A stretch of DNA of 64,000 nt from Thermoclostridium caenicola (lineage in GTDB: Bacteria; Bacillota; Clostridia; DSM-8532), in NCBI RefSeq assembly GCF_900142095.1, contig NZ_FQZP01000005.1:1-64000 (forward strand), given 5' to 3'. A program made the position numbers and the translations under genes. Within the stretch, counting starts at the first letter, position 1. The number at the start of each line of letters is the position of its first letter. The notes under the pieces are model-generated. The model made no database searches. It was not told where the DNA came from and worked only from the letters and a program-made list of their open reading frames with translations. Positions 1-64,000 of the stretch are shown here, one piece after another.

Positions 1-311
<311 letters not shown>

Positions 312-579
312 AAATTATTTGAGCATCGTCCCAGGTCAAGCTCTCGCTCAACCAGGAATGCCTTGTCCTGTTACTCTTTAACCTACTACTCACTTTCGCA
401 AGTAGTTGAATTACTCAAAGCTTCCATAGACGCTTCCGCATCCATGTACTCGCTTAACGGGTTCCTGCATCATTTGCATGATGCTTTCTCATACACTGTT
501 CAATTTTCAATGTCCATGCCGCTCTTTTGCTTGTTCATGCCCCGGAACGCTTTCGCCTTCCAAGGCGCGGCGGAATTTT
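312..579 (-). other. rRNA operon leader
   Basis: This is the transcribed leader between the most proximal promoter and the 16S gene. It holds no credible protein gene. Around 495-515 the reverse strand reads ACATTGAAAATTGAACAGTG, which resembles the boxA-adjacent sequence of Firmicute rRNA leaders (antitermination). Just at the mature 16S end lies a perfect palindrome, CTCAAATAAATTATTTGAG (305-323), and a longer GC-rich inverted repeat lies around 321-360; both may help in processing. Roles are inferred from position. Confidence 0.6.
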
Positions 580-609
580 ATTTTATCACATTCGCCCGGC
601 CTTTGTCAA
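580..609 (-). promoter_or_regulatory. rRNA promoter P4 (nearest the 16S gene)
   Basis: Reverse strand: TTGACA (604-609), 18-nt spacer, TAAAAT (580-585). The bases after the -10 read AAAATTCCGCCG, a start region shared with the three other promoters upstream. Confidence 0.85.
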
Positions 610-698
610 CACCTTTCGACTTTTTTCGAGCTTCCAATTTCTTGATCCGCTCTTGCCGAAACCGTTTATTGACGGGCCTCTCGGGGCGACGGAATCTT

Positions 699-727
699 AG
701 TTTACCATGCCGCGCGGTATTTGTCAA
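699..727 (-). promoter_or_regulatory. rRNA promoter P3
   Basis: Reverse strand: TTGACA (722-727), 17-nt spacer, TAAACT (699-704), then AAGATTCCGTCG. Same orientation and architecture as P1, P2 and P4. Confidence 0.85.
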
Positions 728-851
728 TCTCCTCTTTCTGCCAGATTTCTTTCACCTGCTGAATGCCGGAGGAAGGAATGAAGGCTCGTCGCCTTCACTT
801 CCCATACCGCTATGAGACCTCGGATTTACCGGTCATCATCGGCGGATATTC

Positions 852-881
852 AGTCTAGCATGGCCGGCGCCGTTTTGTCAA
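852..881 (-). promoter_or_regulatory. rRNA promoter P2
   Basis: Reverse strand: TTGACA (876-881), 18-nt spacer, TAGACT (852-857), then GAATATCCGCCG. The element preceding the -35 (AGAGGCGA) resembles that of P3 (AGAGGAGA). Confidence 0.83.
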
Positions 882-997
882 TCGCCTCTTTCTTCCATGC
901 CATCTATCCAAGGAACGCTGCCCGAAGGCCTTATGCCTTCAGCCGCCGGACCTTTTCGAAGCCGCTTTTCAATCAGCCTCATCACCGGCGGAAGTTA

Positions 998-1027
998 AGT
1001 TTAGCACGGATGGGCTTGTCCTGTCAA
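998..1027 (-). promoter_or_regulatory. rRNA promoter P1 (most distal)
   Basis: Reverse strand: TTGACA (1022-1027), 18-nt spacer, TAAACT (998-1003), then TAACTTCCGCCG. It starts right after the trp operon's final hairpin, so the rRNA operon is insulated from trp read-through. Confidence 0.83.
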
Positions 1028-1058
1028 TCTCCTTTTTAATCCATATGCCAGTCCGTGA

Positions 1059-1090
1059 ACAGGGCCCGGAAAACTTCTTCCGGACCCTGT
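1059..1090 (-). terminator. Hairpin at the end of the trp operon
   Basis: A 13-bp inverted repeat (ACAGGGCCCGGAA and its near complement, one mismatch) with a 6-nt loop lies 40 bases after trpA. On the minus strand it is not followed by a U-run, so it may be a weak terminator or a mRNA-stabilising hairpin. Confidence 0.5.
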
Positions 1091-1128
1091 TTGCCTGCCT
1101 TCGTTTTTATATTTATTAATATAGTTAC

Positions 1129-1908
1129 TTAATATATGTCAGAAACAGCATGTTTCATCATGCGCACATATTCCACCACATGGGGGACACAATCCGCGCC
1201 GTACTGTTCGACCATTCTGACGATGGCGCTGCCAACGATAACTCCGTCGGCGAAAGCCGCCATTCTTGAAGCCTGTTCAGGAGTTGAAATACCGAATCCA
1301 ATGGCGCAGGGAACATCCGTCACTTTCCTTATCCGATTCACCATCTCTTCCGCTTCATTGCCGATATGCTCCCGCACACCGGTCACCCCCATGGAGGACA
1401 CACAGTATATGAAGCCCTGTGCTTCCCTGGCGATTGTCTCTATCCTGCTGCCGGAGGTTGGCGATACCAAGGGAACCAGCATGATGCCGTACTTTCTGCA
1501 GAACGGCAGAATCTCCCCTCTTTCCTCAAAAGGCAGATCGGGTATGATCAGCGCGTCCACCCCGGCCTCTTCACAGTTTTCCAGGAACCTGTCATAGCCA
1601 TAGGAAAAAACCGGATTGATATAGGTCATGAAGGCTATAGGCACCTGGCAGGTCTTCCGGATACGCCTGACCATGGCAAAGATGCTGTCGGTCGTAACAC
1701 CGCCTGCTAAAGCCCTGCTGCTAGCGGCCTGGATGACCGGACCCTCGGCCACCGGATCAGAAAAAGGGATGCCCAGCTCGATCAAATCGGCGCCGGCTTC
1801 CGCCATGCCATGCACCAGCCGCTCGGTTGTCTCAATATCCGGATCGCCTGCCGTTATAAAAGGAATAAAAGCTTTGCCGTTTTTAAAGACCTGCTCCATC
1901 CTATTCAT
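1129..1908 (-). CDS. trpA: Tryptophan synthase alpha chain
   Basis: Cleaves indole-3-glycerol phosphate to indole and glyceraldehyde 3-phosphate, and passes indole to TrpB through the alpha2-beta2 tunnel. The 259-residue protein has the usual length for the family. It shows the ELGIPFSDP block with the catalytic Glu and the second catalytic acid region ([10 protein letters not shown]), [15 protein letters not shown] and the phosphate-binding GFGIS/GSAIV segments near the C-terminus. The ATG lies inside the end of trpB, an 8-base overlap that implies translational coupling. It is the last gene of the trp operon and is followed by a hairpin. Confidence 0.97.
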
Positions 1909-3091
1909 GGATATCCACCCCTCTGTAACGGGCTATGGAAGCCACATCCTTATCGCCCCTGCCGGAGAGGCCGACGACTATGATCTGGTCCTGCCTCATC
2001 TGAGGCGCACGCTTCATGGCATAGGCAACCGCATGGGCGCTTTCAATGGCCGGAATAATGCCCTCCGTACGAGACAGGTATTCGAAGGCTTCTACGGCCT
2101 CCTCATCGGTGATCGGAACATATTCCGCCCTTCCTCTATCGCGCAGGTAGGCATGCTCCGGCCCAACACCCGGATAATCAAGTCCGGCAGAGATGGAATG
2201 GACCGGCGCTATCTGGCCGTATGCATCCTGGCAGAAATACGACTTCATACCATGGAAAATGCCGACTTTGCCCAAGGTCATGGTTGCCGCGTGCTTATCG
2301 GTATGGATGCCATGGCCGGCAGCCTCGCAGCCGATGAGGGCTACGTCCCGATCGTTGATGAATTCGTGGAAGAGCCCTATGGCATTGCTGCCGCCGCCTA
2401 CACAGGCCACCAGGACGTCCGGAAGCCTCCCTTCCCTTTCCAGAATCTGCTGCCTGACTTCCCGGCCGATCACGCTCTGGAAATCCCGCACGATGGTCGG
2501 AAACGGGTGCGGACCCATGACCGATCCCAGGACATAATGGGTATCGGCAACGCGCCTGCTCCATTCCCGCAGGGTCTCATTCACCGCATCCTTCAGGGTC
2601 TGGGTACCGCTGGTCACCTCATGGACCTTTGCCCCCAGGAGCTTCATGCGATAAACATTGAGGGCCTGACGCCTTGTATCTTCCTTTCCCATGAAGATCT
2701 CGCATTCAAGGCCTAAAAGTGCGGCCGCAGTCGCAGTGGCAACCCCGTGCTGCCCGGCTCCCGTTTCGGCGATGACGCGGGTTTTGCCCATCCGCTTTGC
2801 CAGGAGCACCTGTCCCAGCACATTGTTGATCTTGTGGGAGCCTGTGTGGTTGAGATCTTCCCTCTTGAGGTAAATTTTCGCCCCACCCAGATCCCTGGTC
2901 ATCTTTTCCGCGTAATAGAGCAGCGAAGGCCTGCCCGCATATTCCTGAAGCAACCTGTTCAGCTCGCTTTTGAAATCCGGATCATCCTTTAGCCGTTCAT
3001 AGGCTTCTTCCAGCTCGATAACAGCATTCATCAGCGTTTCCGGAATGTATTGACCGCCGTAGTCGCCAAACCTTCCTTTTGACATGAACAT
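1901..3091 (-). CDS. trpB: Tryptophan synthase beta chain
   Basis: PLP enzyme that condenses indole with L-serine to give tryptophan. The 396-residue length is normal for a TrpB1-type subunit. It contains the PLP lysine motif [14 protein letters not shown], the active-site ETGAGQHG segment, the phosphate-binding glycine-rich loop CVGGGSNA and the C-terminal SGRGDKD. The start chosen has AGGAG four bases upstream. A 105-base gap separates it from trpF, with no promoter or terminator I can recognise, and it overlaps trpA downstream. Confidence 0.97.
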
Positions 3092-3196
3092 CCGTCTCCT
3101 TTATCCATGATGCCGTTCACATGATTGTGCATTTTCAGGCACTGTTTCCTGCCGGCTAAGCAAAATGCCCCGCCGGGCTCTCCACTGCAAATCAGA

Positions 3197-3817
3197 TTAC
3201 GGCCTGTTTTGCTTTCTTGCCAGGGCTACAATCTCCCTTATCTTCTCAGGATCCTTAAAGCCCGCTGTCTCTACCCCGCTGCTGACATCAATGCCATAGG
3301 GCCGGCATTTTTCGATGGCTTGCAAAATGTTGCCCGAATGGATGCCTCCGGCCAGAAAAAAGGGTTTGTTGATTTCAGGAATCAGGGACCAGTCAAAGGT
3401 CCTGCCCATTCCGCCGTATTGATCCTCATGCCAGGCATCCAGCAGCAGATAATCACAGGACAAAGCCAATGCTTGCCGTATATCCCCCGCATCCTTCACC
3501 CTTACAGCCTTGATGACCGGATTGGTCACGCAGGATTTCAGGGCCTGAATATAATCTTCATCCTCATCGCCATGGAGCTGGATCAGATCGATCACCCCTG
3601 AGTGGCACAAGCGGATGATGCGCGCCATTTCTTCATTGACAAACACGCCGACCGCTTTGATGGAAGGATTCAGGCATGCCTTCAGGGCCTTAGCCTGTTC
3701 CTCGTCCACCTGCCGCCTGCTCCTGGCAAATACAAAGCCGATGTAGTCAGGACGGGCCTCGTTGGCGGCTTCGATATCCACTTTTCGTGTCAAACCGCAT
3801 ATCTTGATCATAGCCAT
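3197..3817 (-). CDS. trpF: Phosphoribosylanthranilate isomerase
   Basis: Amadori rearrangement of N-(5'-phosphoribosyl)anthranilate to CdRP. The 206-residue beta/alpha barrel begins with IKICGLTR, carrying the catalytic Cys, and has the catalytic Asp in LLLDAW at about residue 126. FFLAGGI and DVSSGVE form the phosphate site. GGAGG lies upstream of the ATG. It sits between trpC and trpB in the operon. Confidence 0.96.
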   Translation of the reverse strand: MAMIKICGLTRKVDIEAANEARPDYIGFVFARSRRQVDEEQAKALKACLNPSIKAVGVFVNEEMARIIRLCHSGVIDLIQLHGDEDEDYIQALKSCVTNPVIKAVRVKDAGDIRQALALSCDYLLLDAWHEDQYGGMGRTFDWSLIPEINKPFFLAGGIHSGNILQAIEKCRPYGIDVSSGVETAGFKDPEKIREIVALARKQNRP

Positions 3818-3836
3818 GCTCGCGTCCCTCCGATCC

Positions 3837-4628
3837 CTATGCGTCGTGACAGCCCTTCAAGCAGGCGAGCATGGCTTTTTTGTCGGGACTTCTCATCAGC
3901 GCTTCCCCTATCAGGACCGCATCCACACCGTGCTTTTCGAGCATGGCGATATCCTCTCTGGACTGAATGCCGCTTTCCGCCACATAGACAATGTGGTCCG
4001 GGACCATTTCCCTCAGCGTGATACAGGTCCTGATATCCACCTCAAAGGTCCTGAGATTGCGGTTATTCACACCGATCACCCGGGCACCTGCCTCAAGGGC
4101 GGAGAGGACTTCTTCCCTGGTGTGGGCTTCCACAAGTGCGGAAAGCCCGAGCCCGTCACAGATCCCCATGTATTCCTTCAGGGTCTGCGTATCCATTAGG
4201 GAACAAATCAACAGGACCGCATCCGCTCCCAAAAGCTTTGCCTCATATATCTGGTAGGCATCCACGATGAAGTCCTTCCGCAATACGGGTATGCTGACCA
4301 GCGTGCTGATTTCTTCAAGATACCGGTCATGGCCTTTAAAGTATTCAGGCTCGGTCAGGACCGAAATCGCCCGGGCCCCGGCTTCCTCGTATTCCCTGGC
4401 AATCGTCTTATAGGGGAAATCGGGAGCGATTTCGCCTTTTGAAGGCGATGCCTTCTTTACTTCGCAGATGAAGGAGATGCCATTACCCTTGAGCGCTTTT
4501 TCAAAGGCAAAGGGCCCGCGGCTGTTTTTTATGCCTGCTATCCGTTCTTTCAGCACATCCGGTGGTATTTCCCGTTTTGCTTTCTCCACGCGCTTTCTTG
4601 TGGATTCTGCCAAGGTTTCCAGTATCAT
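3837..4628 (-). CDS. trpC: Indole-3-glycerol phosphate synthase
   Basis: Ring closure of CdRP to indole-3-glycerol phosphate. The reading frame is open much further upstream, but the start is placed at ATG 4628 (MILETLAEST), because it is preceded by GGTGGAG and gives the family's usual length (263 residues). Earlier codons lie inside trpD in another frame. Motifs: CEVKKASPSKG (catalytic Lys), VLRKDF, GVNNRNLRTF and AESGI. There are 20 bases to trpD and 19 to trpF. Confidence 0.96.
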   Translation of the reverse strand: MILETLAESTRKRVEKAKREIPPDVLKERIAGIKNSRGPFAFEKALKGNGISFICEVKKASPSKGEIAPDFPYKTIAREYEEAGARAISVLTEPEYFKGHDRYLEEISTLVSIPVLRKDFIVDAYQIYEAKLLGADAVLLICSLMDTQTLKEYMGICDGLGLSALVEAHTREEVLSALEAGARVIGVNNRNLRTFEVDIRTCITLREMVPDHIVYVAESGIQSREDIAMLEKHGVDAVLIGEALMRSPDKKAMLACLKGCHDA

Positions 4629-4648
4629 TTCTCCACCAGCCTTTTCGG

Positions 4649-5671
4649 TCAGTCTTCGGCATGGGACAGGCGGATAAACCTGTTCAACTGTTCCATAGCC
4701 TTTCCGCTGTCGATGGTCTCTGCTGCAAGCCGCACACATTCCCTGAGGGTAATGTTGTCGTAGTACATGTAGAGGCAAACCGCGGAGTTGAGCAGGACCG
4801 TGTCCCGTTTGGGCCCTTTTTCGCCGCTCAGGATTCTCAGGGCAATCTCCGCATTCTCCTGGGGACCGCCGCCCATCAGATCCTCGGGCTTGCAGTAGGA
4901 AAATCCGAACTGTTGCGGATCCAGGAAGAAACTGTTCAGACGTCCATGATTGACTTCGCACACGGTGGTTTTCGTGGTCATGGAGATCTCATCCAGGCCA
5001 TCATGCCCATGGACCACCATGGCCTTTTTCACGCCCAGGTTGCATAGCACCCTGGCAAGCGGCTCCACCAGGTTCTCGTCATAAACGCCCAAAAGCTGCA
5101 GGGTGGCGTTGGCCGGGCTCGACAGGGGCCCCAGGATGTTGAAAATGGTGCGCGCCCCTATCTCCTTCCTGACCGGCGCGGCATATTTCATGGCCGAATG
5201 GTAGAACGGCGCGAACATGAAACAGATACCGATCTCCCTTAAAATCCTTTCGCTCTTCTCAACGGGAATATCGATTTTCACGCCCAGGGCTTCCAGGACG
5301 TCCGCGCTTCCGCACTTACTGGAGACGCTCCTGTTGCCGTGTTTGGCCACCGGTATGCCTGCCGCTGAAATGACCAGCGAGGAGACGGTGGAGATGTTGA
5401 AGGTATAGGTCTGATCCCCTCCGGTACCGACGATGTCCAGCACATCGCCCTCATGTCGGAGCTTGGTGCCGTATTTCCGCATGATCATGGCGCAGGCCGT
5501 GATCTCATCAATGGTCTCGCCCTTCATCCTCATGGCGGTCAGAAAGGCTGCAATCTGCGCCGGCGTGGCACTGCCGCTCATGATTTCATCCATGACTGCC
5601 TTGGTCATGTCAAGGGACAGATCTTCCCGGTTCAGAAGTTTATGTATGGCTTCCTTAATCATCATGCTCAC
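4649..5671 (-). CDS. trpD: Anthranilate phosphoribosyltransferase
   Basis: Transfers phosphoribose from PRPP to anthranilate. 340 residues from a GTG start preceded by GAGG; an ATG three codons on is an alternative. The PRPP-binding GTGGDQTYTFNIST, the HGNRSVSSKCG segment and GARTIFNILGPL are all present. It is a stand-alone enzyme, not fused to trpG, which is encoded separately just upstream. Confidence 0.96.
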   Translation of the reverse strand: MSMMIKEAIHKLLNREDLSLDMTKAVMDEIMSGSATPAQIAAFLTAMRMKGETIDEITACAMIMRKYGTKLRHEGDVLDIVGTGGDQTYTFNISTVSSLVISAAGIPVAKHGNRSVSSKCGSADVLEALGVKIDIPVEKSERILREIGICFMFAPFYHSAMKYAAPVRKEIGARTIFNILGPLSSPANATLQLLGVYDENLVEPLARVLCNLGVKKAMVVHGHDGLDEISMTTKTTVCEVNHGRLNSFFLDPQQFGFSYCKPEDLMGGGPQENAEIALRILSGEKGPKRDTVLLNSAVCLYMYYDNITLRECVRLAAETIDSGKAMEQLNRFIRLSHAED

Positions 5672-5680
5672 CGCCTATCC

Positions 5681-6253
5681 TCAAAATATATTCCTCAGGA
5701 AATTGCTCATGATGACGCTTCCGTGCGGTGTCAGGACGGACTCGGGATGGAACTGGAGCCCGTAAACCTCATAATCCCTGTGCTTGATTCCCATGATTTC
5801 CCCGCTGTCATCCTCAGCGATAACCAGGAGTTCGTCGGGCAGGGATCTTCTCTCGACAGCCAGGGAGTGATACCTGGCCGCCTGGATGATGGGCGGAAGC
5901 CCTTTGAACAGTCTGCTGCCGTTGGCAATATGGATATTGCTGGATTTGCCGTGCATCAGCTGTCTGGCCGGAGCAATGGCTGCCCCGAAAGCCTCGCAGA
6001 TGGCCTGGTGTCCAAGGCATATACCAAGCACGGGGATCTCTCCCTTGATCTTCAGGACCAGGTCCTCGCAGATGCCCGCCTGCCTTGGATAGCCCGGACC
6101 GGGTGAAAGGATGATGTGCGTGGGCCTTAAAGACCTGACTTCATCAACCGTGATGGCATCATTCCGGATGACCCGGATGTCTTCATTGATGGACCCGGCA
6201 AGCTGCGCCAGGTTATAGGTAAAGCTGTCATAGTTGTCAATGATCAGGATCAT
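5681..6253 (-). CDS. trpG: Anthranilate synthase glutamine amidotransferase component
   Basis: Class I glutamine amidotransferase that supplies ammonia to TrpE. The protein starts MILIIDNYDSFTYNL, has the nucleophile Cys in GICLGHQAI (about residue 79) and the His-Glu pair in FHPESV. The chosen ATG overlaps the trpE stop by one base (TGATG); a GTG one codon earlier is possible. It could also serve para-aminobenzoate synthesis, as in many Firmicutes where no separate pabA exists, but nothing here tests that. Confidence 0.95.
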   Translation of the reverse strand: MILIIDNYDSFTYNLAQLAGSINEDIRVIRNDAITVDEVRSLRPTHIILSPGPGYPRQAGICEDLVLKIKGEIPVLGICLGHQAICEAFGAAIAPARQLMHGKSSNIHIANGSRLFKGLPPIIQAARYHSLAVERRSLPDELLVIAEDDSGEIMGIKHRDYEVYGLQFHPESVLTPHGSVIMSNFLRNIF

Positions 6254-7728
6254 CACGCATCCACCTCCCCAGCCGCCATGATGGCCTCTATAACGGCCTT
6301 GGCCTTGTTTCCCGATTCTTCGTATTCCCTTTCGGCGATGCTGTCGGCTACAACACCGCCGCCGGCCTGCACATAGACCTTACCGTCCTTTTTGACTGCC
6401 ATGCGGATGGCGATGCAGGCATCCATATTCCCCGTGAAGTCTATGTAGCCGATGGCTCCGCCATAGATACCTCTTGGCGCCTTTTCAAGCTCCTCGATGA
6501 TCTCGCATGCGCGGATCTTGGGAGCGCCGGACAGGGTACCGGCAGGGAGCAGCGCCTCAATCGCATCCAGGGCGTCCCGGTCTTTCCGGATGCGGCCTTC
6601 CACTTCGGATGTGATGTGCATAACCCTGGAGTAGCGCTGGATGGCCCTGTACTGCGTTACGCGGACGCTTCCATATTCGGATATCTTCCCCAAGTCGTTC
6701 CTTGCCAGATCCACCAGCATATCATGCTCTGCCAGTTCCTTTTCATCTGCCAGCAGATGCTTTTCCAGAGCCAGATCCTCATCGGCGGTCAAGCCCCGGG
6801 GCATGGTCCCGGCTATGGGGAAGGTTGTCAGCTTCCTGCCCTGAAGCCTTACCAGGGTTTCCGGGGATGTGCTGATGAGCTGCAAATCGCGGTTTTGCAG
6901 AAATACCATGTACGGAGAAGGGTTGGTCGTTCTCAGGACCCTGTAGGCATCAAGCAGGCTGCTCGCATACTCTGCTTCAAACCGCCTGGAAATGACGGCC
7001 TGGAATATGTCGCCCGCTTTGATGTATACCTTTGTCTTTTGGACCATCTCGCAGAATTCTTCCTTAGAGACATTGCAGGAGAAACACGGAACGGTCTTTG
7101 CTTCGGTTTCGGGCAGGGGGGCCTGGTCGGTTATGACCCGGACGATGTCTTCAATCGCGTCGAGCGCTTTCTGATAGTTTTCCTCCAGCCTGTCGGTGCG
7201 CATGTTGGCCACAATGCTGATCTTCTGCTTCAGGTGGTCATAGGCGATGACCTTGTCAAACAGCATGAGATCCAGATCGTTGAATTCGCTGCTCCTGAGC
7301 TTCAAAACCGGCTCAGCGTAACCGATCATGGCATAGGAGAAGTACCCCACAAACCCTCCGGCAAACGGCGGCATGCCCGGAAGCCTCGGCGCTTTGTACG
7401 CCGACAGGAATGACCGCAGCGCCTCATATGGCTTGCGGGTATGCAGCGTCCGCTTTTGGCCATCCTCGATGGTGAGTTCACCGTCCTTGAGAACCACATG
7501 GGCTATCGGATCAAAGCCCAGAAAGGAATACCTGCCCCATTTCTCGCCGCCTTCAACGCTCTCAAGCAAAAAATACCTGTCGCTGATGCGCGCGATCCTG
7601 CGCAAAAGGGCGATGGGTGTTGTGATGTCCGCATAGATTTCCCGGCAGACAGGAATCAGATGATAATCCTGTGCCAGCCGCCGGATCTCGGCGAGATCCG
7701 GCGTTGTTCTGGCCTCGCCTCTTCTCAT
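6253..7728 (-). CDS. trpE: Anthranilate synthase component I
   Basis: Chorismate-utilising subunit that makes anthranilate with TrpG. About 491 residues. The N-terminal FLLESVEGG contains the LLES element that in this family forms the tryptophan feedback site, so the enzyme is probably inhibited by Trp. The C-terminal chorismate-binding domain shows NPSPYM, GTMPRG, GTLSGAPKIRA and GGAIGYIDFTG. The frame opens at a GTG at 7737, but GAGGTGA sits four bases before ATG 7728, which I prefer. It is the first gene of the operon and lies behind a T-box leader. Confidence 0.96.
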   Translation of the reverse strand: MRRGEARTTPDLAEIRRLAQDYHLIPVCREIYADITTPIALLRRIARISDRYFLLESVEGGEKWGRYSFLGFDPIAHVVLKDGELTIEDGQKRTLHTRKPYEALRSFLSAYKAPRLPGMPPFAGGFVGYFSYAMIGYAEPVLKLRSSEFNDLDLMLFDKVIAYDHLKQKISIVANMRTDRLEENYQKALDAIEDIVRVITDQAPLPETEAKTVPCFSCNVSKEEFCEMVQKTKVYIKAGDIFQAVISRRFEAEYASSLLDAYRVLRTTNPSPYMVFLQNRDLQLISTSPETLVRLQGRKLTTFPIAGTMPRGLTADEDLALEKHLLADEKELAEHDMLVDLARNDLGKISEYGSVRVTQYRAIQRYSRVMHITSEVEGRIRKDRDALDAIEALLPAGTLSGAPKIRACEIIEELEKAPRGIYGGAIGYIDFTGNMDACIAIRMAVKKDGKVYVQAGGGVVADSIAEREYEESGNKAKAVIEAIMAAGEVDA

Positions 7729-7818
7729 TTTTCTCACCTCGTCTCATCTCTTCTCTGAGTCAAACTTTCTGTCATTTCCATGCTGCGCGTCCCATGGTGT
7801 CCACGTGAAGCCCTGATA

Positions 7819-7846
7819 TTTGCCGGGTTTTTCAACCCGGCAAATT
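7819..7846 (-). other. Second hairpin after the T-box terminator
   Basis: ATTTGCCGGGTT and AACCCGGCAAAT form a perfect stem with a short A-rich loop, directly after the U-run of the T-box terminator and before trpE. It has no good U-run of its own. It could stabilise the processed trp mRNA; the function is a guess. Confidence 0.5.
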
Positions 7847-8206
7847 AAAAAAGCCTTTGTCCCGTCTTCGGGACAAAAGCTTTTGCTTCTGCGGTGCCAC
7901 CCCAATTGGCGCATGCATGCGCCCACTCATTGCCTGCATACCATCATATGCATCCTGCTGATAACGGGCCGGCTCCCCGTAAGCGCCTACTCTCCATGGG
8001 ATTTCGGGCTTCCCTCACAAGTCCATTCGAAATAACCTTGCAGCCGCATTCCCACCAGCCAGCGGCTCTCTGGGTACAAGTCGTTATTCCTACTCCTCTT
8101 GCTCAACGGTTTATGGCAATCATTCAGTTTTCATCAGCTTGTGTTACATCACCTGGAAACAAAGTTATAACCAACCAGTAATGTAGCCGTCTGAGCTGTG
8201 AATTTG
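7847..8206 (-). promoter_or_regulatory. Tryptophan-specific T-box leader with terminator
   Basis: The reverse strand has the T-box hallmark GGGTGGCACCGC (7891-7902), the AGAGAGC element of stem I (about 8064-8071) and a specifier loop reading GAATGGAC, giving the codon UGG (8023-8025), i.e. tRNA-Trp. A strong terminator follows: AAGCTTTTGTCCCG pairs with CGGGACAAAGGCTT, then a U6 run (about 7847-7884). Known mechanism: uncharged tRNA-Trp stabilises the antiterminator and allows transcription of trpEGDCFBA. Confidence 0.93.
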
Positions 8207-8212
8207 TGGTTA

Positions 8213-8241
8213 ATTTTAGCATGGTTTTTCCATCTTGTCAA
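8213..8241 (-). promoter_or_regulatory. Promoter of the trp operon
   Basis: Reverse strand: TTGACA (8236-8241), 17-nt spacer, TAAAAT (8213-8218), a near-consensus sigma-A promoter that starts transcription just before the T-box. Confidence 0.88.
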
Positions 8242-8278
8242 TTATATTATGCGGTAGCATCCCTGATGGTTCCGTTAA

Positions 8279-8313
8279 ACAGGCAGGGGGATGGATGTCC
8301 CCCTGATGATGCC
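8279..8313 (-). terminator. Terminator after the lipoprotein gene
   Basis: CAGGC...AGGGGGA pairs with TCCCCCTGCCTG on the minus strand, followed by a short U-stretch, immediately after the stop codon. Confidence 0.55.
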
Positions 8314-8316
8314 TGC

Positions 8317-9042
8317 TCATATGGTCCATTGATCATGAATGATGCCTGCCAGGTACCAGGTATCGCCGGACTTTTCGAACACCAGCCTCAGACTTCTCCA
8401 GTCCATTCCCTCATATTGGGGATCTATGCCGGGGAAATGGTATTCCACGATAATGGCATTCTTGTAAACCTCAAAACTGTTGTTGAGCGAATTGCCCTGT
8501 CCCAGGATCCTGTTGTAGCCCACCTGCTCGGCCTCGGTAAACGCCACATCGTAGACAAACCTGGAAAAATACTCGCTGAAGGTGAGCTCGATGGGTTCAC
8601 CGGAACCGTCATAGCTTCCCCAGACATATTTCCTGGTGTCGGATGCCATCTTGCTGATTTGCTCCGCCGTGAACACAAGATCCCTTTCGGTATCCACATA
8701 CCCGTATGGTGAGAACCGGACGCCCTTTTCGGGGTGTACGGCACCGGCAAGCTTTTCAAAATCGCGCTCGGCAATGGCCGTCAGGACCTCTCGTGATCTT
8801 TCCTCAATGATGCTCTTCATGTACGCTTCCGTATCGGCCTGGAGTACATCGCCCTTGATATCCAGATCACTTTTTTCCGAATTCGTTTGGCTGCCGGACT
8901 GGCCTGCATCATTCCCGGGTTCCGCCTTATCCTCGCTACGCGGAATGGTCGTGATGCTGTCACTGTCCAGCTTTGTCAGGCCGCATGCCGCCAGGATAAT
9001 CGACATTAGAACCGGTATGACAAGGATAAAAAACTTTTTCAT
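8317..9042 (-). CDS. Predicted lipoprotein of unknown function
   Basis: 241 residues from an ATG with GGAAGGAGG in front; codons further upstream in the frame lack a ribosome site. Residues 1-19 form a signal peptide ending in the lipobox LAAC (Cys20), so the protein should be lipid-anchored outside the membrane. A polar Ser/Asp/Glu-rich linker (about 22-65) leads to a soluble domain with aromatic-rich C-terminal strands (EYHFPG, WRSLRLVFEKSGDTWYLAGIIHDQW), reminiscent of NTF2-like or similar small cone-shaped folds, but this is only an impression. Downstream of, and in the same direction as, a two-component system, so its level may be set by it; no promoter seen in the 95-base gap. Confidence 0.85.
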   Translation of the reverse strand: MKKFFILVIPVLMSIILAACGLTKLDSDSITTIPRSEDKAEPGNDAGQSGSQTNSEKSDLDIKGDVLQADTEAYMKSIIEERSREVLTAIAERDFEKLAGAVHPEKGVRFSPYGYVDTERDLVFTAEQISKMASDTRKYVWGSYDGSGEPIELTFSEYFSRFVYDVAFTEAEQVGYNRILGQGNSLNNSFEVYKNAIIVEYHFPGIDPQYEGMDWRSLRLVFEKSGDTWYLAGIIHDQWTI

Positions 9043-9137
9043 TGAAGCACCTCCTTCCGTGCTGTCCGTTTTCATCTCTGATTCTAGCATCTGCCTGTTT
9101 CATGATTTCATCAAACCTGTGTCAGAATTGTAACATT

Positions 9138-10523
9138 TTATATCAGCGGGAGCTTTATTTCAACTGCCGTGCCACCCCCGGAGGACCTATCGAGGCGTAT
9201 CGTACCCTGATGTGCATCAATAATGTATTTGACGATGGACAATCCCAGCCCGGTTCCCGGAACATGCCTCACATTATCCGCCCGATAGAACCGCTCGAAG
9301 ACCTTTTCCCTGTCCGCTTCCGGAATGCCGATCCCCTCGTCCGCCACCGTGATGCGGGCGTGCCCGTCCTCCCTTTCCAGCCTGACGGACACGCTGGAAT
9401 GCGCCGGTGAATATTTGAACGCGTTGTCCAGGAGGTTAACCATCACCTGGATCAGCTTTTCCCGATCACCCCATATGGTAAGGCCGGTTTCAATGAATGT
9501 TTTCAGGACTATCCCATACTTTTCTGCCCGCAAACGCATGCTCTCGGCCGTTTCCGCCACAAGGCCCGACAGGTCCACCCTGGAAAACGCGAGGGTTTCC
9601 TTGCCCGAATCCATTCTTGACAGCGTCAGAACCTCATCGACAAGGCCTGCCAGCCGTTTTGCCTCGCAATTCAGGTGGCTTATGGCCTTGCGGAGATCGG
9701 AACGTTCCTTCATCTCGTCCCACAGGATTTCAGAATAGCCGATAATGGCGGTCAGGGGTGTTCTCAGCTCATGGGATACATTGGACACAAACTGCTTCTG
9801 GCGTTGGATGTACTCCTGCAACTGCGCGCCCATGGCATTAAAGCTTTCGCCCAACCTCACCAGTTCATCGGATCCCTTGATCACAACCGGCCTGAATTCC
9901 CGGTTGGCATATCGTTCCGCAGCTTCCGCCAAATCCCGGATGGGTCTTGTCACCTTTCCGGCAATCACGATGCTCAGGCCGGTCATGATCACGATAAGCA
10001 GGACCGCTCCGATTGCAAAAACCATCACCACATCTGAAATCAGGCTGCGGAAGAAGCTTGCGGGATAGATGATTTCCACGATGCAAAGGATGCGGTCATC
10101 CTGCATGACCGGCGAAGCAAAGTGGACGATATTGTTCCTGGCAAGATAGGCATAATCCCCTTTTTGGGCTGCCGACAAAAGCCTGAGCCGTTCATCTTCC
10201 GTGATATTTTTGGCCAAATCGGTGCTGGCAGCTGCCAGAAGTTCAAGGCGGGTATCATAAAGCCGGACATGCCCGAGAACGAGGCTGAGCTTACCTATCG
10301 CGTCGCGGGCCGTTTCGGCACTGAGCAAGCCTTCCCGGTCATCCCGGAGCAGATGCATCTGGACAATATAGATTTCGGCCAGGCTGGACTGGTCCAGCAG
10401 TTGCCTTTCGATGGCACGGATGCTCAGCCTTTCGATGCCCGCAAGAACGGCCGCGCCGACACACAGGACTGCCGCAAGGGCGGCAACGGCATACAGAAGG
10501 ATCAGCTTGTTTTTCAGCTTCAC
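9138..10523 (-). CDS. Sensor histidine kinase (PhoR/ResE type)
   Basis: 461 residues. Start is a GTG (10523) that follows GGAGG and sits just after the response-regulator stop. TM1 is at about 7-30, an extracytoplasmic sensor region at 31-160, and TM2 at about 163-188. A HAMP linker follows, then the phospho-acceptor His251 in the SHELRTP motif, then a full ATP-binding domain (NLLDNAFKYSP, DEGIGIP, GTGLGLSI). It is a membrane kinase that would phosphorylate the adjacent OmpR-type regulator. The ligand cannot be told; the family includes phosphate- and envelope-stress sensors. Confidence 0.93.
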   Translation of the reverse strand: MKLKNKLILLYAVAALAAVLCVGAAVLAGIERLSIRAIERQLLDQSSLAEIYIVQMHLLRDDREGLLSAETARDAIGKLSLVLGHVRLYDTRLELLAAASTDLAKNITEDERLRLLSAAQKGDYAYLARNNIVHFASPVMQDDRILCIVEIIYPASFFRSLISDVVMVFAIGAVLLIVIMTGLSIVIAGKVTRPIRDLAEAAERYANREFRPVVIKGSDELVRLGESFNAMGAQLQEYIQRQKQFVSNVSHELRTPLTAIIGYSEILWDEMKERSDLRKAISHLNCEAKRLAGLVDEVLTLSRMDSGKETLAFSRVDLSGLVAETAESMRLRAEKYGIVLKTFIETGLTIWGDREKLIQVMVNLLDNAFKYSPAHSSVSVRLEREDGHARITVADEGIGIPEADREKVFERFYRADNVRHVPGTGLGLSIVKYIIDAHQGTIRLDRSSGGGTAVEIKLPLI

Positions 10524-10524
10524 G

Positions 10525-11208
10525 TCAGGAACCTCCAAAACGGTAGCCGAAACCGTAGACCGTGATGATATGCCTGGGATTGGCGCTGTCGTCCTCGATC
10601 TTCTTCCGTAGCCTGGTGATGCAGGTGTCCACAGCCCGGGTATCCCCCATAAAATCATAGCCCCATGCCTTTGACAACAGTTCTTCCCGGCTGAAAACCC
10701 TGCGAGGGTTCCGCGCAAAGACCTCCAGGAGCTCGTATTCCTTAAGCGTCAGTTCAACCGGCCGATCGTTCTTGTAGACCGTTCTGTTGTCTAGGTCTAT
10801 GACAAGCTCGTGATGCCGCACCACTTCAGGGCCGGCTGCCCGTTCATCCCTAAGGCGTCGCAGCACCGCCTTGACACGGGCCACAAGCTCCCTGGCATCA
10901 AAGGGTTTGGTGATATAATCGTCGGCACCAAGCTCCAGTCCAAGGACCTTGTCGACAATGTCATCCCTGGCTGTCAGCATGATGATGGGGGTCCTTCTTC
11001 TGCCCGTCATTTCCCTGCAGAGATCATGTCCGCTGATATCGGGAAGCATCAAATCCAGTATGACCAGGTCGGGCACGAAGGACTCGAACAATTCCAGGGC
11101 CTTCTTCCCGGTGGAAGCGACGGCCACCGAAAACTGTTCCCTTTTCAGGATCATCTCCACGAGTTCAAGGATGGCGGTTTCGTCATCGACAACCAGGATC
11201 CTCGCCAC
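10525..11208 (-). CDS. OmpR-family response regulator
   Basis: 227 residues with a receiver domain (acidic pair DD at 8-9, phospho-acceptor Asp52 in LVILDLMLP, Thr in MLTA, Lys in ITKPF) and a C-terminal winged helix (ELTLKEYELLEVF, then TRAVDTCITRLRKKIE and VYGFGYRF). The start is GTG. It is almost contiguous with the kinase gene downstream, so the two form one transcript. Similar in layout to PhoP or ResD, but the target is unknown. Confidence 0.93.
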   Translation of the reverse strand: MARILVVDDETAILELVEMILKREQFSVAVASTGKKALELFESFVPDLVILDLMLPDISGHDLCREMTGRRRTPIIMLTARDDIVDKVLGLELGADDYITKPFDARELVARVKAVLRRLRDERAAGPEVVRHHELVIDLDNRTVYKNDRPVELTLKEYELLEVFARNPRRVFSREELLSKAWGYDFMGDTRAVDTCITRLRKKIEDDSANPRHIITVYGFGYRFGGS

Positions 11209-11312
11209 TTTATCAGCCTCGCCTTTCCGTTAGGTTGTCTATAGTGTGCGCGATTCACCCGTAAAAAATAATACGGCATGAACCTTTGGGTTTGGGGATG
11301 CACGGCAGCATC

Positions 11313-11342
11313 AAAAAAGCCCCGGGTTAAAAACCGGAGCCT
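11313..11342 (-). terminator. Terminator after kdgK
   Basis: On the minus strand AGGCTCCGG pairs with CCGGGGCTT around a short loop and is followed by TTTTTT. Confidence 0.85.
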
Positions 11343-11389
11343 GATGCCTGGCATGTCCGTTTTTCAGCATTTTGCGTGTCCTGTTTTTT

Positions 11390-12490
11390 CTAGCGCACCA
11401 CCCGGGCCCCGCCGCCGGCCATGATCTTCTCCACTTCCCTGAGGGTGGCCATGGAGGTATCCCCGGGCGTAGTCATTGCAAGGGCGCCGTGGGCCGCGCC
11501 ATATTCCACCGCTTTCTGGGGATCGCCGGTGGTCATGAGACCATAAATCAGCCCGGATGCGAAACTATCGCCTCCACCCACCCGATCTAGGATTTCAAGG
11601 CCATTATAGTCCCTGGCCTTGTAGAATTCGCCGTCCACACAGCAGATGGCGCTCCAGTCATTAATCGTGGCAGTCTTTACGGTCCTGAGTGTGGTTGCCA
11701 CCACCTTGAAATTGGGATAGGTCATCATAACCTCCCGGATCATCTTCTTGTATCCGTCCAGGTTCAGTTCCTTCAGTTCCTCATCATTGCCTTCCACTTC
11801 GAACCCGAGGCAGGCGGTGAAATCCTCTTCATTGCCAATCATGACATCGATGTATCTGGCAATCTCCCTGTTCACTTCCCGGGCCTTTTCCTGTCCCCCG
11901 ATCCCCTTCCAGAGGGAAGGCCTGTAATTCAGGTCATAGGAAACGATGGTTCCGTATTTCTTGGCCGTCCGGACCGCTTCCAGCACCACTTCGGGGGTGG
12001 TCTCGGACAACGCGGCAAAGATACCTCCGGTATGGAACCAGCGTGTGCCGTATTTTCCGAAAATCGCTTCCCAGTCGATGTCCCCGCGCTTCAGTTGTGA
12101 CGCGGCGGTATTGGCCCGATCGGAAACCCCAAGGGCACCCCGGATCCCAAATCCTCTTTCTGTGAAGTTCAGGCCGTTTCTGACGCTGCGCCCGATGCCA
12201 TCGTAGGGGACCCACCGGATAAACCGCGTATCCACACCGCCCTGCATGATGAAGTCCTCAATAAGCCGGCCCACCTCGTTATCCGCAAAGGCGGTCACAA
12301 TGGCCGTATCCATCCCGAAACACTTTCTCAGGCCGCGGCTCACATTGTACTCCCCGCCGCCTTCCCAAACCCTGAAGCTTCGGGCGGTCCTTATCCTGCC
12401 TTCACCCGGATCGAACCTGAGCATGACCTCGCCAAGGGAGATGCAATCATAGCGGCACTCGTCCTTGCTTTTAATGTTAAAAATACCCAT
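11390..12490 (-). CDS. kdgK: 2-keto-3-deoxygluconate kinase (PfkB family)
   Basis: ATP-dependent phosphorylation of 2-keto-3-deoxygluconate to KDPG, the step before the aldolase encoded upstream. 366 residues. PfkB features: the N-terminal GEVMLRFDPGEG with the GGGEYNVSRGL motif, NEEDF, and the C-terminal signature DRVGGGDSFASGL with the catalytic Asp. The start follows AGGAG. It is somewhat longer than typical KdgK (about 310-340). The assignment of substrate rests on family resemblance and on the KDPG aldolase neighbour; other ketose or uronate kinases of the PfkB family remain possible. Confidence 0.88.
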   Translation of the reverse strand: MGIFNIKSKDECRYDCISLGEVMLRFDPGEGRIRTARSFRVWEGGGEYNVSRGLRKCFGMDTAIVTAFADNEVGRLIEDFIMQGGVDTRFIRWVPYDGIGRSVRNGLNFTERGFGIRGALGVSDRANTAASQLKRGDIDWEAIFGKYGTRWFHTGGIFAALSETTPEVVLEAVRTAKKYGTIVSYDLNYRPSLWKGIGGQEKAREVNREIARYIDVMIGNEEDFTACLGFEVEGNDEELKELNLDGYKKMIREVMMTYPNFKVVATTLRTVKTATINDWSAICCVDGEFYKARDYNGLEILDRVGGGDSFASGLIYGLMTTGDPQKAVEYGAAHGALAMTTPGDTSMATLREVEKIMAGGGARVVR

Positions 12491-12615
12491 AAAGGATTCT
12501 CCTTTCCGCTGCATTTCAACCGTCCATGCGCCATCCGCCGTCTCTCCCGGAACACCGGATGTGTTTTCCCTTTCGCACGTTGAAAAATGGGAGGCGGAGG
12601 CCGGGGCGGGCTCAA

Positions 12616-13260
12616 TCAGATTCCCCTGGCCTCCTTAATCTTTTGAATGAAGAGCTTGGCAGTCTCGGTGATTTTATTGTAATCTCCCGTTTTGGCACCT
12701 TCAGTCAGGCTGCTTCCGGCACCCAGGGCCACAGCACCTGCTTTGATCCATTCGGCGGCATTTTCCACCGACACACCGCCGGTGGGTATGAGCTCCGCCT
12801 GAGGGAGAGGTCCTTTAATGGCTCTGATGATGCGCGGACCAAAAAGCTCACCCGGGAACACTTTTACAATGTCCGCACCGGCTTCCATGCACTCCACCAC
12901 TTCGCGGATGGTCATGGCGCCGGGCATGCAGGCAATGCGATAGCGGTTGCAAAGCCGGATGGTATCAAGATTAAGACTGGGGCTGACCACATACTGGGCA
13001 CCCGATAGAATCGCAATGCGCGCCGTTTCGGAATCCAGCACAGTCCCTGCCCCCAGGATGATTTCATCCTCGCCGAATCTGGACGCAAGGGCTTCAATCA
13101 CTTTATGGGCCCCCGGCACCGTAAAGGTGATTTCTATGGCCGGCACGCCGCCTTTCAGGCATGCTTCTGTAATTCTGAAAGCCTTGTCATGGTTTTCGGC
13201 CCGCACGACGGCCACCAGCCCTGTTTCCCTGATACGGGTTATGATTTGCTCCTTTTTCAT
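12616..13260 (-). CDS. kdgA: KDPG/KHG aldolase
   Basis: Class I aldolase that splits 2-keto-3-deoxy-6-phosphogluconate into pyruvate and glyceraldehyde 3-phosphate. 214 residues, the usual length. The catalytic Glu lies in the GGVPAIEITFTVPGA strand, the Schiff-base Lys in VKVFPGE, and the phosphate site is IPTGGV plus GAGSSL. Forms an operon with kdgK (125-base gap). Together they complete hexuronate/pectin-derived sugar breakdown after KDG formation. The promoter and an operator-like palindrome lie directly upstream. Confidence 0.93.
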   Translation of the reverse strand: MKKEQIITRIRETGLVAVVRAENHDKAFRITEACLKGGVPAIEITFTVPGAHKVIEALASRFGEDEIILGAGTVLDSETARIAILSGAQYVVSPSLNLDTIRLCNRYRIACMPGAMTIREVVECMEAGADIVKVFPGELFGPRIIRAIKGPLPQAELIPTGGVSVENAAEWIKAGAVALGAGSSLTEGAKTGDYNKITETAKLFIQKIKEARGI

Positions 13261-13349
13261 GACCTCTCACCCCGTCTTCTTTCTGTTCATCCCATGAACG
13301 CCATTGGCATTTCCGCTGTTATGGTTGTGTTGTACCTTCGACATACGAC

Positions 13350-13401
13350 TGATATATTAATATATCACATTTATTATACACGGAAAAAAGGATGCAGTAA
13401 A
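13350..13401 (-). promoter_or_regulatory. kdgA-kdgK promoter with palindromic operator
   Basis: Reverse strand: TTTACT (13396-13401), 17-nt spacer, TATAAT (13373-13378). Immediately after the -10, at 13350-13367, is the perfect 18-bp palindrome TGATATATTAATATATCA, covering the likely transcription start. This is the arrangement of a repressor site; the regulator is not in the window. Confidence 0.75.
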
Positions 13402-13414
13402 TGGATCTGAAAAT

Positions 13415-13454
13415 AAAAAGCCATGGCAGACCAGAAAGATCTGCCATGGTTTTT
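13415..13454. terminator. Bidirectional terminator
   Basis: AAAAAGCCATGGCAGA and its complement form a long stem flanked by A and T runs on both sides. It ends the kinase/ECF operon on the minus strand and shields the kdg promoter. Confidence 0.9.
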
Positions 13455-13476
13455 GTATGACTGTGACTTTTCAACT

Positions 13477-14547
13477 TTAAACTTGCCCGAAAATCAGATC
13501 GCACTGCTCCCGTATCCCCATTGTCTGGAAGTACTGATTTTCCCGGGGTATCCATTCGCCGAGAAATCTTTTCAGCATAGCCTCCCCGTTTCTTTTCAGG
13601 ATCCTTCTTGCCTGCTCGTCGGGAGGCACCTGAAGAAAGATCTTCAGATCGTAATGCGCTGCCAGCGTGGGATGCATGCTGTAGGAACCCTCGATGATGT
13701 TCAGCTGTTTGGGTTCAACCCGCACTTCCTCCCCAAGGACCTTCTTCCCGCAGTCGAACACGCGGTAGCTGAACGGTTTTCCGCTCTCCAATCCCCGGAT
13801 AACCTCATCATTGAACCGTTCGTAATCCACAAAGCCGCCTGTCTCACGCAGACGCTCTTCGGTTCGTTGCTCCGGCCTCAGGAAGAAATGGTCCATGTGG
13901 AACAGGTTGCAATCGTATACATCGGCCAGCAGGGCACCCAGAGCGCTCTTTCCTGCGCCGCTGTTCCCGTCGATAGCCACCAGCACACGCTTTCCGGTTG
14001 CCAGGAGGGCATCGATTTTCAGAAATACTTCCAGGTAGGTACGGTAATCGGTTTTGATGATCCGGTAGGCAGGGGCGTATGCGGCCTTGTAGGCCTCGCT
14101 GTGGCTCACAGGCGGATAGCCCCTGCCCCGGTAATCTTCCAGGTAGGCTTCCAGGGCTTCCGGCGGGTATTTCAGCACACCGTCCCTGCAGCACTGTCTC
14201 AGGATATCCAGCTTTGCTTCAAACCCCGAAACACTTCCATGAACACAACGCGCGGTATTGACAAAAAAGCGGTTGACGGTGGAAGGGTTTATCGTAAGTT
14301 CGTCCAGCGGCGACAGATCCAGCCGGCACATGCCGTTTCCGATATCGATGAAGCGGGGGCCGGTCACCCGCCTTCCCGCCTGCCTGATGGCCGCACACTC
14401 GTCCATAAGCCGCCTGAGGCTTTCCCGTTCGTCCCGGATCAGGTGACCGCCGCCGAATTCATTCTGATAGACAAGCTTAACGGCATCCTGAATCTCCATT
14501 TCGGGATACAGGTTGGCGTGCATGATTAATACGTTACTTAAGTTCAT
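13477..14547 (-). CDS. Uridine-kinase-like protein with extra N-terminal domain
   Basis: 356 residues. The C-terminal half is a P-loop kinase of the uridine kinase/phosphoribulokinase group: Walker A GNSGAGKS (194-201), a DHFFLRPEQRT segment like the DxFY region of uridine kinases, then an IIEGSY strand and a lid region ending RRILKRNG. The N-terminal 170 residues (MNLSNVLIMH onward, with FGGGHLI and GNGMCRLDL) form a separate conserved-looking domain I do not recognise. It overlaps the ECF transporter gene by ATGA, so transport and phosphorylation of one substrate (a nucleoside or vitamin) is a natural inference. True substrate unknown. Confidence 0.8.
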   Translation of the reverse strand: MNLSNVLIMHANLYPEMEIQDAVKLVYQNEFGGGHLIRDERESLRRLMDECAAIRQAGRRVTGPRFIDIGNGMCRLDLSPLDELTINPSTVNRFFVNTARCVHGSVSGFEAKLDILRQCCRDGVLKYPPEALEAYLEDYRGRGYPPVSHSEAYKAAYAPAYRIIKTDYRTYLEVFLKIDALLATGKRVLVAIDGNSGAGKSALGALLADVYDCNLFHMDHFFLRPEQRTEERLRETGGFVDYERFNDEVIRGLESGKPFSYRVFDCGKKVLGEEVRVEPKQLNIIEGSYSMHPTLAAHYDLKIFLQVPPDEQARRILKRNGEAMLKRFLGEWIPRENQYFQTMGIREQCDLIFGQV

Positions 14548-15083
14548 GCTGCTTTCGCTTCCTCAATATGCCCTGATTTTTTTAATGCCATGACGATAGC
14601 CGGAATAAGCACAATCTGAAGGATAATGCCGGGAATTGCGTTGACAAAAGCTCCGGCCGCAAACATTTCCCAGGTAAAGGCGGAACCGCTCAACCGGTAT
14701 ATGACCAGGCTGGCACCGGCCCAGACGATCCGCCCGAACAGCATGGAAGCCAGCAGGGCCACATAGACGAATATGTTCTTTTTGGGCAGAATCCTGTACA
14801 AGAACCCGGCAGCAAAGCCGTAGGCAGCCAGTTCAAAGGTCATGGCCAGGGCACTCATCATGGGCGGCATCCCAAACAGCACGCTTCTCAGCACAGGACA
14901 AATCAACCCGACGATCAGCCCGTAAGGCCAGCCGCAGACAAACCCGGCCAGAAGGACAGGGATATGCATGGGCAGCAGCATTCTCCCGATGGTCGGGATT
15001 TGCCCGGTCAGGAAGGGCAACAAAAGCCCCAGTGCCAGGAACAGGCCAGAAAGGGTCAGTTTTCTGACTGCATAATTCTTCAT
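14544..15083 (-). CDS. ECF transporter S component (substrate-binding membrane subunit)
   Basis: 179 residues, hydrophobic with about six membrane segments. The N-terminal KLTLSGLFLALGLLLPF and GRMLLPMHIPVLLAGF are the usual opening of energy-coupling-factor S components; the AMTFELAAYGFAAGFLY segment also fits. It would bind a vitamin or nucleoside and dock to a shared EcfA/A'/T module encoded elsewhere. ATG chosen because GGAGG lies upstream; a longer frame exists without a ribosome site. Co-transcribed with the uridine-kinase-like gene and preceded by an unusual leader, so expression is probably controlled by attenuation. Confidence 0.85.
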   Translation of the reverse strand: MKNYAVRKLTLSGLFLALGLLLPFLTGQIPTIGRMLLPMHIPVLLAGFVCGWPYGLIVGLICPVLRSVLFGMPPMMSALAMTFELAAYGFAAGFLYRILPKKNIFVYVALLASMLFGRIVWAGASLVIYRLSGSAFTWEMFAAGAFVNAIPGIILQIVLIPAIVMALKKSGHIEEAKAA

Positions 15084-15105
15084 GGTTAAACCTCCGTCAT
15101 GTAGA

Positions 15106-15204
15106 TTACTGCCGGTACTTGCGCGCAAGACGGCGTTCTGCTTTTGAGACAAAAAAAGTACCACAAAAATATCGCTCCCGTTTTACAAGAGCAAATACCT
15201 TCAT
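15106..15204 (-). CDS. Possible 32-residue leader peptide
   Basis: A small open frame, MKVFALVKRERYFCG..., with a very basic C-terminal half, ends 22 bases before the ECF S component. No clear ribosome site precedes its ATG. Its DNA overlaps the hairpin described for this leader, so it could equally be a chance reading of a structured RNA. Codon choice is more AT-rich than in neighbouring genes. Confidence 0.3.
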   Translation of the reverse strand: MKVFALVKRERYFCGTFFVSKAERRLARKYRQ

Positions 15205-15209
15205 GGTAC
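15151..15209 (-). terminator. Attenuator-like hairpin in the ECF leader
   Basis: On the minus strand GTACCA pairs with TGGTAC, enclosing a second stem (GCTC with GAGC), and is followed directly by a U7 run (15151-15157). The hairpin lies inside the leader, about 70 bases after the promoter and 70 before the gene, so it would stop transcription unless an alternative fold forms. Confidence 0.65.
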
Positions 15210-15280
15210 GCTTGCACATGGATAATCGGTTTGAGGAAAGGAAAAATACTGCCTGTTGACTTCGTGTCAACTTTTAGTCG

Positions 15281-15310
15281 ATCATAGCATACCCTTCCCG
15301 ACCCTGTCAA
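15281..15310 (-). promoter_or_regulatory. Promoter of the ECF S component/kinase operon
   Basis: Reverse strand: TTGACA (15305-15310), 18-nt spacer, TATGAT (15281-15286). It gives a leader of about 190 nt that opens with a GTTGAC/GTCAAC hairpin. Confidence 0.8.
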
Positions 15311-15350
15311 TTGCCCGGGTTGCCATACCAAAAGCTTTCAAAGAAAAGCG

Positions 15351-16058
15351 TTATGCCAGTTCCAGAGCGATCTCCACCATTTGGGTAAAGGAACGCTCCC
15401 TTTCCTCCGCGGTGGTTTCCTCCTGGCTTACAAGGGAATCGGACACCGTCAGGATGCACAGGGCGTTGGCTCCGGCCCTGGCCGCGTTCATGTAGAGTGC
15501 GGCCGCTTCCATTTCAACAGCCAGGACGCCCATGCCGGCCCACTTCTTCCAGGCTTCAGGATTATCGTTGTAAAACACATCCGACGACAGCACATTGCCC
15601 ACCTTCACCGGAATGCCCTTGCGCTCGGCTGCTTCAACTGCCCTTTTCAAAAGGCTCCATGAGGCAATGGGCGCGAAGGTGCCATTGAGCCCGTACTGGC
15701 TCGCATAGGCCGAATTGGTGCAGGCCCCCATGGCGATAACGATGTCCCGCACCTTTACATCCTCCTGGTAGCTGCCGCAGGATCCCACCCGAATAAGGTT
15801 CTTCACCCCGTAAAAATGGATGAGCTCATAGGAATAGATGCCTATGGACGGCATTCCCATGCCGGTTCCCATGACGGACACCTTTTTGCCCTTGTATTTG
15901 CCTGTGAAACCCAGCATATTCCTGACCCGGTTGAAGCAGATCACATCATCCAGGTATGTTTCCGCAATAAACTTTGCCCTTAAGGGATCCCCCGGCAAAA
16001 GGACGGTTTCAGCGATTAAACCTTCCCTGTCCACTTCAATATGCGGTGTTTTTTTCAT
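15351..16058 (-). CDS. deoD: Purine nucleoside phosphorylase, DeoD type
   Basis: Phosphorolysis of purine (deoxy)nucleosides to base and (deoxy)ribose 1-phosphate. 235 residues, the size of hexameric PNPs. It shows [15 protein letters not shown], the phosphate-site RVGSCGSY, the substrate motif [10 protein letters not shown] and the catalytic-loop TVSDSL. The second ATG is used because GGGGG is correctly spaced from it. Fits the nucleoside theme of the uridine-kinase-like gene next door, but the two have separate transcription signals. Confidence 0.96.
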
Positions 16059-16259
16059 ACCCATCCCCCTTACGTCGTTTTATCCGCAACAACATCATAC
16101 CACATGTCCCTGGGTTCTATCCATACGGAGCCATGATTGCTCTCCGCCCGATGATTTTCGTCCCTTCAAACGCCATACTGCCGCATGACCGGTCGTATAT
16201 GGAAAAGCGGATTAACAAATGGTATAATAGGGGCATCGCACTGAAGAAAGATGAGAAAC

Positions 16260-17837
16260 ATGACTGGCAGTTTTGTTGATTTAGGCATTTCTCCGCCCAT
16301 CCTGAAAGCCATTGAAGAGATGGGCTATACCGCACCAACCGAAATACAGAGTAAAGCCATACCGCATATACTCAACAGGCAGGATCTCATTGTCCGTGCC
16401 AAAACCGGGAGCGGCAAGACCGCTGTTTTTGGCGTCAGCCTGCTCCAGTTGACAGATGCGGATGCTCCCGGACCTCAGGCCCTTATCCTGACGCCAACGC
16501 GGGAGCTGGCCGTTCAGGTGGACAATGACCTGAAGCAACTGGGCAGGCACCTTAAGCACAAAACCACGGTTGTGTATGGCAAGCACAGCATGAATGCTGA
16601 AGTCCAGGCCATCCGCAAAGGCGTGACCATCCTGACGGGAACACCGGGAAGGGTATATGACCATATCGAGCATGGCAACCTGGATACCGGCAACATACGC
16701 TTCCTGGTTCTGGATGAAGCCGATCGGATGCTGGACATGGGGTTTATCGGCCAGGTTGAGAGCATCATCAGAACCCTGCCCCGGGATCGGGTGACGCTGC
16801 TGTTTTCCGCCACCATTCCGCCCGAAATAGAGCGGATATGCGCCAGGTATATGAAAAACCCCATGACGGTCGAAATAGAATCGCCGACCAAGACCGTTGA
16901 CACCATCCGGCAGTGCTATTACCGTGTCCAGCCCAACGAAAAGCTGACCCGGCTGAATCAGCTGCTCCTTCTCATGCGCCCTGAAAGCTGCATGATCTTC
17001 TGCAATACCAAGAAAGCCGTGGATCAGGTAACAAGATTCCTCAACAAAAAAGGGTATGGCGCCCAGGCTTTGCACGGAGATATCCCGCAGGGCAGACGTC
17101 TGGCCACCATGCAGCAGTTCAAAAAAGGCGGTTTCCATCTTCTGGTGGCCACCGATGTAGCAGCCCGCGGCATCCATGTGGATGATTTGTCCCTGGTCAT
17201 CAACTATGATGTGCCCAATGAGAAGGACAATTATGTCCACCGGATTGGGCGCACCGGCCGGGCCGGTCATGACGGACAGGCTGTTTCACTGGTGACGACC
17301 GACGATATCATGACCCTTTATGAGATAGAGGAGCATATCGGCACCCAGATCGATGAAGCGGAATGGCCCGATGACGCCGAACTCGAAAAACATTCCGCCG
17401 AAATCGAGCAATGGATCAGGGACCATTCCCTGAACGAGAAGCAAAAGGCGGGCGCTGCCAAAGCCGGTAAAACCCGCACGCGCAGGAGCCGGGAAAAGAC
17501 TTCGCGCCTGCATCCTTCAAAGGCAAAAACCGCCCGGGAAAAGCGGCCAGCGCACAAATCGCCTGAAAAAAGGGCTTCCGCCGTCGGCCACGGTTCATCG
17601 GGAACCAAGCCGGCCAGAACGCGCGACGGACATGTATCAGGAAGCAAACCGGCAGGCAGGATCCGCATTGTACACACATCGGACAAGGCAAAGCCTGTCT
17701 ATGTGGCGGCCAAGCCCACAGTCATCCATACTTCAGGGCAAGAAAAGCCGGAATGCGGTGCAAAACCCGGAAACGACGGAAAAAAGTCTCTTTTCAAGGC
17801 TTTATTCAGCCGTCTGTTCAGCAAATGGAGCAAATAA
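16260..17837 (+). CDS. DEAD-box RNA helicase with basic C-terminal tail
   Basis: ATP-dependent RNA helicase. RecA-like domain 1 has the Q motif region (PTEIQ), AKTGSGKT, PTRELA, TPGR, DEAD (VLDEADRML) and SAT. Domain 2 has IFCNTKK, ATDVAARGIHV and HRIGRTGRAG. After about residue 385 an acidic stretch leads to a roughly 120-residue tail rich in Lys, Arg and Pro, with a repeat-like VHTS/IHTS, likely an RNA-binding extension as in CshA/DeaD proteins, but without a DbpA-type domain. A weak TATAAT lies at 16223-16228. An ATG three codons upstream is an alternative start. Role in ribosome assembly or cold adaptation is inferred. Confidence 0.93.
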   Translation: MTGSFVDLGISPPILKAIEEMGYTAPTEIQSKAIPHILNRQDLIVRAKTGSGKTAVFGVSLLQLTDADAPGPQALILTPTRELAVQVDNDLKQLGRHLKHKTTVVYGKHSMNAEVQAIRKGVTILTGTPGRVYDHIEHGNLDTGNIRFLVLDEADRMLDMGFIGQVESIIRTLPRDRVTLLFSATIPPEIERICARYMKNPMTVEIESPTKTVDTIRQCYYRVQPNEKLTRLNQLLLLMRPESCMIFCNTKKAVDQVTRFLNKKGYGAQALHGDIPQGRRLATMQQFKKGGFHLLVATDVAARGIHVDDLSLVINYDVPNEKDNYVHRIGRTGRAGHDGQAVSLVTTDDIMTLYEIEEHIGTQIDEAEWPDDAELEKHSAEIEQWIRDHSLNEKQKAGAAKAGKTRTRRSREKTSRLHPSKAKTAREKRPAHKSPEKRASAVGHGSSGTKPARTRDGHVSGSKPAGRIRIVHTSDKAKPVYVAAKPTVIHTSGQEKPECGAKPGNDGKKSLFKALFSRLFSKWSK

Positions 17838-17927
17838 GGTTTAAAGGATTGATTGGAAGGGTAAACCTGTTATATATTAAATTTATGTTTTTTTCATACT
17901 GACTTCATTTGCAGGGGGGAAAACGAC

Positions 17928-18911
17928 ATGAACAAATGCCCAAAGCCAAAACAGCCTTTAGTGGAACACATGTATACGGCTGATCCTTCAGCCCACGTTT
18001 TTGAAGGAAAGCTGTACATCTATCCGTCCCATGATCTGGACAAGGATATTCCGTCCAATGACAACGGTGACCAGTACGCCATGGAAGACTACCATGTCTT
18101 TTCCATGGATGACATGGAATCACCCGTCGTAGATCATGGGGAAGTTCTGCACATGAAGGATGTTCCATGGGTTTCCAAGCAAATGTGGGCTCCGGACTGT
18201 GCTTTCAAGAACAACACCTATTACCTGTATTTCCCGGCCAGGGACAAGGATGGCATTTTCAGGATCGGCGTGGCCACAAGCCCGAATCCCGCAGGTCCTT
18301 TCAAACCGCAGCCCAATTACATTCCGGGAAGCTTCAGCATAGATCCGGCCGTACTTGTGGATGATGACGGAAGGGCTTATATGTATTTCGGCGGTTTGTG
18401 GGGCGGCCAGCTGGAGAAATGGCAGTCTGGTACCTTCAATCCGGACGCTGTTGGCCCTTCCGGAAACGAGCCTGCCCTTGGGCCCATGGTGGCCGAGTTG
18501 AGCGATGATATGCTCACCTTCAAGGAAAAGCCCCAGATGATACAGATCGTTGATGAGAACGGGAACCCCATCACCGCTGGCGATGAGGACAGAAGATACT
18601 TTGAAGGGCCGTGGATGCATAAGTACAATGGTTTATACTATCTTTCCTATTCCACCGGCACCACCCATTATATCGTCTATGCCGTCAGCGATAATCCGAA
18701 AGGTCCCTTTGTCTATAAGGGCCGGATACTGGAGCCGGTTATCGGCTGGACAACCCACCATTCCATTGTCGAGTTCAAGGGGAAATGGTACCTGTTCTAC
18801 CATGACAGTTCCCTGTCGGGTGGCGTGGATAGCAAACGCTGCATGAAATATACCGAGCTGAAATACAATCCCGACGGCACCATCCAGACCATCAAGCCCT
18901 ACGATGATTGA
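17928..18911 (+). CDS. Glycoside hydrolase family 43 enzyme
   Basis: 327 residues, five-bladed beta-propeller hydrolase acting on arabinose- or xylose-containing oligosaccharides. The three catalytic acids fit the family: Asp in YTADPSAHVF, Asp in SIDPAVLVDDDG, Glu in FEGPWMHKYNG. Paired aromatic blades (YYLYFPAR, YYLSYST, WYLFYHD) are typical. There is no signal peptide and no carbohydrate-binding domain, so it works inside the cell on imported oligosaccharides. GGGGGG ribosome site upstream and a strong terminator downstream: a single-gene transcript. Exact specificity (arabinofuranosidase or beta-xylosidase) cannot be set. Confidence 0.93.
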   Translation: MNKCPKPKQPLVEHMYTADPSAHVFEGKLYIYPSHDLDKDIPSNDNGDQYAMEDYHVFSMDDMESPVVDHGEVLHMKDVPWVSKQMWAPDCAFKNNTYYLYFPARDKDGIFRIGVATSPNPAGPFKPQPNYIPGSFSIDPAVLVDDDGRAYMYFGGLWGGQLEKWQSGTFNPDAVGPSGNEPALGPMVAELSDDMLTFKEKPQMIQIVDENGNPITAGDEDRRYFEGPWMHKYNGLYYLSYSTGTTHYIVYAVSDNPKGPFVYKGRILEPVIGWTTHHSIVEFKGKWYLFYHDSSLSGGVDSKRCMKYTELKYNPDGTIQTIKPYDD

Positions 18912-18938
18912 TTAATTTGAACGGTATAACTCTTTCGG

Positions 18939-18984
18939 GCGGCAGAGCACCGGCTTATAAACCGGTTCTCTGCCGCTCTTTTTG
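18939..18984 (+). terminator. Terminator after the GH43 gene
   Basis: GCGGCAGAG...ACCGG pairs with CCGGT...CTCTGCCGC and is followed by TTTTT. Confidence 0.9.
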
Positions 18985-18994
18985 ATTGTGTCCA

Positions 18995-20167
18995 TCAAGC
19001 GTTCAGATTCTCTTTTTGGTATACCACTTTCCCGTCAATGATGGTATACAGCACTGTTGTAAAGGTTTCCATGGGATTGCCGTTGAAGATGGCAATATCC
19101 GCGTCCTTGCCCTCCTCCAGGCTTCCAATCCTGTCTGCAACATTGCAGATCTCGGCTGCATTGATGGTAATGGCTTTCAACGCCTCCTCCTGGCCCAATC
19201 CCTCCTTTGCGGCAAACCCCGCATAAATGGGCAGGTATTGGATCCTGGAAACGGGATGATCCGACGTGATGGCAACCTTGACCCCAGCCTTGTGCAGGAT
19301 ACCCGGCGTCTTGAAATCCATGTGCTGCACCTCGATCTTGTTCCTTGATGCGATGGAGGGGCCAACAATCGCCGGAAAGCCTGATTCGGCAATTTCCTCA
19401 GCGATCAGGTGACCTTCGGTGCAGTGATCCAGTGTCATTTTCAAATCGAACTCCCTGGCAATCCGGATGGCTGTCAGAATGTCGTCGGCGCGATGGACGT
19501 GCGCTTTGAGGGGAATCTCCCGGTTCAGTACGGGAAGCCAGCATTCCATTCTGAAATCCGGCTCAAAATCCTCACCGCTTTCTACAGCCCGTTTCTTCCT
19601 CACCTGATAGGCGCGGGCATTGAAAAGCTCCTCCCGAAGGAGGGATGCAATGGCCATACGCGTGGATGGCATCTTGCTCATGCCTTCATAGGTCGTCTTG
19701 GGGTTTTCGCCGAAGGCAATCTTCATGGCGGCCGGTTCCAGGACAACCATTTTGTCCATGCACCGGCCATGGGTTTTCATGAATACAAACTGTCCACCCA
19801 CCACGTTGGCGCTTCCCGGGCCCACCATCACCGAGGTGATACCGGAGCTCAGTGCATTGTGAAAGGCTGAATCCATGGGATTGACCGCATCCAGGGCCCT
19901 CAGCCATGGCGTAACCGGGTTTGTGGACTCATTGCAATCATTCCCCTCAAACCCTTTCTTTTCTTCATTGATTCCGATATGGCAATGGGCTTCCACAAGC
20001 CCGGGCAAAACCCAGCAGCCTTCGGCGTCTATGACTTCCATCGCCTGCTCGTCGCCGGGATCAAATTCCCCCACTTTCACGATCTTTCCGTCCTTGATCA
20101 GCACGCTGCCCTTTTCATAATTCCTTCCCGTCATGGTGAGCAGTTTTCCGTTCTTTATCAACAGCAT
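18995..20167 (-). CDS. Amidohydrolase (imidazolonepropionase-like metal-dependent hydrolase)
   Basis: 390 residues. The frame is open 590 bases further upstream, over an opposite-strand gene; the start is placed at ATG 20167 (MLLIKNGKLLT) on family pattern and an AAGGGA ribosome site. Amidohydrolase features: VEAHCHIG (metal His-x-His), KAHVHRADD, TLDHCTEGHL and the late metal Asp in AITSDHP, followed by the C-terminal composite domain GKDADIAIFNGNP. It hydrolyses an amide or cyclic amide; clostridial relatives of this group are annotated only generally. Cytoplasmic, monocistronic. Confidence 0.88.
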   Translation of the reverse strand: MLLIKNGKLLTMTGRNYEKGSVLIKDGKIVKVGEFDPGDEQAMEVIDAEGCWVLPGLVEAHCHIGINEEKKGFEGNDCNESTNPVTPWLRALDAVNPMDSAFHNALSSGITSVMVGPGSANVVGGQFVFMKTHGRCMDKMVVLEPAAMKIAFGENPKTTYEGMSKMPSTRMAIASLLREELFNARAYQVRKKRAVESGEDFEPDFRMECWLPVLNREIPLKAHVHRADDILTAIRIAREFDLKMTLDHCTEGHLIAEEIAESGFPAIVGPSIASRNKIEVQHMDFKTPGILHKAGVKVAITSDHPVSRIQYLPIYAGFAAKEGLGQEEALKAITINAAEICNVADRIGSLEEGKDADIAIFNGNPMETFTTVLYTIIDGKVVYQKENLNA

Positions 20168-20368
20168 GATGGATTCCCTTCCGTTCTTCCAATGGGTATC
20201 TGTCAACGAATAGTTTTCTGCGAGTATTCTTTCACGCGCATCCTGAGAATATGAACGCAAACTGCTGCTAATAAGGCACTGCGTCAACTTGTGCAGTGCC
20301 TCGTGTTTCCGGGGATAGGGCTTGTACATATATTGGTACCAGATGATGCAGCGAAAGGAGGACTCCAT

Positions 20369-20746
20369 GTGCATATCAATGGGATTCCCGACGGACCGAA
20401 AAACCCTGAGCTTCCGTTCAACAGCGTATTTAACCAATACCAGCGTTTTCAGCGGTTCCCCGGATTCCCGGGTTTCCCGCGAGGACCGGGTTTCCAGGCA
20501 CCCAGCGGACCGCCGCCGCGGACTGCGCCATCCAGGGCAAGCATGACGCCCCTGGCCGTGGATCCGGGTTCCATCCGCTTCTGCCTGTTCAGGTTCACCT
20601 ACATATGGCCGAGAAGAGGACAACCTTTCTGGCTCTTCCCCGTCACATTGGGGCGCCGCTCCATAGCCGGTTTCAGGTGGACAGGCTTCAGGTGGGTATT
20701 CTTCGGTATGGACCTGGATCAGATCGATGCTTTCCAATGCGTGTAG
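20369..20746 (+). CDS. Small Pro/Gly-rich protein with conserved aromatic C-terminal domain
   Basis: 125 residues from GTG 20369, preceded by AAAGGAGG with a 7-base gap; this start has a far better ribosome site than earlier codons. The N-terminal half is low-complexity (PGFPGFPRGPG, collagen-like). The C-terminal half has FTYIW, FWLFPV, GRRSIAGFRW and WVFFGMDLDQIDAF. From memory, similar small proteins with this Trp/Phe-rich end occur in spore-forming Clostridia, without assigned function; that comparison is unverified. It runs opposite to the amidohydrolase frame and ends at a bidirectional terminator. Confidence 0.7.
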   Translation: MHINGIPDGPKNPELPFNSVFNQYQRFQRFPGFPGFPRGPGFQAPSGPPPRTAPSRASMTPLAVDPGSIRFCLFRFTYIWPRRGQPFWLFPVTLGRRSIAGFRWTGFRWVFFGMDLDQIDAFQCV

Positions 20747-20783
20747 GAATCTGAACATACGAATGACGGATTAAAGAATTGGT

Positions 20784-20828
20784 AAAAAAAGCCGGCAGGC
20801 TACCTGCAATCCGCTGCCTGCCGGTTTT
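20784..20828. terminator. Bidirectional terminator
   Basis: GCCGGCAGGC and GCCTGCCGGT form the stem; A7 on the left and TTTT on the right give both directions a U-run. It separates the convergent small-protein gene and the ABC operon. Confidence 0.85.
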
Positions 20829-20838
20829 ATGCGTCTCC

Positions 20839-21498
20839 CTAGAACTCCCTGTTTCTGTAGATTTTCAGCGATATCCCATAGGACACGGCCAGCAGGGCAA
20901 GCGCAGTGCCTGCAATCATGGCACCAATGACGCCCTCGGACTGCCTGGACAAAAATGCCGCTATCCCGAGAAGGATGGGGTTGCCGGAAGCGATACCGGA
21001 TGCCACGAGGCTGATACCGAAAAACATTCCGAAAAACAGGATGAAGTGATAGATCCTGGACTTGATGTAACCAAACTTGAAGTACAGGGGCAAATAGATG
21101 CTGGCTAAGAACGAAATCGAAAGGAAAGCTCCGAGGACCTCTTCCAGGCTGACAGGATGCAGGCTCGGAATCAGATGCATCATCCCCACGACCCTGGTGG
21201 CCAGGATGTAAATGATAACGGCAAATATCACATAGACAAATACCATCAGGTACCTGGCTCCGACAATGACCGACCGGCTCAGGGGCAGGCTGTTGAGGAT
21301 GACGTCTGCCTTGTTCTTGTCATCCAGGGCACAGCCGCTCACCGTGAGCATATACGTGATGGCAACCATGCAGATGACAAAAACACTCGCCGCATTATCC
21401 AGGCTGGCAAATACGAAAAGCATAAAAACCAGGTACAGGGCGCTGAACGCAATAGTTTTCTTCAGCAGCAATATATCCTTGAGCATCAGGCTAAGCAT
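20839..21498 (-). CDS. ABC transporter permease (ABC-2 type)
   Basis: 219 residues with six hydrophobic segments (about 14-35, 37-55, 82-105, 120-140, 148-175, 180-205), fitting the ABC2_membrane family that partners with YtrB- or BcrA-like ATPases. The sequence LDDKNKADVILNSLPLSR between TM2 and TM3 is typical of this family. ATG with GGAGG upstream; overlaps the end of the ATPase gene by 8 bases. Exports or senses an unknown compound, often a cell-wall antibiotic in relatives. Confidence 0.88.
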   Translation of the reverse strand: MLSLMLKDILLLKKTIAFSALYLVFMLFVFASLDNAASVFVICMVAITYMLTVSGCALDDKNKADVILNSLPLSRSVIVGARYLMVFVYVIFAVIIYILATRVVGMMHLIPSLHPVSLEEVLGAFLSISFLASIYLPLYFKFGYIKSRIYHFILFFGMFFGISLVASGIASGNPILLGIAAFLSRQSEGVIGAMIAGTALALLAVSYGISLKIYRNREF

Positions 21499-22357
21499 TC
21501 TGATTCCTCCTCGTAAAATACAGCATGATATCTTCCAGGGTTGGTTTTTCGATGACAATGTTCTCTCCGTACATCCTTCTGAGCTTTTTCCTGTCCTGTG
21601 CCAGTCCTTCAAAACCAAACTGGTTTTCCTTTATCCCGATAAAGTTCCCCCTGTCCTCATCGCGGACAAGCCCTCTGGCTCCCTTCACCAGGCAATAATT
21701 CTCCAATATATCATCCTTGGCCGATGAAAAGACGATCCTGCCTTCATGGATGAAGGTGATGCAGTCTGCGACCTTATCCAGATCCGATGTGATATGGGTG
21801 GAAAAGAAAACCCCCTTGTCATCCCCCCGGCTGATATCGGTCAGGATATCCAGCAGCTCATTCCTGACGATGGGATCCAGGCCGGAAGTCGGCTCATCCA
21901 TGATCAGCAGCTCCGCGTTGTGCGACAGGGCAATGGCCAGTGAAAACTTCATCTTCATGCCCTTGGACAGATCCTTTATTTTCTTGTCCAGAGGCAGTTC
22001 GAAGCGCCTGATATAGTGGCTGAAGGCTTTGTCATCCCAGTTCTTGTACAGGGGCGCGATAATTCTTCCCATCTCTTTAGGGGTCAATTCTTCGTAGTAA
22101 TAGTTTTCGTCGTACACAAAACCAACCCGGTTTTTGATCTCCTTTTCATGCCGGATGTGATCCAGCCCGAACACCAGCGCCTCGCCGGCATCCTTTTTCA
22201 GCAGGTTCATGATCAGCTTGATGGTGGTGCTCTTTCCTGCTCCGTTTGGGCCGATAAAGCCCATGATATAGCCCTTTTCCATGGAAAAGCTGACATTGTC
22301 CAGCTTGAAACCTTTAAAAGTTTTTGTCAGGTTCTGAACCTGCAGAATCTTGTCCAT
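21491..22357 (-). CDS. ABC transporter ATP-binding protein
   Basis: 288 residues. Walker A GPNGAGKST, a Q-loop region, the signature in this frame as LSKGMKMKFSLA (a common variant of LSGGQ in drug/bacitracin exporters), Walker B LLIMDEPTSGLDP and the H-loop FFSTH. The last 80 residues form an accessory C-terminal region. GAGGAGG precedes the ATG. Second gene of a regulator-ATPase-permease operon. Confidence 0.93.
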   Translation of the reverse strand: MDKILQVQNLTKTFKGFKLDNVSFSMEKGYIMGFIGPNGAGKSTTIKLIMNLLKKDAGEALVFGLDHIRHEKEIKNRVGFVYDENYYYEELTPKEMGRIIAPLYKNWDDKAFSHYIRRFELPLDKKIKDLSKGMKMKFSLAIALSHNAELLIMDEPTSGLDPIVRNELLDILTDISRGDDKGVFFSTHITSDLDKVADCITFIHEGRIVFSSAKDDILENYCLVKGARGLVRDEDRGNFIGIKENQFGFEGLAQDRKKLRRMYGENIVIEKPTLEDIMLYFTRRNQNA

Positions 22358-22361
22358 GATC

Positions 22362-22736
22362 CTATTCCTCCTCATACAGTATTTTGAGCATGTTCAGGAG
22401 TTCATCCTGTTCCAGCCCGATGGATTTGGCCGCATCCACCGCTTCTGCCAGCTTTTCCTCTACCATTTTGTACCGCATTTCCCGGAGCATGTGCTTGTTT
22501 TGCACCGCTACAAAGGTCCCTTTGCCCGGGACGGTCTCAAGGTAGCCTTCCTGCTCAAGCTCATCATAGGCCCGTTTTGTTGTGATGACGCTGATCTGAA
22601 GCTCCTTGGCAAGAACCCTTATGGATGGGAGCAGTTCCCCGCCTTTGAGTTCGCCACGCATGATCTGGTTCTTGATTTGCTTTGCTATCTGCTCATAAAT
22701 CGGCTCTTCTGAAGAATTGTAAATAACGATATTCAT
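22362..22736 (-). CDS. GntR-family regulator, YtrA subfamily
   Basis: 124 residues: an N-terminal winged helix (PIYEQIAKQIKNQI, GELLPSIRVLAKELQIS, YDELEQEGYL, GKGTFVA) and a short helical C-terminal tail for dimerisation, the YtrA layout. It stands first in an operon with ABC exporter genes, and a large palindrome covers its promoter, so it is probably an autorepressor released by the transported compound. The ATG at 22736 is used; an upstream in-frame ATG lies inside the operator region with no ribosome site. Confidence 0.93.
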   Translation of the reverse strand: MNIVIYNSSEEPIYEQIAKQIKNQIMRGELKGGELLPSIRVLAKELQISVITTKRAYDELEQEGYLETVPGKGTFVAVQNKHMLREMRYKMVEEKLAEAVDAAKSIGLEQDELLNMLKILYEEE

Positions 22737-22760
22737 GGCTCCGTTACCCTTGTCACTCAT

Positions 22761-22808
22761 GTTATTACTGTATATATACTGTATATACAGTAATAACGGT
22801 TATGTCAA
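22761..22808 (-). promoter_or_regulatory. Promoter and operator of the GntR/ABC operon
   Basis: Reverse strand: TTGACA (22803-22808), 17-nt spacer, TATACA (22780-22785). The -10 lies inside a perfect inverted repeat (22761-22797) with 16-bp arms, GTTATTACTGTATATA and its complement, around TACTG. Such a site would block RNA polymerase when bound. Confidence 0.85.
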
Positions 22809-22889
22809 CCCATTTTTCCGATGGTCTTTACATCAGGAATCAAATGGCCTTTCTGTCCTGTACAAGGCCTTCCAAGACGGTGATTCCAT

Positions 22890-22924
22890 AAAAAAATCGG
22901 AGCAGGACATACTGTCCGCTCCGG
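22890..22924 (-). terminator. Terminator after the sigma-partner gene
   Basis: CGGAGCGGACA pairs with TGTCCTGCTCCG on the minus strand and is followed by TTTTTTT. Confidence 0.88.
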
Positions 22925-22953
22925 TATATCTATCTGATCTGCCACGTCGGCAG

Positions 22954-24171
22954 TTACATGCCGAGGCATTCCTTCAGAAAGGCCGCGAAGGCTTCGTTCA
23001 CCTCATGCCTTGAGATAAACCCGATATTGGGATAATAAACGGTTTCCATGTATACCCCGCTCCTGTTGTATATCCGGATAGTTACCGGGTTCTCCAGGGC
23101 GTTTGTTCCGGCACTACCCGCATAGCCAGCCTGTGTGCTTCCCTGCCCGACCGCATTCGGTGTATCCGCGGGCGCTACAGGATAAACGGTTGGCAAATCC
23201 TCCGCGTATCCGGAAGGCATAACTTCCTTAGCTTCGGGAACTTCATCCTTTCTTATGCTGACAGGCGCATCCGGCCTGTCATGGAGCCCGCCATCCCTGT
23301 GTTCAGGGGGCATGGGTGGTATCTCCATCCCCTTTGATCCAGGCTTTGTCGGATCAGGAACCGCGTCCACGTTCCCGCGGCCGGCGCCCGTATTGCTGAA
23401 TAGCTTCTCAAAATATCTGTCGCTGGAATTGGGTATGACCGAGTAAAAATCGTAAAACGTTTTGATCTTCTGTCTGTCGGTCAGCTCGGCCAGGATCTCC
23501 GTGCGGCCTTCCAATTTTGCCCGCTCGCTGTGCCCGATGAACCGTATCCTGGCAATATCCTCGGCGCTGTAAATGCCATAAAGCTCCAGGTATGCTTTAG
23601 CATCCTCATCCTGGTTGTTCAGATAGCTCTCGAAGGTCATGAAATTGAACAGCTGATACCCTGTTTCCTTCTTTACAGCCACCACGGCTTCACCGCCGGC
23701 AGGCGTATACCGGTACACTTCCAGGCCGATGAGGCTCTCGTCGACGCTTGTGGTGATAGTGGCAATCTTTTCTCCGATATCCTCATCCTTGATGGTATCT
23801 GGAAGTCCGAACTCGGCCCTTTGCTCCTCCCTGAGTAAAATGTAATGCCTGTTACTCAGCTGGAACTGGTCCTTCAGCACATATACCGCATCCTCCCTGG
23901 GCGCGGCACCGATACTGTCACCGGCCTGCAGTTTTTCCCCCGGGTTGCCGGTCAGCAGGCCTCCCGATGAAAGGCTCCAAATCAGGGCACCTGCCACAAT
24001 CATGGCGCTCATGGCCAATACCGGTATGGCCCGTCTCGGGCTGAAGGCTGTCCTTGATGCCTTCCTTTCGGTTTCCCCCGTCTTTTGGAGGATATGAGCC
24101 AGCATCCTCTTCTCGGCGTCCGGCCCCGGCGCAATGCGATCGATGGCCCGCCTGATATCTTCCCGTTTCAT
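22954..24171 (-). CDS. Membrane protein paired with ECF sigma factor (probable anti-sigma)
   Basis: 405 residues: cytoplasmic N-terminus (1-47) with MKREDIRRAIDRIAPG, one membrane segment (about 48-70), and a large outer part. The outer part has a mixed region (75-265) and a Pro-rich linker (about 270-350), then a short C-terminal domain (VTIRIYNRSGVYMETVYYPN). The gene overlaps the sigma factor stop by ATGA. This is the typical layout of a trans-membrane anti-sigma factor, though no zinc-binding ZAS motif (HxxxCxxC) is seen. Function inferred from pairing only. Confidence 0.72.
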   Translation of the reverse strand: MKREDIRRAIDRIAPGPDAEKRMLAHILQKTGETERKASRTAFSPRRAIPVLAMSAMIVAGALIWSLSSGGLLTGNPGEKLQAGDSIGAAPREDAVYVLKDQFQLSNRHYILLREEQRAEFGLPDTIKDEDIGEKIATITTSVDESLIGLEVYRYTPAGGEAVVAVKKETGYQLFNFMTFESYLNNQDEDAKAYLELYGIYSAEDIARIRFIGHSERAKLEGRTEILAELTDRQKIKTFYDFYSVIPNSSDRYFEKLFSNTGAGRGNVDAVPDPTKPGSKGMEIPPMPPEHRDGGLHDRPDAPVSIRKDEVPEAKEVMPSGYAEDLPTVYPVAPADTPNAVGQGSTQAGYAGSAGTNALENPVTIRIYNRSGVYMETVYYPNIGFISRHEVNEAFAAFLKECLGM

Positions 24172-24659
24172 TCCACATCCCCCTCCATTTCGATCCTGAG
24201 GCGCTTTCTTGCGGCATGCAGCCAGCTTCTTACGGTGGAAGCCTTCTTACCCAGAATCCTTGCGATTTCTGCTGCCGAATACCCCTCGTAGTAGTGCAGG
24301 AACACCGCTGTTTTATACCTGGGAGGAAGCTTAAGAACCCTGTTCAGCGTTTCATCGATGGTGAGCGCATCATCGGCCGCCACATCCGCCACTGCGTCCA
24401 TGCTGACCCTTTTCGTCCACCAATGGCGAAAATAGTCCTTGCACAGGTTGGTTGCGGTTCTGATCAGCCATGCCTTTTCGTGTTCCACGTTTTCAAACTG
24501 CGTGTCATCCCGCATCAGGCGCAGGAAGGTATTCTGCACCATATCCTCGGTATCATGGCTGTTCTTCATATACATGAAGCAAACACGGTATACCGTTTTG
24601 ACGTGGCGATGATAGATTCCTGACAGTTCTTCATCCGTACGCAATAAAGAACGCCCCAC
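24168..24659 (-). CDS. ECF-type RNA polymerase sigma factor
   Basis: 163 residues with region 2 (LSGIYHRHVKTVYRVCFMYM...DTEDMVQNTFLRL) and region 4 (LPPRYKTAVFLHYYEGYSAAEIARILGKKASTVRSWLHAARKRL). A GTG start at 24659 is chosen for its AGGGGGA ribosome site; another GTG lies six codons upstream. It should direct polymerase to stress genes when released from the partner encoded downstream. Confidence 0.92.
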   Translation of the reverse strand: MGRSLLRTDEELSGIYHRHVKTVYRVCFMYMKNSHDTEDMVQNTFLRLMRDDTQFENVEHEKAWLIRTATNLCKDYFRHWWTKRVSMDAVADVAADDALTIDETLNRVLKLPPRYKTAVFLHYYEGYSAAEIARILGKKASTVRSWLHAARKRLRIEMEGDVE

Positions 24660-24716
24660 GGCACTTCCCCCTTTCACCTCTAATACGATTGAAACCGGGA
24701 AAACGTTGAGGGCGCA

Positions 24717-25607
24717 TCAATCTTTTTTCTCATTCGGGATACCGAACATTTTCAGGATGGCCGGCATGACATCAGTCAGGGAGCGGATGTCCAGTGCCTT
24801 TCTGTCCACCGCGTCGCCGGCTATAATGACGGGAACGGGATTAAAGGTATGGGTCTTGACCGAAAGGTCCTCGATATTGCCATGATCGCTGGTAATGAGA
24901 ATCACGTCTTCCCTCAAATCCACCAGCTGGATCAGCCGTCCCAGCATCCGGTTCAGAAGTTCCAGCTCATAAACCGCTTTTTCGCGGTCCCCGCTGTGTC
25001 CCTGGATGTCCGTCATGAAGAACTCGAAGAGGGTCAGGTCAAAATCCCGGCTGATGCCGTAGAGGATTTTGGCCGCCTCCTCCGGCGTTCTCAGGGGAAC
25101 ATCATACCCGTTCTCGATCAGCATCCTTCCCGTGATATCATGGAAAACGCCCCGTTTTGCCATATAGTCTTCCAAAACCCTGAAGGGCGTATCCGACGAA
25201 AGGCAAAGAAGCGAGGTGACCGATGGTCTGAAGATGCCCCGGGACTCCGTTTTCATTTTCTCGAGGTATTCGGCGGAATAGACATTGGCAAAGGTGACCG
25301 TACGACCGTGCCGTTTCAGGCGGAGGAACAGGTTGTCCTCCATGATGATCTGTTCAAGCTCATGGGTGGGACGAGCCGACCAGTGCTTTCCGATGGCTTT
25401 GGACGCGTTGACGCCGGTATAGAGGGTGGTCTGGCCTGTAGCGCTTTGCGGCAACCCCTCCACCCCCAGGGTCGCATCAGCGCAAATCAGACCATAGCGA
25501 TCCATCAAATATTCGAAATGCCGCATATCCGCGATGCAGCAGGGATTTTTCTCCGGATCCTTCTCCCCTATACCAAAACCGTCTATAAAAATAAAAATCA
25601 TTCTCAT
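24717..25607 (-). CDS. Phosphoglycerate-mutase-like metalloenzyme (alkaline phosphatase superfamily)
   Basis: 296 residues. N-terminal metal-binding IFIDGFGIG, a probable nucleophile segment SATGQTTLYTG, DIQGHSGD and the C-terminal metal-binding SDHGNIEDLSVKTHTFNPVPV. These are the signatures of cofactor-independent phosphoglycerate mutase and phosphopentomutase relatives. The protein is much shorter than a true iPGM (about 510), so it is a stand-alone metalloenzyme-domain protein whose substrate is unknown. Cytoplasmic; monocistronic. Confidence 0.82.
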   Translation of the reverse strand: MRMIFIFIDGFGIGEKDPEKNPCCIADMRHFEYLMDRYGLICADATLGVEGLPQSATGQTTLYTGVNASKAIGKHWSARPTHELEQIIMEDNLFLRLKRHGRTVTFANVYSAEYLEKMKTESRGIFRPSVTSLLCLSSDTPFRVLEDYMAKRGVFHDITGRMLIENGYDVPLRTPEEAAKILYGISRDFDLTLFEFFMTDIQGHSGDREKAVYELELLNRMLGRLIQLVDLREDVILITSDHGNIEDLSVKTHTFNPVPVIIAGDAVDRKALDIRSLTDVMPAILKMFGIPNEKKD

Positions 25608-25700
25608 GGCTTAATGCTTTCCAATCCTATATCCCTTCATTCCAGTTCTATTCTACCAGAACATAATGCCTGCAGCGACAGGCCTGATAAACGTTTTATA

Positions 25701-25737
25701 AAAGCCTGCGCATCCTTTGCAGGGACACAGCAGGCTT
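25701..25737 (-). terminator. Terminator after the ParB-like gene
   Basis: AGCCTGC and GCAGGCT form the stem on the minus strand, followed by TTTTATAAAA. The loop is long (about 20 nt). Confidence 0.55.
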
Positions 25738-25743
25738 GATGGC

Positions 25744-26199
25744 TCAGGCAAGGGCCTTCTCCCCTTTTTGGATAAGGAGCAAATCCTGGTAATCCTTCGG
25801 ATCGGTCGTCCAGAAGATAACATAATAGGCCTTCACCCCGATGCGTTTCAGCGCCTCATGGCGATGGTTGCCGTCGTTCACCTCGCAATAGCCCTGCGCA
25901 TAATTCACGATCAGCGGCGGCATGTCCCATCCGTTCCGCAAGGCCTGGATCATGCCGTTTACAATGCCTTCAAAACCATCTTTGTCAACCCGGTAGATCA
26001 TGCCCGGCTCTGGGCCGCAGCACCGATTCAGCTTATCCAGTTCGACAAGCATGGGCCCCACATAATACCTGCGTTTAAGTTTCAGCCCATCCGAAAAGGC
26101 CTTGTTATGTCCAGGACCGTTCAGGAATCCATGTATCCATGCTTCTATAAGGCCCATCCTGGCAAAGTGCATGGCTCCCTGTAATGTAAACGGATACAT
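25744..26199 (-). CDS. ParB/Srx-like small protein
   Basis: About 151 residues from ATG 26199 (MYPFTLQG), with GGAGG 11 bases away; an ATG seven or more codons upstream cannot be excluded. The part PPLIVNYAQGYCEVNDGNHRHEALKRIGVKAYYVIFW is the ParB-N/sulfiredoxin-type motif in which the GNHRHEA loop binds nucleotide. The region before it (FLNGPGHNKAFSDGLKLKRRYYVGP) is not familiar. Relatives include stand-alone ParB-like proteins of unknown activity. Downstream of an esterase gene on the same strand, with a 70-base gap. Confidence 0.72.
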   Translation of the reverse strand: MYPFTLQGAMHFARMGLIEAWIHGFLNGPGHNKAFSDGLKLKRRYYVGPMLVELDKLNRCCGPEPGMIYRVDKDGFEGIVNGMIQALRNGWDMPPLIVNYAQGYCEVNDGNHRHEALKRIGVKAYYVIFWTTDPKDYQDLLLIQKGEKALA

Positions 26200-26269
26200 C
26201 TTGCGAGAATCCTCCTGATGAGTCATCTCTATCATCATATGAACCCGGTATGGCGTGTGTAAACAGACC

Positions 26270-27058
26270 TTATTCCTGTACCTTTCCGTCAAGCAGTTCG
26301 CCTGAAAAGAAGCCCACGGTATAATCCAGAACCTCTTCCACCCAATCATTCCTGTTGAAGATGTGATCCGCGCCTGAAACAATATGGAGGTCCGCCTGGC
26401 TGCCATAGAGTTCCAGATACCGTTCCGAAACTGCCAGAGGAACCGTCTGGTCCTTATCCCCATGAACCAGGAGAACCCGTTTATCATAGGGCGCAGATCT
26501 TTGGAAGACATCCAGTTTCAGGGCGGTTTCCAGAAAATCAACACCGAGGATGAGTCCGCCGATATCCCACCAGCCTCGTGAACGGAAGGCCTGTATCTCT
26601 TCCGGCTTCTTGTCCTGTAAAATCCGCTCCCCCATGTTCCCTGCGGGAGCCCAGAGGCATAGCGCCGCCACATCCTCTTTCCGGTCACCGGCCAGCAGGC
26701 TGGCCACGGTGCCTCCCATGCTGAAACCCATTACCCCAATCCGTTCAGCATCCGCAAAGGGCAGGGTTCTGGCATAGTCCAGGATGGCTTTTGCGTCCTC
26801 TAGCTCTGTCAGCAGGGTCATATCCCTGAAATCGCCGTCGCTTTCACCGCTTCCGCCGAAGTCAAAGCGCACGCTTGCAATTCCGGCTTTCTCCAGTTGT
26901 CTTGAGAGCCTGACAAAAATAAAATGGGGTTCGACCCGCGTTCCCGTAAAGCCATGGAACATGCAGACCAAGGGGACCTTGCCCGAAACATGGTCCGGAA
27001 CGTGCAGCATGCCCCTCAGGGTCAGGTTCCTGCTCTGGATTTCAACAGCCTTTTGCAT
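26270..27058 (-). CDS. Alpha/beta hydrolase, cinnamoyl/feruloyl esterase-like
   Basis: 262 residues. Oxyanion-hole HGFTGTR, nucleophile Ser in GFSMGG, acid Asp in HGDKDQTVP and catalytic His in GADHIF complete the triad. The N-terminal RNLTLRGMLHVPD and the long lid before DIGGLILG resemble intracellular feruloyl esterases such as Est1E/LJ0536. It may release ferulate or other esters from plant oligosaccharides, consistent with GH43 and kdg genes nearby, but the family is broad. No signal peptide. Confidence 0.88.
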   Translation of the reverse strand: MQKAVEIQSRNLTLRGMLHVPDHVSGKVPLVCMFHGFTGTRVEPHFIFVRLSRQLEKAGIASVRFDFGGSGESDGDFRDMTLLTELEDAKAILDYARTLPFADAERIGVMGFSMGGTVASLLAGDRKEDVAALCLWAPAGNMGERILQDKKPEEIQAFRSRGWWDIGGLILGVDFLETALKLDVFQRSAPYDKRVLLVHGDKDQTVPLAVSERYLELYGSQADLHIVSGADHIFNRNDWVEEVLDYTVGFFSGELLDGKVQE

Positions 27059-27254
27059 GGCATTCTTCTCCCTTCCACTGCCTGATCATTGATCGATGGC
27101 ATCCTGTGTCAGCAACACAAAGCATTTCCATACATCCTGCATTATATCCGAAATCCCTTCCCCGATCCATACGCCAGCCATCACGGACGCAGTCAGAACT
27201 CAGGCACGGCGACCCATGTCAGGCATGCAGCCGGATACGTATCAGGCTTAAAGC

Positions 27255-27278
27255 AAAAGGCAGGGAAAGATCCCTGCC
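27255..27278 (-). terminator. Terminator after the acyl-CoA synthetase gene
   Basis: GGCAGGGA and TCCCTGCC with a 4-nt loop, followed on the minus strand by TTTTGC, just downstream of the synthetase stop. Confidence 0.7.
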
Positions 27279-27292
27279 ATGTGGAGCAATCG

Positions 27293-28927
27293 TCAACTCA
27301 CCGTCTGGGCCTCAACCAGTCTCTGGGCGCCATACTTCTCTCGCAGGCGCGGCTTTTCAATCTTCCCGGTAGGATTGCGGGGAACCTTGTCGAAGATGAT
27401 CTTTCTCGGCCGCTTATACCGGGGCAGGGGCTTGCAGAATTCCATGATCTCTTCCTCGGTGCATGCCGCTCCGGGCTTCAGTTCGATGATGGCGGCAGCA
27501 ATCTCACCCAGACGCTCATGGGGCAGCCCAATCACCGCTGCATCCTTAATGGCGTTGTGTGTCCTCAGGAAATCCTCTATCTGCACGGGATAGATGTTCT
27601 CGCCGCCGCTGATGATCACATCCTTCTTGCGGTCAACCAGGTAAATGAAGCCGTCCTCGTCCATGCGGGCCATGTCTCCGGTGAGCAGCCAACCATCCTT
27701 CAGGACAGCTTCGGTAGCCTTCGGTTCCTTGTAATAGCATTTCATCACACCCGGCCCTTTTACAGCCAGCTCGCCCACTTCGCCCTGGGGTACCGGATTC
27801 AGGTTTTCGTCGACGATCTTGGCCTCCCAGTTGTAGCCGGGCTTTCCGATGGCACCCACCTTATGGATGTTCTCTACACCCAGATGTACGCATCCCGGGC
27901 CGGTGGATTCGCTCAGGCCGTAGTTGGTGTCATACTGGTGGTGCGGAAAATATTGCTTCCAACGGCGGATCAGGCTCGGCGGCACCGGCTGGGCACCGAT
28001 ATGCATGAGCCGCCACTGGGACAGGTCGTAATCCTCCAGCTTCACGTCGCCCCTTTCAATGGCGTCGAGGATATCCTGCGCCCAGGGCACGAGAAGCCAT
28101 ACAATCGTGATCTTTTCCTCGGAAACCGTTTTCAGAATCCATTCGGGCTTAATCCCGCGCAGCAAAACGGCCTTGCTGCCGGCCAGGAGGCTGCCGAACC
28201 AGTGCATCTTGGCTCCTGTATGGTATAGTGGCGGAATGCAGAGGAAATTGTCCTCGCGGGTCTGTCCATGGTGAGCCCTCTCGGTCTCGCATGCGGACAT
28301 CAGGCTTCTGTGGGTATGTAAAATCGCCTTCGGGAAGCCCGTCGTTCCGGACGAGAAATAGATGGCCGCATCGTCGTCATCGGAAAGTTCAATATTCGGC
28401 GCCTCGGAAGAGCAGCAGGATGTCAGCCTGTCATAGCTCTCGGCAAAGGAAGGACGGCCTTCACCCTCATACAGGAGCAGCTTGATATTGGGTATCTGGT
28501 CGTAGATGGTTTCCAGGCGTCCGATAAACTCGGGACCGAAGATGAGGGCTATTGTGTCCGACAAATCCAGGCAATACTTGATTTCTTCGGCCGTATAGCG
28601 GAAATTCAGCGGTACCGCCACCGCGCCGGCCTTTAGTATGCCAAAATAGATGGGCAACCACTCCAGGCAATTCATCAGCAGAATGGCTACCTTATCGCCT
28701 TTCCGGATTCCCCTCTTTATCAGCAGGTTGGCCAGGCGGTTGGCTTTTTCGTCAAAAACGCGCCAGGTCATACTCCTGCGGTATTCGCCTGCCGGATTGT
28801 TCTCGATGAGTTCATATTCCTTCCATATGACATTGTGACGTTCCTGGAGATCCAGATTGATTTCGGTAAGGGCCAGTTCATTTCCGTAAAGTTGAGCATT
28901 ACGGGCCAGTATGTCAGTGATGGGCAT
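27293..28927 (-). CDS. AMP-dependent acyl-CoA synthetase
   Basis: Activates a carboxylic acid to its acyl-CoA via an acyl-AMP. 544 residues. ANL-superfamily motifs: the phosphate-binding IYFSSGTTGFPKA (about 192-204), TNYGLSESTG, WLLTGDMARMDEDG, DRKKDVIISGGENIYP, and the catalytic Lys region NPTGKIEKP. ATG chosen with GGAGG upstream. The substrate (medium or long fatty acid, or aromatic acid such as ferulate from the neighbouring esterase) is not readable from sequence. Monocistronic by the terminator downstream. Confidence 0.92.
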   Translation of the reverse strand: MPITDILARNAQLYGNELALTEINLDLQERHNVIWKEYELIENNPAGEYRRSMTWRVFDEKANRLANLLIKRGIRKGDKVAILLMNCLEWLPIYFGILKAGAVAVPLNFRYTAEEIKYCLDLSDTIALIFGPEFIGRLETIYDQIPNIKLLLYEGEGRPSFAESYDRLTSCCSSEAPNIELSDDDDAAIYFSSGTTGFPKAILHTHRSLMSACETERAHHGQTREDNFLCIPPLYHTGAKMHWFGSLLAGSKAVLLRGIKPEWILKTVSEEKITIVWLLVPWAQDILDAIERGDVKLEDYDLSQWRLMHIGAQPVPPSLIRRWKQYFPHHQYDTNYGLSESTGPGCVHLGVENIHKVGAIGKPGYNWEAKIVDENLNPVPQGEVGELAVKGPGVMKCYYKEPKATEAVLKDGWLLTGDMARMDEDGFIYLVDRKKDVIISGGENIYPVQIEDFLRTHNAIKDAAVIGLPHERLGEIAAAIIELKPGAACTEEEIMEFCKPLPRYKRPRKIIFDKVPRNPTGKIEKPRLREKYGAQRLVEAQTVS

Positions 28928-29069
28928 TGATCCTTCCTCCCGTTCTACCATCCTGTATCAGAAGTGGCATGATGAAATTAGGTACCGTACTTCATGAGGA
29001 TCCGGGCTGAAATGAAGCCGCTGTAGGTCCTACAAAATACCAAGATTCATTATAAACTTACATGGGCAA

Positions 29070-29357
29070 TTATTCAACAACCACATGGCAGCTTGCAGCG
29101 GCCATGGTCATCTTTTTAATAACACCAACGGCGTTGCCCTTCGAAAACGCTATCATCAGGTTCTGGACGGGAAATGCCATGGATACTGCCGTCAATGCAT
29201 TTTCCCCCAGTTGAGAAACATAGATGCTGTCCACCACATTGTATTGAACTTGTACCAGCAAGGAAGCCATCATGGGTACGGACATGGAGAGCAGCAGCCT
29301 GTTGATGGGCATGATACCCATCTTGTTCTCCCGATGCCCCTGAGTCGCATCCTGCAT
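29070..29357 (-). pseudogene. Truncated MATE efflux gene (5' fragment of a duplicate)
   Basis: 95 codons. The first 78 or so match the start of the intact MATE gene at 29511-30896 closely (LLLSMSxPMMASxLVQ, YNVVDSI, ENALTAVSxAFPVQNLMIAF), then the frame turns into unrelated sequence and stops. Only the first two membrane helices remain, so no transporter can be made. Intermediate divergence (conservative changes, synonymous changes) suggests an old duplication. Confidence 0.85.
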
Positions 29358-29400
29358 TCATGCATCACCTTTTTGCGAACTCCGGCCGGCTGATCTGCCT
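29358..29400 (-). pseudogene. Possible remnant of the 3' end of a cmk-like gene
   Basis: Directly before the MATE fragment, the reverse strand can be read as PEFAKR-stop followed by GATGCATG, closely matching the last codons (TEFTKR-stop, GATGCATC) of the cytidylate-kinase-like gene before the intact MATE gene. The duplication therefore seems to include the junction between the two genes. Confidence 0.5.
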
Positions 29401-29510
29401 CCACTGCCGTATTCATGGCCTGCGAGGTTCGTTTTTTGTCAATACGCGACTTCCCCTCAGCCCCGGATTTACCCTTTTCGCCTCCATGGTGCCGGGTACG
29501 GAAAAGCTTT

Positions 29511-30896
29511 CTAGGGCACCACAACCTCCTGATCCAGTTTGCTTATCTGCCTGCTGTAAACCCGTTTTAAGAACAGGGCGCTGAAGATGACCGACGCGAT
29601 TTCCGCAATGGGGAAAGCCCACCAGACCGCCGTAACTGTCCCGGAAAGTGACAGCAGGTATGCGGCGGGAAGCAATACCACCAACTGGCGGATAACCGAA
29701 ACAGCAAGGCTTAGAATCCCATTGCCCAGGGCCTGGAACACACCGCTGGCGACCACGCAGAACCCTGCGAAAACAAAGCTTAAGCTGATGGTCCTCAGAG
29801 CCGGGATACCTATAGCCAGCATGTTTTCGGTGGCGTTGAACAGCATGAGCATCTCATATGGGAACAACTGCAAAAGCACAAGTCCGGTAAGCATGATGCA
29901 AACCGCACAGGTGATGCTCAGCCGTATGGCTTTCAGGATGCGCTCCTTCTTCCTGGCTCCAAAATTGTAGGCAACGATGGGAATGACGCCCTGATTCAGT
30001 CCAAAGACCGGCATGAACACAAAGCTTTGGAGACGGAAGTAGACGCCGAACACTGCGGTGGCCGTTTCTGTAAAGGACAGGAGGATTCTGTTCAGGAAGT
30101 AACTCATGATGGAGCCAATGGAGATCATCAGCACGGAGGGTACGCCCACCGAATAAATCCGCTTGACGATCTCCGGATTTGGCTTGAATTCCCTGATGGC
30201 TATCCTGATCTCATGATTCTTCCGCAGATTGAACCAAAGGGCAAGCGACATACCGCAGATTTGCCCGATGACCGTGGCAATGGCGGCGCCTTTCACCCCC
30301 ATGGCAGGGAACCCAAGGAGTCCGAAGATCATGATGGGATCCAGGATGATATTGACAACGGCCCCCACCGTCTGGGTGATCATGGCATAGAAGGTCTTTC
30401 CTGTGGACTGGAGGAGCCTTTCCAGGATGATCTGTCCAAAAAGTGCAAAGGAAAAAGTTGTGCAGACAAACAGGTAATCGGTTCCGAAAGCCACTATCTC
30501 GGCGATATCGGTCTGGGATTGGAAAAACGCCCTGGAACCCACCAGGCCGAATATGGCAAAGGCTATATAGGTCAGAATGAAAAGAAAAATGCCGTTATTG
30601 GCAGCCTGATTGGCCCTTTTGAAGTTTTTCTCCCCCAGGCTTTTTGACAATAACGCATTGACGCCAATGGCGGTACCCGATGCAAACGCGATCATCAGGT
30701 TCTGGACAGGAAACGCCAGGGATACCGCCGTAAGGGCGTTTTCGTTGATTTGAGCAACAAAGATACTGTCCACCACATTATATAAAGCCTGGACAAGCAT
30801 GGAAGCCATCATGGGAATGGACATGGAGAGCAGCAGCCTGCCCACGGGCAGGACGCCCATTTTGTTCTCCTGATGTCCCTGATTTTTGTCTTGCAT
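29511..30896 (-). CDS. MATE family efflux transporter
   Basis: 461 residues with twelve membrane segments in two homologous halves, the MATE fold (DinF/NorM relatives). Typical pieces: PMMASMLVQALYNVVDSIFV in helix 1, NIILDPIMIFGLLGFPAMGVKGAAIAT in helices 5-6 and GLNQGVIPIVAYNFGARKKER in the second half. A cation-driven exporter of drugs or metabolites in the cell membrane. Eight bases downstream of the cmk-like gene, so co-transcribed. A broken copy follows it. Confidence 0.94.
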   Translation of the reverse strand: MQDKNQGHQENKMGVLPVGRLLLSMSIPMMASMLVQALYNVVDSIFVAQINENALTAVSLAFPVQNLMIAFASGTAIGVNALLSKSLGEKNFKRANQAANNGIFLFILTYIAFAIFGLVGSRAFFQSQTDIAEIVAFGTDYLFVCTTFSFALFGQIILERLLQSTGKTFYAMITQTVGAVVNIILDPIMIFGLLGFPAMGVKGAAIATVIGQICGMSLALWFNLRKNHEIRIAIREFKPNPEIVKRIYSVGVPSVLMISIGSIMSYFLNRILLSFTETATAVFGVYFRLQSFVFMPVFGLNQGVIPIVAYNFGARKKERILKAIRLSITCAVCIMLTGLVLLQLFPYEMLMLFNATENMLAIGIPALRTISLSFVFAGFCVVASGVFQALGNGILSLAVSVIRQLVVLLPAAYLLSLSGTVTAVWWAFPIAEIASVIFSALFLKRVYSRQISKLDQEVVVP

Positions 30897-30903
30897 GGAT
30901 GCA

Positions 30904-31494
30904 TCACCTTTTCGTAAATTCTGTCACGAGTTCCTTAATTATGCGCACTGAAGCCGGAATACCGATGCTGCTGTCAATGCAGAGATGGTAATTCTGCGCC
31001 CTGCCCCATTTATTCTGGGTATAGTAATTGTAATAGGCGGCACGATTTTTGTCCTGCTTGCGAATATAGTCCTCCAGGTTGGGTTTATCTTCCCCGTAGA
31101 CCTCCCTCACCCGCTTGATTCGTTCTTCCATCGGGGCATGGATGAAGATCCGGATGCAGTTGGGCTTATCCCGCAGCACATAGTCGGCGCATCGGCCCAC
31201 GATCACGCAGGAGCTTTCCTCAGCCACCTTCTGGATCACTTTGGACTGAGCCAGGAAGATCTGTTCCGAAACCGGCAGTTCATAACCGATCAGGTACAAA
31301 TTGCTGATGAAACTGATGGTCCGCTTCTGCTCCATCTGCTGGACAAATCCTTCATCAAAACCGCTCTCCCGGGCGGCCATCACGATAAGCTCCCTGTCGT
31401 AGAAGGCTATGCCCAGTTCCTGCGCCAGCTGCCGGCCTATCAACCGGCCGCCGCTGCCATATTCACGGCCTATGGTAATCGTATATTTGTCCAT
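30904..31494 (-). CDS. Cytidylate-kinase-like family protein
   Basis: 196 residues. N-terminal ITIGREYGSGGRLIGRQLAQELG is the variant P-loop of the cytidylate-kinase-like family, followed by FYDRELI, VIVGRCADYVL and a basic lid KNRAAYYNYYTQNKWG. In clostridial genomes these proteins accompany transporters and have no proved substrate; true CMP kinase (Cmk) activity is doubtful because the P-loop lacks the usual GKS/T. Start placed at ATG 31494, which has AAAGGGGG upstream. Operon with the MATE gene. Confidence 0.85.
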   Translation of the reverse strand: MDKYTITIGREYGSGGRLIGRQLAQELGIAFYDRELIVMAARESGFDEGFVQQMEQKRTISFISNLYLIGYELPVSEQIFLAQSKVIQKVAEESSCVIVGRCADYVLRDKPNCIRIFIHAPMEERIKRVREVYGEDKPNLEDYIRKQDKNRAAYYNYYTQNKWGRAQNYHLCIDSSIGIPASVRIIKELVTEFTKR

Positions 31495-31921
31495 GCATCT
31501 TACCCCCTTTGATAAGGTTGCTTCCTGGTAGGCGATAAATGCTATTTTATTGATTTCTTTTCGGATTTGCAAGTGTTTTTGATATTCCAGCTTTTGCCAT
31601 GATCCGCTTGTTCCTCATGAAGCGCTTTCTCCACAGGCATGCCCCCTGCTTCTCATATATCGGGCAAAAGGTGTGTTCTCCTATATAGACGTATGACGGG
31701 GCTAAAAAATACCTTTTTGAAAACGGCTCCATTTGGGATTAAGACATGTTTTTCACCAACAGGCTTATAAATATACTGCGGGAGAACGCATTGACATAAA
31801 GTGTGTCCTGTTATATATTTGTTATAAATCTTTATGATTTAACTTTTTTTGCTTTATTGACAAACAGTATTTAATCATTCAATTCCTGCAATCGCTGCTG
31901 AGTAGGGAAGGTAATCAGAAA
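31495..31921 (+). promoter_or_regulatory. Divergent intergenic region with promoter for the cstA operon
   Basis: Contains no gene I can support. Plus strand: TTGACA (31791-31796), 17-nt spacer, TATATT (31814-31819), giving a leader of about 100 nt before the gene at 31922. A second TTGACA at about 31857-31862 lacks a good -10. The AT-rich leader holds no terminator or riboswitch that I recognise. Confidence 0.6.
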
Positions 31922-32506
31922 GTGACTGAGCTTGAAAGATACCTGTGTCAACTGGAGCAAAATTTGTCTAAATATTTCGTCGTCAAGAAGCATGCCATTG
32001 TGGCGGAACGTCCCTTTCTGCTTGTTGCCCATCATACGAACACCATAGGAAGAACCCTTTTAACCGAAAAGGATATCATCGATCAATATGAAGTAAGCAC
32101 CATCATCCTTGTTCACACCGCAGAAAACCTTGAGCAAATCCGGGAACTGACGCAATGGTTGAAAGAACATATGCGTGAAGTGGTTCAGCCCAGCAGCGAT
32201 CGCTACTATACCCTGATCAATCTCGTCGCCATATTCGAAAATCACATCCCCGAAGATGCCCGACAATTTTCAGAAAACTATACGCTGAGAAAAAGCTTCC
32301 TGTTTTCCCTCCGAGGCTGGGCACAGGCCGGTTTGACCTGTGTATGCCTGCCGGACAGAAAGGCTTTTTGCGGCAAAGGGGTACAGGATATGAAACAGCT
32401 CTTTGCCCCTTCTCCGGATCATGAGTCCTCGCATTCCGGGCCAGCTCAGGCACAAACCGAGCAATCGGTTGTGAAATATACTCCATTCAATGAGGAGGCG
32501 GTATAA
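31922..32506 (+). CDS. Unknown protein in operon with cstA
   Basis: 194 residues from a GTG start preceded by GGGAAGG. No membrane segment or signal peptide. An alpha/beta-looking core (FLLVAHHTNTIGRTLLTEKDII, VSTIILVHTAENLEQIRELTQWLKEHM, YTLINLVAIFENHI) is followed by a Cys-containing stretch (GLTCVCLPDRKAFCGKG) and a polar, Gln/Ser-rich tail. The stop overlaps the cstA start (TAATG), so the two are translationally coupled and the protein may act on or regulate CstA. I do not recognise the family. Confidence 0.75.
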   Translation: MTELERYLCQLEQNLSKYFVVKKHAIVAERPFLLVAHHTNTIGRTLLTEKDIIDQYEVSTIILVHTAENLEQIRELTQWLKEHMREVVQPSSDRYYTLINLVAIFENHIPEDARQFSENYTLRKSFLFSLRGWAQAGLTCVCLPDRKAFCGKGVQDMKQLFAPSPDHESSHSGPAQAQTEQSVVKYTPFNEEAV

Positions 32507-34164
32507 TGGCAATCCTTCTACTCATTCTGGGACTCGTCCTGTTCATTGCCGCGTATGTAACCTATGGTGCGTGGCTGGCAAAAAAATGGGGCATTGATCC
32601 CAAGAGACCCACCCCGGCTCACACCATGAGGGACGGTGTGGACTACGATCCCACTCAGCCCAAGGTACTTTTGGGGCATCACTTTTCATCAATCGCCGGG
32701 GCAGGCCCGATCACAGGCCCGATTCTTGCCGCGGTGTTCGGCTGGCTCCCTGTTTACCTCTGGATCATCCTGGGCAGCATCTTTGTCGGCGGCGTGCATG
32801 ACTTCAGCGCTCTTTTTGCTTCGGTTCGTCACAAATCCAAATCCATCGGTGAGATTATTTCGGCCAATATCGGAAAGCGTGCAAGAATCCTGTTCAATCT
32901 TTTTGCCTGGTTAACGCTCATCCTTGTTGTGGCGGCCTTTACTGATATCTGCGCGTCCACCTTCGCGCACAACCCTCAAACACCCGAGGTATTGAACGGC
33001 GCGCGTTCTGGCACAATCTCCATACTGTTCATAGTTCTCGCCATTATATACGGGCTTATAACCAGGAAGTTAAACCTTTCCGGCATAACCTCGGTTCTCA
33101 TGGGTATCGTCGGGTTGGTCGTCTTCATCGGCCTGGGTTACTACTTCCCCGTATTGAAATTCAGCCAGGCGACCTGGACCTATATCATGCTGGTGTACAT
33201 ATTCGCCGCATCGGTTCTTCCCGTCTGGTTTTTGCTGCAGCCGCGTGATTACCTGTGTTCATTCCTGCTCTATGCCATGCTGGCGGGAGGCGTGGCAGGG
33301 TTGTTTATCACCAATCCGAGCGTCAACATGCCGGCTTTCACAAGCTTTATGCCTGCAAACGGTTCCTACCTGTTCCCCATCCTGTTCGTAACCGTTGCCT
33401 GCGGTGCCATTTCAGGCTTCCATTCGCTGGTTTCATCGGGAACCACAGCAAAGCAGGTCAACAACGAAAAGGACATGAGGCTGATCGGATACGGCGCCAT
33501 GCTCATCGAAGGACTGGTGGCAGTTCTGGCCCTGATGGCCATTGCATGCTATGGTAAGCCTTCCGAAAATGCCACACCGGTTCAGATCTTTGCCAACGGT
33601 ATTTCATCCATGATAAACAGCTTTGGCGTTCCTAAAGATTTCGGAATGGTCTTTGTGGTTTTGGCCTTCTCTTCATTCGCTCTCACATCGCTGGATACGG
33701 CAACCCGTATCGCCAGGTACATGCTGCAGGAACTGGCCGATTCGGTACCTAGCCTGAAGAAGGTTATCGGCAATAAATATGCCGCCACCATCATCAGCAT
33801 CCTGGCAGCCTGGGGTCTGCTGCAATACGGTTATACAAAGATATGGCCCATCTTCGGCTCGGTCAACCAGCTCCTCGGAGCGCTTGCCCTGATCGCCGTC
33901 AGCGTCTGGCTGCTCAGGCGCAAAAAGAACTCCCTGTTCACGGGGATCCCTGCCGTGTTCATGGTCTGTGTCGCTTTGTCGGCACTGATCATTCTGATGG
34001 TTCAGAACCTCAAGGCCGGAAACATGGTCATCGGCATCCTGTCGCTGATCATAGCCCTGCTGGCTGTTGCCCTTGTGGTTGAAGCTATCGTGGCCATCTC
34101 CAAACTGCGCAAGGGTAAAATAGAAATGTTGGATGATGATACCCCCGAGCAGGCTGCCGGCTGA
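32506..34164 (+). CDS. cstA: Carbon starvation protein CstA (peptide/pyruvate transporter)
   Basis: 552 residues, about 15 to 16 membrane segments. Conserved CstA elements: the N-terminal YGAWLAKKWGIDP, PTPAHTMRDGVDYDPT, GHHFSSIAGAGPITGP, GGVHDFSALFASVRHKS, FHSLVSSGTTAKQ and ALTSLDTATRIARY. The GHHFSSIAGAGP block is the family signature. Members import peptides or pyruvate during carbon limitation. GGAGG before the ATG lies in the end of the preceding gene. A strong terminator follows. Confidence 0.96.
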   Translation: MAILLLILGLVLFIAAYVTYGAWLAKKWGIDPKRPTPAHTMRDGVDYDPTQPKVLLGHHFSSIAGAGPITGPILAAVFGWLPVYLWIILGSIFVGGVHDFSALFASVRHKSKSIGEIISANIGKRARILFNLFAWLTLILVVAAFTDICASTFAHNPQTPEVLNGARSGTISILFIVLAIIYGLITRKLNLSGITSVLMGIVGLVVFIGLGYYFPVLKFSQATWTYIMLVYIFAASVLPVWFLLQPRDYLCSFLLYAMLAGGVAGLFITNPSVNMPAFTSFMPANGSYLFPILFVTVACGAISGFHSLVSSGTTAKQVNNEKDMRLIGYGAMLIEGLVAVLALMAIACYGKPSENATPVQIFANGISSMINSFGVPKDFGMVFVVLAFSSFALTSLDTATRIARYMLQELADSVPSLKKVIGNKYAATIISILAAWGLLQYGYTKIWPIFGSVNQLLGALALIAVSVWLLRRKKNSLFTGIPAVFMVCVALSALIILMVQNLKAGNMVIGILSLIIALLAVALVVEAIVAISKLRKGKIEMLDDDTPEQAAG

Positions 34165-34194
34165 CACGCGGCCTAATTAACGGATGAAGACTTG

Positions 34195-34229
34195 AAAAGC
34201 CGGTGATGACAAGGTTGTCACCGGCTTTT
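34195..34229. terminator. Terminator after cstA
   Basis: AAAAGCCGGTGA pairs with TCACCGGCTTTT; A and T runs on both sides make it usable in either direction. Confidence 0.88.
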
Positions 34230-34325
34230 CGCTTCTTTGCGATGTTTTCCGTGGTATAATGTACCAGGCAGCATGGTGTCTGACAGAAAGCTTTATGAAC
34301 GGCAATCCGAAACGGAGAAGGAAAC

Positions 34326-35702
34326 ATGGAAGTGAAAAACGACTTTACAAAGGGCAGCATTGTCAGGAACATCATCGGCATGGCTATACCGATGATCATG
34401 GCGCAATTGGTCAATGTGCTCTATAACATTGTGGATCGTATCTACATTTCGATGATTCCCGATATCGGTTTTATGGCGCTGACCGGTTTGGGTGTGTGCC
34501 TGCCGGCTATTTCCCTTGTAGCCGCTTTTGCCAACCTCTTCGGCATGGGCGGGGCACCCCTTTGCTCCATAGAACGCGGCCGTTCAAACATCAGGGAAGC
34601 CGAAATGATCATGGGTAATGCCTTTGCTTTGCTAGTGGCCGGCGGCATCGTTCTGACTGTGTCTTTCCTTGCGCTCCGAAAGCCCATGCTGTACCTGTTC
34701 GGCGCCAGCGACGCTACTTATCCTTACGCGGAAAGCTACCTGTTCATCTACCTTCTGGGTACCGTGTTTGTCATGATCAGTCTGGGGATGAACCCCTTCA
34801 TCAACGCCCAGGGTTTTGGGCGCATCGGCATGTTAACCGTCCTCATCGGTGCTGTCCTGAACATCATCCTGGATCCGGTTTTTATCTTTGCGCTGGGCAT
34901 GGGCGTCCGGGGAGCGGCTCTCGCCACCATCATCTCCCAGGGTGTTTCAGCTTTTTGGGTCCTTAAATTCCTTACGGGCAAAAAAGCCCTGTTTACCCTG
35001 AAAACAAGCAGTTTTATCCTGGACGGCGGCAGGATCAGGCGCATCCTGGGTCTGGGAATCTCCAGCTGCGTCATGCAGGTGACCAACTCCGTAATCCAGT
35101 TTTTATTCAATTCCACGCTCCAATTTTTCGGCGGCGATCTGTATGTGGGCATCATGACGGTGAGCAACTCGGTTCGGGAGGTCGTCTGCATGCCGATATT
35201 TGGGCTGACCAACGGCGCGCAGCCTGTTATCGGCTTCAACTATGGCGCCGGCAAGCACGAGCGGGTTAAGAGCAGCATCTTGTTTGTCACCTTTGCTTCC
35301 CTGGGCTACAGCCTTGTTATATGGCTTCTTATCCAGTGCTTTCCGGCCTTTTTCATCAGTTTATTCGACAATGACCCAGCGGTGCTGCAGGCCGGTATCC
35401 CAAGCATCAGGCTGTTCTTCATGGGTTTCGTCTTTCAGGCGCTGCAGTTTTCGGGCCAGACTATCTTCGTGGCGTTGGCCAAATCCAGGTACGCGGTATT
35501 CTTCTCCATCTTCCGCAAGGTGGTGCTGGTCATTCCCCTTGTGATCCTGCTTCCCAGGATTGGGCTTGGAACAGCCGGTGCCTTCCTGACCGAGCCCATA
35601 TCGGAGTTTATCGGCGGAACCGCCTGTTTCACCACCATGATGCTGACGGTCTGGCGCAAGGAGCTAAAAAAGCAGGAACGCCTGGCGGTCGCTGAGCGTT
35701 GA
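34326..35702 (+). CDS. MATE family efflux transporter (second type)
   Basis: 458 residues, twelve membrane segments. Starts FTKGSIVRNIIGMAIPMIMAQ, with LYNIVDRIYISMI, NIILDPVFIFALGMGVRGAALAT and FGLTNGAQPVIGFNYGAGKHER. It belongs to a different MATE subgroup from the pump at 29511 (DRIYI versus DSIFV in helix 1). Exports an unknown compound by ion antiport. Single gene, own ribosome site (GGAGAAGGAAAC). Confidence 0.94.
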   Translation: MEVKNDFTKGSIVRNIIGMAIPMIMAQLVNVLYNIVDRIYISMIPDIGFMALTGLGVCLPAISLVAAFANLFGMGGAPLCSIERGRSNIREAEMIMGNAFALLVAGGIVLTVSFLALRKPMLYLFGASDATYPYAESYLFIYLLGTVFVMISLGMNPFINAQGFGRIGMLTVLIGAVLNIILDPVFIFALGMGVRGAALATIISQGVSAFWVLKFLTGKKALFTLKTSSFILDGGRIRRILGLGISSCVMQVTNSVIQFLFNSTLQFFGGDLYVGIMTVSNSVREVVCMPIFGLTNGAQPVIGFNYGAGKHERVKSSILFVTFASLGYSLVIWLLIQCFPAFFISLFDNDPAVLQAGIPSIRLFFMGFVFQALQFSGQTIFVALAKSRYAVFFSIFRKVVLVIPLVILLPRIGLGTAGAFLTEPISEFIGGTACFTTMMLTVWRKELKKQERLAVAER

Positions 35703-35805
35703 TAGAAATAGCTTCACTTATTCGCCCCGCGATGACATTCGAAAGTTTCAGGGTATTACCTGAGAATGCTATCCTCCAATTTTTTGCCCCTCATTCCTGG
35801 ATTAC

Positions 35806-36050
35806 GGGATTGCCGCGCTCCGCTAAATGCTGCGCTCGCAATGACGGCATCTGTGAATACCAAGAGGGTCTTTTCTCATGTCATTGCGAGGAGCAGTGCG
35901 ACGAAGCAATCCCAGTTGCTTATTTAACCACTATCGGGTTCCCGGAGATTGCGAGCACCGCTTACGCGGTGCTCGCAATGACACGACAGGTATGGCTTTC
36001 ATTTGTTAAACGATCGCCACACCCGCCACTTCGCTCTGCTCGCTATGACA
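35806..36050. repeat. GTCATTGCGAG palindromic repeats, cluster A
   Basis: At least three related pieces: GATTGCCGCGCTCC...GCTCGCAATGAC (35809-35844), TGTCATTGCGAGGAGC...CGACGAAGCAATCCC (35879-35913) and a perfect hairpin ATTGCGAGCACCGC-TTAC-GCGGTGCTCGCAAT (35948-35979). A decayed piece lies at about 36015-36050. They are imperfect inverted copies of one element, also present at 44248 and 47402. This non-coding region (35703-36082) holds nothing else I can support. Confidence 0.85.
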
Positions 36051-36082
36051 GCCAAGTAGATAGGGTAGCTCGTAAATCCTTC

Positions 36083-38677
36083 TTAAATAATCTCCTGCTT
36101 CAGCACATCGATGATGTTCTCCTTTTTTACTTTGGCGCTGGAATAGAGCATGGCCACCCCCACAATGAGAAACACCGACACGATGACCACAGCCACACTG
36201 GCCCATGGAACCGTGAATGCGTAGTCGAACATGCCTCCCAGGACATTGAACATCAGATACATGACCGCAAAGCTGACGGGAAGTCCGATTAGCAACGCCT
36301 TGATGCCATAGAATATGCTTTCAAAGTAAATCATCCTGTTAAAGCTTTTCGGTGTCATGCCCACCGATTTCAGCATGGCAAATTCACGCTTCCTGAGGGC
36401 GATGCTGGTGGATATGGTATTGAGGATATTGGCGATGCAGATGGCCGTGATAAGGATCATGAAACCATAGGTGAAAACCGACATCAGCAGGAGCAACTGC
36501 TCCTGTTTTTGCCTGTTCAGATAGACATTATAGACACTGAACCCTGTTTCTGTATTGATCATGTATTCCTCAATGGCCTCCTGCAGGCGCAGGGGATCAT
36601 CGCTGGTCATATAAAGGCTGACATCCACATGTTCGCTTATCCTGTCATAACCCTGAACCAGCCGGTCATAGACATCCTTAGAGATAATCACGCTCAGGGT
36701 ACCTGGATCCAGGTTCAATACACCCATGGGCACTTTGTCAGTCAAAGCGGCAATCTCCAGGGATTCCAACTGCACCTGGCTGTCCGACTCCGAGTCGTAA
36801 TATGCCAGATTCAGCTTTTCACCCACACGGGTATTGATGACCCTTGCTTCCACATACTTATCCTTTTCCATATCTTTATAGGTGACCACATCAATGACGA
36901 TGCCCGAAAGTCTTGACGGATCCTTGAGCTTATTGAAATCAGCACCGACCTCCTCAGCGAAAGTCTTCAGGGAAGCGTCATCCAGCACATTGATGTAAGC
37001 ATCGTAGGCATACGCGCCTGAGGCATCCTGGACACGGCTCTTGAGAAAATCGGGCACTTTTTCCTTCTCCACCGGGGACATCAGGTATAATGAGTCGATC
37101 CGGGAGAAATCTTTAATATGCTCCAAAGAACCAATATCCTCTGCAATCAGTTCAGCTTTGCTTGCATCGTCTATATTTATCACAATGTCAAAATTGATGC
37201 CGGCCTGCGTCATGACGACAGCCTTTTTCAACTCGGATGTGAATTTCGCTATCACAAGGAACAAAACGATGCTGATGACCAGGGAAAACACCGTGGCCTT
37301 ATATTTTGTCCTGTTCCGCTTGAGGTTTTTTAAGCCCAAATCTCCCTCAATACCGAACAACATTCTGGTGAGCCCCCATGTTTTCACAGCTTTGCGGGTC
37401 AATTTGTAATCCTGCGTCTGGCGTATGGCTTCTATGGCCGAGATGTTGGAGGCCCTCCTGGCAGGCACCCAGGTTGAAATGAAAATGGTCAGTACCGATA
37501 TGGCGACAGCAGCCAACAGGGATAAAGGAGACACCACCAGGAACAGATCCGCAGAAATCCCCAGCATATCCTTAATCACAGGATTGATAAAGGCAAAGGT
37601 TAGTCCAATCCCGGCAAGCCCGGCCAGAATGCCCACAGGGATGCTCACTGATCCAATCACAGCGCCCTCGAAGAATACGGAATTTCGCTTTTGCTTTTTG
37701 GTGGCGCCCACGCTGGAGAGCATACCCAAATACTTGGACCGCTCGGACACCGATATGGCAAAAGCATTGTATATGAGGGATACCGAACCGATGATGATGA
37801 TGGTCATCACAATGGCAGACAGGTTGAACAGCAGGCCCCTGGCCTCATCATCCTCAATGACGCCGCTGTAACGCAGCAACTCATGGTGGAAGGACACCTC
37901 TGAAATCCCCTGGCTTTTTGCCAGAGCCCTGGCATGTTCAAACAACCGGCCATCCGGGTTTTTGAGGATTACTGAAGCATTGGCTGCAGCGCCATTCGCC
38001 ATGGCATCCTCATCCAGGAATGTGAGCACCGTGTATCCAGGGGCCCATGTCGGCTCCCATTCAGGACGCCCAATGATGCCAACAATGGTAAAGGTTCTGA
38101 CAGATTCCCGGGTGAGGTGTTCCTTTACCTCTCCCCCATATCTGGCCAGGGATGCGTTCTGCTCAAGGTAAGTCCTTTCTTGCGCGCCAATAAGTTCTCT
38201 GCGGCCGATGTCAAGGGTCAGGGTGTCACCAATTTTCAGATCAACTTTCCCGTTATCAAGTATCGCCCTTGATATCACCATCTCATCGGACGCTGCGGGG
38301 AATCTTCCTTCCAGCAGATGGACAGGAAATTTTTCAAATCCGGCTTCATTGTATTCCCTGATAAAGAGATAGGGCTTATTGGGGTTCCTGCTGCCTTCGA
38401 GAAGGGCGTAACCCACATCCCTGCTTAAGATAACCGTCTGTGTCTCCTCATCCTTGCGGATCGCTTCCACTTGGTCCATGGTCACATTTTTGTAGAGCAC
38501 ATGCCATTCCCCAGACTCGGCAATGACCTGGCGTCTCAGCATATCCAGGAAAGAAAGCCCCAGGCTTGACACCGCTGTGATCATGGCAACCGAAATAATG
38601 GTCCCGATGACCGTGACCAGGGTCCGTTTTTTATTCAGCATCAGCTGACGCCACGTCAGCTTGTTGACGATATTCAT
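36083..38677 (-). CDS. ABC transporter permease, FtsX/MacB-like, with two outer domains
   Basis: 864 residues. TM1 at about 16-40, a first extracytoplasmic domain (about 41-275), three segments between 285 and 405, one at about 462-482, a second extracytoplasmic domain (about 483-745), and three C-terminal segments (SVFTYGFMILITAICIANIL onward). FtsX repeats appear in both halves (ISVSERSKYLGMLSSVGATKKQ and IALRKREFAMLKSVGMTPKS). ATG overlaps the ATPase stop. With the adjacent ATPase and an intramembrane-type kinase this suggests a Bce-like module against cell-wall-active peptides, although classical BceB (about 650 residues) has only one outer loop. Confidence 0.9.
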   Translation of the reverse strand: MNIVNKLTWRQLMLNKKRTLVTVIGTIISVAMITAVSSLGLSFLDMLRRQVIAESGEWHVLYKNVTMDQVEAIRKDEETQTVILSRDVGYALLEGSRNPNKPYLFIREYNEAGFEKFPVHLLEGRFPAASDEMVISRAILDNGKVDLKIGDTLTLDIGRRELIGAQERTYLEQNASLARYGGEVKEHLTRESVRTFTIVGIIGRPEWEPTWAPGYTVLTFLDEDAMANGAAANASVILKNPDGRLFEHARALAKSQGISEVSFHHELLRYSGVIEDDEARGLLFNLSAIVMTIIIIGSVSLIYNAFAISVSERSKYLGMLSSVGATKKQKRNSVFFEGAVIGSVSIPVGILAGLAGIGLTFAFINPVIKDMLGISADLFLVVSPLSLLAAVAISVLTIFISTWVPARRASNISAIEAIRQTQDYKLTRKAVKTWGLTRMLFGIEGDLGLKNLKRNRTKYKATVFSLVISIVLFLVIAKFTSELKKAVVMTQAGINFDIVINIDDASKAELIAEDIGSLEHIKDFSRIDSLYLMSPVEKEKVPDFLKSRVQDASGAYAYDAYINVLDDASLKTFAEEVGADFNKLKDPSRLSGIVIDVVTYKDMEKDKYVEARVINTRVGEKLNLAYYDSESDSQVQLESLEIAALTDKVPMGVLNLDPGTLSVIISKDVYDRLVQGYDRISEHVDVSLYMTSDDPLRLQEAIEEYMINTETGFSVYNVYLNRQKQEQLLLLMSVFTYGFMILITAICIANILNTISTSIALRKREFAMLKSVGMTPKSFNRMIYFESIFYGIKALLIGLPVSFAVMYLMFNVLGGMFDYAFTVPWASVAVVIVSVFLIVGVAMLYSSAKVKKENIIDVLKQEII

Positions 38678-39357
38678 GAGCGGATCACCTCATCTCTGGT
38701 AATCCTGCCGTCTTCAATGGTCATGATCCGGTCAGCCTGCAGCGCGATACGCTCATCATGAGTGATGACGATCAGGGTCTGCTTTCTTTTCTGGTTAAGC
38801 AGCCTCAACAGACCAATGATCTCGCTGCTGTTTTTGCTGTCCAGGTTACCCGTGGGCTCATCGGCCAGCATGAGGGCCGGATTGCTGATGATGGCCCGCC
38901 CGATGGACACGCGCTGCTGCTGCCCTCCCGAAAGCTGGTTGGGCAGATAATCCAACCGGTCGCTTAAGCCCAGTGTGGAAACCAATTCATCCAGTTGGCT
39001 TTTATCGGGCTGTCGCCCATCCAGAAGGAGGGGCAGCGTGATGTTCTCCTTAACGTTCAACACGGGGATCAGGTTATAGAACTGATAGATCAGGCCAATC
39101 TGCCTGCGCCTGAAGATGGCCAGCCTGGTCTCATCCAGCGAATAAATATCCGTGTCCTCAATATACACCTTGCCGGAGGTGGGCCTGTCCACACCCCCAA
39201 GGATATGCAGCAGCGTGGATTTTCCGGACCCGGACGGGCCTACAACAGCGATAAACTCACCTTTTTGCACCGTGAAGGATACATTGTCCAGGGCCTTGAC
39301 GGCCGTTTCTCCCTTGCCATAAATTTTTGACAGGTTTTCAACCCTCAGTATTTCCAT
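38674..39357 (-). CDS. ABC transporter ATP-binding protein, MacB/LolD/BceA type
   Basis: 227 residues. Walker [11 protein letters not shown]-loop [12 protein letters not shown], signature [14 protein letters not shown], Walker [13 protein letters not shown] and H-loop VITHDE. The usual size for ATPases serving FtsX-type permeases. It is the first gene after a palindromic operator that overlaps the end of the kinase gene, so its transcription can be set by the response regulator. Confidence 0.94.
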
Positions 39358-39421
39358 ACGTTATCACACCCTTTCACCATGCAGTTTATCCTTCCCGGAT
39401 TACTTCACGGTGACTTTTTGG

Positions 39422-39437
39422 GTGACAGTTTTGTCAC
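39422..39437 (-). promoter_or_regulatory. Inverted-repeat operator upstream of the ABC genes (BceR-like)
   Basis: GTGACA-N4-TGTCAC, containing TGACA-N4-TGTCA. This fits the TnACA-N4-TGTnA type of inverted repeat described for BceR-like regulators. It overlaps the kinase stop codon (39434-39436) and lies about 30 bases before a TAAACT -10-like element with a poor -35, as expected of an activated promoter. A further half-site GTCACC follows at about 39407-39412. Confidence 0.65.
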
Positions 39438-40435
39438 ACAACACCTTTATAGAATTTGACCGTGAAAGTGGTTCCCTTTCCCTTCTCGCTACTCACCTCA
39501 ATGGTGCCGTTCTGATTTTCAATGATGCTCCTGGACATGGCAAGGCCAATGCCGATACTGTCCTGATGCGCGTTCTTGCCTTTATAAAACCGCTTGAAGA
39601 TATGGGGCAGGTCCTGCTTATGTATGCCCTCTCCGTTGTCGGAAATGGTGATGTCGGTGTACAGGGAGTTCTCGCTGAAAGCGATGGTAATCCGTCCGCC
39701 GGCCGGCGTATGCTCCATGCAGTTCTTAACGATATTGGCAAGCGCCTCGGCTGTCCAGTTCGAATCCCCTGTAAGTTCGGCATCCTCGTCCCCTGTGATC
39801 TCGAGGGTTTGCTCCTTGAGTTCCATGGGAATCAAAATGGGCTCTACAGCACGGCTGACCAACTCCCGCACACGGATGCGCTCTTTTTTGAATTCGATGG
39901 TGCCGGCATCTATGCGGGAAAGTTTCAGGAGGGAAGATACCAGCCACTTAAGGCGTTCCAGTTGGGAGTGAATGTTCCGGACAAACTCAGCCCGCTTGTC
40001 CTGCGGCAGATTCTCATTCTGAAGCAGTTCTGCCATGACAGACATGGAGGTTATAGGCGTTTTCAGCTGATGGGAGATATCGGAAAGGGAATCGGCCAGA
40101 AACTGCTTGTCCTTTTTTAAAAGGCTCGCCTGCTCGCTTAAGGTTACCGTCACTTTATAGATTTCATTTTTCAGGATGCTGAGTTCCCCCTCCTGATTAT
40201 CCCTGACATCCAGGGAGTAGTCCCCACCGGCAATGCGCCTCAGGTATCCGGACAGCAAATGGATCTGGCGGTACCTCCAGCGGGTGAAAAGAAGGAATGC
40301 CAGAATCACCATCAGAAACGCGATAGATGCAATAATTCCGGCAGCAACAGAAATATAAAAGCAGGCGGCCGCGCCTGCCGTTGAAATGAAAGCCACCAGG
40401 GCCAGTATGATGCGTATCTCCCTATTTCTCAGCAT
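39434..40435 (-). CDS. Sensor histidine kinase, intramembrane-sensing (BceS-like)
   Basis: 333 residues. Two membrane helices (about 8-28 and 32-50) with almost no outer loop, so the kinase probably senses the state of its ABC transporter. A short HAMP-like linker (RRIAGGDYSLDVRDN) leads to His122 in SHQLKTP, then N box NCMEHTPAG, DNGEGI and the GIGLAMS loop. Downstream of its regulator gene and upstream of the ABC genes. Confidence 0.93.
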   Translation of the reverse strand: MLRNREIRIILALVAFISTAGAAACFYISVAAGIIASIAFLMVILAFLLFTRWRYRQIHLLSGYLRRIAGGDYSLDVRDNQEGELSILKNEIYKVTVTLSEQASLLKKDKQFLADSLSDISHQLKTPITSMSVMAELLQNENLPQDKRAEFVRNIHSQLERLKWLVSSLLKLSRIDAGTIEFKKERIRVRELVSRAVEPILIPMELKEQTLEITGDEDAELTGDSNWTAEALANIVKNCMEHTPAGGRITIAFSENSLYTDITISDNGEGIHKQDLPHIFKRFYKGKNAHQDSIGIGLAMSRSIIENQNGTIEVSSEKGKGTTFTVKFYKGVV

Positions 40436-40462
40436 TGGCGCATTCTCCCCTTTGGCCTGTCC

Positions 40463-41149
40463 CTAGGAATCAGTTTGCCCTGCCCTGTATCCCATGCCCC
40501 GGACTGTCTGGATAATCCGGGGATTCTGGGGATCATCCCCGATCTTTTCCCGTAAGCGCTTGATGTAAACCGTCAGCGTGTTGTCATTGACAAAATCCCC
40601 CGCAACATCCCAGAGCGCTTCAAGGAGCTGACTGCGGCCAAGGATCTGTCCCTTGTTCCTGGCAAAAATCAGCAGCAGCCGGTATTCCAGGGCGGTCAGG
40701 ATGATCTCCTTTCCTGCCTTGTAGACCTTGGCGCGGGCAGTGTCTATGGTGATGTCGGAGATTTCATAAACCGTCCTGGCCTGATCTGTCCTGCCATACC
40801 TGCGGGTAACCGATTTGATGCGGGAAATCAGTTCCCTGATGCGAAAAGGCTTGGTGATGTAATCATCAGCACCCATGTCCAGCCCCATGACCACATTCAC
40901 CTCATCGTCAATGGCTGTCAGGAATATTACAGGCGTATCGCCCTTTGCCTTGATCAATCGGCAAATATCGTATCCACTGCCGTCGGGAAGGCCCAAATCC
41001 AGAAGCGCCAGATCAAACCGGTTTTCCTGGATGGCTGCCCTGGCCGATTCCACGTCAAGGAAATGGATGACTTCATAACCCTCCTGCCGGAGGGAATAAC
41101 ACAAACCGTCCGCAATGATCCTGTCGTCCTCAACAAAAAGTATTCTCAT
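40463..41149 (-). CDS. OmpR-family response regulator (BceR-like)
   Basis: 228 residues: receiver with DD (8-9), Asp51 in LALLDLGLPDG, Lys in ITKPFRIREL, and a winged helix (ILTALEYRLLLIFARNKGQI, LTVYIKRLREKIGDDP, VRGMGYRA). The start MRILFVEDD is preceded by a moderate AGGTGA site. First gene of the module; expected to bind the inverted repeat before the ABC genes. Confidence 0.93.
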   Translation of the reverse strand: MRILFVEDDRIIADGLCYSLRQEGYEVIHFLDVESARAAIQENRFDLALLDLGLPDGSGYDICRLIKAKGDTPVIFLTAIDDEVNVVMGLDMGADDYITKPFRIRELISRIKSVTRRYGRTDQARTVYEISDITIDTARAKVYKAGKEIILTALEYRLLLIFARNKGQILGRSQLLEALWDVAGDFVNDNTLTVYIKRLREKIGDDPQNPRIIQTVRGMGYRAGQTDS

Positions 41150-41316
41150 ACCTGAAGTATCACCTTTGCCATGATGGATTAACAATAGCATAAACGCGCC
41201 CGGATTGCCACCTCAGGTTCGATGGCCGCTGCCCTTGATTCCAAGAAATTATACCGACTCCTGAAGCAAAAAGTTTCACCCCGACCAAGCTTTTGCATCG
41301 CCGACAAATAAGATGC

Positions 41317-41351
41317 AAAAAAGAGAACGCCATCTGGGAAGGATGGCGTCC
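41317..41351 (-). terminator. Terminator after the amino acid ABC operon
   Basis: GGACGCCATC and GATGGCGTTC form the stem on the minus strand, followed by TCTTTTTT. Confidence 0.85.
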
Positions 41352-41379
41352 GGATTGACATGATGAGTAGTTGCTATCC

Positions 41380-42204
41380 TTACAGCACCTTTGACAGGAA
41401 CTCCCTGGTTCTGGGATGCTGCGGGTTATTAAAGAGTTCCTGGGGCGTATTTTCCTCCACAATCCTGCCTTCATCCATGAAGATGACCCGGGTGGCCACC
41501 TCCCTGGCAAATCCCATTTCATGGGTGACGATGACCATGGTCATGCCTTCATCGGCCAGCTGCTTGATCAGATCCAGCACTTCCCCTACCATCTCCGGGT
41601 CCAGGGCCGAGGTGGGCTCATCAAACAGGATCACCTTCGGGTTCATGGCCATGGCGCGGATGATGGCGATCCTTTGCTTTTGGCCGCCCGAAAGAGTGGA
41701 AGGATAAACGTCAGCCTTTTCCTCCAGGCCTATTCTTCTCAACAGGCGCAGGGCGTTCTCCCTGGCCTCCTCCTTGATTTTCTGGGGTGTGGTGTCGATT
41801 TCGTAAAGGGGTGTTTTGTGCTTTGAAAAAGCATTCTTTATCCGGATAAAGAAGTTTTGCAGCTTCTTCATGCGCAGATCATGGATGGCCAGGTACACGG
41901 GCGCCAGCATGATGTTCTCGATAACCGTCTTGTTGTTGAACAGGTTGAACTGCTGGAACACCATACCCATATGACGCCGGTGGATATTGATATCCACGCG
42001 CATGTCCGCAATGTCCACGCCCTCGAAGATGATGGAGCCGCTTGTAGGATCCTCCAGGCAGTTGAGACAGCGCAGAAAAGTGCTTTTCCCGCTTCCGGAA
42101 GGGCCTATGATAGCCACCTTTTCGCCTTCCTTGATGGTGGTGGTGATGCCTTTCAGCACCTCCAGCTTACCGAAGCTCTTTTTCAGGTCAATTACGTCTA
42201 TCAC
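41380..42204 (-). CDS. Polar amino acid ABC transporter, ATP-binding protein
   Basis: 274 residues, GlnQ/ArtP-type. Walker [11 protein letters not shown]-loop MVFQQFNLF, signature [14 protein letters not shown], Walker [15 protein letters not shown]-loop THEM. It carries an insertion of about 30 Lys-rich residues (roughly 112-145, from [13 protein letters not shown]) between the Q-loop helix and the signature region; family members are usually about 240 residues. Overlaps the permease gene by 17 bases. Last gene of the operon, followed by a terminator. Confidence 0.94.
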
Positions 42205-42898
42205 TTTTTCTCAGGCTCCTTTCCATGATCTTGACGAGAAAAGCGATAGCCATGACAAGGACGATGTAGATCAGCGCCATCGCAAGATAGGGAACCATGA
42301 ACTCATAGCTGTTGGTGCCGATATAGTTGAAAGCCACATACAGATCGGCGGCTCCCACAAAGCTCACCACTGACGTTTCCTTGATCAGGGCGATGAACTC
42401 GTTGCCCAGGGTGGGAAGGATGTTCTTGACCGCCTGCGGCACCACAACCTTCATCATGGATACGCGATAGCTCAGGCCAAGGGCACGCGCTGCTTCCATC
42501 TGCCCGGGATCAACTGAAAGGATACCGCTTCGCATGATCTCGGAAACATAAGCTCCGCTGTTAAGCCCAAAAACCAGCACGCAGACATTGAGGGCCGGAA
42601 GGTTGATGCCAAGCAGGGGCAGCACCACGTAATAGGCTACCAGAAGCTGCACCACCACGGGCGTTCCCCTGAACAAGGCTACATAAAACCGGCAGAACCC
42701 GTTCAGGATCCTTGGCAGCCGCTTATACTTCGGAAAGACTTCAATAATGGCGATAATGGTTCCAATGACGATGCCGATGGCAAGGCCCACAACGGCAATA
42801 TACACCGTGTTCTTGAGTCCGGTCAGCACCCTTTGGTAGCCATCGTATTCGTAGAATATTTCCCAAAATCGTTCCAGCTTTCTTGAAAAATTACCCAT
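42188..42898 (-). CDS. Polar amino acid ABC transporter, permease
   Basis: 236 residues, HisM/GlnP-like, with five membrane segments. It has the EAA-loop region ([23 protein letters not shown]) that docks to the ATPase, and [11 protein letters not shown] upstream, both family hallmarks. A single permease suggests a homodimer. Preceded by an intergenic hairpin that separates it from the binding-protein gene. Confidence 0.95.
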
Positions 42899-42920
42899 AT
42901 GATTTCCCTTACGTCACAAA

Positions 42921-42946
42921 ACCCCGCGGTCAAATGAGGGCGGGGT
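42921..42946 (-). terminator. Intra-operon hairpin between binding protein and permease
   Basis: CCCCGC and GCGGGG pair on the minus strand and TTTTGTG follows. Placed between the binding-protein and membrane genes, it probably gives partial termination or protects the upstream mRNA, so that the binding protein is made in excess. Confidence 0.6.
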
Positions 42947-42986
42947 ATGCATATTTATAAATTTCGTTTATGTAGGACAAGCTTAA

Positions 42987-43826
42987 TTATTTCATATCGT
43001 TGAAGGCCGCGGCTATCCTGTGGGCAGGCGCCTCGTCTATCACCACAAAGTCGATGTTGCCGTTGAGCATGTCCTGGACAGCCAGGGAACCGGATTTGTA
43101 ACCGACCACTTTGACATTGTAGCCTGGGAATCCCCAATCCGGATCGCCTTCAACATAGAACTGACCGGTAGTGCCGTTCTGCACGCCAACCTTGGTGGTG
43201 CTGGGCAGGCTGTTCAACACGGCTTCCACGTCCTCTGTCGTCTTGCAGTTGTCGAACCTCTTGTCGTTGGCCTTGACGATGATCATCTGTGCCGCATCAA
43301 AATACTTGTTCGAGAAGTTGACATATTCCTTTCTGTCTTCCCTGATGGTCAGACCGGCCATGGCGATGTCCGCCTTGCCCTGACCTACCGAAAGGCATAC
43401 GGCATCAAAATCCATGTTGCTGATGACTAGTTCCTTGCCCAGATAGTCGGCAAGAAGCTTGGCGATTTCCATGTCGATACCGTAATACTTATCGCCTTTC
43501 ATGTATTCGAATGGCTCAAAGGCGGCGTTTGTTGCGACAACAAGCTGATCCTTGGTTGGATCAAGCTCGGCAGAGGTGATGGGTACCGGCTCGCCGTTAC
43601 CATAGTTGTTGTTGATGATCTGATCGAGCGTACCGTCCTTCTGTATCTTGGCGATAAACTCATTCACCTTTTCCAGCAGCTCCGGCTGGTTCTTGTCAAC
43701 GCCGAAGGCATACTCTTCCTGGGTCAGCGGGATATTGATCACCTTCACACCGGCGCCTTCGCCGCAGCCGGCCAGCAATACCGCCATTATCACAATGGTC
43801 AGGATCAGTGCCATTATCTTTTTCAT
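42987..43826 (-). CDS. Amino acid ABC transporter substrate-binding lipoprotein, circularly permuted
   Basis: 279 residues with signal peptide and lipobox LLAGC (Cys at about 21). Right after it come about 50 residues (IPLTQEEYAFGVDKNQPELLEKVNEF..., DGTLDQIINNNYG) that in the SBP_bac_3 family normally form the C-terminus. Then, from about residue 80, the usual N-terminal start follows (LVVATNAAFEPFEY, YYGIDMEIAKLLAD, FDAVCLSVGQGKADIAMAGLTI, YVNFSNKYF, VGVQNGTTGQFY) and the protein ends at IDEAPAHRIAAAFNDMK. Thus the fold appears permuted. ATG chosen for GGGGAG upstream. Ligand: a polar amino acid; an ARG-box-like pair upstream hints at arginine. Confidence 0.92.
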   Translation of the reverse strand: MKKIMALILTIVIMAVLLAGCGEGAGVKVINIPLTQEEYAFGVDKNQPELLEKVNEFIAKIQKDGTLDQIINNNYGNGEPVPITSAELDPTKDQLVVATNAAFEPFEYMKGDKYYGIDMEIAKLLADYLGKELVISNMDFDAVCLSVGQGKADIAMAGLTIREDRKEYVNFSNKYFDAAQMIIVKANDKRFDNCKTTEDVEAVLNSLPSTTKVGVQNGTTGQFYVEGDPDWGFPGYNVKVVGYKSGSLAVQDMLNGNIDFVVIDEAPAHRIAAAFNDMK

Positions 43827-43851
43827 AAATATTCTCCCCTTATTCAAATTA

Positions 43852-43921
43852 TGCATAAATATACACGAAAAATGTATAATGCGTATATTTATAAATTACA
43901 TGATCGCAGGACATTTGTCAA
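43852..43921 (-). promoter_or_regulatory. Promoter and ARG-box-like pair of the amino acid ABC operon
   Basis: Minus strand: TTGACA at 43916-43921 with a poor -10 (TAATTT, 17-nt spacer). Two similar inverted AT-rich elements lie between it and the gene, TGTATATTTATGCA (43852-43865) and its partner TATAAATATACGCA (43880-43893). The first matches the ArgR/AhrC pattern TGAATAATTATTCA at 11 of 14 positions. Together they form an ATAAATATAC/GTATATTTAT inverted repeat. ArgR control is an inference. The remaining non-coding part (43922-44247) holds nothing else I can support. Confidence 0.45.
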
Positions 43922-44247
43922 TACAAAACCCGCTGAAAATGATTATTTATTCTTTACTTCGATGGCTTAGCCTGCCTTGCATGGCTTTATCAGGTATGCG
44001 TATATCCATTCATTAAGGATGCAGGTTATTTCAAACTAGTCACAACGAAAAGCGAGCCCGTAATAAAGCCCGGCCGCTGTGATGCACGGCTGCAAAACAT
44101 CTAACTGCCAGAATGAGGGACGGCTGAACTTGCTACGCTCAAACAGCATCCGCCCTTTTCTCTTTCCTGCGGAATGTTCTGGCGCCTTATCGCAATGCGG
44201 CCTTAAACGTTACGGTCTCTCTTCCCGCTTCGCAAGTGCATGCCTGC

Positions 44248-44338
44248 TGTCATTACGAGAAGCGGAGCGACGACTTCCATGGTATTACGGGCTTTACGAG
44301 ACTGCCGCGCACAGCTTGCACAGTGCTCGCAATGACAC
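44248..44338. repeat. GTCATTGCGAG palindromic repeat, copy B
   Basis: TGTCATTACGAGAAGCGGAG at one end and AGTGCTCGCAATGACA at the other, about 90 bases as a decayed inverted repeat of the element seen at 35806 and 47402. Lies 85 bases from the lplA stop. Confidence 0.75.
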
Positions 44339-44423
44339 TCCCGCTTATGCTACGTTGATCTTAATAGAATGTACCAATGTACCATTGGCGAGCCCAGTGA
44401 CGAAGCATTTTCTGTCCTGTCCG

Positions 44424-45416
44424 TTAAATCATACGTGAGAACAGATCACGCAGATCATCCTGATACTGTTCAGAAACATGATTTTGGACTGCTTCCCATA
44501 CCGATTCGCGGTTATAGGGGATGTCGACAAGACCCTTTTCCAGGGAGATAAAAGCATCGGCATCCAGGCAGTCGGTATAGATGCGGCAACAGGATATTTT
44601 GCCATGTTGGAGGTTAAGGTTCACGCTGATCTCGCCCCAGGCATAACGTTCCTTCAATTCCACCGAATAGGCCGGGCTTTCCCCGAATATCCAGGCATGG
44701 GAGGCAAGCTCATCCCGGAGAGCCTTGACCTCGGGTATGGCCAATGCCTTTTCCTCGTTGATATGCTCGGCGGGATTTACGGCATCGCCATCCCCGAAAA
44801 CCTCATGAAATGCACGAGTCATTTCCTCTTTCAGTGAAGGAATGGTGATGTTTGCATTGAGCTCCGACAGATTGACCACCCGGGATTTTACCGAAGCGAT
44901 GCCCTTGGACTGAAGCTTGAGCCTGGAGACGGTCAGGTATTGTTTGATCTTGTCATGATCCTCGGCCACAAGCAGCGTTCCGTGATGACAAGCCCCATTC
45001 CGGTGCATGAAGAAGGCGTTGCCTGAGAATTTCCTGTTGTCGATGCAGATATCGTTCCTGCCGGTATACTCGGCCTTAAGGCCGAACTTTTCCAACGCCC
45101 GCAGGATCACCGACAGGTTGCTTTCCACATTCTGCTCGCTCCGATGGTTGATAAAGGAAAAGTTCAGGTTTCCCTTGTCATGGTAAACCGCTCCCCCTCC
45201 TGAAAAACGCCGGGCAATGCGGACGCCGTCCTTTCTCACAAGGTCCATGTCGCATTCGGCATAAGGGTTCTGGTTTCTGCCAATGACGATGGTATTCTCG
45301 TTCTGCCACAGGTACAGGCAGGCTTTCCCTTTCTCGGCGCATCCTGTGAGATAACGCTCCACCGCAATGTTCAGGTAGGGATCGGTGGAATCTGAAATAT
45401 AGACCTTAGTTACCAA
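44424..45416 (-). CDS. lplA: Lipoate-protein ligase
   Basis: Attaches lipoate (via lipoyl-AMP) to lipoyl domains of 2-oxoacid dehydrogenases or GcvH. About 330 residues. N-terminal catalytic domain with NENTIVIGRNQNPYAEC, the RRFSGGGAVYHDKGNLNFSF core and the DICIDNRKFSGNAF segment holding the conserved Lys, then a C-terminal accessory domain. No ATG fits; a TTG at 45416, overlapping the last codons of lpdA, is the likely start, with GGAAGGAG upstream. Co-transcribed with lpdA. Confidence 0.93.
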   Translation of the reverse strand: MVTKVYISDSTDPYLNIAVERYLTGCAEKGKACLYLWQNENTIVIGRNQNPYAECDMDLVRKDGVRIARRFSGGGAVYHDKGNLNFSFINHRSEQNVESNLSVILRALEKFGLKAEYTGRNDICIDNRKFSGNAFFMHRNGACHHGTLLVAEDHDKIKQYLTVSRLKLQSKGIASVKSRVVNLSELNANITIPSLKEEMTRAFHEVFGDGDAVNPAEHINEEKALAIPEVKALRDELASHAWIFGESPAYSVELKERYAWGEISVNLNLQHGKISCCRIYTDCLDADAFISLEKGLVDIPYNRESVWEAVQNHVSEQYQDDLRDLFSRMI

Positions 45417-46869
45417 AATGGATCGCTTCTCCTTCCATATCCAGTATGGCTTCCGATATGGCTTCCGACAGGGTGGGATGGGCATATATAACTTCTTTGG
45501 CCTGATCGATGGTCGTCCGGCAGGTGATAAGGTTTGCGGCCAGGCTGAGCAGTTCCGTGGCATCGGGGCCAACGATGGTTGCGCCGATAATCTCCCGCGT
45601 TGCCTTGTCGGCGATAACCTTCACAAAGCCCGCCGCATCCTGCATGGCTACAGCCTTGCTGTTGGCGCGAAACGGGAATTTGCCCACCAGGACATCCCGG
45701 TTCATGGCCTTGGCTTCCTTTTCGGTATGGCCAATATGGCCGATTTCCGGGAAGGTAAATATGGCGCTGGGAACAAGTTGCTTTTCCAGCCCGCCTGCCT
45801 TTCCCGAGAGCTTTCCTGCGATATGATCGGCTGCAATGATACCTTGATGGGATGCAGCGTGGGCCAGCATCACCTGATTGGTCACATCCCCCGCCGCATA
45901 AACCGTGGGATTGGAGGTCTGCATCACTTCATTGACCAGGATGCCGTTTTTGTGGTCGTTGAGCGCAACCCCCAGCTTTTCCAGGTCGACCGCTTCCAGG
46001 TTTGCCCTGCGCCCTACCGCGACAGCCACCTTTCGGACGACAAGGGACTCCTGACGCTCTTTCCGCTCCATGAGGATCCGTTTATGGTCGTCGGAGGTTG
46101 TTTCAATGGCCAAAGCACGGGCAGACTCAAGAATTTCTATGCCCATCTTCCGCGCGGTTCTTTTCACCGTTGAGGCCACATCGGCATCCACCAGGTTGAG
46201 GATTTGGGGCATAAACTCCACCACATGCACCTTGCAGCCCAGAGCGGCATAGATGAAGGCAAACTCCATGCCGATAACCCCGCCACCGATAATGGCCAGT
46301 GATTCGGGAACCTCACTTAGTTCCAGTAATTCCTGGCTGCCGAGGATATCCGGCGCATCGGCTCCCGGTATGGGCAAGGAGCTCGCCACCGAGCCCGTGG
46401 CCAGAATCAGATTCTTATAGCGAATCCTTTCCTCGCTACCTTCCACGGCAAGCACACCGTTTTCCTCCACGATGGCCTTGCCCTGGATAACCCCGATCTT
46501 GTTCTTTTTCATCAGGAATTCTATCCCCTGCACTAGGGAGGACACGATCTGCTGTTTTCTTTCCCTGATTTTTTCCAGGGAGTACTGAAAACCCTGGATG
46601 GATATACCATAATCCTCGGCCCGGTTGAGCCGGTTTAAAAAACCCGCGATTGAAACCAAGGTTTTCGTTGGAATGCATCCTGCGTTAAGGCAGGTTCCGC
46701 CCAGCCGGTCTTTCTCAATCAAAACGGTTTTCAGGCCGTTTTGGGCACATCGTATGGCAGCAACATAACCGGCCGGACCGCCGCCAATAATGGCCACATC
46801 ATATACCGTCTCTCCTTCCTGGACGGCTTTGTTTATGACATCGCTTTTTACCACAGTGTCGCTGTTCAT
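45406..46869 (-). CDS. lpdA: Dihydrolipoyl dehydrogenase (E3)
   Basis: Reoxidises dihydrolipoamide with NAD+ using FAD and a redox disulfide. 487 residues with a short N-terminal extension (about 20). FAD-binding GGGPAGYVAA, redox-active GGTCLNAGCIPTK, NAD-binding IGGGVIGMEFA, second FAD site YAAGDV, and the interface His-Glu in HPTLSEA. With lplA next to it, it serves a lipoyl-dependent complex (glycine cleavage or a 2-oxoacid/acetoin dehydrogenase) whose other genes are not here. Confidence 0.95.
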   Translation of the reverse strand: MNSDTVVKSDVINKAVQEGETVYDVAIIGGGPAGYVAAIRCAQNGLKTVLIEKDRLGGTCLNAGCIPTKTLVSIAGFLNRLNRAEDYGISIQGFQYSLEKIRERKQQIVSSLVQGIEFLMKKNKIGVIQGKAIVEENGVLAVEGSEERIRYKNLILATGSVASSLPIPGADAPDILGSQELLELSEVPESLAIIGGGVIGMEFAFIYAALGCKVHVVEFMPQILNLVDADVASTVKRTARKMGIEILESARALAIETTSDDHKRILMERKERQESLVVRKVAVAVGRRANLEAVDLEKLGVALNDHKNGILVNEVMQTSNPTVYAAGDVTNQVMLAHAASHQGIIAADHIAGKLSGKAGGLEKQLVPSAIFTFPEIGHIGHTEKEAKAMNRDVLVGKFPFRANSKAVAMQDAAGFVKVIADKATREIIGATIVGPDATELLSLAANLITCRTTIDQAKEVIYAHPTLSEAISEAILDMEGEAIHFGN

Positions 46870-46916
46870 AACCTTTTCCTTTCCTTCAAGGATTCGCTTT
46901 CAGACTTGCGCACTTC

Positions 46917-47327
46917 TCAAAGGCCTGCCCGCGCTATTTCAATCAGGAGGATTTTGGCCGCAATAATGACCGACAGGATGAAGAAAACCGCTCTCCGGTA
47001 CGGCTGCTTTTTGACGAAAAGACAGGACAGGGCGCCAATAACCATGAGCATACCGCCAAGGCTGCCGAGAATGGACTGGGCGCTGTCCATGGCAAACAGG
47101 CCCGGTGCGCTATCCGGATTGTTCGCAGCCTGCACCGACAGGTGATAGCCGTCCCTTGCGGCAGCAAAGATGCAGGCGATAAACCCCAGAATCGCCAGGG
47201 TTACTACCCTTTTCCCCCAAAAGGCTATCTTCCTGCGATTCCCTATGGTAATACCCATATAGCCGAGAACGCCCAAAAGGAGAAGCGTAGTCAAGGTGCG
47301 CAGTGAATCTCCAAAATAGTTGGCCAA
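46917..47327 (-). CDS. Small membrane protein, unknown
   Basis: About 136 residues with four hydrophobic segments. A TTG at 47327 with GGGGAGGA in front is the most likely start; the longer frame that opens at 47477 runs through the palindromic repeat and is not credible. Segments: LTTLLLLGVLGYMGITIG, VVTLAILGFIACIFAA, AQSILGSLGGMLMVIGALSCLFV and AVFFILSVIIAAKILLIEI. No family recognised. May be co-transcribed with lpdA-lplA, 47 bases downstream. Confidence 0.65.
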   Translation of the reverse strand: MANYFGDSLRTLTTLLLLGVLGYMGITIGNRRKIAFWGKRVVTLAILGFIACIFAAARDGYHLSVQAANNPDSAPGLFAMDSAQSILGSLGGMLMVIGALSCLFVKKQPYRRAVFFILSVIIAAKILLIEIARAGL

Positions 47328-47401
47328 GGCAAATCCTCCCCACCGGCAGTTGTCAGATTCATCATATCCGACAGCCGCCGGACCGTCAAGAGAACATAGG
47401 A

Positions 47402-47613
47402 CAAGCGACGAGATTGCCGCGCTCCGCTCGCAATGACAATTTGAGTTGGGCGCTGCAAGTGTTTTTATGCGCATCAAACGCTACGCCGTTACGCCCACAG
47501 TGGCAAACCCAGGGTGTCATTGCGAGGAGGCGCAGCCGACGAAGCAATCTCAACCGTATCCTGGGCTCATCACAGGACATAAAGAGATTGCCACGCTCCG
47601 CTCGTAATGACAA
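47402..47613. repeat. GTCATTGCGAG palindromic repeats, cluster C
   Basis: Three pieces: CGACGAGATTGCCGCGCTCC...CTCGCAATGACA (47406-47438), GTCATTGCGAGGAGGC...CGACGAAGCAATCTC (47516-47551) and GAGATTGCCACGCTCC...CTCGTAATGACA (47584-47612). The first and third are direct copies that also share the flank CAATTtGAGT...GGCGCTGC, while the second is inverted to them. Confidence 0.88.
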
Positions 47614-47644
47614 TTCGAGTGTGGCGCTGCGAGTAATATATAGA

Positions 47645-47674
47645 ATAAAAAGAAAAGCGGCTATTGAGCCGCTT
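47645..47674 (-). terminator. Terminator after the second sigma-partner gene
   Basis: AAGCGGCT and AGCCGCTT with a 4-nt loop, followed on the minus strand by TTCTTTTTAT. Confidence 0.85.
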
Positions 47675-47698
47675 GAATCATTGCCTGTTCACCGCCGC

Positions 47699-49009
47699 TT
47701 ACGGTCTCTGCCAGAAGATTTGATCATTGATGGTGATGGCCGTTACCTTTCGGGCATCCAGGAGCGCATCGCGAACTAAAAAATCGATGCTGTATTTGAT
47801 TCTGCTGCCACCCGAAGCACTGGATGAAATGTATGCCACCTTCATCCTGGTGCCGTCCTCCAGCAGGCAGTATGCGTCCGAAGATCCAAATAGGGTGTTG
47901 ATATCTATCTCTGCATCTGAATAAGCTGTTATTACAAGCCCTCTCGGGCTGATCCTGATGCTTTCCACAGCAAGGTCTCCTGTTTCGGCTATGGGCTGGA
48001 ACCCTTCCCTGTATGTGGCTTCAGCGAGTTTTGCCGAACGGGTATCCACATCAAAGCTCAGGTTCACCGGCATCGGTTCTTCAACGGTGAGACACCCCAC
48101 CACCGGATACAGGTGTGCCAAATCCTGCTCATGGATGCCATCAAAGTAATAGATCTCATATCCCGTCCCGGAATCTTCGGACAGCCTTACGGTGTCATTG
48201 ACATCTGGTAAGTGATGGGTATCGCTTCCGGGATCATATAACGCCGACAGGAATTCATATCTTTTTTCCGGCATCCTGAATTTGCAAACCACGGCAAGCC
48301 GGTCGTCCACGCGCCCCGCCGCAAAGAAATCCAGATACGTGCCTTCAATCGGTAGACCCGAAACCTGACCATACAATTCATCCAGACCGGACAGATTCTC
48401 ACCTGCAATGATTGCACCATAGTCCTCAGAATAGATGTTGTTGATGGGCCAATCCGCTTCAATTTTTTCCGCCGGCATGCGTTTCATGGAATTGATGTGA
48501 ACCGTGAGGACATCGGGCAGGCTCCGACCCAAATCGGCCTGATGGCAGACAAAGACCTTTCTGCCGTCTTCCGACAGCCTGCTGGACTGGGAACCCGACA
48601 CACTGTCGCCGTAATGGGGTATATCCACTTCAAAAGAGATATTTTGCGGGAGTATTCCCCCGTCTATCCTTTCCAGGGAAAACATGAGGAACACCGAGTT
48701 GCCGCTGAAGGCCGCTTCTTCCAGCGTGACTCTGTAATCGCCGGAATCCCTGGTTTCACCGATTCGGATGACGGCATTGTCCTGCTCCAACAGCTCGGTG
48801 TTGCTGAAAAATAATCCCCAGGGGTTCCGGGTAACGGCAAAGACTCCCAGGCATGTGAGGCAAATGGCCGCAATCAACGGTATGACGGCAGCCTTGCCCA
48901 GGCGCTTCTTTTGGGTTTCCGTTTGCGCATAGAGCATGGCCCGCTTTTTAATCCTTCTCAGGGATATTCCGCGCGGAATCCGTTCAAGTGGGATAATATC
49001 TTTATCCAT
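47699..49009 (-). CDS. Membrane protein paired with second ECF sigma factor (DUF4179-like anti-sigma)
   Basis: 436 residues: cytoplasmic N-terminal part (1-40, IPRGISLRRIKKRAM), one membrane segment (about 42-60), and a long outer part with beta-rich repeats (DYRVTLEEAAFSGNSVFLMFSLER, then SIRISPRGLVITAYS). That layout, with a DUF4179-type outer domain, is usual for clostridial partners of ECF sigma factors. The ATG overlaps the sigma stop by 8 bases. Would hold the sigma factor at the membrane until a signal arrives; inferred. Confidence 0.75.
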   Translation of the reverse strand: MDKDIIPLERIPRGISLRRIKKRAMLYAQTETQKKRLGKAAVIPLIAAICLTCLGVFAVTRNPWGLFFSNTELLEQDNAVIRIGETRDSGDYRVTLEEAAFSGNSVFLMFSLERIDGGILPQNISFEVDIPHYGDSVSGSQSSRLSEDGRKVFVCHQADLGRSLPDVLTVHINSMKRMPAEKIEADWPINNIYSEDYGAIIAGENLSGLDELYGQVSGLPIEGTYLDFFAAGRVDDRLAVVCKFRMPEKRYEFLSALYDPGSDTHHLPDVNDTVRLSEDSGTGYEIYYFDGIHEQDLAHLYPVVGCLTVEEPMPVNLSFDVDTRSAKLAEATYREGFQPIAETGDLAVESIRISPRGLVITAYSDAEIDINTLFGSSDAYCLLEDGTRMKVAYISSSASGGSRIKYSIDFLVRDALLDARKVTAITINDQIFWQRP

Positions 49010-49550
49010 TGCCAGCCTCTCCCTCCTTTAAAATATTTGCCAGTCTCTTTCTGGCCCTGGCCAGCCTGGTGGCCACCGTGTTCCGGTTGAGCCTAAACCT
49101 CTCCGCAAGGGATTTCACCTGTTCCGACAGGATGTATCTTCTGATGAACAGTTCCCTGTCCGGCTCACCGAGTGTGCTGATGGCCGCATGGATGGCCTCC
49201 CGGGTTTCAAACTGCTCCAGTTCACTGCTGCCGCCTTCCGGGATAATCTCCAAATCAAGGGGCAGCCCGTTGTGATACCGCGTATCCCTCAGCTTGTTTA
49301 ATGCCATATTTTTGGCCGTCCTCGCCAGATAGGGCCTCAATGAATCGGATTCCAGGACGATGCTTCCCCTGTTCTGCCAAATCTTTATAAATACGTCCGA
49401 TGCCACTTCCTCAATATCCTCATGGGAAAGTGCGTTTCCCGCAACCCTGCAGATGATGGCGGTCACATACCTGGAATACCTGTCGATGAGCTTGCCGAAG
49501 CTTCTGACATCATTCTGTCCTATCCTGGCAAGAAGCGCTTTGTCATCCAC
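49002..49550 (-). CDS. ECF-type RNA polymerase sigma factor (second)
   Basis: 182 residues. Region 2 SFGKLIDRYSRYVTAIICRVAG...HEDIEEVASDVFIKIWQN and region 4 TLGEPDRELFIRRYILSEQVKSLAERFRLNRNTVATRLARARKRL. GTG start with GGAGGTGA upstream. Distinct from the sigma factor at 24168 (different spacing and region 4), so the window has two separate sigma/partner switches. Confidence 0.92.
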   Translation of the reverse strand: MDDKALLARIGQNDVRSFGKLIDRYSRYVTAIICRVAGNALSHEDIEEVASDVFIKIWQNRGSIVLESDSLRPYLARTAKNMALNKLRDTRYHNGLPLDLEIIPEGGSSELEQFETREAIHAAISTLGEPDRELFIRRYILSEQVKSLAERFRLNRNTVATRLARARKRLANILKEGEAGNG

Positions 49551-49618
49551 CGAATCACCTCCGCATCATCCTGTCATCCATATAGACACGGCAAAAGGCC
49601 CATATATTTCATATAGCA

Positions 49619-49646
49619 AAAAAAAGAACATGCATAAACCTGTTCC
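49619..49646 (-). terminator. Terminator after the ProC-family gene
   Basis: GAACA and TGTTC pair with a 10-nt loop and T8 follows on the minus strand. Short stem, good U-run. Confidence 0.6.
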
Positions 49647-49657
49647 AGAAGCCAACG

Positions 49658-50494
49658 TTATGCCTGTTCCATTCCGAGGTTCGATTCCACCTTCTCCCGC
49701 ACAACCTTACGTTTTTCAAGGGTTTTTCGGAACATTTCATCGAATACACCGGGCAGCCTCTCGTTGAAAACCTTCACACCTTCCTCGGTAATGCCGCCCT
49801 TGGTAGCAACCCTTTCTATCATCTGATCAAAGCCCATGTTCTTTTCAACAAACAGTTTTGCCGTACCTTGAAGCGTCCTGATGATCATTTCTTCCGCATC
49901 CTCCCGGCTCAGCCCGCTTCCCTGCCTCATGGCAGAATCGGTGAGATTTCTGAAAATGGCGGCAATAAACCCGGGCATGCAGCTTGTCAATTCAGCTGCC
50001 AGTTCAAAATCTTCTTCTTTAACCTTTTTGACGGTACTGACACCACCCAGCAATGTTTCAATGTACCTGCTTTCCTCTTCGGATACGGCATTGGAATGGC
50101 AAACCAGGGATATGCCGTCCATCACTTCCGAGGTCAGGCTGGGCGTCAGCTTTGTCACCTTGGCCCCTGAAACCTGCTCGATGAACTTCATGGGCACGCT
50201 TCCCGCGATGGATATGATGTTGGTGTCGGAAGTTATGTAGGGCTTGATTTCAAGCAGGACTTCCTTTACCTGGAGCGGTTTGACACAAATGAAGATATAT
50301 TTTGCCCTGCGGGCTACTTCGCAATTATCCTCCGATACGTGGATATTCTCCCGGAGTTTCCTGATATCTTCCAGTTTGCTTTGGGTCTTTGTAGATACAA
50401 TCATCTCCTCAGGCTTAATCCGCCCGGAGCGGATTAAGGATCCCACCAGCATGCTTCCCATGCTGCCATAGCCAATAAAGCCTACCTTGATCAT
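49658..50494 (-). CDS. Pyrroline-5-carboxylate reductase family protein (ProC/ComER-like)
   Basis: 278 residues. NAD(P)-binding GFIGYGSMGSMLVGSL at the N-terminus, FICVKPLQV and SIAGSVPM in the middle, and a C-terminal helical dimer domain with the ATKGGITEEG motif of ProC. True ProC makes proline from P5C; ComER paralogues lack a proven reaction. The sequence differs enough from typical ProC (for example LTSCMPGF where ProC has a SGSGPAY-type motif) that ComER-type is more likely. ATG set by AAAGGAG upstream. Confidence 0.82.
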   Translation of the reverse strand: MIKVGFIGYGSMGSMLVGSLIRSGRIKPEEMIVSTKTQSKLEDIRKLRENIHVSEDNCEVARRAKYIFICVKPLQVKEVLLEIKPYITSDTNIISIAGSVPMKFIEQVSGAKVTKLTPSLTSEVMDGISLVCHSNAVSEEESRYIETLLGGVSTVKKVKEEDFELAAELTSCMPGFIAAIFRNLTDSAMRQGSGLSREDAEEMIIRTLQGTAKLFVEKNMGFDQMIERVATKGGITEEGVKVFNERLPGVFDEMFRKTLEKRKVVREKVESNLGMEQA

Positions 50495-50558
50495 TCTCGT
50501 CCCTTCTCCTTTAGGTAAACCAAATTCTTGTATGTGTACATATTTAAAATTTCCAGTA

Positions 50559-50587
50559 ATTATAACAGCAACCGGAAAGACTTTCAA
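50559..50587 (-). promoter_or_regulatory. Promoter of the ProC-family gene
   Basis: Reverse strand: TTGAAA (50582-50587), 17-nt spacer, TATAAT (50559-50564). Confidence 0.78.
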
Positions 50588-50720
50588 GTTTTTATTCTAT
50601 GTTGGCTCATCGGTCTTTCTCACCTATTTCGTCCTTCCAGAATACTCTGTTATCAGGTGCGTGTCTGGGACCCAGGTACATGTCTGTAATGTTCACCGGT
50701 CTTGCGGGATGTGACAGGAG

Positions 50721-51209
50721 ATGTCGGGGAAATCTCTCTCTCGCGTCATGATGCTCTGTGTGGGAATCAACGGTTTCATCATGGTTTCCCTCGGCACTGT
50801 CCTGCTGGTTTTACAGTCGCCCACGACCTTCCTGACCATAGGCCTGATTGTGCTAGGAACGGGCCACCTGGCAGTCCTGGGCTGCCCAAACCCGGAGAAA
50901 AAAATCCTGCGCTACATTGTCCTCCTGAACCTGGCCATGGTGTTCCTGATCATTTCCGGTCTCACGGCTTACCTTCAGGCCGAAGGATTTTTCAGGATGG
51001 CAGGCATCGCATGCCTTTTTTGGGGCCTGTTGATCCTTGCAGCCTGCAACATCCTCCTGGCCGCCTGGTTCCTGACGGGCAACCGTGCTGATGCGGGGAG
51101 CCCTGAGAAGGAAGGACAAAAAACTGACGGCAAACTGTTCGACAATTATCTGGATTCCCTTATCCAGGCAAAGCTGCTCAAGCACCGAAGCAAATTCAGG
51201 AGAGATTAA
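50721..51209 (+). CDS. Small membrane protein, unknown
   Basis: 162 residues, four hydrophobic segments (about 10-30, 36-53, 63-84, 92-117) and a charged C-terminal tail with LFDNYLDSLIQAKLLKHRSKFRRD. The ribosome site is too close to the first ATG, so translation may begin a few codons later. No family recognised. Followed by another small membrane protein gene on the same strand. Confidence 0.6.
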   Translation: MSGKSLSRVMMLCVGINGFIMVSLGTVLLVLQSPTTFLTIGLIVLGTGHLAVLGCPNPEKKILRYIVLLNLAMVFLIISGLTAYLQAEGFFRMAGIACLFWGLLILAACNILLAAWFLTGNRADAGSPEKEGQKTDGKLFDNYLDSLIQAKLLKHRSKFRRD

Positions 51210-51282
51210 GAAGGTTGTCTTACACACTCTGCGTGCTTGTCTAATATATTGTTAATGGGATAAGTAATCAGGAGGTGTCGTT

Positions 51283-51624
51283 ATGGATGAAGTAAGAAGA
51301 TCCTGCAAGCGCCCGATCCTCATTGCCTCAGGCATTCTTGGATTCCTGCTGATTGTATTCGGCGTTGTACTGATCGGCCTGGGCATTGTAGGTTTCGATT
51401 TCGTCATCATCGGAACCATCATCGCAGGAGTGCTTTTGCTTCTGCTTTTGGGCGTTAATCCCTTCCTTCGTGACAAAAGGATACTGTGCATCACCCTCGT
51501 GTTGGTTGCACTGTTCCTGATCATCGGTGGTATTATCGCCCTGCCGGGTATCATTGGCTTAACCATGATAGGACTCGGCGTAGTCGCTGCTATTCTGGCA
51601 GTGCTCTGCTTCAATTGCTTCTGA
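51283..51624 (+). CDS. Small hydrophobic membrane protein, unknown
   Basis: 113 residues, four membrane segments, extremely rich in Ile, Leu, Gly and Val (VLIGLGIVGFDFVIIGTIIAG and so on), ending in CFNCF. GGAGG before the ATG. No family recognised. A terminator follows, so 50721-51624 may be one transcript. Confidence 0.72.
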   Translation: MDEVRRSCKRPILIASGILGFLLIVFGVVLIGLGIVGFDFVIIGTIIAGVLLLLLLGVNPFLRDKRILCITLVLVALFLIIGGIIALPGIIGLTMIGLGVVAAILAVLCFNCF

Positions 51625-51644
51625 ATATCGCTGATGACTTAATA

Positions 51645-51682
51645 CTTCAAGGGTGCTCCGGCACCCTTGAAGCCTTTATTTT
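51645..51682 (+). terminator. Terminator after the small membrane protein genes
   Basis: CTTCAAGGGTGC and GCACCCTTGAAG form a perfect stem, followed by CCTTTATTTTT. The next 250 bases before the HMA gene show no feature I can support. Confidence 0.88.
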
Positions 51683-51934
51683 TCTGCCGGAGTTTCCTCT
51701 CCCCCTTTCTGTCCGTTTCAGTCAGCCGATCGGTTCATTATGTCCTGCCCTTTGCATTCCCACAATACCATGCAACCCCTGCGATGCAAGCTTTGATGCG
51801 TTTCGGGGAATCCTTCATGAGTGTCCCCATATGTTGAAGTTTTCGTTTTTTGATCCAGGTCAAAGAAAAAGGATCCGGCTCCTGGTATGCTGGGTTCAGA
51901 AGTTCAAAACCAAACGTGTTCAGGGAGGGATTTT

Positions 51935-52150
51935 ATGACCAACAAAACCTATCAACTGGAAACCATTTCATGTCCCAGCTGCATCGCCAAGATCGAGGGG
52001 ATGCTGAAGAAGACCGAAGGCATCGTTTCCTCGGAGGTCCTGTTCAACACCTCACGGGTAAGGGTTTCCTTTGACGAAGCCAAGATAACATCGGATGAAA
52101 TCAGGAACAGGATTGGGAAACTGGGTTACAGGGTGCTTGGCGAAAAGTGA
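51935..52150 (+). CDS. Heavy-metal-associated (HMA) domain protein
   Basis: 71 residues, a single ferredoxin-like HMA domain with the metal-binding CPSC motif (LETISCPSCIAKIEGML). It resembles CopZ-type chaperones, but the usual GMTCxxC is replaced by ETISCPSC. GGGAGG before the ATG. It is directly followed by a P1B ATPase that lacks its own N-terminal metal-binding domain, so the two look like one protein split into two genes; it probably delivers metal to the pump. Confidence 0.88.
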   Translation: MTNKTYQLETISCPSCIAKIEGMLKKTEGIVSSEVLFNTSRVRVSFDEAKITSDEIRNRIGKLGYRVLGEK

Positions 52151-52173
52151 TCGAATTTAAGGGGGTGCTGCCT

Positions 52174-54042
52174 GTGCTGAGGCTGACAAAGGGCAGAATT
52201 GTCCTGATCTCCGGCGTGATTATTGCCATTTCACTCATTTTGAAAGAACTGGTGGGCTACAAAACCGTTACCATTGCCTTCATGCTGGCCGCAGCATGTG
52301 TTGCCGGCGCCCCTGTTCTCAGGAAAGCCATAGGCGCTATAAGATACGGCATTGTCGGGATCGATGCCCTGGTGTCCATAGCCGTGATTGGCGCCATCAT
52401 CATCGGCGAATACTGGGAGGCCGCCGCGGTAACCTTTCTGTTCATGCTGGGCGACTACCTGGAATCCCGGACCATTGAAAAAACCCGATCTTCCATCAAG
52501 GCGCTGCTCGATCTGGCTCCCGACAGGGCCAGGGTAAAAAGGAACGGCGTCGAAACGGAGGTTTCCCCTGAAGAAGTGGAGCGTGGGGATTTGGTTGTGG
52601 TAAGACCCGGCGAGAAAATATCGGTGGACGGCATCGTGGTAGAAGGCTCTGCCCATGTCAACCAGGCCGCCATTACCGGGGAATCCATCCCCGTCAGTCT
52701 TGGCGTGGGCGATACCACCTTCTCGGGAACCATCATTGAATCCGGATACCTGGTTATCCGGGCCGACCGGGTAGGTGAAGACACAACCTTTGCGCGGATT
52801 CTGCAAATGGTGGAGGAAGCCCAGGACCGTAAGGCGAAAACGCAGAAATTCCTGGAGAAGTTCTCCCGGTGGTATACACCGGCCATTATCCTTCTGTCGG
52901 TCATCGTGTACATTCTCTCCGGGAACGTGGTGCTGGCCCTGACGCTTCTGGTCATCGCATGTCCCGGCGCGCTGGTCATTTCAACCCCTGTTTCCATTGT
53001 GGCGGGGATCGGCAATGGCGCTAAGCGCGGCATACTGGTCAAAAGCGGTGAGGTCATGGAGAAACTCGGTACCGTCCGGGTAATGGCCTTCGACAAGACA
53101 GGGACGCTGACAGTGGGCAAGCCCAGTGTCACCCGCATCAGGGCCTTTGGCATGTCAGATGATCAACTTTTGCGGATTGCAGCAATTGGCGAATCCTACT
53201 CGGAGCATCCCCTGGGAAAAGCCATTGTGGATAAGGCAACGGAAAAACTGGGCCCTATCCATGAGGCACCGGAACAGACCGAAATTTTGGCAGGCATGGG
53301 CCTTAAATTCAGGCTGAACGGGGTAAATTACTATATAGGCAACCGAAAATTGCTTCAGGATTGCGGGATCAGCATAGAGACGCACGAGCAAGATATCGCC
53401 GCGGAAGAAGAAATGGGCAGGACCGTTGTCATTGTCGGCGCTAATGGTGTCGTTTGCGGCATCATCTCCATCGCCGACAGGATCCGAGAGGATGCCCGGG
53501 CTCTGATCCCCAGGCTGAAGGCGCTGGGCATCAAAAGGACCGTCATGCTGACCGGTGATAATCGAAGAGCTGCCCGAGCCATCGCGAAGGAAATCGGCCT
53601 CGATGAATACTACAGCGATCTGCTTCCCGGGGATAAGGTCAGCATCCTGGAGCAGTTGAGGAACAGATATGGGCGTATCGCCATGGTAGGCGATGGCGTC
53701 AACGACGCACCCGCACTGGCTTCGGCAGATCTGGGCATCGCCATAGGTGGGGCGGGAACCGACGTGGCCATGGAAACGGCCGATGTGGTCCTGATGGCTC
53801 CAAAACTGAGCATGCTGACCTATGCTGTCGGGTTGAGCCGGGCCACGGTACGGAATATGATGCAAAACATCGCCTTTGCCCTGCTGGTAGCCGCTCTACT
53901 GCTCGCAGGCGTACTTTTCCAGGCTGTCAACCTGTCCTTCGGGATGCTGGTTCACGAAGCATCGGTTCTTCTGGTCATCATCAACGCCGCAAGGCTCCTC
54001 GGCTACGGCAGAAAGGTCACGGCTGGGCCCGGCAGGTTATGA
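52174..54042 (+). CDS. P1B-type heavy-metal-transporting ATPase with CPG motif
   Basis: About 622 residues, starting at GTG 52174, behind AAGGGGG; a GTG at 52147 that overlaps the HMA stop is an alternative. Hallmarks: TGES actuator loop, DKTGTLT phosphorylation site, SEHPLG, TGDN and GDGVNDAPAL. The metal-site helix reads IACPGALVIS, CPG where Zn/Cd/Cu pumps have CPC and CoaT-type pumps have SPC. The last helix region has LVHEASVLLVIINAARLL, near the HEG-type motif of P1B-4 (Co/Fe/Zn) pumps. No N-terminal HMA domain. The exported metal cannot be set; iron or zinc is plausible given the O2/NO-linked neighbours. Confidence 0.92.
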   Translation: MLRLTKGRIVLISGVIIAISLILKELVGYKTVTIAFMLAAACVAGAPVLRKAIGAIRYGIVGIDALVSIAVIGAIIIGEYWEAAAVTFLFMLGDYLESRTIEKTRSSIKALLDLAPDRARVKRNGVETEVSPEEVERGDLVVVRPGEKISVDGIVVEGSAHVNQAAITGESIPVSLGVGDTTFSGTIIESGYLVIRADRVGEDTTFARILQMVEEAQDRKAKTQKFLEKFSRWYTPAIILLSVIVYILSGNVVLALTLLVIACPGALVISTPVSIVAGIGNGAKRGILVKSGEVMEKLGTVRVMAFDKTGTLTVGKPSVTRIRAFGMSDDQLLRIAAIGESYSEHPLGKAIVDKATEKLGPIHEAPEQTEILAGMGLKFRLNGVNYYIGNRKLLQDCGISIETHEQDIAAEEEMGRTVVIVGANGVVCGIISIADRIREDARALIPRLKALGIKRTVMLTGDNRRAARAIAKEIGLDEYYSDLLPGDKVSILEQLRNRYGRIAMVGDGVNDAPALASADLGIAIGGAGTDVAMETADVVLMAPKLSMLTYAVGLSRATVRNMMQNIAFALLVAALLLAGVLFQAVNLSFGMLVHEASVLLVIINAARLLGYGRKVTAGPGRL

Positions 54043-54073
54043 CCGGACACATTCCAGATGAGGGGGCACGCAT

Positions 54074-54757
54074 ATGAATTGTTGTCATCACGCACACCAT
54101 CAGGACTGCATCGACAGGGTGCCCATTTTCAGCAGCCTGTCGCCGGGGGAGAAACTGGAGATCGCCCGCATCACTTCGGCCAAAACCTTTCAAAAGGGAG
54201 AAATGATTTACTCGGCGGGTGATCCGGGAGGCAAGCTCTACGTTCTACATACGGGTACGGTGAAGATATCCCGGATCAATGCCGGAGGCAAGGAACAGGT
54301 GATCCGGGTGGTCGGACCGGGGGATTTCATGGGCGAGCTTTCCCTTTTCAGTTCCGCCCCGCTGTCCGATAATGCGGAGGCGCTGGAAGCCACCACCCTA
54401 TGCATGATTGACGGAGCCAGGCTCAGGGAACTGATGGCCAAATACACATCCATCGCCTTCAAGATCCTGGAGGAACTGAGCAGACGGCTTGAGAAAGCCG
54501 AAAACCTGATCGAATCCATCAGCCTGAACAGCGTCGAGCAGCGGCTTGCCCAGGCGCTGCTGTCCTTGTCCGAAGGCGGCCATGAAGTTGAGCTCTCCAT
54601 GAAAAAAGGAGACTTGGCCTCACAGTTGGGCATGAGCCAGGAAACCCTGAGCAGGAAGCTTGCGACCTTTCAGGAACAAGGTTTGATAACGCTGATGGGC
54701 CACAAAAGGATTGTGATCCGGGACCGGGCCGGGCTTGAAAGGCTTATTGCAGAATAA
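54074..54757 (+). CDS. Crp/Fnr-family regulator with Cys/His-rich N-terminus
   Basis: 227 residues: cyclic-nucleotide-binding-like domain (about 18-135) with GDPGGKLYVLHTGTVKI and GDFMGELSLFSS, a dimer helix, and a winged helix with the recognition region LASQLGMSQETLSRKLATFQEQGLI. The first 12 residues, MNCCHHAHHQDC, carry three Cys and four His, a likely metal or Fe-S/heme ligand site. No canonical four-Cys Fnr pattern is present. Lies 31 bases after the P-type ATPase and 15 before the flavodiiron gene; probably controls this cluster. Confidence 0.92.
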   Translation: MNCCHHAHHQDCIDRVPIFSSLSPGEKLEIARITSAKTFQKGEMIYSAGDPGGKLYVLHTGTVKISRINAGGKEQVIRVVGPGDFMGELSLFSSAPLSDNAEALEATTLCMIDGARLRELMAKYTSIAFKILEELSRRLEKAENLIESISLNSVEQRLAQALLSLSEGGHEVELSMKKGDLASQLGMSQETLSRKLATFQEQGLITLMGHKRIVIRDRAGLERLIAE

Positions 54758-54772
54758 AAAGGAGGGATTTTT

Positions 54773-55960
54773 GTGAAGAAGCTGATAAAGAACAACGTAT
54801 ACTGGGTCGGTAAGGTGGACTGGGAACTGAAGACTTTTCATGGTTCCGATTATTCCGTTAACCATGGATCCAGCCAGAACGCCTATTTGATCCAGGAAGA
54901 AAAGACAGTGCTAATCGATACGGTCTGGAAACCCCATGCCGACGAGTTTGTGGACAACCTGGCGAAAGAAGTTGATCTCAATAAAATTGACTTCATTGTT
55001 ATCAACCATGGCGAGGTGGACCATAGCGGCGCACTGCCCGCCCTGATGGAAAGAATACCGAATACGCCCATCTACTGTACGGCCAATGCCGTCAAGTCCC
55101 TAACGGGACAGTATCATCATCCTGAATGGAATTTCAGGGTGGTCAAAACCGGTGATTCGGTGGACATCGGCAACGGGAAAAAGCTTATTTTCGTGGAAAT
55201 GCGGATGCTCCATTGGCCCGACAGTATGGCCACCTACATGACCGGCGACAACATCCTGTTCTCCAATGACGCTTTCGGTCAGCATTATGCTGTGGAGGAA
55301 CTGTTCAACGACAAGGCGGATCCCTGCGAACTGTGGGAAGAGGCCATGAAGTATTATGCCAATATCCTTACGCCCTACTCGCCCCTGGTAAAAAAGAAAA
55401 TCGAAGAGATTCAGGCCTTCAATCTCCCCATCGACATCATCGCCACGAGCCATGGCGTCATCTGGCGGGAGAACCCCCTGCAGATCGTGGAGAAATATTA
55501 CGCCTGGTCCCAGGATTACCAGGAAGACCAAATCACCATCGTCTATGACACCATGTGGGAAGGTACCTTGCAGCTCGCCAATCAGATCGGTCGGGAAATC
55601 TCCAGGATATCCCCCGATACAAGGGTCAAGGTTTTCAACATATCCAAGTACGACAAGAACGACATTATGACCGAAGTCTTCCGTTCCAGGGCCATCGCGG
55701 TTGGCTCCCCCACGGTCGGAAACGGCATTCTCTCATCCGTTGGCGGCTGGCTTGATTTCCTGAAAGAGCTGAAATTCAAAAACAAGAAATCGGCTGTTTT
55801 CGGCTGCTACGGATGGAGCGGCGAATCCACCAGGATACTCAGGGAGCGCCTGACCGATGCAGGTTTCCAAGTGGTGGAACCTGAGATCAGATGCAACTGG
55901 AATCCCACCGAAGAAGACCTGGGCAAGGCCGCAGATATCGCAAAGGCTCTTTGTGAATGA
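54773..55960 (+). CDS. Flavodiiron protein (FprA type)
   Basis: Reduces O2 to water or NO to N2O at a di-iron site, using FMN. 395 residues. The beta-lactamase-like domain has the ligands H79, E81, D83, H84 in NHGEVDH, then LHWPDS, SNDAFG and TSHGVIW; the flavodoxin domain has TMWEGTLQLAN and SPTVGNGIL. Length matches clostridial FprA and there is no fused rubredoxin. GTG start behind AAAGGAGG. Part of the metal/oxygen-stress cluster with the Crp/Fnr regulator. Confidence 0.95.
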   Translation: MKKLIKNNVYWVGKVDWELKTFHGSDYSVNHGSSQNAYLIQEEKTVLIDTVWKPHADEFVDNLAKEVDLNKIDFIVINHGEVDHSGALPALMERIPNTPIYCTANAVKSLTGQYHHPEWNFRVVKTGDSVDIGNGKKLIFVEMRMLHWPDSMATYMTGDNILFSNDAFGQHYAVEELFNDKADPCELWEEAMKYYANILTPYSPLVKKKIEEIQAFNLPIDIIATSHGVIWRENPLQIVEKYYAWSQDYQEDQITIVYDTMWEGTLQLANQIGREISRISPDTRVKVFNISKYDKNDIMTEVFRSRAIAVGSPTVGNGILSSVGGWLDFLKELKFKNKKSAVFGCYGWSGESTRILRERLTDAGFQVVEPEIRCNWNPTEEDLGKAADIAKALCE

Positions 55961-56008
55961 TCATGCCGAAAGCTCCAGCCTCTCCTGAGGGCTTTCAGGC
56001 GACATTGA

Positions 56009-56731
56009 TCATGACTCCGGCTCAGGCCTGCCTTCCGCCCCCCAAAGCTTCTTCCTTTTCGCATAGATATAGCCGATGACAGAAATCACCAGGGCGCTGA
56101 CGGCATCCACGATAATGTCTTCCATGGTGTCGTTCAGCGCCTCACGTCCTACAAGCAGCGTTCCATCCTTGAGCATATACTTTTGCATGTTCAGGCCAAG
56201 GGTGGAATCAATCAGGTACTCATAGATTTCCCATACAGCACCAACGGCAAGGGCAAAGCAAAAGGCGAAAGCAGCCGAGAAAAACGGACTTAAGTGAAGA
56301 TTGATCCCTTTTGAATTGTTGAGCATGATAATGATGGTAAATCCCAGAGCACCCAGCATGGCGCCGCTGAAAGCATGCAGGATGAGATCCCAAAAGGGGA
56401 CGGCATAATAGAAGTTGCGCACCTCTCCCAGGTAGATGGCGCAGAACAGAAAGATAAAACACAGCACGTACATGAAATTGGGTATGCTGAGGGACCATTT
56501 CCGTTCGATCACGGAAGGCAGCATCATGACCACAAGACCAAGCGTACACTGGAGCAGCATCAGGGCATAATCGCCCTTCACATGATCAGGTGTTTCGGGC
56601 GCTGAAATACCTCCGGGCGACAGGATGAACATGACGATTATGTACACGATGGAAGCAATCAGGGACACAAAAAGGACTGCACCGGTTACTTTTCTCCAGT
56701 TGATTTTTTTCAATACCTTCAGTTTTTCCAA
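56009..56731 (-). CDS. Integral membrane protein (DUF2238/YjdF-like)
   Basis: 240 residues, about seven membrane segments. Contains YYAVPFWDLILHAFSGAMLGALGF and ALAVGAVWEIYEYLIDSTLGLNMQ, close to the WDxxLHxxSG and WEIxE features of the YjdF/DUF2238 family, and DTMEDIIVDAVSAL near the end. No assigned function. Single gene, minus strand, between two plus-strand genes. Confidence 0.75.
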   Translation of the reverse strand: MEKLKVLKKINWRKVTGAVLFVSLIASIVYIIVMFILSPGGISAPETPDHVKGDYALMLLQCTLGLVVMMLPSVIERKWSLSIPNFMYVLCFIFLFCAIYLGEVRNFYYAVPFWDLILHAFSGAMLGALGFTIIIMLNNSKGINLHLSPFFSAAFAFCFALAVGAVWEIYEYLIDSTLGLNMQKYMLKDGTLLVGREALNDTMEDIIVDAVSALVISVIGYIYAKRKKLWGAEGRPEPES

Positions 56732-56884
56732 CGCATTCCCTCCTGACGACTATTTTCATTATATAATATTTTGTCAATACCTCAGTAGAAGCAGATGTTT
56801 TGGTCTGTCCCCATTAACACCTATCACATATTTGCCTGGCCCTGCCATATGTTATATTAGCTATCCATTCCAATTGAGGGCTGC

Positions 56885-57823
56885 ATGAGCATGAAAGCGG
56901 ACGCAGTATTCGAGGGCGGCGGTGTGCGGGGTATTGCTTTTGTCGGAGCCATTTGCTGCTTTGAAGAGCATGGCTATAAATGGGAGAAACTTGCAGGAAC
57001 CTCCGCCGGCTCCATTGTCGCATCCCTTCTGGCTGCTGGCTACACGGGCAGGGAGCTGAAAAAGATCATCGAAGAGCTCGATTATTCAAAGTTTGCGGAC
57101 AAGGACTGGATCCAATCCATCCCTTTGGTGGGAGGCCTTTTAGGCCTTCTGGTGCACAAGGGGCTCAACAGCGGCGACTATTTGGAGCAATGGATCGGGG
57201 ATTTGCTTCGGACAAAAGGCAAAACGAAATTCAGGGATGTCAGCGTAAACAACCGTTCCAGGCTTAAAATCATCGCTGCCGACATCACGCGAAAGGAATT
57301 GCTCATCCTTCCGGACGACCTTAATAAATATGGGATTAATCCCATGGAGTTTGAGATCGCCAAGGCCGTCCGAATGAGCTGCAGCATTCCCTTTTACTTT
57401 AATCCGGTGCAGCTTTCCTACCCGGGCGGCAGAAGCTACATTGTGGACGGTGGCATTTTAAGCAACTTCCCCATCTGGATATTCGATGTTAAAGGAATAC
57501 CCCGCTGGCCTACTATTGGCTTCAGGCTCTCGGAATGCAAACCGCAGCAGAAAGAACACCACACAACGGGCCTGCTCACATACGCGCTGGACATAGCTGA
57601 AACCATCATGGATCGGAATGATGAAATTTACCTGAACGACAAGGATGCGGTCAGGACCATCTCAATCCCCACCTTCGGCATTAAGGCCACCAGGTTCGAC
57701 CTGACCCGGAAGGAGAGCCGAAGGCTTTATGAGAGCGGGTATAACAAGGCAAAGGAATTCATCGGCTCCTGGAATTTTGAAAATTACATTCAGCGATACA
57801 GAAAAAAAGGCCATCGCCGCTGA
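56885..57823 (+). CDS. Patatin-like phospholipase
   Basis: 312 residues. Oxyanion-hole GGGVRG (11-16), nucleophile Ser40 in GTSAG and catalytic Asp in VDGG at about residue 187: the full Ser-Asp dyad of the patatin family. Acyl hydrolase acting on phospholipids or other lipids, cytoplasmic (no signal peptide). GAGGG before the ATG. A bidirectional terminator follows. Confidence 0.93.
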   Translation: MSMKADAVFEGGGVRGIAFVGAICCFEEHGYKWEKLAGTSAGSIVASLLAAGYTGRELKKIIEELDYSKFADKDWIQSIPLVGGLLGLLVHKGLNSGDYLEQWIGDLLRTKGKTKFRDVSVNNRSRLKIIAADITRKELLILPDDLNKYGINPMEFEIAKAVRMSCSIPFYFNPVQLSYPGGRSYIVDGGILSNFPIWIFDVKGIPRWPTIGFRLSECKPQQKEHHTTGLLTYALDIAETIMDRNDEIYLNDKDAVRTISIPTFGIKATRFDLTRKESRRLYESGYNKAKEFIGSWNFENYIQRYRKKGHRR

Positions 57824-57838
57824 ACCCCGATTAAACAC

Positions 57839-57864
57839 AGGCTGCTCCTTTAATGGAGCAGCCT
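57839..57864. terminator. Terminator between phospholipase and chemoreceptor genes
   Basis: AGGCTGCTCC and GGAGCAGCCT with a 6-nt loop. U-run is weak on both sides. Confidence 0.65.
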
Positions 57865-57904
57865 GAATCGCCGGTGACTTCTTTTTCGATTGACCATTTT
57901 TTCA

Positions 57905-60139
57905 TTAAATCCGGAATATCTTAATCGCATCTTCAAGCTTACGGGCATCCGATTCAAGGACCATTGCCGCCTCACGCAGCCGTTCCACCGCATCGATCTG
58001 GTTCTGGGCCGTCGCATTTACTTCCTGTGTTGCCGCAGAGGTTTGCTGCGTTACGGCCGAGATACTCTGCACTGCGTTCAGCGTATCTTCCTTGGCGGTT
58101 TCAATGTTCTTCAGGCGTTCCAGGATATTGTTCATGTTGCTGACCAGATCGTTGACACGGTTGCTGATATTGTTGAAGGCATCAACCGTCCTGCTCAGAG
58201 CCTCATTCTGGGAAGCCACAATATTTTCGGCTTCTTCCGCTGTCTTTACCGTATCCTGGTTCATCAGGTCGATGATCTTAACCGTATTCTTGATCTGTTT
58301 CGCGGCATTCATGGTCTGATCTGCCAGTTTCCTGATCTCTTCAGCAACCACCGCAAATCCTCGGCCGGCCTCCCCTGCCCTTGCCGCTTCTATGGAAGCG
58401 TTGAGGGACAAGAGATTTGTCTGTGATGCGATGGAGTCGATGACATTGACAAAGCTTTCAATGGTCTTGGACTTCTCCTTGAACTCGTGGATTTTCCGGA
58501 TAACATCCTGCGTGATCTCGGAGGTTGCCTTAGACTTGCTGCTCAGTTCCTCGATCAGGTACAATCCTTCATTGGCAACACTTTGCGTGTTGCTTGCAAT
58601 CTGGCCGATTTCGTTGGTATTGTTGTAGACCTGGTTAATCTGATCAGAAAGATTGGACATCTGGTGCAGGCACTTTTCCGCATCCTCCGACTGCTGGATC
58701 ATACCCTGGCCAATCTCATCGATGGCCCTGGATATGCCCTTGGTAGCTTCAAGCAGTTCGCCTGCCGTGCCGGTCAGGCTCATGGCAGAACTGCTCACGG
58801 TGTTGCTGACCCCCTGTACCTCACCAATCAGGGCACGCATGTGTTCCACCATATCGGTAATCCCGCTGGACAAAGCGTGGAATTCGTCCTTCCGTTTGAG
58901 CTGCAGTTTTGTGGTCAGATCGCCCTTGGCTATCTGGGCGATGGATTTATTCAGGGTGTTGATATTTCTCGTGATATCCCGGGTGATGAGGATCACGATG
59001 ATTACGGCGAGAACACACGACAGGGTTACAAACAGCACGCTCAAAGCCCTGATGCCGGCAACCTTGCTCAGGATGGTGCTCTTTGGAATCAGGGCGCAGA
59101 CCATCCCGTCAACATCCTTGAATTTCCCATACAGGAACAGATAGTCCTTGCCATTGTATTTCTCATAGGAGTAACCGCTCAGTTCCTCGGATGCCAGCGC
59201 GTTCTGGTAATAAGGCAAATCAACGAAGACATGCTCAACCCCATCAATGGACAAGGTTTCCCTTCCGTCCCCCGTGATGAATCCCAGGATGCTTCCTTCG
59301 CCCAAATCATACTCCGAAAACATCTTCATAATCTGTTCCCTGGAAACATCGACTATAAAGAAACCCAGGCCATTGCCAAGCTTGCGGACAAGGGAAGTGG
59401 CATACTTGTCCGTGCCATAAACCTGTGACCCGGCCGGCATAGCCTCATCCAGAACCGTATGGTAGCCCACCCAGATGTTATGACTCTTCGTTTCCTTGAA
59501 CTTCTGATTGATTTCGGATTTGGCCACAACATCGTACAGATGATGGTTAATCACCCCGGAGGTAGACATGCAAACGCCGTTATAGCCGATAATATGGATA
59601 TTGGATATGAAACTGTTGGCAACAACGTTCATGGATATTCTGTCATAGACATCATCATAGGATTTGACGTTGCCCATGGCCTCATCATACTTTTGGTTGA
59701 AATAGTTTTTGATGTTGATATCATTCGTAATCTCCATGGCCGTTTTGTCGATCAAGTTAAAACCAAAACTCATATATCGGCTGATGGCGTCAATGGTATT
59801 ATGGGTACTGGCTTCATGGTTGCTGATGATAGCCGCCTCTGTCCTTTTAAATGAGACGACGCCATATACAGCCAGCAGAACAATGGGTATCAGCAAACCA
59901 ATGGACAGCCGATATTTTATGCTGTTCAGCTTATCCCAGGCGATCCCTTTTTTCTGGCCTGTTACAGAAGATTTCTGTGTCTTGCTGGGTTTTACAGAAG
60001 GTGAAGATTTGGCTGCTGCGTTACGTTGGAAAGGATTCTTGGAAGTGATTTTGCGGACAATTGTGCTGCATTGATTCCCGATCTTCCGGAAAAACTCCTT
60101 AGGACTAAATGATTTGAATTTGCCCCAATTCTTTTTCAT
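57905..60139 (-). CDS. Methyl-accepting chemotaxis protein
   Basis: 744 residues. An unusual cytoplasmic N-terminus of about 75 residues, rich in Lys and Ser, precedes TM1 (about 78-97). A large outer sensor domain (about 98-358, double-Cache-like in size, with [15 protein letters not shown] and [12 protein letters not shown]) leads to TM2 (about 360-383), a HAMP domain and a long signalling coiled coil. The coil's tip has [20 protein letters not shown] and [14 protein letters not shown]. It would signal to CheA/CheW; the ligand is unknown. ATG behind GGGGGG. Confidence 0.95.
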
Positions 60140-60531
60140 GGCGACCCCCCACATCATCAAATAAACACTTGCCCTTAACACTAATTATATACCCATTTAT
60201 AGCATATTTCATCCATATATAGCTACTTTTTTGGCTTAATGTGTTATTCTTTGCGATATTCGCATAACAGTCCTTTTCGATTCATTAAAATTTTTTGTCA
60301 TCGAGCCATAAATACACACGCAGTACCGAAAACTGATTATTCCGCCAGTAAAGCCATCCCCTGTTGTCCTTTCACAGCATTAGGGAAGCCAGTAAGATCT
60401 GTCAGTTTTTTATCATATCGTGTTCCAACTCCCCGAAAAGCCCCTGTAAGTCTGTAAAACCAGCTTATAAACGGATTGTCACGCAAGAGAAGATTAACAA
60501 AGATTATAATTGTATTCCCAATATAAGTCAA
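60140..60531 (-). promoter_or_regulatory. Promoter and long leader of the chemoreceptor gene
   Basis: Reverse strand: TTGACT (60526-60531), 17-nt spacer, TATAAT (60503-60508), a strong promoter 360 bases before the gene. The leader contains a hairpin built from GCTTCCC and GGGGATGGC (about 60355-60395) flanked by direct TTACTGGC copies. A second TATAAT lies near 60185. A 64-codon frame (60337-60531) in the same strand ends in the leader; I do not call it a gene. No known riboswitch class recognised. Confidence 0.5.
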
Positions 60532-60593
60532 TTAAAAATTTTTAACGATGTGTTTTTGAGCGGCATTTGAAACTTTCCTGGTAAACGGTGCAA

Positions 60594-60622
60594 ACAAAAA
60601 CAGCCGGATTGCTTCCGGCTAA
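60594..60622 (-). terminator. Terminator at the end of the GTPase-NYN gene
   Basis: TAGCCGGA and TCCGGCTG pair and are followed by TTTTTGTTT; the stem begins at the stop codon. Confidence 0.8.
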
Positions 60623-63273
60623 CCATTCCGTTCTTCTTCCCTGAGCAAAGCTTCCATGCGTTCTTTGGTCTCCCGGGACAGCTTGTCCCTCAGATAGTTT
60701 CTGTCCATGGCCTGCTTTTCCCGGTAGGCCTGGAGGACGCCTTCGTTGGTTCTTTGCAGTTCCTTCCTGAGATCGTCGGCCGACCATACGGCACAGCCCG
60801 CCCCCCGGATGATAACCTGTTGCAGGTTATCCGATGTGGCTACGGTGATATCATATCGCTTCTGGTTATCGTGGGCAAACTTTTCGATATAATGGTCCGC
60901 CGTCTGGGCTTCGCGGGTATACACCACATGGATGTTATGGTAATCCAGGATCTCCTCCTGGTGCCCTTGCACCCGGTAAGCGTCAAAAACGGCAATGATC
61001 CGGCAGTTTCGTAACCCCCTGTACTTGCACAGTTCATCCAAAAGCCTGGTCCTTGCGGCATCGATATTGTCTTCCGCCAGTTCCCTGAGCTCAGGCCAGG
61101 CAAAGATGATGTTATAGCCATCCACGAGGAGATATTCTTCCTTTGCCTCCCGTGGCTTGCCCACATAGGGAGCGGGCTTGCCAGGACTTCCCGAAGCGGT
61201 TTTGGGTTTGTGCCAGACCGTCTTTTTACCCTGATTGGCAAAGTAAGTCCGCTGGAGGATCCTGTCAACCTCCTCCGGATCAAGCCATTCTTCCCTGTCT
61301 TTCTCCGACCGCTCCCTGTCTGGATTCTCCATTAAGTCCCTGTCGGGTTTCAGGCAGCTTTCAACATGCATATAGTTCTTGACTTGATCCCAACTGACAA
61401 GAAAACCGGTACCGTTGGCACAGAAAACTGAACCCGTGGGGTTGTCCGCGTCCCTTTCGGAATCATACCCTATCGCCCGGATGATTTCGTCTGCATTATG
61501 GCACGGACCGTATCCGGCAAGATGGCACATGAGCCGGCCATGACCCCTGGTATAGGCAGCCACATCCTTCTGATAGTTTCTCATGGTGCTGACCGGGGCT
61601 TTTCCTTCCAGCACCGCTACACCATCCTGAATGCGGGCAATCCGGCATGTACCGTGCATCTTTTCAATATCGGACATGGCACGGCCCACCATCTTCTCGG
61701 GAAGTTCCAGCTGAAAGGCGTAATAGGGTTCCAGCAGCACCGATTCGGCTTCCTTAAGCCCCTGGCGCACCGCGCGCCATGTGGCTTCCCGGAAGTCGCC
61801 GCCCTGCGTATGCTTGGGATGGGCCCGGCCGGAAACCAGGGTGATCTTCATATCGGTGATGGGCGAACCGGTGAGAACGCCCCTGTGCTCCTTCTCCTTC
61901 AGATGGGATAGGATGAGGTTCTTCCAGTTCCTCGCCAGCACATCATCGCTGCAGTCCACCGCATATTTCAGGCCGCTTCCCGGCTCCCCCGGCTCCAGCA
62001 GCAGGTGAACCTCGGCATAATGCCGCAGCGGCTCAAAATGGCCAACGCCTTCCACGGTATTGGCAATGGTCTCTTTATACAGAATCCGTCCGGCATCAAA
62101 GGTCACTTCCTGGCCAAACCGGTTCTGGATAAGACTTTTCAGGATCTCAAGCTGAACCTCGCCCATGACCTGGACCCGGATCTCCTCCAACTGTTCGTCC
62201 CAGACGATATGCAGCTCCGGATCCTCTTCCTCCAGCTGGCGCAGTTTGGGCAGCAGGACTTTGGGATCGCAGCCTTCCGGAGGCAGGATCTGATAGGTCA
62301 GAACGGGTTCCAGCACAGGCCTTCCGGAGGCTTCTTCCCCGCCAAGGCCATCGCCGGGTTTTGTGCGCGTAAGCCCGGTAACGGCGCATACGGCACCGGC
62401 TTCCGCCTCGCTCACCGCCTGGTATTTCGCCCCGGAATAGAGCCTTATCTGGTTTACTTTTTCCTCCCAGACACCGTTGCTTATAACATCCCGTGCCCGA
62501 AGCTTTCCGCCGGTGATCTTCATGTGGGTGAGTCGGTTTCCCTGTTCATCGCGGCTGATCTTGAATACCTTGGCACGGAAATCCCGTGGATAGACCGGAA
62601 CTTCCGCATACTTCACCAGCGCCCGCATAAAGGCCTCCACCCCCTCCAGTTTCAGGGCTGAGCCAAAAAAGCAGGGAAACAGTTTCCGGTCCCGGATGGC
62701 CTTTTTTATCTGCTGTGTTTTGAACTGGCCGGTTTTGAGATAAGCATCCATCATGCCTTCATCGCAAAGGGCCAGTTGCTCACAGAAGCTCGTCGTACCG
62801 GTCTGTCCGAAATCAACACAGCCTTCGCTGAGCTGTCTTTTCAGGGCATGGAGCAGTTCACTCCTGTCGGTACCTTCCTGATCCATTTTGTTGATGAAGA
62901 TGAAAGCGGGTATCCCGTAAAGTTCCAGCAAGCGCCACAGGGTTTTGGTATGCCCCTGCACACCGTCTGCCCCGCTCACCACCAGGATGGCGTAATCCAG
63001 CACCTGGAGCGTTCTTTCCATTTCCGCTGAAAAGTCCACATGCCCCGGGGTATCCAGAAGGGTAATCTGCGTGCCGTCCACTTCGAATATGGCCTGCTTG
63101 GAGAAAATGGTGATCCCCCGCGCACGTTCCAGTTCAAAATTATCCAGAAAAGCATCCTTTTTATCCACTCTGCCCAGTTTCCGGATCCTGCCGCTTAAAT
63201 AAAGCAAGCCCTCCGAGAGGGTCGTTTTGCCGGCGTCCACATGGGCCAGTATGCCAATAACCAGTTTGTTCAT
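60619..63273 (-). CDS. TetM-like ribosome-associated GTPase fused to a Rae1/YacP-type NYN domain
   Basis: 884 residues. Part 1 (1 to about 640) is an EF-G-like factor of the tetracycline ribosomal-protection group: G1 AHVDAGKT, G3 DTPGH, G4 NKMD, domains II-V, with EGKAPVSTMRNYQKDVAAYTRGHG near the end. Then comes a bridge with ANGTGFLVSWDQVKNYM and a charged linker (about 645-710). Part 2 (712-884) matches the NYN fold of Rae1: LLVDGYN, VFDAY, TADHYIE, ATSD, i.e. the acidic active-site set. Rae1 is known to cut mRNA in the ribosomal A site. A joint action at stalled ribosomes is my inference; tetracycline resistance is not shown. Confidence 0.9.
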   Translation of the reverse strand: MNKLVIGILAHVDAGKTTLSEGLLYLSGRIRKLGRVDKKDAFLDNFELERARGITIFSKQAIFEVDGTQITLLDTPGHVDFSAEMERTLQVLDYAILVVSGADGVQGHTKTLWRLLELYGIPAFIFINKMDQEGTDRSELLHALKRQLSEGCVDFGQTGTTSFCEQLALCDEGMMDAYLKTGQFKTQQIKKAIRDRKLFPCFFGSALKLEGVEAFMRALVKYAEVPVYPRDFRAKVFKISRDEQGNRLTHMKITGGKLRARDVISNGVWEEKVNQIRLYSGAKYQAVSEAEAGAVCAVTGLTRTKPGDGLGGEEASGRPVLEPVLTYQILPPEGCDPKVLLPKLRQLEEEDPELHIVWDEQLEEIRVQVMGEVQLEILKSLIQNRFGQEVTFDAGRILYKETIANTVEGVGHFEPLRHYAEVHLLLEPGEPGSGLKYAVDCSDDVLARNWKNLILSHLKEKEHRGVLTGSPITDMKITLVSGRAHPKHTQGGDFREATWRAVRQGLKEAESVLLEPYYAFQLELPEKMVGRAMSDIEKMHGTCRIARIQDGVAVLEGKAPVSTMRNYQKDVAAYTRGHGRLMCHLAGYGPCHNADEIIRAIGYDSERDADNPTGSVFCANGTGFLVSWDQVKNYMHVESCLKPDRDLMENPDRERSEKDREEWLDPEEVDRILQRTYFANQGKKTVWHKPKTASGSPGKPAPYVGKPREAKEEYLLVDGYNIIFAWPELRELAEDNIDAARTRLLDELCKYRGLRNCRIIAVFDAYRVQGHQEEILDYHNIHVVYTREAQTADHYIEKFAHDNQKRYDITVATSDNLQQVIIRGAGCAVWSADDLRKELQRTNEGVLQAYREKQAMDRNYLRDKLSRETKERMEALLREEERNG

Positions 63274-63319
63274 AGCCTGTTTTGATCCTTTGCCGTCCGG
63301 TTTTTACGGTAATAAATAT

Positions 63320-63348
63320 ATCATAACAGCTGGAACGAAAGCGGACAA
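63320..63348 (-). promoter_or_regulatory. Promoter of the GTPase-NYN gene
   Basis: Reverse strand: TTGTCC (63343-63348), 17-nt spacer, TATGAT (63320-63325). The 5' leader is only about 40 nt, too short for the attenuator found before classical tetM. Confidence 0.6.
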
Positions 63349-63376
63349 TTTGCAGGTTGTTCCAATACGGTATGAT

Positions 63377-63412
63377 GCAAAAAGCCACTTTTATTTGGTA
63401 TGTGGCTTTTCT
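63377..63412 (-). terminator. Terminator after the XRE regulator gene
   Basis: AAAAGCCAC and GTGGCTTTT pair around a 13-nt loop, with a further T on the minus-strand side. Confidence 0.78.
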
Positions 63413-63435
63413 GACCGACATTTGATTTTTACATC

Positions 63436-63642
63436 TTAATCATCTGCATATTCCAATATATCCCCAGGCTGGCATTTCAGTTCCCGGCATATGGCATTCA
63501 GCGTGGAAAACCTGATCGCCCTGACCTTGCCGGTTTTCAGATTTGACAGGTTAACAATGGATATGCCTACACGCTCCGATAATTCATTCAGCGATATCTT
63601 TCTGTCCGCCATCATCCGGTCCAGCCGCACAATGATAGCCAT
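63436..63642 (-). CDS. XRE-family (Cro/CI-type) regulator
   Basis: 68 residues, a single helix-turn-helix (MMADRKISLNELSERVGISIVNLSNLKTGKVRAIRFSTLNAICRELKCQPGDILEY). This YozG-like type commonly sits next to DUF2975 membrane proteins, as here (12-base gap). It may control the small two-gene unit; the signal is unknown. Confidence 0.92.
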   Translation of the reverse strand: MAIIVRLDRMMADRKISLNELSERVGISIVNLSNLKTGKVRAIRFSTLNAICRELKCQPGDILEYADD

Positions 63643-63654
63643 GCCATCATCCCC

Positions 63655-64000
63655 CTAAACGGTTTCATCGTATTCAGCCTGAAGATAACTGCCGTATCGG
63701 AAGATACCGCTTAGAACGAACAGCAGCAGACCTGCCATCAACAGATAGATATTCACTGAATAGCTCACAGGGATATCGTTTCCTTCCATCATGTTTATCA
63801 TTACCCTTGCCGGTATGAATTCAAATGCTGGAACCAGCAGGGAACCCCACACCAATGCAGTCCCGATGGCATGAATCCTGTCCGCGTTTTCTTTTTCGAA
63901 AGGCATATCATTATCTACCGACTTCATAATATGAACCAGCTTTTTGGACGCAAAAGCAACCAGAAGCATCAGCGCTGCCGTCATCAGCAGTGCCATGATG
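63655..64000 (-). CDS. DUF2975 membrane protein (5' end outside the window)
   Basis: At least 113 residues. The C-terminal part has ADRIHAIGTALVWGSLLVPAFEF and two more hydrophobic segments (VNIYLLMAGLLLFVLSGIFRYGSYLQAEYDETV), as in DUF2975 proteins, which usually have four membrane segments and about 160 residues. The frame stays open to the window edge, so the visible ATG is probably not the start. Precedes the XRE regulator. Confidence 0.82.
   Translation of the reverse strand, partial: IMALLMTAALMLLVAFASKKLVHIMKSVDNDMPFEKENADRIHAIGTALVWGSLLVPAFEFIPARVMINMMEGNDIPVSYSVNIYLLMAGLLLFVLSGIFRYGSYLQAEYDETV

Follow-up and report, generated by a model that had tools for sequence, protein, structure and literature searches.

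We propose that an rRNA operon of Thermoclostridium caenicola is fed by four independent sigma-A promoters in tandem, each probably started with GTP; we consider this reading, which is drawn from the sequence, likely to be correct. The operon lies on the minus strand at one end of the analysed DNA (the whole stretch of 64,000 nucleotides, called the window below), with the 5′ end of its 16S gene near position 313 (Rfam SSU match 1-313).

The four promoters and their surroundings

The features of the locus, in the direction of transcription, are as follows.

1129..1908, minus strand: trpA (NCBIfam TIGR00262, above cut-off), in the same direction as the rRNA operon
1058..1091, minus strand: strong hairpin in the trpA-P1 interval, from folding; without a T run and absent from the terminator-scan list
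986..1027, minus strand: promoter unit P1, TTGACA-18-TAAACT; -35/-10 pair 1027-998 (TTGACA 1027-1022; TGc TAAACT ending at 998); start region TAACTTCCGCCG; first G, the putative start, at 989
882..985, minus strand: spacer 1 (P1-P2), with a GAAGGC-GCCTTC hairpin at about 924-940, without a T run; weakly like spacer 1 of the congeners
840..881, minus strand: promoter unit P2, TTGACA-18-TAGACT; -35/-10 pair 881-852 (TTGACA 881-876; TGc TAGACT ending at 852); start region GAATATCCGCCG; first G, the putative start, at 843
728..839, minus strand: spacer 2 (P2-P3), matching spacer 1 of G001 and G002; it holds a GAAGGC-GCCTTC hairpin at about 780-796
687..727, minus strand: promoter unit P3, TTGACA-17-TAAACT; -35/-10 pair 727-699 (TTGACA 727-722; TGg TAAACT ending at 699); start region AAGATTCCGTCG; first G, the putative start, at 690
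610..686, minus strand: spacer 3 (P3-P4); matches spacer 2 of G001, G002 and G003
568..609, minus strand: promoter unit P4, TTGACA-18-TAAAAT; -35/-10 pair 609-580 (TTGACA 609-604; TGa TAAAAT ending at 580); start region AAAATTCCGCCG; first G, the putative start, at 571
433..527, minus strand: leader block, 95 bases identical to the leader of the second rRNA operon (contig C54)
1..313, minus strand: 5′ part of the 16S rRNA gene (Rfam RF00177), truncated by the window edge, which is the contig start

Taking a tandem array to be at least two same-direction sigma-A-type promoters upstream of 16S, the locus holds four. Each has a perfect TTGACA, a 17- or 18-base spacer and a TG-extended -10 that is slightly weak, and the -35 to -35 distances from P1 through to P4 are 146, 154 and 118 bases. 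An earlier note on this DNA had placed four -35/-10 pairs at these positions, leaving the strand unstated, and had described a related start sequence after each; the pairs lie there, on the minus strand, and WTCCGYCG stands four bases after the -10 in all four. NNNNWTCCGYCG follows each of the four TTGACA-17/18-TGnTANAMT promoters upstream of 16S. The pattern TTGACA-N16-19-TANANT occurs seven times in the 64 kb window (0.32 expected), four of the seven being P1-P4, and the full motif including the start sequence occurs four times, with none in 100 dinucleotide shuffles. In the wider genome, TTGACA-N14/15-TGnTANNNT has 39 sites, of which five are followed by WTCCGNCG: P1-P4, and the one promoter of the third rRNA locus (contig C18). 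The note's assignment of the pairs to the rRNA operon, as sigma-A-type promoters, is supported.

In the working that we envisage, each promoter would load RNA polymerase independently and its transcripts would read through to 16S; independent loading is suggested by the intervals of 118-154 bases, which lie within the range seen across the class. Transcription would start at the G nine bases after the -10 (alternatives are C7 or C8), and GTP would be both the initiating and the regulating nucleotide, as reviewed for rRNA promoters of Firmicutes (PMC9304144). With four loading sites 118-154 bases apart, the operon could take in more polymerases whenever the cell has the means. More units might raise output, as would agree with B. 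subtilis rrnE (see below); a higher rRNA output from four promoters is plausible.

The scan for terminator-like sites on the minus strand gave none between P1 and 16S. We considered the GAAGGC-GCCTTC hairpins of spacers 1 and 2 as inter-promoter terminators or attenuators and rejected them, as the T run is missing. An UP-element is likewise not claimed: the A content of the 25 bases before the -35 exceeds the window average and is only mildly unusual (the fractions of random places with an equally high content are 0.05, 0.10, 0.009 and 0.05 for the four promoters).

An ORF at 1901-3091, which from its position we take to be trpB, precedes trpA in the same direction. Further upstream, before trpE and the trp genes that end beside the rRNA operon, is a T-box leader at 7866-8115 on the minus strand (Rfam RF00230); a promoter, TTGACA-17-TGcTAAAAT, stands before this leader at 8213-8241, also on the minus strand.

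Two types of start region

The start motif is widespread: scanning the genome collection for the exact pattern found 45 stretches across many clostridial groups, most with a second promoter near by, and rRNA promoters in many clostridial families carry it. Among 110 TG promoters from the class, outside the family of this genome, 64% have G and 21% have C as base 7 after the -10; information reaches to about base 12. The first G, counted from base 5, falls at bases 7-10 in 98 of the 110, against about 42 by composition, which fits initiation with GTP as the review of Firmicutes describes it (PMC9304144). Sorted by base 7 and its neighbours, 79 of these promoters have a purine start, 18 are WTCC-like and 13 are other. 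Clostridial rRNA promoters are of two start types: those with G at base 7 (AAG), and those with WTCCG, in which the first G is at base 9. P1-P4 all belong to the WTCCG type, the rarer one, with C at base 7 and the first G at base 9; in the C54 operon one of the two strict promoters has its first G at base 9 and the other at base 7.

An AAG-type promoter adjoins the leader in most operons of the family, typically paired with a WTCC type. This leader-adjacent AAG type is absent from the window, from G001 C165, G002 C151, G003 C12, G022 C50 and G028 C9, and from the three operons of G012; the trp-linked operon has WTCC types only, in the window and in G001, G002 and G003.

This distribution bears on whether the promoters are simply additive. 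The WTCCG type (initiating at C7, C8 or G9) could answer to a different nucleotide or growth state from the AAG type (G7), and the window operon, built only of the WTCCG type, could then be a specialised one; taken together, we regard these two ideas as rather unlikely. The recurrence of both start types across the class speaks for them, as does the pairing of WTCC with a leader-proximal AAG in most family operons while the trp-linked operon has WTCC only; but the pattern is not exclusive to that operon, for G012, G022 C50 and G028 C9 also have a leader-adjacent WTCC type. Put more generally, two conserved promoter classes, differing in the position of the RNA start and perhaps in the nucleotide used for it, might run the rRNA operons of clostridia. 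The trp-linked operon of this genus, having the second class only (four times over in the window), would then answer to a different signal, a nucleotide pool or growth state, from that of its sister operons; this is a tentative suggestion, to which we give a low probability. Independent, probably GTP-started promoters are the reading that we prefer. The two start types across the class seem to us a more interesting lead than the promoter count, and our search of the literature, made among open-licence papers, found no description of them.

Folding gave no role specific to the WTCCG type. A 5′-terminal hairpin was considered as the role of CCGCCG and set aside, both start types being mildly structured across the family (mean z -1.96 for 36 AAG-type units and -1.14 for 35 WTCC-type units); in the fold of P1 the start region pairs with a downstream CCGGCGG.

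Promoter number in the class, the genome and other bacteria

The earlier note had called two tandem promoters common and four noteworthy. For the class, a sample was chosen by 16S only: 243 genomes were searched and 127 had a match, and 107 loci (earlier ones included) came down to 84 distinct regions in which a 16S start was recognised and 500 or more bases lay upstream, these being part of the matched places and not fully independent regions. A strict promoter was one with at least 5/6 matches in the -35, at least 4/6 in the -10 and a sum, with TG, of at least 11, so defined that the counts are lower bounds. Three regions had no strict promoter, 38 had one, 34 had two, eight had three and one, the window, had four, so that 43 of 84 had two or more; the shuffle control gave 0.03 per region. 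Neighbouring promoters in the class are mostly 61 to 160 bases apart (50 of 53 intervals), and the window's intervals of 118-154 fall inside this range.

The family scan agrees. The leader anchor was found in 31 of the 32 loci given, and these 31 operons have two promoters in 16 cases, three in 13 and four in two, so that the array is shared with relatives in which each operon has between two and four. The family's other operon with four is in G012, where one of the sites has neither TG nor the start motif. Tandem promoters are the rule in class and family and four good ones are the upper end, the maximum among the samples that we scanned; the window array is a well-formed new example at the high end of an ordinary, known arrangement.

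Within the genome itself the other rRNA operons have fewer promoters, which was one of the comparisons that the note had asked for. The second operon (C54) has two strict promoters and a weaker third (TTGACT, without TG) that went uncounted in the family scan. The third locus (L097, G000:C18:39600-40832) has a single WTCCG-type promoter, beyond which the sequence is unrelated as far as the contig end; the locus is orthologous to rRNA loci of G001, G002, G003 and G004, with 78-80% identity over 557-917 bases. After that promoter we had the impression, and no more than this, of short repeated motifs resembling the end of an insertion element.

Comparable arrays, of two to five tandem rRNA promoters, are on record in other bacteria. 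Some Streptomyces rRNA operons may have four promoters. The tandem promoters of mycobacterial rrnA vary in number by species, with two in M. tuberculosis and five in M. chelonae (PMC10218544). The likeness lies in several tandem promoters before one rRNA operon, in a species-variable number; the mycobacterial case differs in that it belongs to another phylum and that its promoters were mapped by 5′-RACE, whereas those of the window are read from the letters alone. Nearer to hand, B. subtilis rrnE is described as having three sigma-A elements and as the strongest rRNA operon, the others having two (PMC3405057). There too a sigma-A tandem array stands in a Firmicute, with more elements in the strongest operon, although it has two or three elements against four in the window, and belongs to a different class.

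E. coli rrnB P1, as described, starts nine bases after the -10 and has a G+C-rich discriminator (PMC7822876). In the window's promoters, too, the first G stands nine bases after the -10, directly behind CC, and is the predicted start; in contrast to rrnB P1, their first bases after the -10 are A/T-rich. We considered membership of a scrunched, rrnB P1-like kind and rejected it, the first four bases after the -10 being TAAC, GAAT, AAGA and AAAA. E. coli rrnB P1 is a comparison and not a class to which the window's promoters belong, the distance to the first G being the sole likeness.

Orthologous arrays and the history of the units

Two congeners, G001 and G002, have the orthologous locus downstream of trpA (trpA found by tblastn), with three promoters each. 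Since the spacers are free of promoter core, they are a better record of history than the core is. In the window, spacer 2 corresponds to spacer 1 of G001 and G002 (z 13.2 and 9.8), spacer 3 matches spacer 2 of G001, G002 and G003 (z 16.2, 13.6 and 10.4), and the leader after P4 matches the last stretches of the same three (z 14.6, 11.5 and 12.3); spacer 1 is weakly like spacer 1 of G001 and G002 (z 3.4 and 3.2), and the first spacer of G003 has no match among the window spacers. P3 is thus the counterpart of unit 2 of G001 and G002, and P4 that of unit 3 of G001, G002 and G003. These matches indicate that the window exceeds G001 and G002 by one unit, near P1/P2. They also replace an idea that we had entertained, in which the middle promoter of G001 and G002 was a P2/P3 hybrid: unit 2 matches P3, and spacer 1 matches window spacer 2.

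The earlier note saw in the array repeated duplications of one promoter unit, a reading to which the single extra unit gives partial support. The likeness of the start sequences does not help it: the same motif is found class-wide at rRNA promoters, so local duplication cannot be argued from a shared core and start sequence. Alignment of the four units, which the note had proposed, gives a divided answer. Over the 60 nt before the -35, P1 resembles P2 (z 3.5) and P2 resembles P3 (z 3.2), but upstream likeness is unclear for P4 (z 0.5, 1.8 and 0.3 against P1, P2 and P3) and there is no clear likeness downstream of the start regions (all z at most 2.4). In a one-protein tree the other four genomes of the genus group to the exclusion of the window's genome (support 96/93), which makes gain here and loss in the relatives equally simple on that one gene. 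The one-unit difference probably arose by duplication or loss between neighbouring units.

Conservation of the further promoters, whose lack was part of what the note would have counted against its reading, was found for three of the four: counterparts were assigned in G001 and G002 for P1, P3 and P4, and none for P2. Core letters are kept at 52 of 54 places in each of the two congeners, against 227 of 363 (G001) and 236 of 363 (G002) in the flanks (core vs flank p < 1e-6), a test that is somewhat circular in that most of the relatives' units were located by their core.

These arrays are also where we can weigh the proposal that only the leader-proximal promoter, or two, matters, those upstream being relics of past duplications that have yet to decay. 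The place orthologous to P3 in G003 (L038, G003:C12, about 774-810) holds a decayed middle unit (TTGGCA, CAAACA), which means that units can be dispensable, and the 38 class regions with a single strict promoter point the same way. All four promoters of the window, however, keep the perfect -35, the TG and the start motif, and the counterparts of P1, P3 and P4 have been kept in two congeners while the flanks diverged; we regard relics as an unlikely explanation. It is highly improbable that false joining of repeated rRNA flanks multiplied a promoter in assembly: the window does begin at a contig end within a repeated 16S gene, but the three spacers all differ in sequence, and two other assemblies likewise show trpA followed by promoters and leader.

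Four working promoters remain our preferred reading. The orthologous arrays, with three units, with four and in one case with a unit that has decayed, form a natural series from which one could learn how the number of promoters evolves and whether rRNA output depends on it.

At the other end of the window, 60619-63273 on the minus strand encodes a GTPase of 884 aa that resembles ribosomal-protection proteins and EF-G; it falls below all NCBIfam full-protein cut-offs shown for these names and has about 290 residues beyond the matched part. Among 13 relatives searched, seven have an ortholog at 69-80%, and G033, at 43%, brings the number to eight.

Follow-up and report, generated by a model that had tools for sequence, protein, structure and literature searches.

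Probable repeated circular permutation among amino acid-binding lipoproteins of Clostridia, as traced from an ABC importer operon of Thermoclostridium caenicola

The stretch of Thermoclostridium caenicola DNA analyzed here (64,000 nucleotides; hereafter, the window) harbors a gene which in all likelihood encodes a true circular permutant of the substrate-binding protein (SBP) of a polar amino acid (PAAT)-type importer, one that keeps the fold and the pocket of its family and belongs to a group of permutants with repeated origins in Clostridia. It is an old permutation with a wide distribution in Clostridia, and further permutants, some cut at the same site and others elsewhere, have emerged time and again in related operons. 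The surprising part is the recurrence of permutation in SBP_bac_3 proteins. Most natural circular permutations happened once, long ago, and have left no intermediates behind; in this one small family with its one operon type, roughly twelve switches of topology, some four sites of cutting, switches as recent as 74–77% identity, and a permuted tandem are seen together.

The encoded protein starts with a signal peptide and a lipobox, in keeping with its first-pass annotation as a secreted lipoprotein. The SBP_bac_3 profile of Pfam (PF00497) matched it with 109 bits (curated cut-off 26.4) in two separate stretches. In alignments to PDB chains, residues 94–268 corresponded to residues 11–171 of 4zv1, an ancestral arginine-binding protein (E 2e-22), and residues 22–76 to its residues 178–232 (E 1.5e-5); the same swapped-order alignment was obtained with 5t0w and 5tuj. 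On an HMM of canonical SBPs, residues 35–83 of the longer ORF mapped to HMM 197–245 and residues 100–286 to HMM 29–197. The first-pass annotation had proposed that the C-terminal segment of the family was moved between the lipobox and the N-terminal part, that the protein ends where this closing segment would begin, and that the permutation is a clean one. All three proposals were borne out, as HMM 197–245 is followed by HMM 29–197 with neither overlap nor gap, and the chain ends at lobe 2, just past its last helix. The displaced front segment contains a lobe 2 strand, hinge 2, and the C-terminal helices of lobe 1. The protein thus carries a full complement of family segments, none of them duplicated, in a rotated order rather than the colinear N-lobe 1-lobe 2-C order, and by homology it would be grouped as a permuted, not a colinear, member of SBP_bac_3. 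Only type II amino acid SBPs were matched, and not the type I sugar-binding fold. A search with the profile of 61 relatives found no full-length colinear PDB match, the best being the tandem GlnPQ construct 6h30, and no solved structure of any member of the permuted family was found in the PDB chain searches. Annotation by Pfam and NCBIfam profiles leaves such a rearrangement of segments unflagged.

Table 1. Features of the window, and cut sites and permease-fused permutants among its relatives
Feature	Position	Strand	Remarks
Circularly permuted SBP_bac_3 lipoprotein gene	42987..43826	(-)	279 aa + stop; protein-coding part 42990-43826
Signal peptide and lipobox (LLAGC, Cys21)	43764..43826	(-)	Cys invariant in the 61-sequence alignment
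Residues 27-76, canonical closing segment placed in front	43599..43748	(-)	4zv1 residues 178-232; canonical HMM 197-245
Residues 77-92, linker from old C-terminus to old N-terminus	43551..43598	(-)	
Residues 93-279, family N-terminus (lobe 1), hinge 1, lobe 2	42990..43550	(-)	4zv1 residues 11-171; canonical HMM 29-197
Polar amino acid ABC permease	42188..42898	(-)	236 aa; BPD_transp_1 / HEQRo_perm_3TM
ABC ATPase	41380..42204	(-)	274 aa; GlnQ/TcyN-like
ATPase insertion	41782..41883	(-)	~34 basic/hydrophobic residues after the Q-loop region
Type A cut	HMM ~196		As in the window protein
Type B cut	HMM ~125		
Type C cut	HMM ~156		
Type D cut	HMM ~136-140		
Permease-fused permutant	L047:4001-5551	(+)	
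Permease-fused permutant	L089:1102-2685		
Permease-fused permutant	L123:2065-3564		
Permease-fused permutant	L129:2635-4167		
Permease-fused permutant	L130:2662-4167		

Structure prediction, suggested as a check in the first-pass annotation, was carried out with AlphaFold2 on the 61-sequence alignment and gave a confident fold (mean pLDDT 91.6, pTM 0.80) in which the order of strands and helices was the canonical one, rotated; the front segment was modeled as a strand (residues 27–30) and two helices (48–63 and 66–75). Foldseek, which aligns in sequence order, matched the model to ArgBP, AncCDT-1, and GlnBP over only ∼173–222 columns, consistent with one piece being out of reach of a sequential alignment. 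The pocket residues were placed by mapping E. coli GlnH on the canonical HMM. With hinge limits of GlnBP which we assume to be 85–89 and 181–185, the hinges lie at HMM ∼114–118 and 207–211 and lobe 2 at ∼119–206. The equivalents of GlnBP Arg75, Asp157, Thr70, Gly68, Phe13, and Phe50 are kept in the window protein, and Asp10, Lys115, Gly119, and His156 are changed to N, Q, T, and I, respectively. R165 and D264, the equivalents of Arg75 and Asp157, which presumably form the α-amino-acid pocket, are invariant in A1. With these residues kept and four others changed, the ligand is probably an amino acid, though not necessarily glutamine.

The gene is followed by those of a permease and an ATPase, confirming the SBP-permease-ATPase operon expected from the first-pass annotation, and the adjacency of a HEQRo 3TM permease and a GlnQ-like ATPase to the SBP gene is that of a PAAT-type importer. 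The same two genes lie next to the SBP gene in nearly every relative locus with a long enough contig. The extra insertion in the ATPase, earlier put at 30 residues, was also found, at the slightly greater length listed in Table 1. It is common to the window clade, where it may be shorter or longer than in the window, and was absent in the permuted sister L148 and in all other permuted and canonical operons checked. Its absence from L148 indicates that the insert is later than the permutation. A response regulator is encoded downstream of the ATPase (40463–41191), and translations of the ORFs upstream of the SBP gene (44424–46869) revealed lipoate-protein ligase-like and dihydrolipoyl dehydrogenase-like genes, an unrelated lipoate module.

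The search for homologs with the same order, also put forward in the first-pass annotation, was run as one scan of GTDB species genomes and yielded 80 loci with 55–83% protein identity. The permuted order was spanned in 79 of them, mostly from Clostridia, the exception (L019) being an N-truncated ORF. The relatives belong to Acetivibrio, Lachnospiraceae (Mediterraneibacter, Dorea, Coprococcus catus), Oscillospiraceae, and one bacillus, Thermobacillus xylanilyticus, and include the isolates Acetivibrio mesophilus, Dorea sp. 5-2, and Mediterraneibacter massiliensis. In the alignment of 61 sequences, the lipobox cysteine and the junction were highly conserved. The Thermobacillus operon (L024:3947-4807, + strand) is of the window type with ∼74% identity and is the sole clear record from Bacilli among the 80 loci; horizontal transfer is its likely source.

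A profile of the junction between the old C-terminus and the old N-terminus was then searched in whole genomes. A spanning match was found in 62 of the 392 sampled genomes of the class, and when the segments of each matching protein were mapped individually on an HMM derived from 27 canonical relatives, all 62 proved to be permuted; one match (L155) was left out, as it consists of two adjacent canonical, unpermuted SBPs. In a phylum-wide sample, five of 381 genomes outside the class gave a spanning match, the permuted tandem L157 included. The cuts fall at about four clean sites, all in loops of lobe 2 (types A–D, Table 1), with L055:6554-7357 classed as B-like by eye, since its end follows an IIVK-type strand, and L149 placed by eye with type D, as it groups with L150. 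Some permuted domains of types A and B are fused in frame to the permease, and in these the lobe 2 C-terminus continues directly into the membrane domain. In one Lachnospiraceae genome, a window-type permuted SBP is followed ∼1.7 kb further downstream by a second, unrelated permuted SBP, L055:6554-7357 (+ strand), whose sister is the canonical L082, the only other SBP_bac_3 protein of the window genome. Type B and type C breakpoints occur together in one well-supported clade (L088 with type B; L086, L138, and L156 with type C), suggesting that a permuted protein was there permuted anew. L157:1912-4176 (+ strand, 754 aa, permease-fused) has the order [lobe 2 + C-terminus][complete SBD][N-terminus + start of lobe 2]. 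Judged from its segments, it represents a circularly permuted tandem whose outer halves would together make up one domain, with a second, complete domain between them, possibly an intermediate form. A plain fused tandem is found in L158, and pairs of adjacent canonical SBP genes in L090 and L155. The tether from the lipobox to the fold was shorter in the permuted forms (median 7 vs 13, p 0.02), a difference that ignores relatedness and is too weak to use.

For phylogenetic analysis, permuted sequences were returned to canonical order and a maximum-likelihood tree of 79 rows was constructed. The label changed between canonical and permuted 12 times on this SBP tree, at least nine times on well-supported (starred) branches; owing to the long branches L154, L157, and L055/L082, the exact number of events is uncertain. 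Type A alone appeared in several places, namely, in the window clade with L148 (100/99, starred), in the L131 group beside the canonical L169 (100/100, starred), in the L144 group beside the canonical L159 (99/93, starred), and in L154. After re-ordering, L131 was 74% identical to L169 and L144 77% identical to L159, each pair sharing the same operon type. With four genomes carrying the L131 group and three the L144 group, neither can be put down to errors in single assemblies.

The window protein would function as the membrane-anchored SBP of a polar amino acid ABC importer. Both old termini, which lie in lobe 1, appear to be connected by the short linker, and the new termini would be located in lobe 2, between the last helix and the strand returning to the hinge. 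Since the two-lobed fold, as predicted, and the amino acid pocket are kept, the permuted protein should bind and close as an ordinary binding protein does, holding a polar amino acid between the lobes and then delivering it to the permease. From the topology, the lipid anchor is expected on lobe 2 instead of lobe 1. The most likely origin is a tandem duplication of the binding-protein gene with in-frame fusion, after which copy 1 would have lost its front and copy 2 its back at the same loop; permutation by duplication is the route described in PMC3320104. The linker of L144 retains TVKEGKLIMATN, which matches the mature N-terminus of its canonical sister L159, TVEDGKLIMATN. Such a route is likely for the window gene, based on this linker match and on a few tandem and permuted-tandem relatives rather than on a caught intermediate of the gene itself.

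Whether anything was gained by the permutations is a separate matter. They could be neutral by-products of frequent tandem duplication, without functional consequence, a view that concerns adaptive value only and shares the permutation itself with the explanation given above; we consider its chances to be about even. No change in pocket or operon separates permuted from canonical sisters, and binding proteins generally tolerate engineered circular permutation, both of which agree with neutrality. The position of the cuts speaks against it, as every one lies in lobe 2 though the search could also have picked up cuts in the N-terminal part of lobe 1 past HMM 46, and under a null of uniform cutting such an outcome has a probability of ∼0.0007–0.004 for 9–12 events. 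Loop structure and folding could explain this bias without selection on the anchor. The adaptive alternative, that a cut in lobe 2 shifts the lipid anchor (or the fused permease) from lobe 1 to lobe 2 and alters docking and substrate release, with tandem duplication as a ready path, is tentatively put forward and seems the less probable of the two.

Also considered was a single ancient permutation that was then inherited and horizontally transferred, recombination having restored or interleaved the canonical forms. In its favor, the window clade is one well-supported group and the type A breakpoint recurs in the same loop, but the differing breakpoints would need further permutation, and fresh permutants adjoin canonical sisters in the same operon type. 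On the SBP tree, AU tests rejected a clade of L131 and L144 (p 3.9e-5), a clade joining these two to the window clade (p 2.8e-6), and a single clade of all permuted forms (p 1.7e-4), these p-values being somewhat optimistic because the groups were named post hoc from the tree. A separate tree of the unpermuted neighboring permease, essentially free of ATPase data since filtering by length and position left 10 ATPases, recovered the same groups, and its AU tests gave a weaker rejection (p 0.006 for all type A; p 0.031 for L131 with L144). Hence, a single origin of the permuted forms was rejected, and we regard it as improbable compared with repeated permutation.

Another possibility is that the front segment is an added element or is swapped between chains (as in a domain-swapped dimer or a tandem relic) and does not complete its own lobe 1. 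The AlphaFold2 model leaves some room for this, having been run, with 61 aligned sequences, as a monomer only; the monomer was, however, confidently modeled at residues 31–80 (block pLDDT 89–98) with a short linker. The chain contains no further C-terminal copy, and tblastn of the protein against the whole window returned only the self-match, with no second copy of this or any other part of it, so that an extra front element with a normal C-terminal copy elsewhere is ruled out and the swap itself is judged very improbable. An assembly or binning rearrangement, conceivable for a window taken from a 125-contig draft, has a negligible chance, since the same order recurs in the 79 independent assemblies described above, isolates among them, with an unbroken frame and a conserved junction.

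A true permutant with repeated origins is therefore the preferred reading, and it may be compared with known systems. Like the canonical type II SBP_bac_3 proteins GlnH/GlnBP, ArgBP, and AncQR, the window protein has a (predicted) two-lobed fold, hinge tyrosines, and the pocket Arg/Asp, and it is encoded in an operon with one HEQRo-type permease and a GlnQ-like ATPase; it differs from them in the rotated order of its segments and in having its termini, and by implication its lipid anchor, in lobe 2. The open-access papers searched contained no account of amino acid (type II) binding proteins being permuted, once or recurrently, and the only natural permutation of a binding protein found in them was that of Treponema pallidum Tp0684/MglB-2, a circularly permuted ABC glucose binder proposed as 'Type Ic / Cluster Bc' (PMC4990184). 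MglB-2 is likewise a natural permutant, a membrane-tethered ABC binding protein with Gram-positive homologs, but it has a glucose-binding type I (cluster B) fold with N-lobe strands at the C-terminus and a fourth hinge crossing, and it was treated as one subclass and not as repeated origins (PMC4990184). In the tandem SBDs of Lactococcus GlnPQ (6h30), the join between the C-terminus of SBD1 and the N-terminus of SBD2 aligns across the permuted junction and thereby shows what a duplication intermediate looks like; GlnPQ differs in having two complete canonical domains fused to the permease. DNA methyltransferases offer a known case of recurrent circular permutation (Jeltsch, 1999; Bujnicki, 2002, cited in PMC3320104); in these and in saposin/swaposin, intermediates support permutation by duplication. 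Their folds are unrelated, and what sets the present family apart is the occurrence of very recent permutants beside canonical sisters in the same operon type. Such natural pairs make the path from duplication to permutation directly testable, as well as lobe 1 versus lobe 2 anchoring in ABC import, and the cut sites proven by evolution are useful for biosensor design. Among natural cases of repeated circular permutation, that of SBP_bac_3 is unusually clear.
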